Shown here one piece after another: positions 1 to 44,033 of a stretch of DNA of 44,033 nucleotides. Numbering within the stretch: the stretch's first letter is position 1; the number at the start of each line of letters is the position of its first letter. Under the pieces are notes generated by a model. The model was not told the DNA's origin and ran no database searches. It saw only the letters and a list, made by a program, of their open reading frames with translations. The position numbers and the translations under genes were made by a program. Source of the DNA: Candidatus Nealsoniibacteriota bacterium (lineage in GTDB: Bacteria; Patescibacteriota; Minisyncoccia; Minisyncoccales; PWPS01); the NCBI GenBank assembly GCA_003555075.1, contig PWHW01000011.1:1-44033 (forward strand). Direction: 5' to 3'.

Positions 1-212
<212 letters not shown>

Positions 213-242
213 GTAGTTTGTGGTTACTATATAAAATATAAG

Positions 243-554
243 ATTGGAGTTATTTTACGGGGGTTATAATGATCTGCTTTTCTTTTCTTGACAAGCATGC
301 CCCGCACAAAATCGATCTATAAGAGCTTGAAGTTTTTGTAAGGCGACTATGCTGAGAGTGTTCCACCTGTTCCCATTCCGAACACAGAAGTGAAATCTCT
401 CGAGGCCGATGGTAGTCCTTATGGGCGAGAGTAGGTAGTCGCCTTACAAAGATTTTAAGTGCTCGAATTTTGATGCGGGGTAAAATAAGATTGAACCGAT
501 AATAAATAATGGTTCTTTACAAAAGCAGATGACCTCCGTAAAATATCTCCAATT
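243..554 (+). other. Long imperfect inverted repeat enclosing 5S rRNA (pre-rRNA processing stem)
   Basis: The left arm (243-281) pairs with the right arm (521-554). Matching blocks include ATTTTACGG/CCGTAAAAT and ATCTGCTTTT/AAAAGCAGAT. A second inner pairing brings CCCCGC (300-305) against GCGGGG (475-480), continuing as AT-rich pairing to the 5S ends. The 5S would sit at the tip of a long, interrupted double-stranded stem. Such stems flanking mature rRNA are known RNase III substrates; the processing role here is inferred from shape and position. Confidence 0.7.
338..447 (+). rRNA. rrf: 5S ribosomal RNA
   Basis: About 110 nt downstream of 23S. The terminal helix is seen directly: GTAAGGCGAC at 338-347 pairs with GTCGCCTTAC at 438-447. 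The interior carries the conserved 5S block 'ttcccattccgaacacagaa' and the late 'gggcgagagtaggt' segment. Together with the 23S end it makes the usual bacterial 23S-5S arrangement. No strong intrinsic terminator follows; there is only a weak GAACC/GGTTC hairpin at about 493-515. Confidence 0.95.
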
Positions 555-572
555 TTTTATTTCTTGTTCTCG

Positions 573-601
573 TAGACAAAAGGGCCGAGTTTTGATATAA
601 A
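573..601 (+). promoter_or_regulatory. mreC promoter, predicted leaderless
   Basis: TAGACA (573-578), a 17-nt spacer, then TATAAA (596-601). The usual distance from the -10 box puts +1 at 608, the A of the mreC ATG. The -35 box matches TTGACA at 5 of 6 positions and the -10 box matches TATAAT at 5 of 6. There is no room for a Shine-Dalgarno sequence, so a leaderless mRNA is the direct reading. Confidence 0.65.
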
Positions 602-607
602 AAATTA

Positions 608-1396
608 ATGCGAAAGAAGAAAAATTTTTTTGTTTGGATCATTTCAGGGCTTACTATTATCGTTGTCCTTGGTCTTTTTATTTCATATGCACCGGGAATA
701 AGAAATGCTTTTTATTCCATTACTGCACCTATACAACAAAGAATGCTCCATAGCGGAAACACTTTCTTTAAAAGGTTGGAAATTTTCCAGAATGCCAGGG
801 AAGTAGAAGAAGAAATAGAATCACTCAGAAGGGAGAACAGAAAACTTTTAGCGGAACTTTCCGTTCTAAAGGAGGTGGAAAAAGAAAACAAAGCGCTAAG
901 AAAAGCTATGGAACTTGAAAACTTGGAGGAAGAAGAAAGAGTTTTGGTGGAGGTATTCGGGAGAGATCTCTCGGGATATAGCCTTTTGATCAAGCATGGC
1001 AATAGTGAAGTTAATGAAAATGATCCGGTGATAACTCCCGAGGGAGTACTAATAGGTAGTATTAGAGAAGTTTATAAAGATTATTCCAAGGTGAAACTCA
1101 TTATCGATCCTGACAACTCCTTTGAAGTAAGGATTCAAAACGAAGATGAGCCGATAGGCTTGCTTAAGGGAACAGGTGAGGAAACTCTTCTTTTGGATCT
1201 CTTGCCAAAGGACAAAGAGATAAAGCGTGGTGATAGCGTGATCAGCCTCTCTCAAAAGGAGATGCCCAAGGGGGGACTTTTTATAGGAGAAGTGTACGAG
1301 GTAGAGGATGATGATATCGAGGCTTTCAAGAGAGCAAGGGTGTGGCAAGGAGTAGATCCGCGTTATCTTGATTATTTGTTTGTGATCAAAAATTAG
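608..1396 (+). CDS. mreC: Rod shape-determining protein MreC
   Basis: 262 aa. MreC is an extracytoplasmic scaffold of the elongasome linking MreB, MreD and PBP2. Visible here are a short basic N-terminus, one membrane helix (about residues 8-27), a heptad-rich Glu/Lys/Leu coiled coil (about 60-105), then the beta-rich MreC domain with 'VITPEGVLIGSI' and the late 'PKGGLFIGEV' and 'DYLFVIKN' stretches typical of the family. Length is in the normal range. It opens the gene set mreC-mreD-mrdA, with mreD starting 8 nt after its stop. MreB is not in the window. The start is set by the promoter whose +1 falls on this ATG. Confidence 0.93.
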   Translation: MRKKKNFFVWIISGLTIIVVLGLFISYAPGIRNAFYSITAPIQQRMLHSGNTFFKRLEIFQNAREVEEEIESLRRENRKLLAELSVLKEVEKENKALRKAMELENLEEEERVLVEVFGRDLSGYSLLIKHGNSEVNENDPVITPEGVLIGSIREVYKDYSKVKLIIDPDNSFEVRIQNEDEPIGLLKGTGEETLLLDLLPKDKEIKRGDSVISLSQKEMPKGGLFIGEVYEVEDDDIEAFKRARVWQGVDPRYLDYLFVIKN

Positions 1397-1404
1397 GATC
1401 TTAT

Positions 1405-1734
1405 ATGAAAAGAAAAGAAAAAGAGATTGTTACCAGAATGATCTTTCTGATATTTCTCATAAGCTTGTTAGCACTTGCAGTGAACAGCTTTCTTCTTTAT
1501 CCCTTTTTTTACCAGGGTATCCCGGCTGTTTTCCTGCTTCTCTTTACTTTTCTTTACAATTTTACGGAAAACAGTGAAGGGAATGAAGGTTTTTTGGTGG
1601 CGGGAATTTGCGGATTTTGGGTTGATGTATTCTCCGCGCTTCCTTTCGGTTTATTCTTGCTGGCATTCTTTGTTTTTGCATTTTTAGTTAAGGCCATACT
1701 GAAGAAATATGTCAAAATTTTCTCTTTTTCATAG
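1405..1734 (+). CDS. mreD: MreD-like membrane protein (short)
   Basis: 109 aa, very hydrophobic, with about four predicted membrane helices. The middle shows 'AGICGFWVDVFSALPFGLF', matching the MreD pattern of a Gly/Asp turn (GxxxD) between helices. Classical MreD is about 150-170 aa, so this is a trimmed form. Identification rests on the pattern plus its place between mreC and the PBP2 gene. Its 3' end overlaps mrdA by 26 nt, implying translational coupling. A weak AGGA lies 6 nt before the ATG, one of few Shine-Dalgarno-like sites in the window. Confidence 0.75.
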   Translation: MKRKEKEIVTRMIFLIFLISLLALAVNSFLLYPFFYQGIPAVFLLLFTFLYNFTENSEGNEGFLVAGICGFWVDVFSALPFGLFLLAFFVFAFLVKAILKKYVKIFSFS

Positions 1735-3634
1735 GAAAAAAAAGAAGCAAATAAAAGAAATAGAGCCACATGAGGTGTTTTTGGACGATTTGACGCAAAG
1801 AAAAGAGGAAGAGCTCGGTTCTTCCAAGAAAAGGTTGGAGATTCCTCTTTCCCTTAAGGTTTTGCGTGTTTTTTCATTTTGCATTTTTTTGTTACTCTTT
1901 TTGCTTTTGGGGAGGAGTTTTCAGTTGCAATTTCTTGAAGGAGATCATTATTCGGCACTTGCAAGAAGGAATATAGTCTCTGTTTCAAACGAGAACATAT
2001 CAAGAGGGGTTATATATGATCGATACGGAGAACAGCTTGTTTATAATCTTCCCGAATACAATCTATATTTCAGGTTTTCTGCAGCTTCTTCTCCGGAGAA
2101 GGATACTGTAAAAGAAGTCGCGGAGATCATCAAAGAGGATCCGGGTGAATTGATGGATCGCATAAAAAACAAAGAAGATTCTGCTTCCGTTTTAGTAAAA
2201 AGAGATATAAGTCATGACAGCCTTGTAAGGCTTCAGTCGAGAATTGAGGATCTTCCGGGGTTTCATATCTCGGGTGGATCGGGAAGAGATTATAAATATG
2301 GAAGAGGTCTTTCTCATATTTTGGGGTATATAGGTAAAATAGATAAGGATACTTTGAGCAGGAATCCGGAAAGATATGCTATGCACGACTATGTGGGCAA
2401 AATGGGAGTGGAGGAATATTATGAGGAATATTTATCAATGGGAAAAGAGGAAAGACTGACAAAGAGAGATGTTTCCGGAAACGTGAGATCCGAGGAAGAG
2501 CTTGGAGAGCCCTCCGATGGAACAGGAAATCTTGTGCTTACCATTGACGCAAGATTGCAGAAGATAGTGAATGAAAAAATGGATAAAAAAATAGAAGAGA
2601 TAGGAGGAGAAAAGGCATCTGTGGTAGCGATTGACCCGAGAAACGGAGAGGTGATGGCAATGGCCAATCGTCCAACTTTTGACAACAATTTGTTCAGAAC
2701 GGGAAACAGAGAGGAGATAGAAGACCTTCTTTATGGAGAAAGTGAGGTGTTCTTGAATAGGATCACTTCTTCTACCTATGCTACCGGGTCCGTTATTAAA
2801 CCTTTACTCGCAGTTGCTGCTCTGGAGGAAGGGATCATTGATCCCCAGAAAGAGATTCATAGCCCCGGATATATATCGATACAAAACCCCTGGAACCCCT
2901 CGCAACCCACGATATTTCGGGATTATCAAGCACATGGGTGGCGTGATATGAGAGAGGCCATAGCCGTATCAAGCAATGTTTATTTTTATGCCATTGGCGG
3001 CGGATATGAGGATCAGGAAGGATTAGGTGTTTCAAGGATAAAGGATTATCTTTCTCTTTTTGGATGGAATGAAAGAACGGGAATAGATCTTCCCACCGAA
3101 AGGAGCGGTTTCATTCCTACACCCGAATGGAAAAGAAAGGAATTGGGGAGTCCTTGGTACTTAGGAGATACTTACAATCTTTCCATAGGGCAGGGATATC
3201 TTTCCACAACACCATTGCAGGTGGCCAACGCATATACGGCAATTGTGAATGGAGGAAATCTTTATTCACCGCGATTGGGAAAAAAAGTGATTGATGAAGA
3301 GAGTAATACTATAAAAAAGATGGAATCAGAGCTTATACGAGAGGGAGTTGCCAGTGAGGAGAACTTGGAGATAGTACGGGAGGGAATGCTGGAAGCTACA
3401 AAGATCGGGACTGCAAGATCCCTACAAGCACTTCCTTTTGATTCTGGAGCTAAAACGGGAACGGCTCAAACTTCCAGAGAAGGTATCAACAATAATTGGG
3501 TCACCGTTTTTGCTCCCTATGATGACCCCGAGATCGTTGTCACGGTACTTATCGAAGAGGTGAGAGGTGTTACTCCTGTAGCGACCCACCTTGCAAGAGA
3601 TATACTTTTGGAGTATTTTAATGAAAATGAATAA
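1709..3634 (+). CDS. mrdA: Penicillin-binding protein 2 (elongasome transpeptidase)
   Basis: 641 aa class B PBP that cross-links lateral-wall peptidoglycan with RodA/MreC. A cytoplasmic basic N-terminus and one membrane helix (about 51-68) precede the PBP dimerisation domain (about 90-260) and the transpeptidase domain (about 275-636). Active-site motifs are complete: S361-V-I-K364 (SxxK), S421-S-N423 (SxN) and K582-T-G584 (KTG). Placement after mreC/mreD favours MrdA (PBP2) over the divisome FtsI. The start at 1709 overlaps the mreD end by 26 nt. An alternative FtsI assignment cannot be fully excluded by eye. Confidence 0.9.
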   Translation: MSKFSLFHRKKKKQIKEIEPHEVFLDDLTQRKEEELGSSKKRLEIPLSLKVLRVFSFCIFLLLFLLLGRSFQLQFLEGDHYSALARRNIVSVSNENISRGVIYDRYGEQLVYNLPEYNLYFRFSAASSPEKDTVKEVAEIIKEDPGELMDRIKNKEDSASVLVKRDISHDSLVRLQSRIEDLPGFHISGGSGRDYKYGRGLSHILGYIGKIDKDTLSRNPERYAMHDYVGKMGVEEYYEEYLSMGKEERLTKRDVSGNVRSEEELGEPSDGTGNLVLTIDARLQKIVNEKMDKKIEEIGGEKASVVAIDPRNGEVMAMANRPTFDNNLFRTGNREEIEDLLYGESEVFLNRITSSTYATGSVIKPLLAVAALEEGIIDPQKEIHSPGYISIQNPWNPSQPTIFRDYQAHGWRDMREAIAVSSNVYFYAIGGGYEDQEGLGVSRIKDYLSLFGWNERTGIDLPTERSGFIPTPEWKRKELGSPWYLGDTYNLSIGQGYLSTTPLQVANAYTAIVNGGNLYSPRLGKKVIDEESNTIKKMESELIREGVASEENLEIVREGMLEATKIGTARSLQALPFDSGAKTGTAQTSREGINNNWVTVFAPYDDPEIVVTVLIEEVRGVTPVATHLARDILLEYFNENE

Positions 3635-3637
3635 GGG

Positions 3638-3671
3638 TTTGGTGAAAGAGCTTATAAGATGAAGCACCAAA
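3638..3671 (+). repeat. Inverted repeat after mrdA
   Basis: TTTGGTG (3638-3644) and CACCAAA (3665-3671) are perfect 7-bp arms around a 20-nt loop that itself contains the palindrome CTTATAAG. No T-run follows, so it is a weak terminator candidate. It could instead protect the mrdA 3' end or be chance. Confidence 0.3.
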
Positions 3672-3681
3672 GAAACGATAA

Positions 3682-3710
3682 TTGTCTGAAATTAACCATG
3701 GTTATATAAA
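3682..3710 (+). promoter_or_regulatory. greA promoter
   Basis: TTGTCT (3682-3687), a 17-nt spacer, TATAAA (3705-3710). Predicted +1 is about 3717, giving a leader of only about 9 nt before the greA ATG at 3726. The leader is A-rich and has no Shine-Dalgarno sequence. Confidence 0.55.
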
Positions 3711-3725
3711 GACAAAAAACAAAGA

Positions 3726-4187
3726 ATGAAAAAACGTTTTACCAAAGAAGGACTTGAAAAAATAAAAAAAGAACTTAGGCATCTTGAGAAGGAGAAAAGG
3801 AAAGAGGTAGCGGATAAACTGAAATTCGCTGCTTCTTTTGGTGATCTTAGTGAGAATTCCGCTTATGAAGATGCCAAAAATGAGCAAAGTATGCTTGAGA
3901 CGCGTATAGCAAAATTAAGAGAAACCATAAAAGAAGCGGAGATAATTGAGTCCAGCAACGGGGAAGAGGAGTTCGTGCAGATAGGTTCTGAAATAGAAGT
4001 GGAGACCGGAGACGGGACAAGGAAAGTGCTCGAAATCGTAGGAGGAAATGATTCGGACCCCATGAAAGGGAAGGTGTCTTGTGAATCTCCTATGGGAAAA
4101 GTTTTTCTTGACAAAAAAGAAGGGGAGTTCTGTACAGTGAGCACTCCCGCTGGGGAAAAAGAGTTCAAGATCATAAGAATAAATTGA
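3726..4187 (+). CDS. greA: Transcription elongation factor GreA
   Basis: 153 aa, normal family length (about 155-160). GreA enters the RNA polymerase secondary channel and stimulates cleavage of backtracked RNA. The N-terminal antiparallel coiled coil (1-75) ends in the conserved tip region 'ASFGDLSENSAYEDAK', which carries the acidic Asp/Glu pair used to position the catalytic metal. The C-terminal FKBP-like domain carries 'IGSEIEVE', 'GKVSCESPMGK' and a final 'GEKEFKIIRI'. The gene stands alone, with its own promoter and a 59-nt gap to lysS. Confidence 0.95.
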   Translation: MKKRFTKEGLEKIKKELRHLEKEKRKEVADKLKFAASFGDLSENSAYEDAKNEQSMLETRIAKLRETIKEAEIIESSNGEEEFVQIGSEIEVETGDGTRKVLEIVGGNDSDPMKGKVSCESPMGKVFLDKKEGEFCTVSTPAGEKEFKIIRIN

Positions 4188-4246
4188 TTTTACGAGTCTT
4201 TTGACCTAGAATGATAAACAATTACGAATTTATTTTATAAGATAAA

Positions 4247-5776
4247 ATGGAAAGAGGAGAAGAGATAAGGCAAAATCGTATCAAGAAAAAGGAAACCTTG
4301 GAGAATTCCGGTTTTCCGGCATATCCCGAGAGCACCAAAAGGACTCACATGATAAGGGAGTGTCTTTCCTCCTTTGATGATCTAATGGAAGAAGAAACAG
4401 AGGTTGTGCTTACGGGGAGAGTAAGGTCTCTAAGGGAGCATGGGAAACTTACTTTTTTTACTATAGAGGACGGTACTGGTAAAATTCAAGCTTTTCTCTC
4501 TGAGAGCAATATAGGAAAAGAGGGATATAAATTTTTCCTTCAATCCTTTGATATGGGTGACTTTGTAGAAATAAGAGGCCCTCTTTTTCATACCAAGAGG
4601 GGCGAGAGAACTCTGAGGGTTGCCGATTATAAAATGCTTACAAAGAGCATTCTTCCTCTTCCTGAAAAATGGCATGGATTACAGTCAATGGAAGAAAGGT
4701 ACAGAAAGAGATATTTGGACCTTATATTCAATGAAAAACAGAAAGAGGCCTTCATAAAAAGATCGGAGATAATAAAGAAACTAAGGAGCTTTCTGGAAAA
4801 AAAAGATTTCTTGGAAGTGGAAACTCCTGTTCTGCAACCCATTTACGGAGGTACTGCCGCTACTCCGTTCAAGACCCATCACAATACACTGGATATGGAA
4901 CTTTATTTAAGAATAGCGCCCGAACTATACTTAAAACGTCTGCTTGTAGGAGGATTTGAAAGGGTTTTTGAGTTTGCAAGGTGTTTCAGAAATGAAGGTA
5001 TCGACAGAAGTCATAATCCCGAATTCACTTTACTTGAATTTTATTGGGCATATGCGGATTATAAGGACATGATGAGATTCACGGAAGAAATGCTCAGTTC
5101 TGTTATTGAGGAGGTTTTTGGTTCTTTAGAGATTGATTATGGAGAGCAAAAGATAAGCTTTTCTACTCCCTTTGAGAGAATAGAGTTTTCCGAGGTAATA
5201 AAAAAGGAGACCGGGCTCAATATTGAGGAAATGAACAAAGAAGCCCTTAAGGATGAGGCCGAGAACAGAGGTCTGGAGATCGCACTTGGAGCTGGGAAGG
5301 CGGAGATATGTGACGAGATATTCAAAAAAGAGTGCAGAGAAAAGCTTGTGCAACCGACTTTTCTCATACATCATCCCGAAGGCTTTCAACCTCTTGCAAA
5401 GCACAAGAGCGGGGATGATACCAAATTATCAACTTTTCAGCTTTATATAGCGGGATGGGAGGTTGTTAATGCTTTTTCGGAATTAAACGACCCCTTTTTA
5501 CAAAGAGAAAGATTCAAGGAGCAAGAAAAAATGAAAGAGGAGGGGTTTGAGGAAGCACAAAGAATGGATGAAGATTTCTTGGAGGCTCTGGAATACGGGA
5601 TGCCTCCTGCGGCTGGATTTGGAATGGGGATAGATAGGTTGTGCGCCATTTTGACTAACTCTTACAGCTTAAGAGAGATCATATTGTTTCCTACAATGAG
5701 AAAAAGAGCAAAAGGAGAGAGAAATATAGAATTGAAGGGGAAAGGAGAGAATGAAGAAAAAGAGAATGATAGTTAA
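4247..5776 (+). CDS. lysS: Lysyl-tRNA synthetase, class II
   Basis: 509 aa. Charges tRNA-Lys with lysine. The N-terminal OB-fold anticodon-binding domain (about 50-155) has 'LTGRVRSLREHGKLTFFTI'. The catalytic domain carries motif 2 (around 'FEFARCFRNEGIDRSHNPEF') and motif 3 ('GFGMGIDRL', near 465). The last ~20 residues form a charged tail beyond the usual 'REIILFPTMR' end. A TATAAG box sits just before the ATG, but no convincing -35 accompanies it. The matching tRNA-Lys(UUU) lies about 10 kb downstream. Confidence 0.96.
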   Translation: MERGEEIRQNRIKKKETLENSGFPAYPESTKRTHMIRECLSSFDDLMEEETEVVLTGRVRSLREHGKLTFFTIEDGTGKIQAFLSESNIGKEGYKFFLQSFDMGDFVEIRGPLFHTKRGERTLRVADYKMLTKSILPLPEKWHGLQSMEERYRKRYLDLIFNEKQKEAFIKRSEIIKKLRSFLEKKDFLEVETPVLQPIYGGTAATPFKTHHNTLDMELYLRIAPELYLKRLLVGGFERVFEFARCFRNEGIDRSHNPEFTLLEFYWAYADYKDMMRFTEEMLSSVIEEVFGSLEIDYGEQKISFSTPFERIEFSEVIKKETGLNIEEMNKEALKDEAENRGLEIALGAGKAEICDEIFKKECREKLVQPTFLIHHPEGFQPLAKHKSGDDTKLSTFQLYIAGWEVVNAFSELNDPFLQRERFKEQEKMKEEGFEEAQRMDEDFLEALEYGMPPAAGFGMGIDRLCAILTNSYSLREIILFPTMRKRAKGERNIELKGKGENEEKENDS

Positions 5777-5801
5777 TTATTAAGTTAAATGTGAGATAGT
5801 T

Positions 5802-6359
5802 GTGAATAGAGAAAAAGCGTTAAATCTAATAAAGCAAAACGTTAAAAATAAAAACAGTTATAAGCACATGCTTGCTGTGGAAGCTGTAATGCGGAAACTT
5901 GCCAGGAGGTTTGAAGAGAATGAGGAAATATGGGGTATTGCAGGGCTTGTTCATGATATAGACATGGAAGAGGTGGATTATCGTGAAAATCCACAGGAGC
6001 ATGGAAAAAGAGGGGCTCGAATATTGAAGGAACACGGAGCTGGGGAAGAAATCATCAATGCTGCTATGGCGCATAACGAGGAGACCGGGAAGGAGAGAAA
6101 TACCCTTCTTGAGAAGGCTATTTTTTGCACCGATCCTTTGACGGGGCTTATCGTTGCGAGTGCCTTGGTCCTACCCTCAAAGAAACTCAACGACCTGAAC
6201 GCTAATTCGGTAATGAAAAGGTACAAGGAAAAGGATTTTGCAAAAGGAGCGAGGAGGGATATTATTGCGCATTGCAGTGAAATAGGGTTGGAGCTTTCCG
6301 AATTTATCTCGTTGGGTCTTGAGGCAATGCAAGAAATAAGTGATGATCTGGAACTGTGA
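5802..6359 (+). CDS. HD-domain (HDIG-like) phosphohydrolase
   Basis: 185 aa. The HD superfamily comprises metal-dependent phosphohydrolases acting on nucleotides or cyclic nucleotides. Visible metal-ligand candidates are the first His in 'SYKHMLAVE', the signature 'GLVHDIDME', a further His in 'EHGKRGARIL' and 'MAHNEETG'. The later 'AIFCTDPLTGLIVASALV' block resembles the bacterial HDIG proteins often annotated as hydrolases. The start is GTG at 5802, because no ATG precedes the first conserved His. It lies 25 nt after lysS and is probably cotranscribed. The substrate cannot be read from sequence. Confidence 0.8.
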   Translation: MNREKALNLIKQNVKNKNSYKHMLAVEAVMRKLARRFEENEEIWGIAGLVHDIDMEEVDYRENPQEHGKRGARILKEHGAGEEIINAAMAHNEETGKERNTLLEKAIFCTDPLTGLIVASALVLPSKKLNDLNANSVMKRYKEKDFAKGARRDIIAHCSEIGLELSEFISLGLEAMQEISDDLEL

Positions 6360-6421
6360 GGAACGATCCAGATTTCATGAATAAAAACAAATTTCAAGGA
6401 ATAAGTTGAATCATGATCACC

Positions 6422-6450
6422 TTGAATCAATTTAGAATGTGGAATTTATT
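6422..6450 (+). promoter_or_regulatory. Possible serS promoter
   Basis: TTGAAT (6422-6427), a 17-nt spacer, TTTATT (6445-6450). +1 would fall at about 6456-6457, at the serS ATG. A better-looking TATACT (6450-6455) abuts the ATG and is too close to serve as the -10 for this start. The -10 is weak, so this is tentative. Confidence 0.35.
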
Positions 6451-6455
6451 ATACT

Positions 6456-7718
6456 ATGTTTGACATAAAATATATACGGGAAAACCCTCATCTTGTAAAG
6501 GATGGTTGCAAGAAGAAACAAGTGGAGGTGGATATCGATAAACTTCTTGAAGTAGATAAAAAAAGAAGAGAGGTGCAAAGATCTCTTGAGGAGATCAAGG
6601 CAGAAAGAAACAAGGCCAATAAAATGATAAGCGATGCGACCTCGAAAGAAGAAAAGGATAAGTTGATCTCCGAGATGAAAGAGGTGAAGGAGAAGCACGC
6701 AGCTTTAAATGAGGAATTCAACGCTATAGACGAAGAGTTTCATGGATTGCTTCGAAAGGTGCCTAACCTTCCTTTTGACGAGGTGCCGGTGGGAAAAGAT
6801 GATGAGGAGAACAAAGTGATCAGGAAGGAGGGAGAGTTGCCAAGCTTTGATTTTACGCCATCCGATCACCTTGATATTGGCGAAAGAATGGACATTATTG
6901 ACACGAAAAGAGCTGCAAAAACTTCCGGTGCTCGTTTTACATTTCTCAAAAATGAAGTTGTTTTACTTCAAATGGCACTTATCAATTTGTGCTTGGAGGT
7001 TACCACTAAAAAAGGTTTTGCTCCCGTTATAACTCCCGTAATGTTGAAACCTGAAATGATGGAAGCTATGGGTTTTCTGGAAAGAGGAGGAGACGACATC
7101 TTTCATCTAGAGAATGATGATCTTTATTTGGCGGGCACTTCCGAGCAGGTTATAGGTCCCATGCATGCCAAAGAGATTTTCAAGCAAAAGGATCTTCCCA
7201 AAAGATATGTAGGATATTCTACCTGCTTCAGAAGAGAGGCCGGTTCCTACGGAAAGGATACAAAAGGTATTTTGAGAGTTCATCAATTTGATAAAGTGGA
7301 GATGTTCAGCTTCACCACTCCGGAAAGATCCAAGGAAGAGCACGACTTTTTGCTTAGTGTTGAAGAGGAGATAATGAAGCTTCTTGAAATTCCATATCAA
7401 GTGATCGATATTTGCACAGGAGACTTGGGTGATCCTGCCGCAAAGAAGTATGACATTGAGGCGTGGATGCCGAGCCAAGGAAAATACCGAGAAACTCACT
7501 CTACTTCTAATTGTACTGATTTTCAAGCCAGAGGACTTGATATTAGATATAAGAATAAGGAAGGGACCTTTTATGTTCACACATTGAACGGTACAGCTCT
7601 TGCTATGGGAAGGACTATTATTGCGATCCTCGAGAATAATCAAACAAAAGAGGGCAATATCAAGATACCAAAAGCTTTGCACAAATATCTTCCGTTCACT
7701 GAAATAACTCGTTCCTGA
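6456..7718 (+). CDS. serS: Seryl-tRNA synthetase
   Basis: 420 aa, normal length. Makes Ser-tRNA(Ser), also the precursor for selenocysteine where present. Starts with the typical 'MFDIKYIRENP', followed by the long antiparallel coiled-coil arm (about 25-105) that grips the tRNA-Ser variable arm. The class II core shows 'TSEQVIGPMHAKEI', motif 2 with 'STCFRREAGSYGKDTKGILR' and motif 3 'NGTALAMGRTIIAILEN'. femAB starts 10 nt after its stop, so the two are very likely one transcript. Confidence 0.97.
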   Translation: MFDIKYIRENPHLVKDGCKKKQVEVDIDKLLEVDKKRREVQRSLEEIKAERNKANKMISDATSKEEKDKLISEMKEVKEKHAALNEEFNAIDEEFHGLLRKVPNLPFDEVPVGKDDEENKVIRKEGELPSFDFTPSDHLDIGERMDIIDTKRAAKTSGARFTFLKNEVVLLQMALINLCLEVTTKKGFAPVITPVMLKPEMMEAMGFLERGGDDIFHLENDDLYLAGTSEQVIGPMHAKEIFKQKDLPKRYVGYSTCFRREAGSYGKDTKGILRVHQFDKVEMFSFTTPERSKEEHDFLLSVEEEIMKLLEIPYQVIDICTGDLGDPAAKKYDIEAWMPSQGKYRETHSTSNCTDFQARGLDIRYKNKEGTFYVHTLNGTALAMGRTIIAILENNQTKEGNIKIPKALHKYLPFTEITRS

Positions 7719-7728
7719 ACTTATCCTT

Positions 7729-8667
7729 ATGCCCATTGATAAAGTAGATTGTTTCAATTCGAGAAGAGAATGGGACGATTTTTTAACAGAGAATAAAGGA
7801 GACTTTCTTCAGTCTGTTAGATGGGGCGATTTCAAGAGTAAATATCAGCGTGTAGAAAGAATAGCTGCAAAGGATAAAGGTGCTATCAAAGGGGTGTGTC
7901 AATTCTTCGAAGAGATTACTCCTTTCGGGAAATACTTTTATATTCCTCGTGGTCCTATATCGAATGACAAGCAAATTAGAGAGGATCTTTTTTGTGAAGT
8001 TGCAAAAATAGGGAACAGAGAAGGGAAGATGTTTGCCAAGACGGAGCCTGCTATGAGTGTTGATATTGGAAAAATGTCTTTTCGAGAGATACAGCCAAGG
8101 AAAACACTCGTAGTGGATATAAGCGATCCTGTTGAGATATTCAAGGGCTTTACGAAAAGTACGCGTCGTAGCATCAAAGAGGCGGAAAAAAGGGGAGTGG
8201 TCATCAAAAAAGATAATGATGTTAAGGATTTTTTCCGTTTAATGAAGAATACTCAAGAAAGGCAAGGGTTCAACACCTATCCGGAAAGATATTTCCATGA
8301 AATGTTGAAGGGTTTGAATTGCGATCTTTTGTATGCCGAGCAAGAAGGGAAAAGAATAGCTGCTCTTATCGTGCTCTATTTCGGAAATATGGCTACTATT
8401 ATGCATTCTGCTTTTGATCACGAATACAGAAAGACCAGAGCTCCTTCTTTACTGCGCTTTGAGGCAATGAGAATAGCTCATGAAAAAGGGTACACACAAT
8501 GTGATTTCAGAGGCATTGACGAAACAAGATTTCCAGGAGTTACGAAGTTCAAAAAAGGTTTCGGAGGCAAAGAGATTTGTTATCCTCAAGGAAAAGATAT
8601 TCCCCTGAAAAAGGTTCCATATTTTCTTTATTATTTGGGGGTGATAACGAGACGATGCTTTAAATAG
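7729..8667 (+). CDS. FemAB-family aminoacyl-tRNA-dependent peptidoglycan transferase
   Basis: 312 aa. FemABX proteins have two GNAT-like halves and move an amino acid from an aminoacyl-tRNA to the lipid II stem peptide. Seen here are 'FLQSVRWGDFKSKY' near the N-terminus, 'FYIPRGPI', 'STRRSIKEAEKRGVVI', and the C-terminal family signature 'DFRGIDETRFPGVTKFKKGFGG'. No long coiled coil is inserted, as in the shorter FemX-like members. It sits between serS and murF in a tight run, which places it in wall precursor synthesis. The amino acid used is unknown; serine is suggested only by the neighbour. Confidence 0.85.
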   Translation: MPIDKVDCFNSRREWDDFLTENKGDFLQSVRWGDFKSKYQRVERIAAKDKGAIKGVCQFFEEITPFGKYFYIPRGPISNDKQIREDLFCEVAKIGNREGKMFAKTEPAMSVDIGKMSFREIQPRKTLVVDISDPVEIFKGFTKSTRRSIKEAEKRGVVIKKDNDVKDFFRLMKNTQERQGFNTYPERYFHEMLKGLNCDLLYAEQEGKRIAALIVLYFGNMATIMHSAFDHEYRKTRAPSLLRFEAMRIAHEKGYTQCDFRGIDETRFPGVTKFKKGFGGKEICYPQGKDIPLKKVPYFLYYLGVITRRCFK

Positions 8668-8684
8668 AGAAGATCATATATAAA

Positions 8685-9944
8685 ATGAAAAGAGTATTAA
8701 ATTTTCTATTGAAAACGATCACATCCCTGGTGATCTCCAAATACAATCCGACGGTCGTAGCAGTAACGGGAAGCGTGGGAAAGACCTCTACCAAGGAGGC
8801 TGTTCACGAGGTTTTCAAGGATATCAAGAGAATAAGGAAAAGCGCTGGAAATTTGAATACTGAAACGGGAGCTCCTCTGGTGTTCCTAAAAGAAAGTGAA
8901 CCGGGAAAAGGAATAAAGGGTTGGATCAGGATCATTCTTAGGGGTTTGAGACTTATTATTTTCAGAGACCCTCATTATCCTGAAATTGTTGTGGTCGAGC
9001 TTGCTGCCGATAAGCCCGGCGACATAAGTTATCTTGCCAATTTCATAAAACCGGATATTGCTGTGATAACGGCGGTAGGGGAGGTGCCTGTACATATAGA
9101 GTTCTATAGGAGTGCACAAGAGGTGGCGAAAGAGAAGAGTGAGTTGCTCAAAAATACCAAAAGTGGGGGATTTGCCATATTGAATGCTGATGATGATCGT
9201 GTTTCCGGAATGAGATTTGACGGAAAAAAAATAACATTCGGATTTTCAGACAATGCGGATGTAGTGGTAAAAGAGTTCCATTGTGATTCTTTTGAGGGTA
9301 CCAGATTGAAATTGAGCTATAAAGGGGAGGTGTATTCTCTCTTCTTACCGCTTTGCATAGGAGACTCCTTTGCCTACATAGGATCATCCGTATTTGCGGT
9401 AGGTATTACCTTGGGTGTGTCTCCTGAAAAGATCGCAAAAAGATTGGAAAGAATTCGTCCCGCAAAGGGAAGATTATATCCCATAAAAGGAAAGGGAGGT
9501 TCGATGATCCTGGATGGTAGCTACAATGCCGCTCCATCTTCCATGGAATCCGCTTTACGTACTTTAAGATCTCTTCCCGGGAAAAGAAAGATAGCTGTCT
9601 TGGGTGATATGCTTGAGTTGGGGGAATATTCCTCAAAAGAGCACCAAAAAATAGGGAGGGAGGCTGCTAAATTTTGTGATTATGTTCTTTCGGTGGGCAG
9701 TTGGGCCGGAGAGGTTAAAAAGGGAGCAATCAAAGAGGGTATGAATAAAGAAAAGGTCATGTCCTTTTCCGATTCCGAAAGCGCCGCGGTCAAATTGCAA
9801 AAAATAATCTCCTCTCACGATCTTATTCTTGTAAAAGGATCGCAAGCAATGAGAACGGAAAAGATCGTTCTTTTTGTCATGAGAGACCCTGAGAGGGCTG
9901 AAGAATTGCTTGTAAGGCAAAGTAAAGAATGGAAAGAGGCATAG
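8685..9944 (+). CDS. murF: MurF-type Mur ligase lacking the usual N-terminal domain
   Basis: 419 aa. MurF adds D-Ala-D-Ala to UDP-MurNAc-tripeptide. The ATP loop 'GSVGKTSTKEAV' is at residues 29-40, versus about 107 in E. coli MurF, so most of the UDP-MurNAc-binding N-terminal domain is missing and is replaced by a short hydrophobic start. The central and C-terminal Mur domains are normal: 'EKSELLKN', 'LNADDDRV', 'DGSYNAAPSSMESALRTL' and 'VLGDMLELGEYS', the last two being MurF-like. It lies 17 nt after femAB and 3 nt before ftsQ. Confidence 0.85.
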   Translation: MKRVLNFLLKTITSLVISKYNPTVVAVTGSVGKTSTKEAVHEVFKDIKRIRKSAGNLNTETGAPLVFLKESEPGKGIKGWIRIILRGLRLIIFRDPHYPEIVVVELAADKPGDISYLANFIKPDIAVITAVGEVPVHIEFYRSAQEVAKEKSELLKNTKSGGFAILNADDDRVSGMRFDGKKITFGFSDNADVVVKEFHCDSFEGTRLKLSYKGEVYSLFLPLCIGDSFAYIGSSVFAVGITLGVSPEKIAKRLERIRPAKGRLYPIKGKGGSMILDGSYNAAPSSMESALRTLRSLPGKRKIAVLGDMLELGEYSSKEHQKIGREAAKFCDYVLSVGSWAGEVKKGAIKEGMNKEKVMSFSDSESAAVKLQKIISSHDLILVKGSQAMRTEKIVLFVMRDPERAEELLVRQSKEWKEA

Positions 9945-9947
9945 ATT

Positions 9948-10736
9948 ATGCAACAAAGAAAAAATCTTCGAAAAAAATATCGTGTCAAGAAAAAGAAAAC
10001 GCTCTTGGAAAACAATTTTTTGAGCGCCCTTTTTTTTATTGTTCTCTTTTCTGTTGGAGGTTTATATTTGTTCGTCTTTCACTCTTTTTTTCAAGTGGAT
10101 GCTCTTTGCGGATCAAGTAAAGAAGAGGTTGTTGATCAGGAAACTATAAAAGCGGCAGGTGAGCACCTGGAAGGAGAGTTTCTTTTTTTCAACACAAGAA
10201 GTATTTTTCTTGTCTCTTCAAAAGAGATAGAAAAGGAGATCCTTCAGAGATCACCGTCACTCAAGGAAGTTCAAGTAAAAAGAGTTTTTCCTTCCGATAT
10301 AGAAATTGCGGTCAAAGAAAGAAGTCCGGTAGCTGTTTGGTGCAAAAGAATGAATGAAGAAGGCTGTTTTCTTTTGGACAAAGAGGGGGTTGTTTTTCAA
10401 GAAGCCGAGACGATAAACAATGATCTCTTGAGAGTCATAAAAGAAAAAGATTACTCGAAGGGGGATAGAATAGTACAAGAAAGAGTTTTAAGCAATTTTT
10501 TTCTTATAGATGAATCTTTCAAGGAGATGGGAATTGGCATAGTAGGTTTTTACATTACTTCTGGAAGCTCTATTGAGCTTCTCACCAAGGAGGGATGGAG
10601 TGCGTATTTTTCCGAAAGAAGAATAAAAGACGGCATTAAAGACTTGGAGGTAGTAATGGAAGAATTGAGAAAGAAAGAGAGAAAAAAATTAGATTATGTG
10701 GATCTACGTTTTGACGGTAGAGTATTCTACAAATAG
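9948..10736 (+). CDS. ftsQ: Cell division protein FtsQ
   Basis: 262 aa single-pass divisome protein. A strongly basic cytoplasmic tail (1-20) and a membrane helix (about 24-45) precede a POTRA/FtsQ-type periplasmic domain with 'LKEVQVKRVFPSDIEIAVKE', the most diagnostic stretch, then 'CFLLDKEGVVF' and the closing 'LDYVDLRFDGRVFYK'. It sits 3 nt after murF and ends the serS-femAB-murF-ftsQ run, as in the mur-fts clusters of many bacteria. FtsA and FtsZ are not in the window. Confidence 0.88.
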   Translation: MQQRKNLRKKYRVKKKKTLLENNFLSALFFIVLFSVGGLYLFVFHSFFQVDALCGSSKEEVVDQETIKAAGEHLEGEFLFFNTRSIFLVSSKEIEKEILQRSPSLKEVQVKRVFPSDIEIAVKERSPVAVWCKRMNEEGCFLLDKEGVVFQEAETINNDLLRVIKEKDYSKGDRIVQERVLSNFFLIDESFKEMGIGIVGFYITSGSSIELLTKEGWSAYFSERRIKDGIKDLEVVMEELRKKERKKLDYVDLRFDGRVFYK

Positions 10737-10744
10737 CCCTTTTA

Positions 10745-10771
10745 TTAGCACTCTTGACAAAAGATTGCTAA
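10745..10771 (+). promoter_or_regulatory. CIRCE operator (HrcA binding site)
   Basis: TTAGCACTC (10745-10753), 9-nt spacer, GATTGCTAA (10763-10771). The consensus is TTAGCACTC-N9-GAGTGCTAA; the left arm is perfect and the right arm differs at one base. It lies just upstream of hrcA and encloses the -35 box, so HrcA bound here would block RNA polymerase. Autoregulation of the whole hrcA-grpE-dnaK-dnaJ run follows from established CIRCE/HrcA biology. Confidence 0.93.
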
Positions 10772-10782
10772 TTTTTTAATAT
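10754..10782 (+). promoter_or_regulatory. Heat-shock operon promoter
   Basis: TTGACA (10754-10759), 17-nt spacer, TAATAT (10777-10782): a near-consensus housekeeping promoter. The -35 lies in the CIRCE loop and the spacer contains the right CIRCE arm. Predicted +1 is about 10789, giving a 14-nt leader with no clear Shine-Dalgarno sequence before the hrcA ATG at 10803. Confidence 0.85.
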
Positions 10783-10802
10783 GGATTAAGTGCTTTGAAA
10801 AT

Positions 10803-11522
10803 ATGACGGATCTAACGGGAAGGCAACAAAATATCTTAGAGATAGTTATTCGAGAGCACATAGATCATGCTGTACCGATCAGTTCCAATTTCATTGAGGA
10901 AAAGTACGGATTGGGAATATCTACCGCGACCATAAGGAACGAACTTTATGAACTCATTGAGAAGGGGTACCTTTATCAACCTCATACTTCCGCGGGAAGA
11001 GTTCCTACCGACAAGGGTTACAGATTCTTTGTGGATCTTTTGAGCGATAACGAGAAAAAGAAATTGGAGCGCAGGTTGGAAAAAGAGTTGGAGCGGATGA
11101 GAAGGGAGATGGAGGGAAGATTTCATTTTATAAGAAATCTTACTAGGTTCTTAGCTGATACTTCTTCGGGATTAACAGTTTCTTATTTTCCGCGAGAAAG
11201 TGTTCTTTTGAGAGAAGGGTGGGGAGAAGTACTTCGGGATCCGGAATTTGAAGATATAGAAAAGGTGAGAAGTTTCATGGAGATGGTTGATGACTTTGAA
11301 AAGAATATTGATTCTTTTTTGGATAACAAAAGGCAGGATTGCTTGAAAATATACATAGGAAGCGAAGCTCCTTTTTCCAAGAGGTACGATTTCAGTGTCC
11401 TTGTTTCATCCTGCAGAATATCTCGCAAAAGAGGACTTTTTGCTGTTATGGGTCCGAAAAGAATGCCTTATGATAAAAATATTTGTTTAGTGGAGTCTAT
11501 TATAAAGTTTTTAGAAGATTAA
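10803..11522 (+). CDS. hrcA: Heat-inducible transcription repressor HrcA (short form)
   Basis: 239 aa. Represses chaperone genes through CIRCE and is kept active by GroEL in studied bacteria. The N-terminal winged helix (1-75) is well conserved, ending in 'PHTSAGRVPTDKGYRFFVD', an HrcA hallmark. The C-terminal half is much shorter than in the usual ~340-aa protein; it keeps a dimerisation/GAF-like remnant ('LADTSSGLTVSYFP', then 'LKIYIGSEAPF' and 'LFAVMGPKRMPYDK'). First gene of the heat-shock operon, directly under a CIRCE site. grpE begins 2 nt after the stop. Confidence 0.93.
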   Translation: MTDLTGRQQNILEIVIREHIDHAVPISSNFIEEKYGLGISTATIRNELYELIEKGYLYQPHTSAGRVPTDKGYRFFVDLLSDNEKKKLERRLEKELERMRREMEGRFHFIRNLTRFLADTSSGLTVSYFPRESVLLREGWGEVLRDPEFEDIEKVRSFMEMVDDFEKNIDSFLDNKRQDCLKIYIGSEAPFSKRYDFSVLVSSCRISRKRGLFAVMGPKRMPYDKNICLVESIIKFLED

Positions 11523-11524
11523 AT

Positions 11525-12028
11525 ATGAAGAAAGAAGAGCGCGAGAAACAGAAAAAAGAAGTAAGCGAAAAAGAAAAATTAAAAAAGGAAGCGGAGAATT
11601 ACAAGAAAGAAAGAGACGAATATCTTGAGAGCTTAAAAAGGGCAAAGGCAGAGCTGATAAATTACAAAAAGGATGAAATGCAAAGAATGGGTGATTTTGC
11701 AAGAAAAGAAAGAGAAAGCTTGATAATGAAGTTTCTGGAAATATTGGACAACTTTGAAAGGGCGGCAACAGAAGCAGAAAAAAGAGAGGAGGACGGTTTG
11801 ATAGACGGTTTTTTAAAAATAAAGGAGCAAATGGAAGAGATGTTAAGCCAAGAGGGGGTGGAAAAGATAGGAGCTATTGGCGAGGAGTTCGATCCTTATT
11901 ATCATGAAGCCATAGAAACGATTGAAAAGGAGGACGAGGAAAGCGGTAGGGTTGTTGAAGAAGTTCAAAAGGGCTATCTTTTGAATGGTAAAGTGATCCG
12001 CCCCTCCAAAGTAAAAGTGGTAAAGTAA
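11525..12028 (+). CDS. grpE: Nucleotide exchange factor GrpE
   Basis: 167 aa from ATG 11525. An in-frame start 42 nt upstream exists but would run into the hrcA end and add non-GrpE residues. Releases ADP from DnaK. A Lys/Glu-rich coiled coil (about 1-80) includes 'ELINYKKDEMQRMGDFARKE', then the dimer region 'FLEILDNFERA' and the beta-domain signature 'IGAIGEEFDPYYHEAIETI' through 'GYLLNGKVIRPSKVKV'. Length and domain order are normal. Confidence 0.95.
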   Translation: MKKEEREKQKKEVSEKEKLKKEAENYKKERDEYLESLKRAKAELINYKKDEMQRMGDFARKERESLIMKFLEILDNFERAATEAEKREEDGLIDGFLKIKEQMEEMLSQEGVEKIGAIGEEFDPYYHEAIETIEKEDEESGRVVEEVQKGYLLNGKVIRPSKVKVVK

Positions 12029-12035
12029 CATAATC

Positions 12036-12065
12036 GGCAAATGACGAAAATATAAGTCATTGGCC
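12036..12065 (+). repeat. Hairpin in grpE-dnaK gap
   Basis: AATGAC (12040-12045) pairs with GTCATT (12056-12061) around a 10-nt A-rich loop. The stem extends by GGC/GCC after one mismatch. It ends 10 nt before the dnaK ATG. No T-run follows, so it is more likely an mRNA processing or stability element than a terminator. Confidence 0.4.
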
Positions 12066-12075
12066 AATAGAAAAT

Positions 12076-13983
12076 ATGGGTAAAATATTAGGAATAGATC
12101 TGGGAACAACTTTTTCTGCAATGGCAGCAGTTCTTGAGGGTGGAGAAGCTAAAGTAATTGAAAACAAAGAGGGTGCCAGAACAACCCCATCGGTTGTAGC
12201 TGTTAGCAAGAAAGGGGAAAGATTGGTCGGAACCATTGCAAGAAGGCAGCAAGTGACCAATCCGGAAAATACTGTTTTTGCCGTAAAACGTCTTATAGGC
12301 AGAAGGTTTGATTCTCCGGAGGTTCAAAAGGAGAAAGACAATTTACCTTATGAAATAAGGAAGGATGAGAGTGGTGAAGGAATAGAGGTTAAGTTGGGAG
12401 AGAACTGGCATAAGCCAGCGGAAATCTCTGCAATGATACTTCAGAAATTAAAAAAGGACGCTGAGGAGAAAATAGGAGAAGAGATAAAGGAAGCCATAAT
12501 CACATGTCCTGCTTATTTTGATGATGCGCAAAGAAAAGAGACCAAGGTGGCAGGTGAGATAGCAGGATTTGATGTGAAGAGGGTTATAAACGAACCCACA
12601 GCTGCTGCACTTGCATATGGTTTGAACAAGGAAAAGGATCATCAAATTGTGGTATATGATTTTGGCGGAGGAACCTTTGATATTTCCATTCTTGATGTGG
12701 GCAAGGATACGATCGAAGTTAAAGGAACCGGTGGTGACAGTCATCTGGGAGGAGAAGATTTTGACGGTAGGATAGTAAGGTGGCTCATAGACAGTTTTAA
12801 GGCTGATAATGGAATAGACCTCTCTAAGGATCCACTGGCACTTCAAAGACTCAAGGAAGAATCTGAAAAAGCTAAAAAAGAACTTTCCACTGCAACGCAA
12901 ACCGATGTGAATATACCGTTTATCACCTCTGACGATACAGGACCCAAGCATCTTAATTATTCTTTGACTCGTGCTAAATTCGAATCATTGGTGGAAGATC
13001 TGGTTGATAGATCGATTGAGCTTACAAAAAAAGTTATTTCCGATTCAGGGATCAAAACTGAAGATATAGAAGAGGTTGTATTGGTTGGAGGGCAGACAAG
13101 GATGCCGAAAATACAAGAGAAGGTGAAGGAGATATTGAAAAAAGAACCAAATAAGGAGATCAATCCTGATGAGGTGGTAGCTATTGGAGCGGCTACTCAA
13201 GGAGGAATCATGTCAGGAGACGTGAAAGATGTTCTTTTGCTTGATGTAGTTCCTCTTTCACTTGGCATTGAGACATTGGGCGGAAAGAACACCACATTGA
13301 TTGAGAAGAACACCACTATTCCTACTCAAAAGACGGAAGTGTTCTCCACAGCCACTGATAATCAACCGTCTGTTCAGATTCATGTACTGCAAGGAGAAAG
13401 GCCTCTTGCGAAAGATAATAAGTCGCTTGGGCAATTCATATTGGATGGAATTCCTCCCGCCCCAAGGGGAGTGCCGCAGATCGAGGTAATGTTTGACATT
13501 GATGCCAATGGAATATTGAGTGTTTCGGCAAAAGATAAAAGTAGTGGAAAATCACAATCGATTCGCATAGAAGGTAGTTGTGGAATTTCGGATGAAGAAG
13601 TGGAAAGAATGAAGAAGGAGGCAGAAGAACATGCAAAAGCCGATAAAGAAAAAGAAGAGCTTATTGATATAAAGAACCAGGCTGATCAAGTGGTCTATAG
13701 TGCGGAGAAAATGATAAAGGATTCCGGAGATCAATTACCCCAAGAAACAAAGGAGAATATAGAGAACGCGAAAAAGGAACTTCAAGAAATACACAAGGGG
13801 GAGGATAAGGATAAGATCAAAGAGAAAATGGACCACCTCAACCAACTTCTTCAAGAAGCGGGGAAGAATCTTCATGCACAGTCGCAAGAAGGAGGGGGGT
13901 CGGGAACGGAAGAGAGTGGAAATAGTGAAACCGGAAGCGAGAACAACGAGGAAACGCAGGAAGGAGACTACGAAGAAAAATAA
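12076..13983 (+). CDS. dnaK: Chaperone protein DnaK (Hsp70)
   Basis: 635 aa, full length. ATP-driven folding chaperone working with DnaJ and GrpE. The nucleotide-binding domain (1-375) shows '[12 protein letters not shown]', 'KRLIGRRF', '[12 protein letters not shown]', '[15 protein letters not shown]' and '[13 protein letters not shown]'. The linker '[18 protein letters not shown]' leads into the substrate-binding domain and helical lid. The tail is Gly/Ser/Glu-rich and acidic, as in bacterial DnaK, but ends in YEEK without the EEVD of cytosolic eukaryotic Hsp70. It lies between grpE and dnaJ under CIRCE control. Confidence 0.98.
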
Positions 13984-14002
13984 AAATAACTTGGATTGCT
14001 CT

Positions 14003-14033
14003 ATTGGCAGCCGAATTTATCGCGGCTGCCAAT
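14003..14033 (+). terminator. Strong hairpin between dnaK and dnaJ
   Basis: ATTGGCAGCCG (14003-14013) pairs perfectly with CGGCTGCCAAT (14023-14033), an 11-bp GC-containing stem with a 9-nt loop. The downstream tract (GAGTTTCTTT) is only modestly T-rich. It may be a leaky terminator or a processing element that lowers dnaJ relative to dnaK. It starts 20 nt after the dnaK stop and ends 24 nt before the dnaJ ATG. Confidence 0.6.
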
Positions 14034-14057
14034 GAGTTTCTTTAACTTCTTAGAGCT

Positions 14058-15128
14058 ATGGAGGATTATTACAAGATCTTGGGAGTATCAAGGGATGCCT
14101 CAAAGGAAGATATAAAGAAAGCTTACAGAAAATTAGCTCACAAACACCATCCGGACAAAGGAGGAGATGAAGCGACTTTCAAAAAAATAAGCGAGGCTTA
14201 TCACGTCTTATCGGATGATGGCAAAAGAGCTCAATATGATAGATTCGGAAAGGCAGGACCTGGAATGGGAGGAGGTGCAGGAGCAAACCAAGGAGCTTCC
14301 GGATTTGAAGGTTTTTCCGGAGAAGGTTTTGATTTTGATTTTGGCGATATTTTCGAGGAATTTTTCGGTTTTCGAGAAAGAGGTTCTAGAAGAAAAGAAA
14401 AGGGAGAGGATATAAAAGTAAGAATCAGTACCGATATTTTGAATATCCTAAAGGATGAGAAAAAGGTTATTGATGTTATGAAACTTGTTGTTTGTGCTGA
14501 GTGTAATGGAAGGGGAGATCTTTCCACGTCAGGGGGGAAGAAGTGTGATACTTGTGATGGGAGAGGAAGGGTAAAAAAAGAAGCAAGAAGTTTTTTGGGT
14601 GCTTTTTCTCAAATTGTTGCTTGTCGTGATTGTAACGGGGAGGGTGTCATACCGGAGAAAAGATGTTCTGCTTGTCAGGGAGAGGGAAGAGTAAAGAAAA
14701 GCGAAAAGGTGGGAATCACCATTCCTGCAGGAATTGATTCCGGACAAACTCTAAAAGTTGAAGGAAAAGGAAATGCCGGTAGAAAAGGGAGTCCTCCCGG
14801 AGATCTTTATGTGGAGGTCTTTGTAGAGAACAAAACCTCTTTCGAACGAAAAGGGGAAGACCTTTATTGTACGGTCCCTGTAAACTACACACAGCTTGCT
14901 CTTGGTGATAAAATAGACATAAAGCTTCTTTCGGGAAAAAGTATTTCACTTAAGATACCTGCTGGAACGAATCCGGGGAAGGGGTTCCGTATTTCGGGCA
15001 AGGGACTTCCAAGGATCTCCGGCCACGGGCAAGGCGATCTTTATGTGAGAGTCAATGTTGAGGTGCCCAAGAAGCTTACCAAAGAACAAAGAGAGCTTTT
15101 GAAGAAATTGAAGGAGAAAGGGGTTTAG
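14058..15128 (+). CDS. dnaJ: Chaperone protein DnaJ (Hsp40)
   Basis: 356 aa. Stimulates DnaK ATPase and delivers substrates. Type I architecture is complete: J-domain (1-65) with the HPD motif in 'HKHHPDKGG'; Gly/Phe-rich linker (about 70-115); four CxxCxGxG zinc repeats ([32 protein letters not shown]); then the two C-terminal substrate-binding sheets with '[10 protein letters not shown]' and '[16 protein letters not shown]'. It closes the heat-shock gene run; no clear terminator follows. Confidence 0.97.
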
Positions 15129-15143
15129 ATTCCGGCAAATACT

Positions 15144-15171
15144 TTGACTTTTTGAGGATTTTGGGTAAAAT
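15144..15171 (+). promoter_or_regulatory. tRNA-Lys promoter
   Basis: TTGACT (15144-15149), 16-nt spacer, TAAAAT (15166-15171). Each box matches consensus at 5 of 6. Predicted +1 is about 15178, leaving a ~36-nt 5' leader for RNase P to remove before the tRNA at 15214. Confidence 0.6.
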
Positions 15172-15213
15172 AGGCAAGTGTCATTCTTTTATTTGTTGAA
15201 AGTAGAGCAAAGA

Positions 15214-15286
15214 GCCCTCGTAGCTCAGCTGGCAGAGCAACGGCCTTTTAAGCCGGTGGTCGTAGGTTCGAATCCTACCGAGGGCA
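15214..15286 (+). tRNA. trnK: tRNA-Lys (anticodon UUU)
   Basis: 73 nt with a complete cloverleaf by hand: acceptor GCCCTCG/CGAGGGC, D-stem GCTC/GAGC, anticodon loop CTTTTAA (anticodon TTT), 5-nt variable loop, T-stem GTAGG/CCTAC with loop TTCGAAT, discriminator A. CCA is not encoded (ACA follows). The anticodon stem has one A-G mismatch at 27:43. U36 followed by A37 is the normal context for t6A/ms2t6A modification. The predicted enzyme for that step is the next gene. Confidence 0.97.
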
Positions 15287-15336
15287 CAGAATTTGAAAAG
15301 ATTAGTAATTTTACGGTATTAAAGAAGATCGTTACT

Positions 15337-15365
15337 CCCGATTCCGACCAAGAATCGGGCTTTTA
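15337..15365 (+). terminator. Intrinsic terminator after tRNA-Lys
   Basis: CCCGATTC (15337-15344) and GAATCGGG (15352-15359) form an 8-bp stem with a 7-nt loop, followed by CTTTTAATT. It lies 51 nt after the tRNA and 19 nt before the mtaB ATG, so it should end the tRNA transcript or limit read-through into mtaB. Confidence 0.8.
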
Positions 15366-15383
15366 ATTGAATATTTTTTTATA

Positions 15384-16625
15384 ATGAAGAGATACTTTAT
15401 CGAAACTTTTGGTTGTAAATTGAATCAGAGAGATTCTGTGGATTATAAAAAGATTCTTGATCATTTCCTGACCCCTTCATCAGATCCTCGAAGATCCGAT
15501 TTGGTGCTGATAAACTCTTGCGGGGTGGTAGAAAAAACAGAAAGAAAAGTATTGAAGGCAATAAAGGATCACAAGAAAGAGGGCAGGTTTGTTATTCTTA
15601 CAGGATGCTTACCCTCTTTTTCCAGTATTAACTTGAGAGCAATTACTGATGAGTTGGTCTTTTCAAGAGACTTTAAGAAACTCTGGAATATACTTCATGA
15701 ATTAAAAGGAGGTGGTCAGCAGCCTCATGCATTCCTTGAAAGGTCGTCAAGCAAGCAAATGACATCAATAGTACCGATTTCTTGGGGGTGTCTCGGTAAT
15801 TGCTCTTATTGTGCTGCAAGGCTTGCACGGGGGAAACTCAAAAGCAGGAATCAGGAGGAGATAATGAATGAGATCTTCTTTTTACTTGAAAAGGGATGTA
15901 AGGAAATTCAACTCACCTCTCAGGATCTTTCCATTTACGGTCTTGACAGGGGGGAGCAAGAGATAGTGGAACTCTTAAGTAAAATTGCAAAAATAAAAGG
16001 GGATTTCAAGGTAAGACTGGGCATGGCCAATCCGGGGCACACAAAAGAAATATTTCCGGAACTTCTAGAGCTCTTAAAAGAGGAGAGATTTTATAAATAT
16101 TTTCATATTCCTGTCCAGTCAGGCGATAATGCGATTTTAAAGAAAATGAAGAGAAATCATACAGTGGAGGACTTTACAGAGATGGTCAAAGAAACCCTTG
16201 GGATGTTTGATGACTTTTTGATTGCAACCGATATAATTGTTGGCTTTCCCGGTGAAACCGAGGAAAGTTTCAAAAAAACATATCGTCTCATTGAAGAGGT
16301 GAGGCCTCATATAGTGAATATAACTAAATTTTCCTCTCGCCTGGGAACGGAAGCGGCCAAAATGAAAGGAGTTTCGGAAGATGTTAAGAAGAGAAGATCA
16401 AAGGTTCTATCGGAGCTTACTAAGAAAATAAGGCTGGAACAGAATGAAAAATTGAAAGGGAGAACATTTAAAGTGTTATTTGCCGAGAAAGGAAAGGGGG
16501 GGACGATCTTATCTCGAACTCCAAGCTATAGGGCGTTGATACTCAAGGAGGGTGAGGTGGGTAAATTCGGGAAAGCAAAAGTCTTGGGTTATGAGCATAA
16601 TTACTTGAAAGGAGAGGTGGTTTGA
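15384..16625 (+). CDS. mtaB: tRNA-t6A37 methylthiotransferase, archaeal/eukaryotic (CDKAL1/e-MtaB) type
   Basis: 413 aa radical-SAM enzyme converting t6A37 to ms2t6A37 in ANN-decoding tRNAs, notably tRNA-Lys(UUU). The MTTase N-terminal domain has cluster cysteines C11, C46 and C75; the radical-SAM motif is C136xxxC140xxC143; a TRAM domain closes the protein. The signatures 'LTSQDLSIYGLDRG', 'VRLGMANPGH', 'HIPVQSGDN', 'TDIIVGFPGETEESF' and 'NITKFSSRLGTEAAKM' follow the archaeal/CDKAL1 branch more closely than bacterial MiaB, RimO or B. subtilis YqeV. Branch assignment is from remembered motifs. Confidence 0.85.
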   Translation: MKRYFIETFGCKLNQRDSVDYKKILDHFLTPSSDPRRSDLVLINSCGVVEKTERKVLKAIKDHKKEGRFVILTGCLPSFSSINLRAITDELVFSRDFKKLWNILHELKGGGQQPHAFLERSSSKQMTSIVPISWGCLGNCSYCAARLARGKLKSRNQEEIMNEIFFLLEKGCKEIQLTSQDLSIYGLDRGEQEIVELLSKIAKIKGDFKVRLGMANPGHTKEIFPELLELLKEERFYKYFHIPVQSGDNAILKKMKRNHTVEDFTEMVKETLGMFDDFLIATDIIVGFPGETEESFKKTYRLIEEVRPHIVNITKFSSRLGTEAAKMKGVSEDVKKRRSKVLSELTKKIRLEQNEKLKGRTFKVLFAEKGKGGTILSRTPSYRALILKEGEVGKFGKAKVLGYEHNYLKGEVV

Positions 16626-16669
16626 ATTACTATTTTACTCTCATTCGGTGTTTATTTTTTGTTAATAAT

Positions 16670-16697
16670 TTGCAATTTTTTTTAACATTGTTATATT
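16670..16697 (+). promoter_or_regulatory. Promoter of the tandem Ddl gene
   Basis: TTGCAA (16670-16675), 16-nt spacer, TATATT (16692-16697). Predicted +1 is about 16704, inside the long reading frame that opens at TTG 16622 and 29 nt before ATG 16733. This supports the later start. Confidence 0.5.
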
Positions 16698-16732
16698 TAT
16701 GCTCAATTTATACCAACAATTCTCCTAAATTG

Positions 16733-19135
16733 ATGAACAAAAAATTTGCAAAATTTAAAATGGGAATCCTTTGTGGTGGACCATCCCTTGAAAAAGGTAT
16801 CTCTCTTAATTCTGCAAGATCGATCATGGATCACTTGCTTTCGGAAGAAACGGAGGTGTTTCCGATATATTTTGACGGGAAAAAAAGAGCTTATCGTATT
16901 TCTAAAGCTCAGCTTTATAGCAATACACCATCCGATTTTGATTTCAAGTTAAAGAGGTTTAGCGATCCCTTGGGTGAGAAAGAGCTTGTAAAATTCCTGT
17001 CTTCCTTGGATATGATCTTTCCGGTCATGCATGGCCCTTTTGGGGAAGACGGAAAAATTCAAAGGATTCTGGAGAAGAATGACTTACCTTTTGTGGGATC
17101 CGGAGAAAAGGCTTGCAAAGAAGCATTTGATAAGTTTAAAGCCAGCAAACTTCTTGAGTCCAACGGATTTTTCACACTTCCTTCGGTTGTCCTGGGTATT
17201 TATAAAAATGATCACAAAGAGATTATAGATGATTTTTTTTACAAGTATGGAATCGAAAGAGCGGTAGTCAAGCCGGCAAACGGAGGGTCGAGCATAGGAG
17301 TCTTTTCGGTCACAACTCCGGAAGAAGCTCTGGAAAAAGTAAAAATCCTGTTCTCAAAGAGAATGGATACAAGAGTGGTCATTGAGCCATTCGCAGAGGG
17401 AATAGAATTTACTGTTATTATTTTAGAGAATCGATTTGGATTGCCGGTAGCTTTACCACCTACGGAAATAGAGACTGATTATACCGAAAATCAAATATTT
17501 GACTTTAGAAAAAAGTATCTTCCTACTCGTCAGGTGAAATGGCATTGCCCTCCTCGATTCAATAGAAAGACAATAGAAACCATTCAGATACAAGCGGAAC
17601 AAATATTCTCAATGTTTCGGATGCGTGATTTCGGTAGGTTTGATGGCTGGGTGCTAAATGACGGCAACATTTGGTTTTGTGATTTCAATCCAGTAAGTGG
17701 AATGGAGCAGAATAGCTTTCTTTTTCAGCAAGCGGCAATGGTTGGCATGACTCATAATGATGTTCTTGATCATATTGTGAAAAGTGCGTGTAGAAGAAGG
17801 GGGGTTCGTGCTCCGAAAAAAGATAAAAGCAAAAGTTCCCAAAAAAGAAGAGTCAATATTATCATGGGAGGAGATAATTCCGAGAGGCAAGTATCTCTTA
17901 TGAGTGGCACTAATGTTTGGCTTAAGTTGCGGAGGTCGAAAAAGTATGATCCGCTTCCTTTTCTTCAAGATGATAAAGGGAATATCTGGAAGATGCCATA
18001 CAACCTTTGTCTTAATCATACCGTTGAAGAAATAAGAGAAAATTGTGAGAAATATGAATTGGCAAAACGTAAGCTCGGAGATTTTGAAGAGCGCTCTCGT
18101 TTGCGTCTTGGTCTTCTAGAGAAAAAGAAGGGCTATGAGTTTTTTGAACCTTCGAAGATATCGTTGCAAAAGCTTTTAAAGCAACCGGGATTTTTTTTCA
18201 TAGCCCTTCATGGAGGGGATGGGGAGAATGGAAGTTTACAAGGTTTACTGGATAAGAATAATGTGCGCTACAATGGACCGGGAGTAAGAGTTTCTCGTCT
18301 TTGCATGGATAAATGGAAGACAGCACGCTTTATTGAAAATTCAAGAACAAGAGGGGTGTATTCCATTCCCGGAAGAATAGTGGATACAAGGGAATTGCTT
18401 GAATTGAGTAATTCGAGGAAGAGGGATCTCTGGAAAAAATTAAAAAAGGATCTAGGTGCAAGTACCTTAATAGTGAAACCTTCCTCTGACGGATGTTCCA
18501 GTGGAATAGTTCATCTTTATTCCGCAAATGATCTCCATGCTTATAGTAATTTTCTTAAAAAAAGAACTTCCTTTATTCCCAAGAAAACTTTTAAGAATCA
18601 ATTGAATGATATAGAGATGCCAACCGAGATTCCGGAGAAGGTTATCTTTGAGAAATTCATAAAAACGGATATTCTTCGAGTGAGAGCAAATGAATTACAT
18701 CACAAGAGAAAGACCGGATGGATAGAAGTAACAATAGGGGTTCTCAAAAAAGGAAAAAAAATAAAAGCTCTCAATCCCAGTGTCACGGTGGTAGAGAATG
18801 AGGTTCTTACAGTGGAAAAAAAGTTTCAGGGAGGTACGGGAGTTAATATTACTCCTCCTCCGGAAGAGATTGTTCCTTTTGACGTTGTAAAAAAAGCGAA
18901 AAGACGAGCAGAAAGAATTGCAAGAGAAATGGGAATGGAGGGGTATTCCAGGATTGATGCTTTCATGAATGTAAAGAATGGGAATTTGATCATAATTGAG
19001 ATCAATACCTTGCCGGGCCTTACTCCTTCCACGGTATTGTATCATCAAGCGCTTGCCGAGAATCCTCCTATTTTTCCTTTGGAATTATTAGAGTTTCTTA
19101 TAGAAAGCAAGGATAAGAACAGTTTTGAAATTTGA
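16733..19135 (+). CDS. Tandem D-alanine-D-alanine ligase-like protein (two fused ATP-grasp units)
   Basis: 800 aa from ATG 16733; normal Ddl is about 300-370 aa. Two full Ddl-like units lie in one chain. Unit 1 (about 1-365) has 'GGPSLEKGISLNSA', 'VMHGPFGEDG', 'VKPANGGSSIGV' and the metal region 'CDFNPVSGMEQNS', with Asp replacing the usual Glu. Unit 2 (about 375-800) has 'MGGDNSERQVSLMSG', 'ALHGGDGENGSLQG', 'VKPSSDGCSSGI', 'GYSRIDAFM' and 'IEINTLPGLTPST'. Both keep nucleotide- and metal-binding residues. The in-frame TTG at 16622 would add 37 hydrophobic residues over an AT-rich promoter and is disfavoured. Confidence 0.82.
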   Translation: MNKKFAKFKMGILCGGPSLEKGISLNSARSIMDHLLSEETEVFPIYFDGKKRAYRISKAQLYSNTPSDFDFKLKRFSDPLGEKELVKFLSSLDMIFPVMHGPFGEDGKIQRILEKNDLPFVGSGEKACKEAFDKFKASKLLESNGFFTLPSVVLGIYKNDHKEIIDDFFYKYGIERAVVKPANGGSSIGVFSVTTPEEALEKVKILFSKRMDTRVVIEPFAEGIEFTVIILENRFGLPVALPPTEIETDYTENQIFDFRKKYLPTRQVKWHCPPRFNRKTIETIQIQAEQIFSMFRMRDFGRFDGWVLNDGNIWFCDFNPVSGMEQNSFLFQQAAMVGMTHNDVLDHIVKSACRRRGVRAPKKDKSKSSQKRRVNIIMGGDNSERQVSLMSGTNVWLKLRRSKKYDPLPFLQDDKGNIWKMPYNLCLNHTVEEIRENCEKYELAKRKLGDFEERSRLRLGLLEKKKGYEFFEPSKISLQKLLKQPGFFFIALHGGDGENGSLQGLLDKNNVRYNGPGVRVSRLCMDKWKTARFIENSRTRGVYSIPGRIVDTRELLELSNSRKRDLWKKLKKDLGASTLIVKPSSDGCSSGIVHLYSANDLHAYSNFLKKRTSFIPKKTFKNQLNDIEMPTEIPEKVIFEKFIKTDILRVRANELHHKRKTGWIEVTIGVLKKGKKIKALNPSVTVVENEVLTVEKKFQGGTGVNITPPPEEIVPFDVVKKAKRRAERIAREMGMEGYSRIDAFMNVKNGNLIIIEINTLPGLTPSTVLYHQALAENPPIFPLELLEFLIESKDKNSFEI

Positions 19136-19153
19136 TCATCTTTGTGCTATATT
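19125..19153 (+). promoter_or_regulatory. ctpA promoter, predicted leaderless
   Basis: TTGAAA (19125-19130), 17-nt spacer, TATATT (19148-19153). +1 falls at 19160, exactly the A of the ctpA ATG. The -35 box lies within the 3' end of the upstream coding region. No Shine-Dalgarno sequence can be in the mRNA if this TSS is used. Confidence 0.65.
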
Positions 19154-19159
19154 ACTTTT

Positions 19160-20344
19160 ATGAGATTTTCTAAAATTACGAAAATTTTACTTGTAATCGT
19201 TTGCGGGGTAGTAATATTTACAGCCGGTTTTTATTTTGGAAAAGGGCAAAAGGTTTTTATAGATCCCTTTGAAGAAATTGACCTCTCGCTTCTTTCGGAA
19301 GTTTATCACCTTCTCGAGGAGAACCATCCGGAATTTCAAAAGTTGAGTGAAGAGGAAATAGTCTTTGGGATAATAGAGGGAATGGTCGGTACTCTGGATG
19401 ATCCACACACTGTTTTTCTTAACCCGGAAAGGAGTAAGATATTTTTAGAAGATGTATCTGGAGAGTTTGAGGGCGTTGGGATGGAAATTGGTTTTCGGGA
19501 AGGTAGCTTACAAGTAATATCACCACTTGAAGGAACACCGGCCGATAAAGCAGGTTTAAGAGCGGGAGATATTATTTTGAATGTCGATGGAGAGTCGGTA
19601 AAGAATTTTACCTTGGAAGAGGCTGTTCATAGGATAAGAGGGCCGAGAGGGGAAGAAGTTCTTATTGAAATAATGAGAAACGGAAAAAAGAAAGAATTCT
19701 CCATTATCAGGGATACCATTAAGCTTCCCTCTGTAGAGTGGGATCTTGTAAAAGATAATATTGCTCACATCAGAGTTTCTCATTTCCACGAAAATGTGGG
19801 TAGTGATTTTATGAGGATTGCGGAAGATGTTTCCGAGAGCAAAGCAGAAGGTGTTATACTTGATCTAAGGAGGAACCCGGGCGGCATCTTTGAAATTGCG
19901 GTAAATATTGCCGGACATTTTGTGGGAACCAACGAAACAGTGGTCATTGAATCTTCTTCAAGAGAAGGGGGAATTGATGAGAGAGAAATAAAAGCAAGAA
20001 ATATTCTTCCGGCCTTCAAGGATCGTCCTGTGGTGGTAATTATTGACGAGGGGTCTGCCTCGGGAAGCGAAATAGTAGCAGGCGCTTTAAGAGATCTAAT
20101 TGATGCACCGATAGTAGGGAAGCAATCTTTTGGAAAAGGATCAATACAAAGGCTTCACAATCTTTCGGGAGGGTCTCTCATAAAGATCACCGAGAAGTAC
20201 TTTTTTACTCCGAAGGGGGATTTGATCGATGGAAAAGGAATAGATGTTGATTTTGAAGTGGAGATAACAGAAGAGGACTTTGAGGCTGAAAGAGATCCTC
20301 AACTTGAGAAAGCGATTGAGATAATGAAAAAGAAAGAGATGTAG
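19160..20344 (+). CDS. ctpA: S41 family C-terminal processing peptidase
   Basis: 394 aa serine protease exported and membrane-anchored by an N-terminal helix (about 7-25). A PDZ domain (about 100-175, 'ADKAGLRAGDIILNVDG') selects substrate C-termini, and the catalytic domain follows ('GVILDLRRNPGG'). The Ser-Lys dyad is S301 in 'EGSASGSE' and K326 in 'SFGKGSIQ', with the 25-residue spacing seen in E. coli Prc. The start is ATG 19160, matching the promoter; a TTG 18 nt upstream would add six residues. Likely matures wall-associated or envelope proteins. Confidence 0.93.
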   Translation: MRFSKITKILLVIVCGVVIFTAGFYFGKGQKVFIDPFEEIDLSLLSEVYHLLEENHPEFQKLSEEEIVFGIIEGMVGTLDDPHTVFLNPERSKIFLEDVSGEFEGVGMEIGFREGSLQVISPLEGTPADKAGLRAGDIILNVDGESVKNFTLEEAVHRIRGPRGEEVLIEIMRNGKKKEFSIIRDTIKLPSVEWDLVKDNIAHIRVSHFHENVGSDFMRIAEDVSESKAEGVILDLRRNPGGIFEIAVNIAGHFVGTNETVVIESSSREGGIDEREIKARNILPAFKDRPVVVIIDEGSASGSEIVAGALRDLIDAPIVGKQSFGKGSIQRLHNLSGGSLIKITEKYFFTPKGDLIDGKGIDVDFEVEITEEDFEAERDPQLEKAIEIMKKKEM

Positions 20345-20369
20345 GTCATCATGCTCTAAGAAAGAAATA

Positions 20370-20397
20370 TTGCAAATTATTAACAAAAAAGCATAAT
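20370..20397 (+). promoter_or_regulatory. rplI promoter, predicted (near-)leaderless
   Basis: TTGCAA (20370-20375), 16-nt spacer, CATAAT (20392-20397). +1 is predicted at 20404-20405; the rplI ATG begins at 20405. Confidence 0.55.
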
Positions 20398-20404
20398 TGG
20401 AAAA

Positions 20405-20851
20405 ATGAAAGTCATACTTCTTAAGGATGTAAAGAATCTTGGCAAAAAAAATGAAGTGAAAAATGTTTCAGATGGCTATGCCAGAAATTTTCTTCTCAAG
20501 CAGGGACTTGCAAAAGTGGCTACAAAGGGTGAGATAGCAAAAATCGGAAAGCTTCAAGAAGAAGAACGCAAGAAAGAAGAGGAAAAGAAAAAAGAGCTTG
20601 AAAAGATAGCCAAAGAGATCAATGGAACAAGTATAGAGATACATTTAAAGGTAGGAGAAAAAGGGGAATTGTTTGAATCGGTTAACGCACAGAAGATTTC
20701 AGAAGAACTTAAAAAAAGAGGAATTGATGTAGAAAAGAAAAAGGTGATGATGCAAGATCCCATAAAGGAACTAGGGGAGTACCCGGTCAAGATCGAGCTT
20801 GAAAAAGGTATAGAATCGGAGTTAAAAGTGGTTATAAAAGAAGAAAAATAA
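20405..20851 (+). CDS. rplI: 50S ribosomal protein L9
   Basis: 148 aa, normal length. Opens with the family start '[30 protein letters not shown]' (N-terminal 23S-binding domain, split here only by description), continues through the long charged connecting helix (about 42-78) and ends in the C-terminal RNA-binding domain '[17 protein letters not shown]'. L9 is reported missing from some Candidate Phyla Radiation lineages, so its presence limits placement. It is a single-gene unit with its own promoter and terminator. Confidence 0.95.
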
Positions 20852-20917
20852 AAAGACTCTCGGAAACTCAAATTTCAATGCACAAACAAGGATCTTCCAT
20901 TGATTACAAACTAATTG

Positions 20918-20945
20918 AAAAAGCGCTCCTTTTAGGGCGCTTTTT
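20918..20945 (+). terminator. Intrinsic terminator of rplI
   Basis: AAAAAGCGC (20918-20926) pairs with GCGCTTTTT (20937-20945) around a 10-nt loop, giving a stem that runs into its T-tract. It lies 66 nt after rplI and 11 nt before pyrG. The A-tract on the left arm makes it potentially bidirectional. Confidence 0.85.
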
Positions 20946-20956
20946 GTCATAAAAAG

Positions 20957-22588
20957 ATGAATAGAAAATATATTTTTATTATCGGAGGGGTTATGTCCGG
21001 TATAGGAAAAGGGGTGACCGCTGCCTCCATTTTTCGTATCTTGCAATCAAAAGGTCACAGTGTAACTGCAATGAAAATAGATCCTTATGTGAATGTTGAT
21101 GCGGGTACCATGAATCCCGTGGAACATGGAGAGGTGTTTGTTACCGAAGATGGGGCGGAGTGTGATCAGGATATAGGAAACTATGAAAGATTTTCCGGAA
21201 AAGATATTACGAAAGACAATTACTTGACCACGGGAAAAGTTTATCAAACGGTGATCAATAAAGAGAGAAATCTTGAATATGACGGCAAATGTGTAGAAGT
21301 GGTTCCTCATATTCCCGATGAAGTCATTTATCGCATTAAAAGGGCTGGAAAACTTGCTCAGGCGGAATTCGTGCTTATAGAGGTGGGGGGAACTATTGGT
21401 GAATATCAAAACCTTTTGTTCCTGGAAGCAGCACGAATGATGCACCTCAAGAATCCCAAGGATGTCCTTTTTGTGCTTGTAAGCTACTTGCCTGTTCCCA
21501 GTACTGTGGGGGAAATGAAGACCAAACCTACGCAAAATGCCAGCAGAGCCATGAATGAAGCCGGCTTGCAACCGGATATTATTGTTGGTAGATCTTCCTA
21601 TCCAATTGATGAGATAAGAAAGAAAAAAATATCTTCTTTTTGCAATGTTGACCCCAAAGATGTGATATCTGCTCCGGATGCTGATTCAGTATACGAGGTT
21701 CCCGTATTGCTTGACAGGGAAAAAGTAGGGGAGAGAATACTTAAAAAATTGAATGTAAGAAGCAAAAGAAAACAAGAAGGGTTGGGTAAATGGAAGAATT
21801 TTGTGGAACGCTTAAAGAGTGCCGACAAGAGAGTGAGAATAGCAATTGTGGGAAAATATTTCGAAACAGGCGATTTCGTACTCACGGATTCCTATATTTC
21901 CGTAATTGAAGCAATAAAACATGCTTGTGGTCAAGAAAATTATAAAGAGGAAATTACTTGGTTATCAGCGGAAAAATATGAGAAAGATGAAGAAGGTTTA
22001 AGGGAATTATCGGAATATGATGGGATAATTATGCCGGGAGGCTTTGGAAAGAGGGGAGTGGAAGGAATGATAAAAGTAATAAGGTATGCGAGGGAGAATA
22101 AGATCCCCTTTATGGGACTTTGCCTGGGAATGCAACTTGCAGTAGTAGAGTATGCCCGTAATGTTTGTGGGTTAAAAGAAGCTTCTTCTTCTGAGTTTTC
22201 AAAAGACACTTCTTGCCCCGTAATAGATGTAATGAGCTCTCAAAAAGAGGTGATCAAAGAGAGTAGATACGGGGGAACAATGCGACTTGGTGCCTATGAT
22301 TGCAGTGTGGAAGAAGGAACCATTGCTCACAAGGCTTATGGAAAGAAAATGGTAAAAGAGAGGCACCGACATCGCTTTGAGGTAAACAGTGAATATATTG
22401 AAACACTCAAGAAGAACGGACTTGTTATTGCCGGAAAAAATCCAAATTTGGGCTTGGTGGAGATAATAGAAGTAAAAAAACACCCCTTTTTTGTGGGAGT
22501 GCAGTTTCATCCGGAATTCAAGTCACGACCCTTGTCGGCTCATCCGATGTTTGTGAGTTTTATAAGGTCGGCCATTAAATCACATTGA
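20957..22588 (+). CDS. pyrG: CTP synthase
   Basis: 543 aa, full length. Converts UTP to CTP with glutamine and ATP. The N-terminal synthetase domain starts '[15 protein letters not shown]' (P-loop-like) and has '[20 protein letters not shown]' with its metal-binding acidic residues. The C-terminal class I glutamine amidotransferase shows 'MPGGFGKRG', the nucleophile Cys in 'GLCLGMQLA', and His/Glu in 'GVQFHPEF'. It begins 11 nt after the rplI terminator. Its last 14 bp overlap the end of convergent rpmA. Confidence 0.98.
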
Positions 22589-22847
22589 CCACCTTGGCAA
22601 TTCTTCGTTTCCCGTTAAATCCGGTCTTTTTGGTGGCACGAAACTTTACTGTTCCGTCCTTTGAGGCGTAAAGAGTGTCATCTCTACCTTTTTTTACATT
22701 TTTCCCGGGGAGGAATTTGGTGCCTCTTTGTTTTACAATAATATTACCGGCTTTCACTACTTGTCCTCCATAGATCTTTACCCCTAAATACTTGGGTTTC
22801 GAATCTCTACCGGTTTTTACTGTACCTGCTGATTTTGTCTTCGCCAT
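22575..22847 (-). CDS. rpmA: 50S ribosomal protein L27
   Basis: 90 aa, normal length. The N-terminal tail reaches the peptidyl-transferase centre. Recognised by '[34 protein letters not shown]' features ([23 protein letters not shown]) and '[11 protein letters not shown]'. The tail begins 'MAKTKSAG' with no cleavable Firmicutes-type extension. rplU, its usual partner, is not adjacent. It converges on pyrG with a 14-bp overlap of coding ends, so no terminator separates them. Confidence 0.96.
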
Positions 22848-22886
22848 AGTTCTTAATTATTAGATCCTAATTTTTTAGCAAAACTT

Positions 22887-23129
22887 ATGATAGCAAAAAC
22901 GGTTGATTTTGTCAAAAATAATTTGGGAGACATACTATATTTATTAGTGATATTGCTTCTTATAGCATTATCTTTTTCTCTTGGTTATATTACGGCAAAA
23001 ATAGAAGAAAAAGAACCATTGGAATACGAAAAAAGATCTTCCACAATTATTTTACCAGAAAATAAAGAGTATTATTTGTCAATAGAAAGTAATTGGCAAC
23101 AAGAGAGAATAGGGGAGATAGGGCTATGA
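22887..23129 (+). CDS. Small single-pass membrane protein, unknown
   Basis: 80 aa. A short amphipathic N-terminus ('VDFVKNNLGDILYL') precedes one strong membrane helix (about 14-37), then a charged extracytoplasmic tail of ~40 residues. I cannot name a family. The start resembles small Parcubacterial membrane proteins that carry a C-terminal Cys-containing domain, but that domain is not visible here, so the tail may be truncated. It is divergent from rpmA across a 39-nt gap. Confidence 0.6.
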   Translation: MIAKTVDFVKNNLGDILYLLVILLLIALSFSLGYITAKIEEKEPLEYEKRSSTIILPENKEYYLSIESNWQQERIGEIGL

Positions 23130-23167
23130 AAAGAAAGTGACAGCAAATTATATTATGCGAAGTTCAT

Positions 23168-24121
23168 TCAATCTTCGAGTCGTTCACCGCTATGGAACTT
23201 TTTGTGAATCTCTTTTAGTTTTTGACTTGTAATGTGAGTATACACTTGGGTTGTAGCAATATTCCTGTGTCCCAAGAACTCTTGTATTACTCTCAGGTCA
23301 ACACCTTGAGCCAAAAGGTCTGTGGCATAAGAATGTCTTAATGTGTGGGGAGTGGTCATAACGGGGATGCCGGCTTTTTTTGCATATTTTTTTACAATAT
23401 TCTCCACAGAACGTACTGTTATCCTTTTTGAAGCCCCTTTAGGGCCCTTGTATCTTATAAAAAGCGCTTTTTCGTCATCTTTACGTGTATTAAGGTAATT
23501 GCGTAGCGCCTCTATGGCACGATTTGAGAAATAAACCGTTCTTGGGTGTTCTCCTTTGCCCACGATCGACACCTCCAGTATTTCTGTTTGGGAGCCGATT
23601 TTCACTTGTTCGCGATCAAGATCTACAAGTTCCGCCACTCTCATACCGGTGGAAAAAAGAGTTTCAAGTATGGCGTGATCACGAAGTCCTACGATATTGG
23701 AGGTATTAGGAGCTTCAAGAAGTTTCTTGATCTGTTCCAATTTAAGGAATTTTACAGTACGTTCTTTGTTTTCCTTGGTAAGTTTTATTTTTTCCGCCGG
23801 CAGAGAGGATATATCACGATCGGCAAAATATCCCAGCAATGATCTTAAGGCTATAAGATAATAGTTTCGAGTACTGTTCTTAATGGGTTCCTTTTTGTGA
23901 GTAAAACGCTTTGAAAGATAAACTCGGTAATTCCATATATGTTCATCGGTCAATTCATGGGGTTTGAGATCCTTGAGATCATTATTTTCAAGCCAATCGA
24001 CAAAGCTTTTGAGGAAGCGGTGATAGGTTTCTTGAGTTTTATTGGAAAGTCCTTTCTCTATATCGAGATATTCAAAGAAACGAGGTATGTGTTCTATTAT
24101 GGAGGTCTTACTTTTTTTCAT
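23168..24121 (-). CDS. xer: XerC/XerD-type tyrosine recombinase
   Basis: 317 aa from ATG 24121 (a GTG at 24157 would add 12). Site-specific recombinases of this type resolve chromosome dimers at dif. The N-terminal SAM-like core-binding domain (about 5-110) is followed by the catalytic domain with the full set in ATG numbering: R161 (TGMRVAE), K189 (GKGEHPR), H259 and R262 (HTLRHSYAT), H285 (LGHRN) and nucleophile Y294 (QVYTHI). It is the only complete tyrosine recombinase in the window and sits beside a 29-bp palindrome. A role in dimer resolution is likely; an integrase role is possible. Confidence 0.9.
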   Translation of the reverse strand: MKKSKTSIIEHIPRFFEYLDIEKGLSNKTQETYHRFLKSFVDWLENNDLKDLKPHELTDEHIWNYRVYLSKRFTHKKEPIKNSTRNYYLIALRSLLGYFADRDISSLPAEKIKLTKENKERTVKFLKLEQIKKLLEAPNTSNIVGLRDHAILETLFSTGMRVAELVDLDREQVKIGSQTEILEVSIVGKGEHPRTVYFSNRAIEALRNYLNTRKDDEKALFIRYKGPKGASKRITVRSVENIVKKYAKKAGIPVMTTPHTLRHSYATDLLAQGVDLRVIQEFLGHRNIATTQVYTHITSQKLKEIHKKFHSGERLED

Positions 24122-24172
24122 ATACTTAGGGGAGAAATGCAATTTTGATAAAAACACCTCTCACTTCGATAA

Positions 24173-24201
24173 AGTTATCTTATACGAAGTATAAGATAAC
24201 T
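24173..24201. repeat. Perfect 29-bp palindrome upstream of the Xer gene
   Basis: AGTTATCTTATAC (24173-24185), GAA, GTATAAGATAACT (24189-24201): two perfect 13-bp arms with a 3-bp centre, between the small membrane gene (ending 24213) and the recombinase gene (ATG 24121). It could be an AU-rich terminator or processing hairpin for minus-strand transcripts, a dimer operator, or a recombinase-binding site. The sequence alone does not decide. Confidence 0.8.
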
Positions 24202-24212
24202 GCTTCCTTTTG

Positions 24213-24521
24213 TCAATTGACGTTACGATCTTCGGGAAAAAGAAAGTTTGTTACTCTTTCCCAAACACTCTTTCCCAGTTTTCCGGCTTCCTCTTTGAGA
24301 AGCTCTTTTTCTTTTTCTGCTTCTTTTTCCAGCAACTCTCTTCTATCAAGTAGGAAGGTTTCCGCTTCATCCTTAAAGAGATAGAGGTAGCTCTCACCTT
24401 TATGAATGACATGAGAAACACTTTCCTTAGGCCCCTCCCCCCTCTTGGAAAGGGTCTTGAATATTGCAAATAAAGCAAAGAGAATAAGAAGGATGAGTAT
24501 GATGGCTACTACCTTTTTCAT
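24213..24521 (-). CDS. Small membrane-anchored coiled-coil protein, unknown
   Basis: 102 aa. One N-terminal membrane helix (about 4-24), a Lys/Gly linker, then a Glu/Lys/Leu-rich helix (about 50-88) with heptad character ('LLEKEAEKEKELLKEEAGKL') and a basic end. No family recognised. The ATG overlaps the gltX stop by 4 nt (ATGA), so it is translationally coupled and the last gene of the aspS-to-gltX run before the palindrome. Confidence 0.65.
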   Translation of the reverse strand: MKKVVAIILILLILFALFAIFKTLSKRGEGPKESVSHVIHKGESYLYLFKDEAETFLLDRRELLEKEAEKEKELLKEEAGKLGKSVWERVTNFLFPEDRNVN

Positions 24522-26080
24522 TGTTGCAACTTGATCTTTGCATTTTTAAGTCTTCTAAGAGTTTCCTCTTTTCCTAGTACGTATGCTATATCAAATGGTC
24601 CCGCAGAAGCTTTTTTTCCACTTAGTGCAACCCTCATGGGCCATAATACCACTCCCCTGTTTTGAGCTTTATTTGCGGTTTCCACCATCCTCTTTTCTAT
24701 CTCTTCTCTACTCCATTCTTTTATATCAGACAATGTTTTAATGCTTTTGTCTAGATAAGTTGTTATATCTTCTGCCGGAGTGTTCTTCCAAATGAGAAGC
24801 TCTTTTTCATACACCGGTTCTTTTACAAAAAAATAATTCGCAAGCTCCCCTATTTCGGCCAATGTTCTCATTCTTTCTTGGTATAAAGAGACGATATCTT
24901 TTACTTCATTGAAGCTCATCTTCTTTTCTCTGTGATGAGCATAATACGACTCCTTCGGCTCTTTTCCTCCATAAGCCGGAGGATACTGTTCTTCTGTGAA
25001 TTCCACTCTAATAAGATCGGCTTCAACAAGATGAGGGATGCACATTTTAGTTATATCGCTTACATCCCTTTTTCTTATATAGTATCCGTTTATATAGTTT
25101 AATTTTCCCATATCAAATATCGCTCCCGATTTTTGACAATCTTCCAGGGAAAATTTGTTTATTATCTCTTCCATGACAAAAAGTTCCTCGTCGTTTCCCG
25201 GGTTCCATCCCAAAAGCGCTATAAAATTGACCAGTGCTTCGGGAAGATAACCTTTCTCTTTGTAACCGTAAAGTGATACGGTTCCGTGTCTTTTGCTGAG
25301 TTTGCTTTTATCTGTTCCCAATATGAGAGGTAAATGAGCGAATTCCGGGATCGAGAATCCCAACGCCTCTTGGATCAAGATCTGTTTCGGAGTATTGGAG
25401 ACATGATCTTCTCCGCGAATAACATGAGTAGCGTTCATTTCATGATCGTCCACTACACAGGCAAAATTGTAGAGGGGTGACAGATCTTTTTTTGCTATTA
25501 CGAAATCTCCCCCTATGTCTTTGGTGTTGAATTCAACTTTTCCTCTTATTCTGTCATTGAACTCAATTTTCTTGTTGTCGGGTATATGAAGTCTTATGGT
25601 AAAGTCTTTTCTCTCTTTTTTCATTTTTTCTTTTTCACTCTCGGAAAGTAAAAAACAATTTCCTTCGTATCTCGGAGGTTCTTTCTTTTTCTTTTGCTTC
25701 TCTCTCATTTTATCAAGTTCTTCTTTGCTGCAAAAACAATAATAGGCTTTTCGTTCTTCCAATAATTTGCGCAGATATTTTTTATATATCTCTCCTCTCT
25801 CGCTTTGCCTATAGGGGCCGAACTCTCCCCTCTCCCCTTTTGGAGTTGCTCCTTCGTCCCAAGAGATTCCAAGCCACTCTAAACTTCGCATAATATCTTT
25901 CTCGTATTCCTTTTTCGATCTTTCCTTGTCGGTATCCTCTATTCTGAGCACAAAGGTTCCTTTATTTTTTTTAGCAAAAAGAAAGTTGAACAAGGCAACT
26001 CTTGCAGATCCAATATGAAAATACCCTGTCGGAGAAGGTGCGAACCTTACCCTGATATCGTTTTTTTTGTTCTTTTTCAT
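24518..26080 (-). CDS. gltX: Glutamyl-tRNA synthetase
   Basis: 520 aa class I synthetase. The HIGH-type motif is 'PSPTGYFHIGSARVALFN' (residues 15-32) and the KMSKS-type loop is 'DKSKLSKRHGT'. 'VIRGEDHVSNTPKQ' and 'LLGWNPGNDEELF' are bacterial GluRS features, followed by the helical anticodon domain with the late 'PMRVALSGKKASAGPFDI'. Whether it is discriminating, or also charges tRNA-Gln for GatCAB, cannot be told here. It begins 11 nt after the murG stop. Confidence 0.97.
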   Translation of the reverse strand: MKKNKKNDIRVRFAPSPTGYFHIGSARVALFNFLFAKKNKGTFVLRIEDTDKERSKKEYEKDIMRSLEWLGISWDEGATPKGERGEFGPYRQSERGEIYKKYLRKLLEERKAYYCFCSKEELDKMREKQKKKKEPPRYEGNCFLLSESEKEKMKKERKDFTIRLHIPDNKKIEFNDRIRGKVEFNTKDIGGDFVIAKKDLSPLYNFACVVDDHEMNATHVIRGEDHVSNTPKQILIQEALGFSIPEFAHLPLILGTDKSKLSKRHGTVSLYGYKEKGYLPEALVNFIALLGWNPGNDEELFVMEEIINKFSLEDCQKSGAIFDMGKLNYINGYYIRKRDVSDITKMCIPHLVEADLIRVEFTEEQYPPAYGGKEPKESYYAHHREKKMSFNEVKDIVSLYQERMRTLAEIGELANYFFVKEPVYEKELLIWKNTPAEDITTYLDKSIKTLSDIKEWSREEIEKRMVETANKAQNRGVVLWPMRVALSGKKASAGPFDIAYVLGKEETLRRLKNAKIKLQQ

Positions 26081-26091
26081 GTGCTTTATGA

Positions 26092-27243
26092 TTATCTTGT
26101 CAAATACTCTTTTATGTAAGCTGCAACTATATAACCCGCCCTTGGTTTTGCAAATTTAAGTGCGTTCTTTTCCATTTCTTCTATTTGTTCTCTGATAGAA
26201 AATATTTCCCTTAGCTTTTCAAGAAAAAAATGAGAAGTTAGATTCCCCTCCTCCATTACTACTGCAGCCCCGGAGGCCGCGTATTCGTAAGCGTTCTTTA
26301 CTTGATGGTCCTGAGCCGACTCTGGAAGAGGAAGAAATACTCCTGCTCGACCGTTTGCCGCTACCTCAAAGATGGTTCCGGATCCCGCCCTGCTAACCAC
26401 AAGGTCGGCGCATTTATATGCATGCTTTAGTTTTTCTTCTTCCAGAAAAGGGTATGCATGATAGCGTTCTTTGAGATCCTTTCTTGTTATCACGGCATTT
26501 ACTTCTGCCGCTATTTGTTCATGATTCTTGCCGCCACATTGATGGATTATCTCAAAATCTTCCAGGGCCATTCTTATGCTGGAAAGCAAAAGATCATTTA
26601 TTCTTTCGCTTCCTTGCGATCCTCCCAGTATCAATAGAACCGGTTTTTCCCCTTTAAGGTTAAAAATACTCCTTGCTTTTTCTTTATTTCCTTTTATTAG
26701 TTCTTCTCTTATAGGGTTTCCCACAACAAGCATCTTTGCCTTGTCTACTCCCTCTGTATTGGGAAAGGCAACAAAAATTTCTGCTATGAACCTTTGCAAG
26801 AACTTGTTTGCGGCTCCCACCACTGAATCTGATTCATGCATAAAGGAAGGTATTTGAAGCATTCTTCCACTCAGAATGACCGGAAATGATCCGTACCCTC
26901 CTTTACTGAGTATCATATCCGGAGAAAAGGAAAAAAGAAAAATAAAAGATTGGACAACCCCTATGGGGGTTTTGATGAACATATCGATCAGATTTTGTAA
27001 AAAAGGTTGTATCCCGGAATATCTCCTTATTTTTCCGGCACTTATGTATTTTACTTTTATCCCCTCTCTTTCAATGTACTTTCTAGGAATTCCATCTTTT
27101 GGACCAAGATAATGAATATCGAGGGTCTCAACGGGTAAGATCCTCTTCACTTCCCTAACGATGGCAATAAGAGGAAAAATATGTCCTCCGGTACCGCCGC
27201 CGGTAAGAATTATTTTATGTTTTTTGCCTTTTCCGTTGCTCAT
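26092..27243 (-). CDS. murG: MurG, lipid II-forming N-acetylglucosaminyltransferase
   Basis: 383 aa from ATG 27243, which lies 10 nt after the ftsW stop; an ATG at 27276 would add 11 residues and overlap ftsW by 23 nt. Adds GlcNAc from UDP-GlcNAc to lipid I at the inner membrane face. GT-B fold: the first glycine-rich loop 'LTGGGTGGHIFPL', a second 'LGGSQGSERIN', and the UDP-GlcNAc site 'SRAGSGTIFEVAANG' with 'PLPESAQDHQVKNA'. It follows ftsW as in classical dcw clusters. Confidence 0.96.
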   Translation of the reverse strand: MSNGKGKKHKIILTGGGTGGHIFPLIAIVREVKRILPVETLDIHYLGPKDGIPRKYIEREGIKVKYISAGKIRRYSGIQPFLQNLIDMFIKTPIGVVQSFIFLFSFSPDMILSKGGYGSFPVILSGRMLQIPSFMHESDSVVGAANKFLQRFIAEIFVAFPNTEGVDKAKMLVVGNPIREELIKGNKEKARSIFNLKGEKPVLLILGGSQGSERINDLLLSSIRMALEDFEIIHQCGGKNHEQIAAEVNAVITRKDLKERYHAYPFLEEEKLKHAYKCADLVVSRAGSGTIFEVAANGRAGVFLPLPESAQDHQVKNAYEYAASGAAVVMEEGNLTSHFFLEKLREIFSIREQIEEMEKNALKFAKPRAGYIVAAYIKEYLTR

Positions 27244-27253
27244 GTAGCTGAGG

Positions 27254-28360
27254 TTATTCTTTATATCGGGAGGCATTTAAAAGCACTCCTAGAGCGGCCA
27301 TTTCAGCTATTAAATGTGATTTTCCGTAACTTATAAAAGGAAGCGGGATGCCGGTAACGGGAAAAACTCCTATCATTGAACCAATACTAACAGAAGTCTG
27401 AATAAAAATCCAAAAACATATTCCCAAGGAAACCAGCTTCACGAATTCATATTTGCTGTTCTTTGCAATAAGGAACCCCCTCCAAAAAAATCCGAGAAAA
27501 AGAAGTATAAGAAGTATGCTTCCGATAAATCCTGTCTCTTCGGCCAATATTGCGAAAATGGAGTCTGTTTCCGGGAAAGGAAGAAATCCGAATTTTTGTT
27601 GGCTCATTCCAAGGCCGAGTCCGAAGATCCCTCCTGAACCTACTGTAATGAGTGCTTGTTGTATTTGGTAGGTTGCCCCCAAAGGGTCAATGTTGGGATC
27701 CAGGAATCCTATTATTCTTTCCAATCTGTATTCTGTAAATTTTATAAGGAGAAAGAGTGCCGCGCTTCCCATTCCCATCATCGCCAAGCTCTGCCAAAAA
27801 GGAGTTTTCGCGGTAAAATAGATCACAAATCCCGTAGAAAGAATGATGACCAAGGTACTAAGGTCCGGTTGCAATACAAGGAGAAGGGTTATGATACTGC
27901 AAATGGCCAAAAAAGGAAGAAATAATTCTTTCAAAGTGTAATTCTTTTTTTTCTTTTTTACCTTTTCTTTGGCAGCAAGCAAACTTGAGACGTAAAGAAT
28001 AAAGATCAATTTCAAGAATTCCGTGGGTTGAAAAGAAATAATCCCCCCGAGTGATAACCATCTCGTACCACCCCTTACTGTTTCGGAAAAAGCGGGAACA
28101 AAAACCATTGCAATCAAAAATAGGTTTGCAAAAAGAAGAAAGGGAGCCCATTTTTGTAGTGTTGGAAGAGGGCTTTTGTAAAGCATATAAGCGAATAATC
28201 CTCCCGGAAGAAATCCCAATAACAATTGATCGATGAACTTGATCCCTGTTCCGATCGATACTACGCTGGCCAAAACAAAGAGTCCGAAAAGGATTATCAT
28301 TCCCGATATCCCGAGTAGTATATAATCGGGAGATTTTTTGGGTTTTATGGCTTTTTTCAT
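27254..28360 (-). CDS. ftsW: FtsW/RodA-family peptidoglycan glycosyltransferase
   Basis: 368 aa SEDS polymerase with about ten membrane helices. Polymerises lipid II with a class B PBP. Family motifs: 'GGTRWLSLGGIISFQPTEFLKL' region near 95-120, 'GFLPFPETDSIFAILAEE' carrying the conserved catalytic-type Asp, and 'PVTGIPLPFISYGKS' near the end. The position between murD and murG favours FtsW over RodA. Its start overlaps the murD stop by 4 nt. Confidence 0.92.
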   Translation of the reverse strand: MKKAIKPKKSPDYILLGISGMIILFGLFVLASVVSIGTGIKFIDQLLLGFLPGGLFAYMLYKSPLPTLQKWAPFLLFANLFLIAMVFVPAFSETVRGGTRWLSLGGIISFQPTEFLKLIFILYVSSLLAAKEKVKKKKKNYTLKELFLPFLAICSIITLLLVLQPDLSTLVIILSTGFVIYFTAKTPFWQSLAMMGMGSAALFLLIKFTEYRLERIIGFLDPNIDPLGATYQIQQALITVGSGGIFGLGLGMSQQKFGFLPFPETDSIFAILAEETGFIGSILLILLFLGFFWRGFLIAKNSKYEFVKLVSLGICFWIFIQTSVSIGSMIGVFPVTGIPLPFISYGKSHLIAEMAALGVLLNASRYKE

Positions 28361-29616
28361 GAATTACGCACGTATTCCTTGAACAACTCTCCCCTTTCTT
28401 TGTAATTGCGGAACATATTAAAGCTCGCAAATCCCGGGGAAAGAAGACACTTTTTGTAATTGTCAGTGTTATTGAATGAGTGTTGCACTGCTTCTTTCAT
28501 ATTGGAAACAGTGAAAACTATCTTGTCGGAGTTTTCCAATTTTTCTCTGAGAATTTCGGGACTTCCCTTGAAGATTATTATGTTCTGAATCTCACTTTCT
28601 TTTATTCTTTCAATGAGATCATAAAGATTCGCACCCTTGTCCGAACCTCCCAGGATCAATGTTTGTACGTCCTTTAAATTATCAATTGCATGAATGGTGG
28701 CCTCGGGAATTGTTGCGGCAGAATCATTGTAAAAATCTATCCCCTTATATCTTCCCAAATACTCTCTTCTGTGAGGAAGTCCACGGAACTCCGAAAAGGT
28801 TTTCTTCATGTCTTCTTTGCCTATATCGAACAACTTCCCTATTTCATGTAAGGGCTCCGGAGATATCGGTAAATCTTCTCTTTCCCCGAAAGGAGAGAAG
28901 GGTATTTTTTTTGCGGATGATCTTTCCGCTATTTCCTTTACAATTTCATTTTCCTGATTGTATATTAGAAAATCTTTTTTTGTTTGAAAAGCGGTTATTT
29001 TTTCTTTGGAAGATATATAATCTTCAAAATCCTTATGTTTATCAAGGTGGTCGGTAAAAATATTCAGGATAACTGCTATGTGAGGACTTTTTTTTATGGT
29101 AGCAAGTTGAAAACTTGATAACTCGTAAACAAAAACGTCTTTGTCATTTTCTGTTTGGAGCTTTGAAAGTGCCGGTGTTCCTATGTTTCCTATGAGATGA
29201 GAAGAAAAACCGGCGTTCAGTAGTAGATTATGGGCAAGCACCGAAGTGGTACTTTTTCCTTTTGTTCCCGTGATGCCCAGCACTTTACCCCTGCAATTCT
29301 GTAAAAAAATATCACTTTGAGAGGTGAGAACCTGTCCTTTTTTCAGATCGAGAGAGTGAACCGGTATTCCAGGTGATTTGATTATGACATCGTATCCACG
29401 TGTTGCCGACAGATAATCCTTTCCTAAATGTAATTTTTCCGCCCCTTCTTTGAGGTGCTTTTTCTTCTTTGCATCCATTTCCTTGAATGGAAGTTCATCC
29501 GCAACTCCCAAGGATTTGTAGGTAATATTGTTCTTTATAAAGAGAAGATTGTCCATTCCCTCTTCTCCGTATCCCAATATAAGGATCTTTTTGTTGTGAA
29601 GTGAAGAGATTAACAT
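28357..29616 (-). CDS. murD: UDP-N-acetylmuramoylalanine-D-glutamate ligase
   Basis: 419 aa. Adds D-Glu to UDP-MurNAc-L-Ala. The N-terminal Rossmann-like domain begins 'KKILILGYGEEGMDNL'. The ATP loop is 'GITGTKGKSTTSVLAH', with 'YELSSFQLATI' (MurD hallmark), 'NIFTDHLDKHKDFEDY', 'FRGLPHRREYLG' and 'FYNDSAATIPEATIHAI'. The C-terminal domain has 'LILGGSDKGANL'. Lies between mraY (24-nt gap) and ftsW (4-nt overlap), the textbook order. Confidence 0.96.
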   Translation of the reverse strand: MLISSLHNKKILILGYGEEGMDNLLFIKNNITYKSLGVADELPFKEMDAKKKKHLKEGAEKLHLGKDYLSATRGYDVIIKSPGIPVHSLDLKKGQVLTSQSDIFLQNCRGKVLGITGTKGKSTTSVLAHNLLLNAGFSSHLIGNIGTPALSKLQTENDKDVFVYELSSFQLATIKKSPHIAVILNIFTDHLDKHKDFEDYISSKEKITAFQTKKDFLIYNQENEIVKEIAERSSAKKIPFSPFGEREDLPISPEPLHEIGKLFDIGKEDMKKTFSEFRGLPHRREYLGRYKGIDFYNDSAATIPEATIHAIDNLKDVQTLILGGSDKGANLYDLIERIKESEIQNIIIFKGSPEILREKLENSDKIVFTVSNMKEAVQHSFNNTDNYKKCLLSPGFASFNMFRNYKERGELFKEYVRNS

Positions 29617-29640
29617 AATAAGAAAGTTTTTTTCGGTGAG

Positions 29641-30744
29641 TTACCCCAAGAGATGTATTACCACTCCAAGTATGGCTGCTACCACTCCTATTACCCAATA
29701 ACGCATTGTTACTTTGTAGTGTGGCCACCCTTTTGCCTCAAAATGATGATGAAGAGGAGCTGATAGTAATACTTTTTTCTTTCTTATTTTTTTTGAAAGA
29801 AGCTGAATAATGACAGAACCGGAAGTTATCACTAGCAAAATCGCTATAATGGGAAGAACCACTACGGCATTTGTAAGGAAGGCGACTACAGTGAGAGTTG
29901 CCGTGAGACCGATGATTCCCGTTTCTCCCATATAGAATCTTGCGGGGGGTATATTGAACCACAAAAAAGCGAGTATACTCCCCACTATTGCAAGACAGAA
30001 AGCAGCCAAGTTTATTTGCCCCTGAAAGAGTGCTATAGCGGTATAAGCTGTAAATATGGAAGCAAAAGTGCCTCCCGAGAGACCGTCAAGACCATCGATC
30101 ACTCCCCCGCTATAAACCGCTATCATGACAATCATAAAGAAAGGGATATATAATATTCCCAAGCTCAATTCTCCGAATAAAGGTATAAAAATGGATTGTT
30201 GACCCAATTGAAAATAGAACCAATAAGCTCCGATGACACCGAGAAGAGATACCAGCAGTATACGATAACGTAAACCGAGCCCTCCTCCTAAGTAATTTTT
30301 TATTTTTCCCCATATACCGTTCTTTATCAGTCTTATTTTTGAAAAGTCCAATATCTGCAAAAGGTCATCCATGAGACCGACAAGCGAAGCTGCTACCAGG
30401 GTAAAAAGAGGAAGCCATGTTTGGTCTCTACTCAGGTAATTTAGTTTTTCCGCCCAAAAACTGTCAAAAACCAAGGATAGGACGTAAAAGAAAAGGGTCA
30501 AGAAACCTACCGACACCCATATTAACAATCCTCCAAGACGAGGAGTTTTGGTTTCTTTTTTTTGATGGAACTTTTTAAAATATTTTGCCTCTTTACCATC
30601 TATTGCCTTTTCCTTCGCCTTATTCTTCCAGAGACGGTGCTTGTAAAGAAAATGCGTCAGGGTGGGGGTTAGAGAGAATGCCAATAAAAAGGAGGTAAAA
30701 CCTATAAAAAAAACTTTTATGAAATTAATTGCTGCATCTGTCAT
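29641..30744 (-). CDS. mraY: MraY, phospho-MurNAc-pentapeptide transferase (divergent)
   Basis: 367 aa with about ten membrane helices. Transfers phospho-MurNAc-pentapeptide to undecaprenyl phosphate, giving lipid I. Family marks: 'KTPRLGGLLIW', 'GLMDDLLQ' (DD pair), 'GGVIDGLDGLSGG', 'NIPPARFYMGETG' and the MraY-specific 'HHHFEAKGWP'. Two normally fixed residues differ: Lys of DDxxK is Gln here, and the Asp of the usual MGD motif is Glu. A ~25-residue basic insert follows the DD motif. Gene order supports MraY rather than a WecA-like enzyme. Confidence 0.9.
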   Translation of the reverse strand: MTDAAINFIKVFFIGFTSFLLAFSLTPTLTHFLYKHRLWKNKAKEKAIDGKEAKYFKKFHQKKETKTPRLGGLLIWVSVGFLTLFFYVLSLVFDSFWAEKLNYLSRDQTWLPLFTLVAASLVGLMDDLLQILDFSKIRLIKNGIWGKIKNYLGGGLGLRYRILLVSLLGVIGAYWFYFQLGQQSIFIPLFGELSLGILYIPFFMIVMIAVYSGGVIDGLDGLSGGTFASIFTAYTAIALFQGQINLAAFCLAIVGSILAFLWFNIPPARFYMGETGIIGLTATLTVVAFLTNAVVVLPIIAILLVITSGSVIIQLLSKKIRKKKVLLSAPLHHHFEAKGWPHYKVTMRYWVIGVVAAILGVVIHLLG

Positions 30745-30755
30745 GTCTTGATCGT

Positions 30756-31769
30756 TTAGAAGTGATAATTTTCGTGAACGTATTCTATCATCTTCTCCAT
30801 CTCTTTGAATCTATCTTCCGCTCCCAGTACTACATTCACGATATACCCTTCATTGTCTGGTAATTCAATCACAATAAGAAGACAACCATAGGCTGCATAA
30901 GTCCATCCTGTTTTTCCGCCTACTATATTTTTTTTCCAATCCCTATCCGGTGCGTGTAAAAAATCGTTGGTATTTACAGCCTCATAGTAGACCATACCAT
31001 CGGGAGAATAAAGACGATATGATCTCATTTGCGATATTTCCATTATTTTTTCCTCGTTCTCTAAAAGGTATTTTGCCAGCTTTCCCACTTCTTCTGCGGT
31101 GGATATATTGTAATTATCATTTTTTCCGTCCAAACCGCTGGGATTTATGAATTCGGTCTTTTCAAGACCCAACTCTCTTGCTTTTTTATTCATTTCTTTC
31201 ACGAAACTGTCAATAGGATCTTTTCCGTTCTCTAAAAATCTGTTACTGATAAGAGCTAGAGCAAAAGCGGCGCTGTTGTTTGATTCTATAAGCATGGGAT
31301 ACAACATTTCCCCTACTTCTGTTTCGCTCCATGCTCTGAAATCTCTGAATTCTGTTCGCGACGTCACTTCTTGTTCCTTCACTCCCATTTCCGCTCTCAA
31401 GTCATAATTCTCGAAGACCACAAGTGCGGTCATAAGTTTACTGATGCTTGCTATCGGAAACCTCTCTTTCTTATTTTTCTCATATAATACTTTTCCATTC
31501 CCTTCTTTGTCGTAGTAGAATGAGTAGGCGCCTGCCACATTGAGAGATACGTCCGTTTCTTGATCCACGCTCACTCTTTGTGGGTAAACCTCTTTTACCT
31601 CGCTCTCTTTTTCACTCCCTTTGCTGCTTATGCTGTCAGCGACAAAAAAATGTGAATATCCCCATGAAACGAGAAGAATTCCGGCAACGATTGATGCGGA
31701 GATGATTAGCTCCCTTTTGTGCTCATGAAATAATTGCTTAATTTGATTCTTTACCTCTTTTCTTTTCAT
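30756..31769 (-). CDS. dacA: D-alanyl-D-alanine carboxypeptidase (peptidase S11)
   Basis: 337 aa low-molecular-weight PBP trimming the terminal D-Ala of stem peptides. A basic cytoplasmic stretch and a membrane helix (about 20-40) replace the usual cleavable signal, so it is anchored at the N-terminus. Motifs are complete: SxxK in 'ASISKLMTALVVFE', SxN in 'ESNNSAAFAL' and KTG in 'GGKTGWTYAAYG'. The usual C-terminal PBP5-like domain is absent. The start lies inside the aspS end (32-nt overlap). Endopeptidase activity is an alternative. Confidence 0.9.
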   Translation of the reverse strand: MKRKEVKNQIKQLFHEHKRELIISASIVAGILLVSWGYSHFFVADSISSKGSEKESEVKEVYPQRVSVDQETDVSLNVAGAYSFYYDKEGNGKVLYEKNKKERFPIASISKLMTALVVFENYDLRAEMGVKEQEVTSRTEFRDFRAWSETEVGEMLYPMLIESNNSAAFALALISNRFLENGKDPIDSFVKEMNKKARELGLEKTEFINPSGLDGKNDNYNISTAEEVGKLAKYLLENEEKIMEISQMRSYRLYSPDGMVYYEAVNTNDFLHAPDRDWKKNIVGGKTGWTYAAYGCLLIVIELPDNEGYIVNVVLGAEDRFKEMEKMIEYVHENYHF

Positions 31770-33153
31770 TTTTTTCCACTTTTATACTCAATTCTTTTAA
31801 CTGTTCTTTTTCAATATTTGAGGATGGAGTTCCCATGGTAAGTTCTCTGCCATCTCCTGTCTTTGGGAATGCTATTACTTCTCTTATATTTTCTTCATTT
31901 CTCATTACCATCAAAAGACGCTCAAACCCGAATGCTATTCCTCCGTGAGGAGGAACTCCGTAGGAAAAAGCTTCAAATAAATGACCGAATTTGTTTTCAA
32001 TGTCTTCCTTTTTATGGCCCAATACTTCAAATACCGCCATTAGAATTTCGGGATCATGAGATCTCATACTTCCTCCGGCTATTTCGTGCCCGTTAAGCAC
32101 CAGATCATACTGAAGGCTGAATATCTTTTCGGGACTCTTTTTTATTTTTTTCGTATCTTCTTGAGTGGGTTTTGTGAAGGGATGGTGTACCGCGCTCCAT
32201 TTTCCTTTCTCGCTTTGCTCGAACATAGGAAAGTCAACAATGAAAGCAAAGGCCATTTCTTCCTCATTATCTTTGTCGTGCCTTAGATCGGGACTGTCTG
32301 TCCCCCATTTATCAATAGCCTCATTATATGATATGCGCGGAAAAGGCTTTTCCTTTATTTTCTTTTCCGGAAAGAGAACTTCTGTAAGTTGAATGACCAT
32401 TTCTTCCACCAATTCCAATATTTCCTCTCTGCTTGTGAAGGAAAGCTCAATATCTATTTGTGTAAACTCCGCTTGTCTGTCTGCTCGTAAATCTTCATCA
32501 CGAAAGCATCTTGCTATCTGGAAGTATTTTTCCAATCCCGCTACCATGAGCATTTGTTTATATTGTTGAGGGCTTTGAGGTAAAGCATAAAAACTTCCCG
32601 GATGTAATCTTGAAGGAACCAGAAAATCTCTGGCTCCCTCCGGTGTTGATTTTGTGAGTATGGGAGTTTCTATTTCTGTAAAACCTCTTTCATTTAAAAA
32701 GTTTCGGCAGTGCAAAAGAGCCTTGTGCCTCATTTTCATATTTTCCATCATCCTTTTTCTTCTCAAATCGATATATCTGTATTTCATTCTCAGCTCCTCG
32801 TTTATTTCGTAACCACTGGAAGAAATAGAGAACGGAGGGGTCTTGGCTTTTGATAATACGGTAATGCTTTCTATTTCCATTTCCACTTCCCCGGTTTCAA
32901 TGTTGATGTTCTTCATTTTTTCGGGACGCTCTTTAACGATTCCTACGACCTCCACTACCCATTCGGGCCTTATCTTTTTGGCAACTTCATAATCTTCATT
33001 TGAAGAAGTTATTACTGTTTGTATTGTTCCCGAATAATCTCGGATATCAAAAAAAAGAACACTTCCGTGGGCGCGAACACTCTCTATGAAACCGCATATT
33101 TTCGCTCTTTCGTTGACAAGAGAAATCGTGTTTTTGATTATAATTCTATCCAT
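31738..33153 (-). CDS. aspS: Aspartyl-tRNA synthetase, bacterial type without GAD domain
   Basis: 471 aa; bacterial AspRS is usually about 580-600. The N-terminal OB fold (about 15-105) and class II core are bacterial in type: 'TPEGARDFLVPSR', 'FQIARCFRDEDLRADRQAEF' (motif 2), 'HEIAGGSMRSHDPEI' and 'GGIAFGFERLLMVM' (motif 3). The ~120-residue GAD insertion normally between 'GTDSPDLR' (284-291) and 'FIVDFPMFE' (304-312) is reduced to about 12 residues. Whether it also charges tRNA-Asn is unknown. First gene of the wall/translation run; its end overlaps dacA by 32 nt. Confidence 0.94.
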   Translation of the reverse strand: MDRIIIKNTISLVNERAKICGFIESVRAHGSVLFFDIRDYSGTIQTVITSSNEDYEVAKKIRPEWVVEVVGIVKERPEKMKNINIETGEVEMEIESITVLSKAKTPPFSISSSGYEINEELRMKYRYIDLRRKRMMENMKMRHKALLHCRNFLNERGFTEIETPILTKSTPEGARDFLVPSRLHPGSFYALPQSPQQYKQMLMVAGLEKYFQIARCFRDEDLRADRQAEFTQIDIELSFTSREEILELVEEMVIQLTEVLFPEKKIKEKPFPRISYNEAIDKWGTDSPDLRHDKDNEEEMAFAFIVDFPMFEQSEKGKWSAVHHPFTKPTQEDTKKIKKSPEKIFSLQYDLVLNGHEIAGGSMRSHDPEILMAVFEVLGHKKEDIENKFGHLFEAFSYGVPPHGGIAFGFERLLMVMRNEENIREVIAFPKTGDGRELTMGTPSSNIEKEQLKELSIKVEKNEKKRGKESN

Positions 33154-33255
33154 ATTTATTTTTTTATACTAATAACTCCTTTCTTGCTTTTCTGCAAGAA
33201 GCACCAATTCTTCGTGAATCCAAAACAAATGGTCTTTTTTCCACTCAAATACTAT

Positions 33256-34548
33256 TTATTCTTCGATGGAAAGAAGGCTGAACACTTTTTGATTTTTGAG
33301 TGTGTCGTGTATGTAGGCTCGCATCTTCTCCAAGTTCTCTTCTTTCTCTTCTTCCTTGTTTCTTCCTGTAGTACTGAAATGCCTTTCCATTTCTTCTTCG
33401 ATCTCGTCCGAAGAGACCTCTATACCCTCTTTTTCACTTATTTTATGCAAAAGAAGGGCATAAGCAACATTTTCCTCGGCTTTTTTTCTCCACTCCTTCT
33501 TTAAATTTTCCTCTGTTTTGCCGATCTCTTCAAGGTATGTTTCAAAAGAAGAATTGTTTTGAGCAAGTTGATTCTTTACGCTGTTTAGCATATTCTCAAG
33601 CTCTTTTTCCACCAACACCTCGGGAACTTCAAAGCTAACTTCTTTTTTTATGTTCTCAAGCACCTTCACTTTCAATTTTTCCTTTTCCTTTGCCTCTTTG
33701 TCCTTTTTCATCCCTTCTTTTATCTTATTCTTTAACTCTTCCAGAGTTTCAATTTCGGGAAACGATTTTGCAAGATCATCATTTATTTCCGGCAATTCTT
33801 TTTCCATTACACTTACCATTTCTACGTCAAAAGTCACTTTTTTTCCTGAAAACTCCCCTTTGTCATCGCTTTTCGGGATATCAATGGGAAAAGTCTTCAT
33901 CTCTCCTGCTTTCATTCCTTCCAAATTATCCTCGAAATTACCCAAAACGCTCATCTCTCCCCCTCCAAGGGTGATCTGGAAATTCTTTTCCTCGATCTTT
34001 TCTTCTTTATCATCAAAAGCTCCGGTAAAGTTTATGATCACCGAATCTCCTTTTTTTGCCTCTCTTTCCACTTTCTGTATTTTAGCCTTGTTTTCCCTGA
34101 TCTTTTCTATCATATCATTGATCTCCTTCTCGGTAACCTCAACATTCTCTTTTTCGTTTTTCACGGTATCATTTGCTATTTTTTTGTAATCCGGAAGATC
34201 TATTTCCGGCATCACATACACGGTAGCTTTGTAAACCACTTCGTTTCCGGGGGCACATTTCACAATGTTGACCTGAGGACTTGATAGAGCAAAAAGATCA
34301 TTTTCTTCTATGATCTTTGGGTATGTTTCTTGAATAGCCTCCCTGGCAGCTTCCTCATAGAGTTTTTCCGAGCCTACAGAGTTCTCTACTACGCTCAATG
34401 GAGCATTTCCGGGGCGAAAGCCTTTGATGTTCATCTCATCGCCAAGTTTCTTAGCTGCTTTTTCTTTGTATTGCTCCATCTCTTCGGGAGGAATAGTTAC
34501 CTCTATTTCTCTTTTTGTATCCGTTTTTCTCTCAATGTTTATATCCAT
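33256..34548 (-). CDS. tig: Trigger factor
   Basis: 430 aa ribosome-bound chaperone and peptidyl-prolyl isomerase. The N-terminal ribosome-binding domain has 'NIKGFRPGNAPLSVVE' (GFRxGxxP signature) near residues 40-55. The FKBP-type domain (about 160-250) carries 'GDSVIINFTGAFDD' and 'GGGEMSVLGNFEDNLEGM'. The helical C-terminal arms run to the end, very Lys/Glu-rich. A TATAAA box ends 7 nt before the ATG, suggesting a very short leader, but its -35 is poor. Separated from aspS by 102 nt, which holds an imperfect TTCTTGC/GCAAGAA hairpin. Confidence 0.95.
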   Translation of the reverse strand: MDINIERKTDTKREIEVTIPPEEMEQYKEKAAKKLGDEMNIKGFRPGNAPLSVVENSVGSEKLYEEAAREAIQETYPKIIEENDLFALSSPQVNIVKCAPGNEVVYKATVYVMPEIDLPDYKKIANDTVKNEKENVEVTEKEINDMIEKIRENKAKIQKVEREAKKGDSVIINFTGAFDDKEEKIEEKNFQITLGGGEMSVLGNFEDNLEGMKAGEMKTFPIDIPKSDDKGEFSGKKVTFDVEMVSVMEKELPEINDDLAKSFPEIETLEELKNKIKEGMKKDKEAKEKEKLKVKVLENIKKEVSFEVPEVLVEKELENMLNSVKNQLAQNNSSFETYLEEIGKTEENLKKEWRKKAEENVAYALLLHKISEKEGIEVSSDEIEEEMERHFSTTGRNKEEEKEENLEKMRAYIHDTLKNQKVFSLLSIEE

Positions 34549-34636
34549 GTGAATCTTTATAGATTAATGATTTGTAACGAAGTTAATAAGACTGATTATG
34601 ATTTTACCATATTGAAATTAGAAATTAAACCACATA

Positions 34637-34661
34637 AAAGGGGGTTCGTAGAACCCCCTTT
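34637..34661. terminator. Strong bidirectional terminator
   Basis: AAAGGGGGTTC (34637-34647), GTA loop, GAACCCCCTTT (34651-34661): a perfect 11-bp GC-rich stem. Read on the minus strand it is followed by a T-run and ends the thpR-murC-acidic protein unit 23 nt after its last stop. It also insulates tig from that unit. Confidence 0.92.
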
Positions 34662-34683
34662 CTATGGCACATAGACTTGCTGT

Positions 34684-34929
34684 TTAATAGTCTTCTTCCT
34701 CCTCCCCTTCTTCTGCTTCTTCTGTTTCTCCTTCTTCACTCATCTCTCCTGCTTCTTGGTGTTCTTTCTTTGCATCTTCTTCCGTATCTTCCTCTTCTTG
34801 TGCAACTTCTTTTCTCGGCTCCTCTTCTCGCGTCATACTTTCATCTTCCTCATTTTTCTTTGATGTATACCATATTATTACTACTACCAAGACCAGAATA
34901 ATTACAACTACGATCCAATTTTCAAACAT
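34684..34929 (-). CDS. Small membrane protein with long acidic tail, unknown
   Basis: 81 aa. One N-terminal membrane helix (about 4-22, almost all Val/Ile/Leu), a short Lys-containing stop-transfer, then about 55 residues that are mostly Glu and Asp with few hydrophobics, ending 'EGEEEEDY'. The tail should be disordered and strongly negative, probably on the cytoplasmic side (N-out) but topology is uncertain. No family recognised. Last gene before a strong terminator, 27 nt after murC. Confidence 0.6.
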   Translation of the reverse strand: MFENWIVVVIILVLVVVIIWYTSKKNEEDESMTREEEPRKEVAQEEEDTEEDAKKEHQEAGEMSEEGETEEAEEGEEEEDY

Positions 34930-34956
34930 AATACTCTAAAATTAATTTTTATGGAT

Positions 34957-36261
34957 TCAAGACCTTTTTATATAACCTCTTAAGTTATATACATCGCCTG
35001 CGCCCATTATAACCACTATCTCCTCTTCTTGCAAGTCTTTTTTAAGAGTGATTGCTGTATTTTCCAAGTCTCCCGAGTAAAGCCCTTTTTTTGTTTCTTT
35101 ACAAAGTTTTCGTGAATCAACTTTCTTTTTGATCTCTTCGGACTCTCTTCCTTTTACAGTGTAGATGTCCGAAACAAGAAATCTGTCAACTTCAGCACTA
35201 TCTATTGCTTCCTTGAATTCATTAAATAATCTGTAAGTTCTTTCGTATTGGTGTGGTTGAAAAACAGCAGTGATTCTTTTTTTCGGATATTTCTCCCTTG
35301 CAGCTTGAAGGGTGCTCTTTATTTCCGTGGGATGGTGGGCGTAATCGTTTACGATCGTTACTCTTTTTCCGTTCTCAAGAACGATCTCTTCCTCTTCGAA
35401 TCTTCTCCACGTACCTTCGAATTCCGAAAGGGCTTCAAGAATAGTGCTTCTGCCCATTCCCATTCTACTTGCAAGATGAAATGCGGCAAGTGCATTTGAA
35501 AGGTTGTGCTTTCCGGGAACATTCAATTTTATTCCTTTGCTTTCCTTATCATTCAAAGAATATCCGATCACTTCACCGGAAAAGGTGTTCATCACCGATC
35601 TTGCACCTTTATCGTCCATATTCAGAACAAGAAACCCCTCTTCTTGTAAATTGTTGCTCAAATAACTCTTAAAAGTGTTTATTATGTCATCTAGATCATT
35701 ATAAAAATCGAGGTGATCTTCTTCTATATTGGTCACAATAGCTGCTCGAGGATAATAGTTTAAGAGAGCCGCTTTCCATTCATCCGCTTCAATAAGAAGA
35801 TATTTTGACTCTCCTTTTTTAAAGTTGGTTCCTCCGAACTCCTTCAATTTTGTTCCTATTATTACCGTAGGGTCAAATCCCCCTTTTTCAAGCACCAAAG
35901 CAAGCATTGCGGTTGTAGTACTTTTTCCGTGAGTTCCCGAGACGGTTATTGTATGGTATTCCTTGGTAATATCGCCGAGCGCTTGAGGGTAACTCTTTAT
36001 CGTTATACCTCTTCTTCGAGCTTCCTTTATTTCGGGATTATTTTCGGATACAGCCGTACTGTATATGAGCAGATCGGTATCTTTCGGCACATGATCCGTG
36101 TCATGACCTTCAAGCACCTTTATTCCCAAGCTTTCAAGTTCCGAAAAAGAAGATGCATCGGAACCGGAAACAGAGCAACCTTTTGACAGAAAATATCGAG
36201 CCAAAGAGGACACTCCTATCCCCCCGATACCCACAAAATGTATTTTGTAATCATTTTTCAT
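34957..36261 (-). CDS. murC: UDP-N-acetylmuramate-L-alanine ligase
   Basis: 434 aa, slightly short of the usual ~460. Attaches L-Ala to UDP-MurNAc, the first stem-peptide step. N-terminal Rossmann domain 'IHFVGIGGIGVSSLARYF', ATP loop 'VSGTHGKSTTTAMLAL', central 'IEADEWKAALLNYYP' and 'NIEEDHLDFY', and the C-terminal 'DYAHHPTEIKSTLQAAR' with 'VFQPHQYERTYRLF', all MurC hallmarks. The start overlaps the thpR stop by 4 nt. Separate from the murD-murG run, but in the same direction. Confidence 0.96.
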   Translation of the reverse strand: MKNDYKIHFVGIGGIGVSSLARYFLSKGCSVSGSDASSFSELESLGIKVLEGHDTDHVPKDTDLLIYSTAVSENNPEIKEARRRGITIKSYPQALGDITKEYHTITVSGTHGKSTTTAMLALVLEKGGFDPTVIIGTKLKEFGGTNFKKGESKYLLIEADEWKAALLNYYPRAAIVTNIEEDHLDFYNDLDDIINTFKSYLSNNLQEEGFLVLNMDDKGARSVMNTFSGEVIGYSLNDKESKGIKLNVPGKHNLSNALAAFHLASRMGMGRSTILEALSEFEGTWRRFEEEEIVLENGKRVTIVNDYAHHPTEIKSTLQAAREKYPKKRITAVFQPHQYERTYRLFNEFKEAIDSAEVDRFLVSDIYTVKGRESEEIKKKVDSRKLCKETKKGLYSGDLENTAITLKKDLQEEEIVVIMGAGDVYNLRGYIKRS

Positions 36262-36836
36262 AGTTGATACATGGATCCCTTTTGCAATACAAATTCTCTT
36301 AAATTTTCATAAACGGGACCATTTTTTGTTAATTTACTCTCCATGAGATTAAATGAATTGATTTTGAAACTCATTTCAAGCTCTTGACCAATCTCGGGAA
36401 TCTCTGAGAGCGGCATACTGCGAAATTCCCAAGACCTTATCCTTCCCAAGGTGATATGAGGAATGAAATCCTTTCCATTTTTGCTCTGCTGATGAGGTGC
36501 AACCTTATCCTCAAGCTCCCCATACAAGAATGACAACTCCTTGCTCTCCCCTTTTGCCCAGATCATTTTAGCCCTTTTTTTATCCGGGGGTATATAAGTG
36601 ATCTCTTTGAGCAAGACGGAAAAAGGGTTTATTCTTATCTTTTCTGCTTCGGAAATTATTTCGTTAACTCTATCTTCCCTTACTTTCCCAAGAAATAACA
36701 ACGTTATGTGCATATTCTCTTCCTCTACCCACTTTACTCCTTTTTTCAGCTCATTCTTAAGATCCTCTTTTATAACGGATAATTCCCTTTTTATCTCTTC
36801 GGGAAGGCTTACAGCGAAAAATATCCTTTTGAACAT
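36258..36836 (-). CDS. thpR: RNA 2',3'-cyclic phosphodiesterase (2H family)
   Basis: 192 aa from ATG 36836. The reading frame is open to ATG 36902, but a promoter lies over that upstream part and the family start 'KRIFFAVSLPEEIKREL' fits the inner Met. 2H phosphoesterases open 2',3'-cyclic phosphates at RNA ends. Both catalytic HxT motifs are visible: 'HITLLFLG' and 'PHITLGRI'. First gene of a unit with murC (4-nt overlap). Cellular role in bacteria is poorly defined. Confidence 0.9.
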   Translation of the reverse strand: MFKRIFFAVSLPEEIKRELSVIKEDLKNELKKGVKWVEEENMHITLLFLGKVREDRVNEIISEAEKIRINPFSVLLKEITYIPPDKKRAKMIWAKGESKELSFLYGELEDKVAPHQQSKNGKDFIPHITLGRIRSWEFRSMPLSEIPEIGQELEMSFKINSFNLMESKLTKNGPVYENLREFVLQKGSMYQL

Positions 36837-36869
36837 AAAGTATTCTTGTAAATATTTTGCTATGCGGGT

Positions 36870-36898
36870 ATTATGCCAAAGAAAAGAATAAAACTCAA
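36870..36898 (-). promoter_or_regulatory. thpR-murC promoter
   Basis: On the minus strand: TTGAGT (36898-36893), 17-nt spacer, CATAAT (36875-36870). +1 is about 36863, 27 nt before ATG 36836. It lies after the upstream in-frame ATG (36902), so that ATG would not be in the transcript. Confidence 0.6.
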
Positions 36899-36942
36899 TC
36901 ATGATTTAGGTCATCTCTTCTTTTATGCTATGATTAAAAGAC

Positions 36943-37230
36943 ATGAGAATATCTATTAAGGGTTTTGAGAAAAATATTTACAATTTACTAAGAAGCGCGG
37001 GTTACCATCCCGACAGGGGTGATCGCGGAGAGCAAATATCTTTCTGTAAGCCGATTCGTGGTGGTCGTTATCCTCGATACCATATATATTATGACAAGCA
37101 CAAAGAGGAGCTTCGCCTTCATCTTGACCAAAAACCCTCAAAATACAAAAATGCTCCGGATCATGCCGGGGAATATAACGGGCCGTTAGTAGAAGAAGAG
37201 GCGGAAAGGATAAAAAATATTTTATCGTAA
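36943..37230 (+). CDS. Small conserved-looking cytosolic protein, unknown
   Basis: 95 aa, no membrane helix or signal. Rich in charged and aromatic residues with an alternating beta-like core: 'YHIYYDKHKEELRLHLDQK', then 'DHAGEYNGPLVEEEAERI'. I have an impression of similar small proteins in Parcubacterial genomes but know no function. TATGAT ends 8 nt before the ATG, suggesting a leader of only about 2 nt. The next gene starts 4 nt after its stop, so the two are probably cotranslated. Confidence 0.7.
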   Translation: MRISIKGFEKNIYNLLRSAGYHPDRGDRGEQISFCKPIRGGRYPRYHIYYDKHKEELRLHLDQKPSKYKNAPDHAGEYNGPLVEEEAERIKNILS

Positions 37231-37234
37231 AAAA

Positions 37235-37960
37235 ATGAAAGAGGTCTTGCTGGAAAACATTGAATCCTTCTTAAGAAAAATAAAGCAAGAGGGATTTTCA
37301 GAATCAACAGTAAAGAAAAAGAGATCAAGCTTGTCTCTTTTTGAGGATTGGCTCTTGAGAGAAGGGAGAGCCGATGCAAAAGCACGAGAAGTAAAGGAAA
37401 AGGATCTTGAGAAGCTGGAAAAGGATCTTAACAAGAAAGGACTTTCCGAAAAAGCAATAAAAAGACATCTTAATGTTATTTGTGAATTCCTGGAGTATTC
37501 CGGTAATAAAGATCTTCCCGTTTCAAGGAGAAACAAGGGGGAGGTTGAAAGCGATATTCAAAAGATAGTGAACCACTATTTCAAGACCAAGGGTCTCTCA
37601 ATTGAGGATATAAAGAAAAATGCTCAAAAAAGAAGAATAATCTATTCAAGATACACAAAGCCTGCCAAAGACCTACTCTGTCTTGCAGGTTCCGTAGAGG
37701 AAGCAAAAAAGGCAATAGATAAAGTCTCTTCATGGGCAAGATCAAGAGGGCTTGATTACGCCATAGAAACAGTGTTTAAGAAATGGCCTGAAATTGATAA
37801 ATTGAAGCCCAAGGAAAAGAAAATAAAACCCTATTTCCGAGATAATCCCATGGTATGGTCCAAGACAAAAAGGAAGTGGTTCGTAATAAGCAAGGACGGA
37901 GAGTGGCTTGAGTTTGCAGGAAAAAAAGAGGAAATAGAATGGAAAGAGGAAGAGGATTAA
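37235..37960 (+). CDS. Orphan integrase SAM-like (core-binding) domain protein, unknown
   Basis: 241 aa. Residues ~1-90 look like the N-terminal core-binding domain of tyrosine recombinases ('ESFLRKIKQEGFSESTVKKK', 'LSEKAIKRHLNVICEFLEYS'). No catalytic domain follows: there is no HxLRH or GH...Y. A Lys/Arg-rich helical middle (~100-195) includes 'SRYTKPAKDLLCLAG' and 'SWARSRGLDYAIETVFKKW'. A short C-terminal unit (~205-236) has 'KRKWFVISKDGEWLEFAG'. Suggests a DNA-binding protein without recombinase activity. Tightly linked (4 nt) to the preceding unknown gene; fmt follows after 21 nt. Confidence 0.75.
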   Translation: MKEVLLENIESFLRKIKQEGFSESTVKKKRSSLSLFEDWLLREGRADAKAREVKEKDLEKLEKDLNKKGLSEKAIKRHLNVICEFLEYSGNKDLPVSRRNKGEVESDIQKIVNHYFKTKGLSIEDIKKNAQKRRIIYSRYTKPAKDLLCLAGSVEEAKKAIDKVSSWARSRGLDYAIETVFKKWPEIDKLKPKEKKIKPYFRDNPMVWSKTKRKWFVISKDGEWLEFAGKKEEIEWKEEED

Positions 37961-37981
37961 TATTATTTAAATTATTTTTTC

Positions 37982-38914
37982 ATGAAATTAGCATTTGCTA
38001 GCAATTCTTCATTTGGTACGATCATTTTTGAGAAACTTTTAAAGGAAAGAGCTCATATCTCATTTTTGATAACTTCTCCGAATAAAAGGATCGGGAGGGG
38101 GAAAAGAAGAAAGCCGCTTCCTATAAAAGAGATAGCGGAAAAAAACAAAATTCCCGTGAAAGAAGCGGGGAATAAAGATGAATTTCATAAAGTGATCGAG
38201 AGTGATAAACCTGATTTAGTGGTAATGGCCGGCTTTGGCCTAATAATAACGACGAAAACACTAGAGATGTCGCAATTCATAAACGTCCATCCCTCTCTCC
38301 TCCCCAAATATAGAGGACCCACCCCTATCCAATCAGCGATAATGGAAGGTGAGAAAATGAACGGGGTCACAATAATAGAGGTCACCGAAGGTATCGACGA
38401 AGGTCCCATATTGAAGCAAGAAGAAGTATGTCTCCCCGAAAAAATAACTTATCCGGAAGCTGAAAAAGTTCTTGCAAAAAAGGGCGGAGAGCTTCTTTTA
38501 AAGCTCTTGTCCTACTTTGAGAAGAATGGAAAAGATTTTAAGAGGCTACCTCAAAACGAAAAATTTGCTACCTACACTCGGATGCTTGAGAAAAAAGATG
38601 GAAGAATAAACTGGAAAGAATCTGCAGGGATCATAGAGAAAAAGGTCAGAGCTTTAAATCCTTGGCCGGGAACCCATACCACGTTAAACGGTAAGACGAT
38701 CAAAATACTTGACGTTGAAACGCAAGAGCAAACATCGGACGGCCCCTTTGGAGAACCGGGGAAAATATATCTCGGCACGAACGATACTTTAGCGGTACAA
38801 ACGGGAAAGGATTTTCTTATTATTAAAAAGTTGCAAATAGAAGGAAAAAAACCCTCCACTTCAAAGGATTTTCTTCAAGGTAATATGGATTTTATCGGAA
38901 AGAGTTTTTCCTAA
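37982..38914 (+). CDS. fmt: Methionyl-tRNA formyltransferase
   Basis: 310 aa. Formylates Met on initiator tRNA using 10-formyl-THF. The N-terminal formyltransferase fold has 'LVVMAGFGLIIT', the signature 'NVHPSLLPKYRGPTPIQSA' with catalytic Asn/His, and 'IIEVTEGIDEGPIL' with catalytic Asp. The C-terminal OB domain has 'KVRALNPWPGTHTTLNGK'. Length is normal. Its stop overlaps the end of convergent galU by 4 bp, so neither gene has its own terminator here. Confidence 0.96.
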   Translation: MKLAFASNSSFGTIIFEKLLKERAHISFLITSPNKRIGRGKRRKPLPIKEIAEKNKIPVKEAGNKDEFHKVIESDKPDLVVMAGFGLIITTKTLEMSQFINVHPSLLPKYRGPTPIQSAIMEGEKMNGVTIIEVTEGIDEGPILKQEEVCLPEKITYPEAEKVLAKKGGELLLKLLSYFEKNGKDFKRLPQNEKFATYTRMLEKKDGRINWKESAGIIEKKVRALNPWPGTHTTLNGKTIKILDVETQEQTSDGPFGEPGKIYLGTNDTLAVQTGKDFLIIKKLQIEGKKPSTSKDFLQGNMDFIGKSFS

Positions 38915-39804
38915 TTTGATTTCGGATCTTGCTTTAGAAGTTCTCTTAAGTAACTCTCAAACTTCTCTCCTATATCTTCTCGAGAAAGGGCATATTTGAC
39001 GGAAGCCTTTAAGTAATTCAAGGGATCACCGGTAGTATCCCACTCTCCCTCTATGGGCTGAGCAACTATTTCCTCTCCTCTTCTTGCCAGTCTATTGACG
39101 ATATCGGCCACCCATAATTCATTATCTTTTCCAAGAGGGGTTTTTTCGGCCTCCTCTACTACTTTTCGAGTTAGAACGAATCTTCCAAAAACAGCATTAT
39201 TGGAAGGCGCTTTATTTGAAGGCAACTTCTCCAAGCAAGCTTCTATCTTATAGTCCTTGGATTTCTTTTTGTATTTCACTGTGCCGTATTTTTCGACTTC
39301 TTCCCAAGGGACTTTTTGCACTCCGAGAACCGCCGCAGGCTCATATTTTCTGTAAGCATCAACCAATTGTTTTGTTACGGGAGTTTTGGAGGTTGTAAGA
39401 TCGTCTCCGAACATATAAACAAAAGCCTCACCCTCCCTTATTAAGGGAGCAACACATTTTAAAGGAGTTGCATTTCCATAAGGATGATCACTGTGCTGCC
39501 TTACATAAATGAAATTGGCCATTTTTGGTATCTCTTTTATTTTTTTGAGCCTTTCCTTTTTCCCGTTCTTCTCCAAATTGTTTTCAAGCTCAGGGTGCGA
39601 GTCAAAATAATCCTCAAGCGTTGATTGTCCGCATCGAGTAACGAATATTATCTCTTCTATTCCCGACCTGACAGCCTCCTCTACCAAGTAATGAACTATT
39701 GGTTTATCGATAATGGGCAACATTTCTTTTGGTTGATTCTTGGTTGCTGGCAAAAATCTTGTTCCGTAACCAGCAACAGCAATGACGGCCTTTGTTATTT
39801 GCAT
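38911..39804 (-). CDS. galU: UTP-glucose-1-phosphate uridylyltransferase
   Basis: 297 aa. Makes UDP-glucose for glycan or envelope polymers. Nucleotidyltransferase loop 'AVAGYGTRFLPATKNQPKEM' at residues 10-29, then 'PIIDKPIVHYLVEEA', 'QHSDHPYGNATPL', 'VYMFGDDLT' and 'EGEWDTTGDPLNYLKA'. Length and motifs are those of bacterial GalU. Transcribed toward fmt; 43 nt of AT-rich sequence containing a 15-bp palindrome separate it from the yfiH-like gene upstream. Confidence 0.95.
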   Translation of the reverse strand: MQITKAVIAVAGYGTRFLPATKNQPKEMLPIIDKPIVHYLVEEAVRSGIEEIIFVTRCGQSTLEDYFDSHPELENNLEKNGKKERLKKIKEIPKMANFIYVRQHSDHPYGNATPLKCVAPLIREGEAFVYMFGDDLTTSKTPVTKQLVDAYRKYEPAAVLGVQKVPWEEVEKYGTVKYKKKSKDYKIEACLEKLPSNKAPSNNAVFGRFVLTRKVVEEAEKTPLGKDNELWVADIVNRLARRGEEIVAQPIEGEWDTTGDPLNYLKASVKYALSREDIGEKFESYLRELLKQDPKSN

Positions 39805-39820
39805 GATTGATTAAGCTTTA

Positions 39821-39835
39821 TTGATTAATAATCAA
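39821..39835. repeat. 15-bp palindrome upstream of galU
   Basis: TTGATTA, one central base, TAATCAA (39821-39835), 17 bp upstream of the galU start; a related TTGATTAA lies at about 39808. Could be a repressor site in the galU promoter or a weak AT-rich hairpin ending the upstream minus-strand unit. Confidence 0.4.
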
Positions 39836-39847
39836 GTAATTATATAT

Positions 39848-40489
39848 TCACAATCTTATTAAAGCAAGCATGTTGATTATTTCCCCTTCCCTTCTAAGGG
39901 AGAAGTAATCTTTGTTGCAAAAAGTGCATATGGAAGATACCTTGATATTTCTCACTCCCCTATCTTCCATTTTTTTTCTGGCCAACCCCTTGAGATCGAA
40001 AAAGGTTTTAACCCCTCTTTTTTGCACAAAATCTTCCTCTTCTCCTCTTTTATTGTAATTCTTGAAATATGAAAGCAGGTCCTCTCTTACCTCAAAATGG
40101 CAAGCACCTATGCCGGGGCCTATTTCAAAATAGGCCTCTTTTGGATCTCTACCTAAGCGCTCTATCTTTCTGAATGACTCCTCTATTATTCCCTTTGCAA
40201 GGCCTTTCCATCCGACATGCAGTATTCCGCAAATACCATCTAAGTGAAAAGAAATAGGCAAACAATCAGACACGAATACTCCCGGAACCAAGTCTTTTGA
40301 TAAGGACATGATACCATCACATTCATTCAGAGAGCTTACTTCTTCTCTTTTTCTTATTACTGCTATTTCCTTTCCGTGAACCTGTTTTCCGGTAACAAGT
40401 TCATCTCTGTTAATACCTTTTCTGTTAAGAAAGCGAGTAATGTTTCTCTCGCTTGACATCGGTCCGTCCTTTTTTTGGGATATGATCAT
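39848..40489 (-). CDS. YfiH/laccase-domain protein (purine nucleoside phosphorylase / polyphenol oxidase family)
   Basis: 213 aa. Members of this cytosolic family have been shown to act on purine nucleosides, and a wall-editing role has been reported for E. coli YfiH. Seen here are 'GKQVHGKEIAVI', 'VPGVFVSDCLPISFH' (Cys ligand), 'GILHVGWKGLAKGI' (His ligand) and 'EIGPGIGACHFEVRED' (second Cys/His). Together these form the family metal site. Slightly shorter than the usual ~240-250 aa at the N-terminus. The start overlaps the SpoIIM-like stop by 4 nt. Confidence 0.9.
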   Translation of the reverse strand: MIISQKKDGPMSSERNITRFLNRKGINRDELVTGKQVHGKEIAVIRKREEVSSLNECDGIMSLSKDLVPGVFVSDCLPISFHLDGICGILHVGWKGLAKGIIEESFRKIERLGRDPKEAYFEIGPGIGACHFEVREDLLSYFKNYNKRGEEEDFVQKRGVKTFFDLKGLARKKMEDRGVRNIKVSSICTFCNKDYFSLRREGEIINMLALIRL

Positions 40490-41085
40490 AAATAGAATAT
40501 CAGGAATGTTTCTATGATAGCAGCTACAAATAAAAGAGGAATTATAATATAGATAAAGACCCTCAAAGAACTAAAAAGCGCTTTTTTTATGACAGAAGAT
40601 GAAAGAAGCGCTCCAAGCTCTTTCTTTGAGGCTTTGTTTTTTATTTCTTTCAGTGAAAGAACTCCCAGATAGATACCAAGCGATGATCCCAAGAGCAGCG
40701 CAGTGATCTCAAATATTCCATGATAAAAGAACAGATGAAATATTCCTTCGGCCCCGAGTTCTGGATAATGAAGACCAATCACATACCCTAACACCCATCC
40801 GTTTACGACAAGAAAGAAAAGGGTGGGTATCGCAACAAGAACACCGAGAAGGATAAAGAGAAATATCTTCAGAGAATTATTCAAGAAAATGAATAAACCC
40901 ATTGTTAACGGTTGAAGTTCTAATATGGGAGCAAAAGCATCAGTCAGTTCTTCGAATGCCTCTTTCGCTAGATCGGGATATATCTCCACGAATAAAATGC
41001 CACATGCAAGAGAAAGAAAAAAAATTACAAAAGAAAGAAGAAAGTAATCTTTTATGTTTTTTAGTGTATGCTCAAGTCCCTTCAT
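40486..41085 (-). CDS. SpoIIM (DUF95)-family membrane protein
   Basis: 199 aa with about five membrane helices. The DUF95/SpoIIM pattern is visible: 'FIFLNNSLKIFLFILLGVLVAIP', 'VVNGWVLGYVIGL' and 'FFYHGIFEITALLLGSSLGIYLG'. In sporulators SpoIIM acts with SpoIIP/SpoIID in septal wall hydrolysis during engulfment. Non-sporulating bacteria carry the family widely with unknown function. It overlaps neighbours by 4 nt on both sides, so it is locked into the mscS-kef-spoIIM-yfiH unit. Confidence 0.87.
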   Translation of the reverse strand: MKGLEHTLKNIKDYFLLSFVIFFLSLACGILFVEIYPDLAKEAFEELTDAFAPILELQPLTMGLFIFLNNSLKIFLFILLGVLVAIPTLFFLVVNGWVLGYVIGLHYPELGAEGIFHLFFYHGIFEITALLLGSSLGIYLGVLSLKEIKNKASKKELGALLSSSVIKKALFSSLRVFIYIIIPLLFVAAIIETFLIFYL

Positions 41086-42785
41086 GTTCTTTGTTTTAAT
41101 AATTGAAACTCTTTTTCTTTAAGCTCTTTCATTCTTTCAAGTTCCAACTCGGAATCAATGATCTTACCCAGATATTTGCCTGACAAGAGGTGGGGTAAAA
41201 GTACATAATCCGCTCCATTCTCATAAAGTATAAGTGCTTCCTCCTCTCTTTCCGCTCTGACAACCACCTTTATGTTCTTTTTTATTGTTTTTACACTTCT
41301 TATGAGCGTAATATTATCATCTTCTTGCGGGCTGGTGGAAATAAAAAGTTTTGTATTCTTGAGGTTTAACTCTTCAAGTAAGTGAGGATCCTTTATGTCG
41401 GCAAAAATACAATGAATCCCCTTTCTTTTTAGGTCATCTATTACCAATGGATCAAAGTCTATGACAGTAAGGTCGTCCTTTTCTATATAACCCATTATTC
41501 CTCTTCCTATTCTGTTTGCCCCGATCATGATTATCGGTTTTGATATCTCATAATTCTCCTCTTTCTCAAAAGAACTTTTTCTTTCGAATATGGAAAGCAA
41601 TCCGGATATATGAGGAAAAATCTTTTCCGCATAAAGTATAAGGTACGTGGAAAGAGTTATGGTTGTCACACCAACGGCAACAATAATGGCAAATATTTGA
41701 TCAGTAATATGACCGAGGGTGAGTCCCAGAGTCGCAAAGATTAGACTGAACTCGGATATTTGAGCAACAGTAACTCCCGTAAGAAAACTCGTTCTTTTTT
41801 TGTAGCGCATAAGACCCATGAGGATCATAACGATCATTGGATTTCCAATGAGAACGAACAAAGAAAATACTAATGCGGGCCAAAGCAACCCTTCAAGCCC
41901 CGATATTACCATTAAAGAGCCCAAATATACGAAAAATACCAATATAAAGAAATCGCGAAGAGGTCTTATCTTGTTTGATATATGATACTTTTCAGAGGAG
42001 TTGGCAAGCGCTATACCTCCCAAGAAGCCTGCTATTTCTACCGAGAATCCGAATTGTTCTACTATCATCGCAAACACAAGAAGCCAGGTTATACTGACCA
42101 AAAAAAGAAGCTCCTGGGATCGTGCAATTCTTTTGAATATATACGGAAAAACCTCTCTTCCCAAGAAAAGCATTATCCCGAAAAGAATGACTCCGAGCCC
42201 TATTGTTCTCATGAGAGAAATGGAGTCTACTTCTCCTCCCATTTCGATGGCATTCAATGCTATCAAAATAAGAATAACAACCAGATCCTGAACAAGTAAA
42301 AGACCTATTGCAGCCCTTCCGTGCAGACTGGTAACACTTCCCTTGTCTGATAACAACTTTATGATTATTACCGTACTTGAAAAAGTAAGAGCTACGGCTA
42401 CATAGATCGAGTGAAGAGGATCAAATCCGAAAAGCAAATGAGCTATCAGGAAACCTCCCGTAGCAGTGAATAAGACTTGCCCCAACCCTATCACAAGAGA
42501 AAGCTTACCTGTTCTTCTTATGGAATTGAAATCCATTTCCATCCCGACCAAAAAGAGTAGGAACATCACTCCCAGAGTGGAAAAAACTTCAAATATTTCT
42601 CCGTTGTCAAGATTCAAAAAACCAACATATCCCACTACTATTCCGGCAACCAAGTATGCAAGGACCAGGGGTTGCTTTAACACCTTAAAAACGATCCCCA
42701 AGATAGAAGCAATTGCCAAAAGCATCGCAAGCTCCATCTCGGGGGTGAGTTGGATACCCTCAAAGAATGCGGCTGGATCGAACAT
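41082..42785 (-). CDS. Kef-type cation/proton antiporter (CPA2) with RCK/TrkA-N domain
   Basis: 567 aa. Transmembrane region of about 12-13 helices (5-385) with CPA2 signatures 'VGYVGFLNLDNGE', 'FLLFLVGMEMDF', 'FSSTVIIIKLLSDKG' and 'GLLLVQDLVVILIL'. A cytoplasmic RCK_N domain (~405-525) has the nucleotide loop 'MIGANRIGRGIMGYI' and 'VIDFDP'. Probably exchanges K+ or Na+ for H+ under nucleotide control; the ion is not readable. It starts 13 nt after mscS and overlaps the SpoIIM-like gene by 4 nt. Confidence 0.92.
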   Translation of the reverse strand: MFDPAAFFEGIQLTPEMELAMLLAIASILGIVFKVLKQPLVLAYLVAGIVVGYVGFLNLDNGEIFEVFSTLGVMFLLFLVGMEMDFNSIRRTGKLSLVIGLGQVLFTATGGFLIAHLLFGFDPLHSIYVAVALTFSSTVIIIKLLSDKGSVTSLHGRAAIGLLLVQDLVVILILIALNAIEMGGEVDSISLMRTIGLGVILFGIMLFLGREVFPYIFKRIARSQELLFLVSITWLLVFAMIVEQFGFSVEIAGFLGGIALANSSEKYHISNKIRPLRDFFILVFFVYLGSLMVISGLEGLLWPALVFSLFVLIGNPMIVMILMGLMRYKKRTSFLTGVTVAQISEFSLIFATLGLTLGHITDQIFAIIVAVGVTTITLSTYLILYAEKIFPHISGLLSIFERKSSFEKEENYEISKPIIMIGANRIGRGIMGYIEKDDLTVIDFDPLVIDDLKRKGIHCIFADIKDPHLLEELNLKNTKLFISTSPQEDDNITLIRSVKTIKKNIKVVVRAEREEEALILYENGADYVLLPHLLSGKYLGKIIDSELELERMKELKEKEFQLLKQRT

Positions 42786-42798
42786 TTTTGATTAGAAT

Positions 42799-43881
42799 TT
42801 ATTCCTTGCTCTGCCGATAGAGATGAACGGTGCTGGTGGGATAAGCAAACTCAATATCCTCGTCCTCGAACGCCTGTTTTATGTTCAAGAGTATTTTTTC
42901 GTTCACCTCAAGAAACTCCCTGTAGCTTGGCGTCTTAACATAGTAAACCAGAGCATAATTAAGAGAAAAATCACCAAAAGAAATGAAGTTTACCCTGTCA
43001 AACTGTACTTCCACGCTGTCTTCTTTCTCTATTATTTCTTTTGCAATATCCGGTATTCTTCTCATTTTTTTCGTAGGAGTCTCATAAACCACCCCCAAGC
43101 GAACATCCGCTCTCCAGTAATCCATCTCTCCATAGTTATGAACTTGAGCGCTGGTAAGTTCTTTATTTGAAAAAACTATTTCTTCTCCTTGCAGAGCACG
43201 AACCCGGGTGCTCTTTATGCCTATTTTCTCCACTGTTCCCGATTTATCACCTACTATTATGAAATCTCCTTCTGTAAAAGGTTTATCCAGAAAAATGGAA
43301 AAAGAGCTGAAAAGGTCGGAAAGGATGCTTTGAAGTGCAAATGCTATTGCAACTCCACCTATTCCCATTCCTGCAAGAAGTGCAGTAACATTGACTCCTA
43401 AAATGGAAAGAATGATAATTGCGGCAAAGACCCATAGTATCGCTTTGGCAATATTCCCCAAGTTTCTGATCATTGCCTCGCCCTCATCATCCTCTCTTTT
43501 CTTCAAGTAGAAACGCAAACCGAAATCAATGAACTGATGTCCTACGATTACTAGTCTATAGATTACCCAAAAAACAAGTATGAACCAGAATATCTTTGAA
43601 AGCATCTCCGGGATCTCGATCGCCGACAGGGCTATATAGAAAGCTATAAATATATAAAAGGGAGAACGGATCTTCTTTATAACATCAAGGAAAAGCCTTG
43701 ATATCTCTCTTTCCATCAATTTTCCCGAAATCTTTCTAACAACAAGATATTTAAAGAAATAAAAAACAAAGGAAAGAACTAAAAAAATGATCAGGAAAAC
43801 AAGATATTCCCACAACACATTCCCAAAATATTCTATTTGCCAAAGGGACTCTTCTAATATATTTTCCATATATTCATTCAT
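42799..43881 (-). CDS. mscS: MscS-family mechanosensitive channel
   Basis: 360 aa. Releases solutes on hypo-osmotic shock. Several N-terminal membrane helices (about 20-165) end in the pore helix with the Gly/Ala-rich 'LLAGMGIGGVAIAFALQ', followed by 'FSIFLDKPFTEGDFIIVGD', 'GTVEKIGIKSTRVRALQGE' and 'VFSNKELTSAQVHNYG' of the cytoplasmic cage. It has two to three more N-terminal helices than E. coli MscS. First gene of the osmotic unit, 37 nt after truB. Confidence 0.93.
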   Translation of the reverse strand: MNEYMENILEESLWQIEYFGNVLWEYLVFLIIFLVLSFVFYFFKYLVVRKISGKLMEREISRLFLDVIKKIRSPFYIFIAFYIALSAIEIPEMLSKIFWFILVFWVIYRLVIVGHQFIDFGLRFYLKKREDDEGEAMIRNLGNIAKAILWVFAAIIILSILGVNVTALLAGMGIGGVAIAFALQSILSDLFSSFSIFLDKPFTEGDFIIVGDKSGTVEKIGIKSTRVRALQGEEIVFSNKELTSAQVHNYGEMDYWRADVRLGVVYETPTKKMRRIPDIAKEIIEKEDSVEVQFDRVNFISFGDFSLNYALVYYVKTPSYREFLEVNEKILLNIKQAFEDEDIEFAYPTSTVHLYRQSKE

Positions 43882-43918
43882 TTAATTTTACTTGGAATAA
43901 TATAACAGTTAATTTTGT

Positions 43919-44033
43919 TTACTTCAATCCACGAAAATACGTTATGTCCTTGCAGTCTTCCAGGGTATATTGTCCCACGCGAATACGAACCAAGGAAAGA
44001 AGATAACCTTCCGTTCCAAGTTCTTTTCCGATA
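43919..44033 (-). CDS. truB: tRNA pseudouridine(55) synthase TruB, C-terminal end (partial)
   Basis: 37 codons plus stop (TAA, 43921-43919); the gene runs off the window at 44033. The peptide begins IGKELGTEGYLLSLVRIRVG and continues QYTLEDCKDI. It matches the TruB C-terminal pattern of a Leu-Gly, Ala/Gly-Tyr, Leu-x-x-Leu-x-Arg-x-Arg-x-Gly block followed by a Phe/Tyr-Thr-hydrophobic-Glu-Asp block. The protein ends only about 7 residues after this, so it lacks a PUA-type extension. Family assignment rests on this short piece. Confidence 0.65.
   Translation of the reverse strand, partial: IGKELGTEGYLLSLVRIRVGQYTLEDCKDITYFRGLK

Follow-up and report, generated by a model that had tools for sequence, protein, structure and literature searches.

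A candidate PriA-displacing protein of phage replication-initiator descent in Candidatus Nealsonbacteria and other Parcubacteria

Replication and repair are poorly known in Patescibacteria with genomes of ~0.6 Mb, and PriA (primosomal protein N', TIGR00595) is missing from many of them. The locus described here raises the question of what a small, conserved protein does when it is encoded between genes that elsewhere flank priA. It lies in a stretch of 44,033 nucleotides, hereafter the window, which is contig 9 of a Candidatus Nealsoniibacteriota genome of 609,564 bases that is rated 100 % complete. Two ORFs on the forward strand, separated by a gap of 4 nt, are flanked by thpR on the opposite strand and by fmt on the same strand (Table 1). 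The original prediction, made from the sequence alone, had singled these ORFs out as a two-gene module; both are real and are kept in other genomes, and as such neither arose by chance. The named neighbours of ORF2 belong to Candidatus Nealsonbacteria and other Parcubacteria, which suggests that the host falls within the class Paceibacteria of the Patescibacteria.

Table 1. Features of the ORF1–ORF2 locus, in window coordinates
Feature	Position	Strand	Description and evidence
ORF1	36943..37230	+	95 aa; conserved family of its own, directly upstream of ORF2; AlphaFold2 pLDDT 84.6
ORF2	37235..37960	+	241 aa; candidate PriA-displacing protein of phage-replication-initiator descent
ORF2 integrase-type SAM-like/core-binding domain, residues ~5–95	37247..37519	+	PF02899/PF13495, AlphaFold2 helices, fold match 3nrw
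ORF2 C-terminal domain, helical part, residues ~104–190	37544..37804	+	Alignments A1, A2 and A4; AlphaFold2; C-termini of L160, L161 and L182
ORF2 C-terminal domain, beta tail with KWFVISKDGEWLEFAG, residues ~195–238	37817..37948	+	AlphaFold2 strands; tail alone in L148, L149 and L151
ThpR (RNA 2',3'-cyclic phosphodiesterase)	36258..36902	-	TIGR02258, E 3.3e-40; upstream edge of priA slot
Fmt (methionyl-tRNA formyltransferase)	37982..38914	+	TIGR00460, E 2e-66; downstream edge of priA slot

Domain structure of ORF2 and the family of ORF1

Pfam scans placed Phage_int_SAM_1 (PF02899; E 5.9e-07, 30.1 bits against a cutoff of 22.3) and SAM_4 (PF13495; E 2.2e-06, above cutoff) on ORF2, and in the AlphaFold2 model (pLDDT 92.4 for the whole protein) this region folds into four helices spanning residues 5–18, 23–42, 55–67 and 72–88, with pLDDT >90. 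Foldseek searches with the model against the PDB and BFVD returned integrase core-binding domains only, the top PDB match being 3nrw, the N-terminal domain of an archaeal phage integrase (probability 1.00, TM 0.71 by target length and 85 aligned columns, yet E 0.23). The recombinase catalytic domain Phage_integrase (PF00589) was not found in ORF2 by a Pfam scan that detected it in the window's Xer protein (23168–24157) at E 6.5e-40. The XerC/XerD tyrosine recombinases thus share an N-terminal SAM-like core-binding domain with ORF2, but possess the catalytic domain that ORF2 lacks. On these points the original prediction, of a protein of undescribed function with an integrase-type SAM-like domain and no catalytic domain, was right, and DNA binding is probable. 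Derivation of this domain from the window's Xer protein was also considered and was dropped, as the similarity between the two is not significant (E 0.059).

The remainder of ORF2 (residues ~101–240) forms a single domain of ~140 residues. It had initially been divided into a 'helical middle' and a 'short C-terminal KWFVISKDGEWLEFAG unit', a split that does not hold: in the AlphaFold2 model a helical block (107–189) runs into five strands (197–238), the supposed unit being the beta tail of one strongly conserved domain. In an alignment of 16 sequences, 42 of 142 columns are invariant, and identity to homologues across the window's order is 60–78 %. The protein is usually single-copy and strongly conserved, and in most relatives the C-terminal domain exists without the SAM domain. 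Searches of this domain against Pfam, NCBIfam and PDB profiles identified no relatives, and Foldseek against the PDB and BFVD gave no fold match; as such, helicase binding cannot be read from the structure. Scans of ORF2 for an AAA+ ATPase domain (Pfam and NCBIfam), for the DciA domain PF05258 (Pfam) and for TIGR00595 were likewise negative.

The N-terminus, meanwhile, is exchanged among the 80 chromosomal homologues. HHH_8, a helix-hairpin-helix domain known from family X polymerases, was found by Pfam in 44 of them, whilst nine (the window's ORF2 included, and all close together on the tree) have the SAM domain and 27 have a short, often Lys-rich N-terminus alone, such that about one third of ORF2 homologues carry no recognizable DNA-binding domain. 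On the tree of the C-terminal domain the HhH distribution needs one change and that of SAM one or two, so each N-terminus was probably gained once. Moreover, the confinement of SAM to the window's part of the tree marks it as a local feature that is not the key to function.

ORF1 has 40 distinct homologues, with the motif YPRFH..LHLDQK..Y..H..EY..E..RI, of which YPRFH, LHLDQK and H..EY are near-invariant. A fold search with its model against the PDB returned nothing below E 0.2, and a PDB profile search found no relatives. The family was found in 22 of 94 class genomes, most of which have no ORF2, and lies beside ORF2 in the window's family and some others (L092, L102, L110) whilst being distant from it elsewhere. 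The predicted pairing of the two genes is therefore real in the window's family but not obligate, the neighbourhood survey having located ORF1 both far from ORF2 and in genomes that have no ORF2. ORF1 is a separate class-wide family, independent of ORF2 and without a match to any known fold or family. Elsewhere in the window (34684–34929, minus strand), we noted a protein of 81 aa whose N-terminus holds a membrane segment and whose tail is very acidic, for which all Pfam matches fell under the curated cutoffs and resemble low-complexity noise.

Phage and mobile-element relatives of the C-terminal domain

In phage initiators a winged-helix, O-like or DnaD-like module marks the start site, and the C-terminal part brings the replicative helicase. 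A scan of viral sequences detected the full ORF2 C-terminal domain on four viral contigs (30–52 % identity, E 3e-14 to 6e-32), and L182 was recovered as a fifth by a second scan, with 46 % identity to the phage query. In L160 (305 aa), L161 (273 aa) and L182 (283 aa) the domain is C-terminal, and their N-terminal parts match the PHROG annotations 'DnaD-like helicase loader' or 'replication initiation protein' (E 6e-63, 3e-13 and 8e-13, respectively). In L158 and L159 it is encoded on its own, immediately downstream of a small gene for an O-like HTH protein (E 1e-08 and 1.5e-07). A tblastn search of INPHARED found no relatives in cultured phages.

The beta tail also occurs alone. It ends a DnaD-like loader (L151, 2641–3423; phrog_8489, E 1e-63) on a phage contig that additionally carries a Rad52-like gene and a gene that we take, by eye, to be NinB-like. 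Furthermore, it is found on two HTH replication proteins adjoining serine recombinases (L148, 3621–4235, with HTH_36 at E 9e-15; and L149, 2956–3549). The recurrence of the lone tail on unrelated mobile-element replication proteins suggests a portable replisome-contact module. Together, the phage fusions and the lone tails link the helical part and the beta tail alike to replication initiation. Two divergent copies were seen on other contigs of relatives: one of 168 aa without the tail (L152, 1155–1661), and one of 124 aa that has it and lies on a phage-like contig (L150, 916–1290).

ORF2 is thus homologous over the ~140-residue C-terminal domain to phage O-like and DnaD-like initiators (PHROGs 5708, 8489, 428, 678 and 2514). 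Whereas those proteins have an N-terminal winged-helix module, this module is absent from all 80 chromosomal homologues, which have SAM, HHH_8 or nothing in its place and are encoded on the chromosome at a housekeeping locus. The chromosomal copies form one clade separate from the phage copies (support 99/98), with the exception of a divergent copy in G356 (L205) that branches among phages yet precedes def–fmt. An independent second domestication in G356 was considered and was not retained, as a single origin was not rejected by the AU test (p 0.52). The chromosomal clade may go back to just one event.

ORF2 at the chromosomal position of PriA

The order priA–def–fmt is familiar in bacteria, and PriA–Def–Fmt was seen in L212–L215, L226 and L229. 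Within the class, PriA loci read ThpR(-)/PriA/Def/Fmt or AMMECR1/PriA, and ORF2 loci read ThpR(-)/[ORF1]/ORF2/[Def]/Fmt or AMMECR1/ORF2/Fmt. At 64 of the 80 ORF2 loci and 21 of the 24 PriA loci, the gene is bordered upstream by opposite-strand ThpR or by AMMECR1, downstream by Def/Fmt, or on both sides. ORF2 therefore stands at the chromosomal position of PriA, and this constitutes a locus replacement.

The two genes are also nearly mutually exclusive. Among 60 relatives, 50 have ORF2 only, four PriA only, none both and six neither (Fisher p 4e-4), whilst in a class draw of 189 genomes 20 had ORF2, 98 had PriA and a single genome had both (Fisher p 4e-6), both p-values ignoring the relatedness of the genomes and thus overstating their independence. 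The relatives with full-length PriA (G025, G038, G044 and G049) all fall within the ten that have no ORF2, and ORF2 was again absent from these ten when searched with a phage-inclusive profile. The remaining weak matches of the PriA search in the 60 relatives were partial, as expected for other helicases. A search of the window's own genome for full PriA was negative, the best hits being partial matches to helicases at E 4e-11 or weaker. At the level of families, 13 in the class have ORF2 and 46 have PriA, with one in common (f211). In a draw across the phylum, PriA was absent from all six genomes with ORF2, one of which (G077) belongs to another class. Both proteins were missing from 72 of the 189 class genomes; loss of PriA hence does not require ORF2 and, taken alone, is no proof of replacement.

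The sole overlap is G419, a MAG of 150 contigs with a completeness of 85 %, in which one contig (C140; L232) carries ThpR–PriA and another (C109; L199/L117) carries ThpR–ORF2–Def–Fmt, the N-termini of the two ThpR proteins being identical at 36 of 40 residues. We favour the explanation that two related organisms were binned together, one with PriA and the other with ORF2 in the same place, over that of a recent duplication.

A candidate restart factor, competing explanations and other proteins of the priA slot

With phage-initiator homology, replacement at the priA locus and near mutual exclusion with PriA all observed, we regard ORF2 as probably a domesticated phage replication-initiator domain that displaced PriA in place and reloads the replicative helicase. 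For the protein itself we infer fork binding, helicase recruitment and a restart function. In one Paceibacteria lineage, the C-terminal domain of a phage initiator would have become a chromosomal gene in the priA position, with HHH_8 gained later in one branch and the integrase-type SAM domain in the window's family. At a stalled fork, the N-terminal domain (or Lys-rich N-terminus) would hold branched or gapped DNA, whilst the phage-derived C-terminal domain would contact or recruit the host replicative helicase DnaB, or its partner, allowing the replisome to reload. In reloading the helicase at stalled forks, ORF2 would do the work of PriA itself. Nevertheless, PriA is a protein of ~650 residues with a helicase motor, whereas members of the ORF2 family have about 140–260 residues, no motor and no sequence similarity to PriA; without a motor, ORF2 cannot copy the unwinding activity of PriA.

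Domestication of phage helicase factors is known from DnaC/DnaI, where it was accompanied by loss of DciA (PMC5109545). ORF2 would have followed the same route, from a phage replication gene to a chromosomal helicase factor with loss of the original factor; DnaC and DnaI, however, are AAA+ ATPases and replaced DciA, whereas ORF2 is without an ATPase domain and took the place of PriA. DopE, named in PMC13326638, is a further domesticated phage helicase loader that followed this route. Within the literature searched (open-licence papers), we found no paper on loss of PriA or the primosome in Patescibacteria and none describing replacement of PriA by a phage-initiator domain. If the proposed role is correct, the domestication known from DnaC/DnaI would reach the step of fork restart and would include a protein with neither an ATPase nor a helicase motor. 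For the restart factor that is missing, ORF2 offers a specific and strongly conserved candidate, and a gene whose conserved part has no Pfam or NCBIfam match becomes a testable component of the replisome.

The main rival explanation is that ORF2 substitutes for DciA as a general loader of the replicative helicase at oriC, the loss of PriA being incidental to genome reduction. Phage genes have repeatedly replaced dciA in the form of dnaC/dnaI (PMC5109545), and DciA (PF05258) was detected in only three of the 60 relatives, as against 110 of 286 genomes phylum-wide, and not in the window's genome. DciA is, however, rarely detected even in class genomes that do not have ORF2, so the two are not complementary; moreover, both are present in G053, and the locus that ORF2 occupies is the slot of priA, which counts against DciA as the factor replaced. 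We therefore consider this explanation unlikely, and DciA replacement was set aside as the main claim since most of the class is also without DciA.

It is more improbable still that ORF2 is a phage-derived decoy, in which the initiator C-terminal domain would compete with invading phages for the host replisome as a means of defence. Such a role would accord with the presence of the same domain in phages of these hosts and with its fusion to new DNA-binding parts. Defence genes are variable, however, whereas ORF2 is near-universal in the order, 60–78 % identical across families and held at one housekeeping locus, and a decoy would leave the exclusion of PriA unexplained. Least probable is the originally suggested accessory DNA-binding role in Xer recombination, the nucleoid or partition, to which the SAM-like domain and the adjoining ORF1 had pointed but which found no support: that domain is a replacement in one clade (nine of 80 homologues, clustered on the tree) without significant similarity to the window's Xer (E 0.059), ORF1 occurs without ORF2, the conserved part matches phage replication initiators and the gene is in the priA position.

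Displacement of PriA by a phage-derived protein may extend beyond the ORF2 family, as other small proteins often precede def–fmt in genomes that have neither PriA nor ORF2. In some such genomes a protein of ~120 residues is encoded directly upstream of def–fmt (L234, 3002–3460, minus strand; L241, 2932–3300, minus strand; L251, 560–916, plus strand). The N-terminal part of this family aligns with the C-terminal end of an O-like initiator from a phage (L255, 2554–3294), a short match with 49 % identity over 39 aa (E 7e-7), beside which lie genes that we presume, by eye from their sequence, to specify a phage DnaB-like helicase and a primase-like protein. In profile comparisons, neither this family nor the other slot proteins showed any relation to the ORF2 domain. 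The match to a phage initiator suggests repeated displacement of PriA, although as a lead only; we thus put forward tentatively, at somewhat less than even confidence, that Paceibacteria have a hotspot at the priA position, where PriA may have been displaced more than once by unrelated phage initiator C-terminal domains.

In other class genomes, a further set of small proteins often stands before def–fmt (L237, 642–911; L238, 1148–1435; L252, 2696–2980; and also in L239, L245, L246 and L250). Identity between L252 and L238 is just 20 %, so common descent of the whole set is not established. The set has no Pfam or PHROG match; its members are 83–97 aa long where they form a separate gene, and carry the motif 'KLHSREHVLADDLSKMMGEPKRF.AYLGI...GK.FF'.
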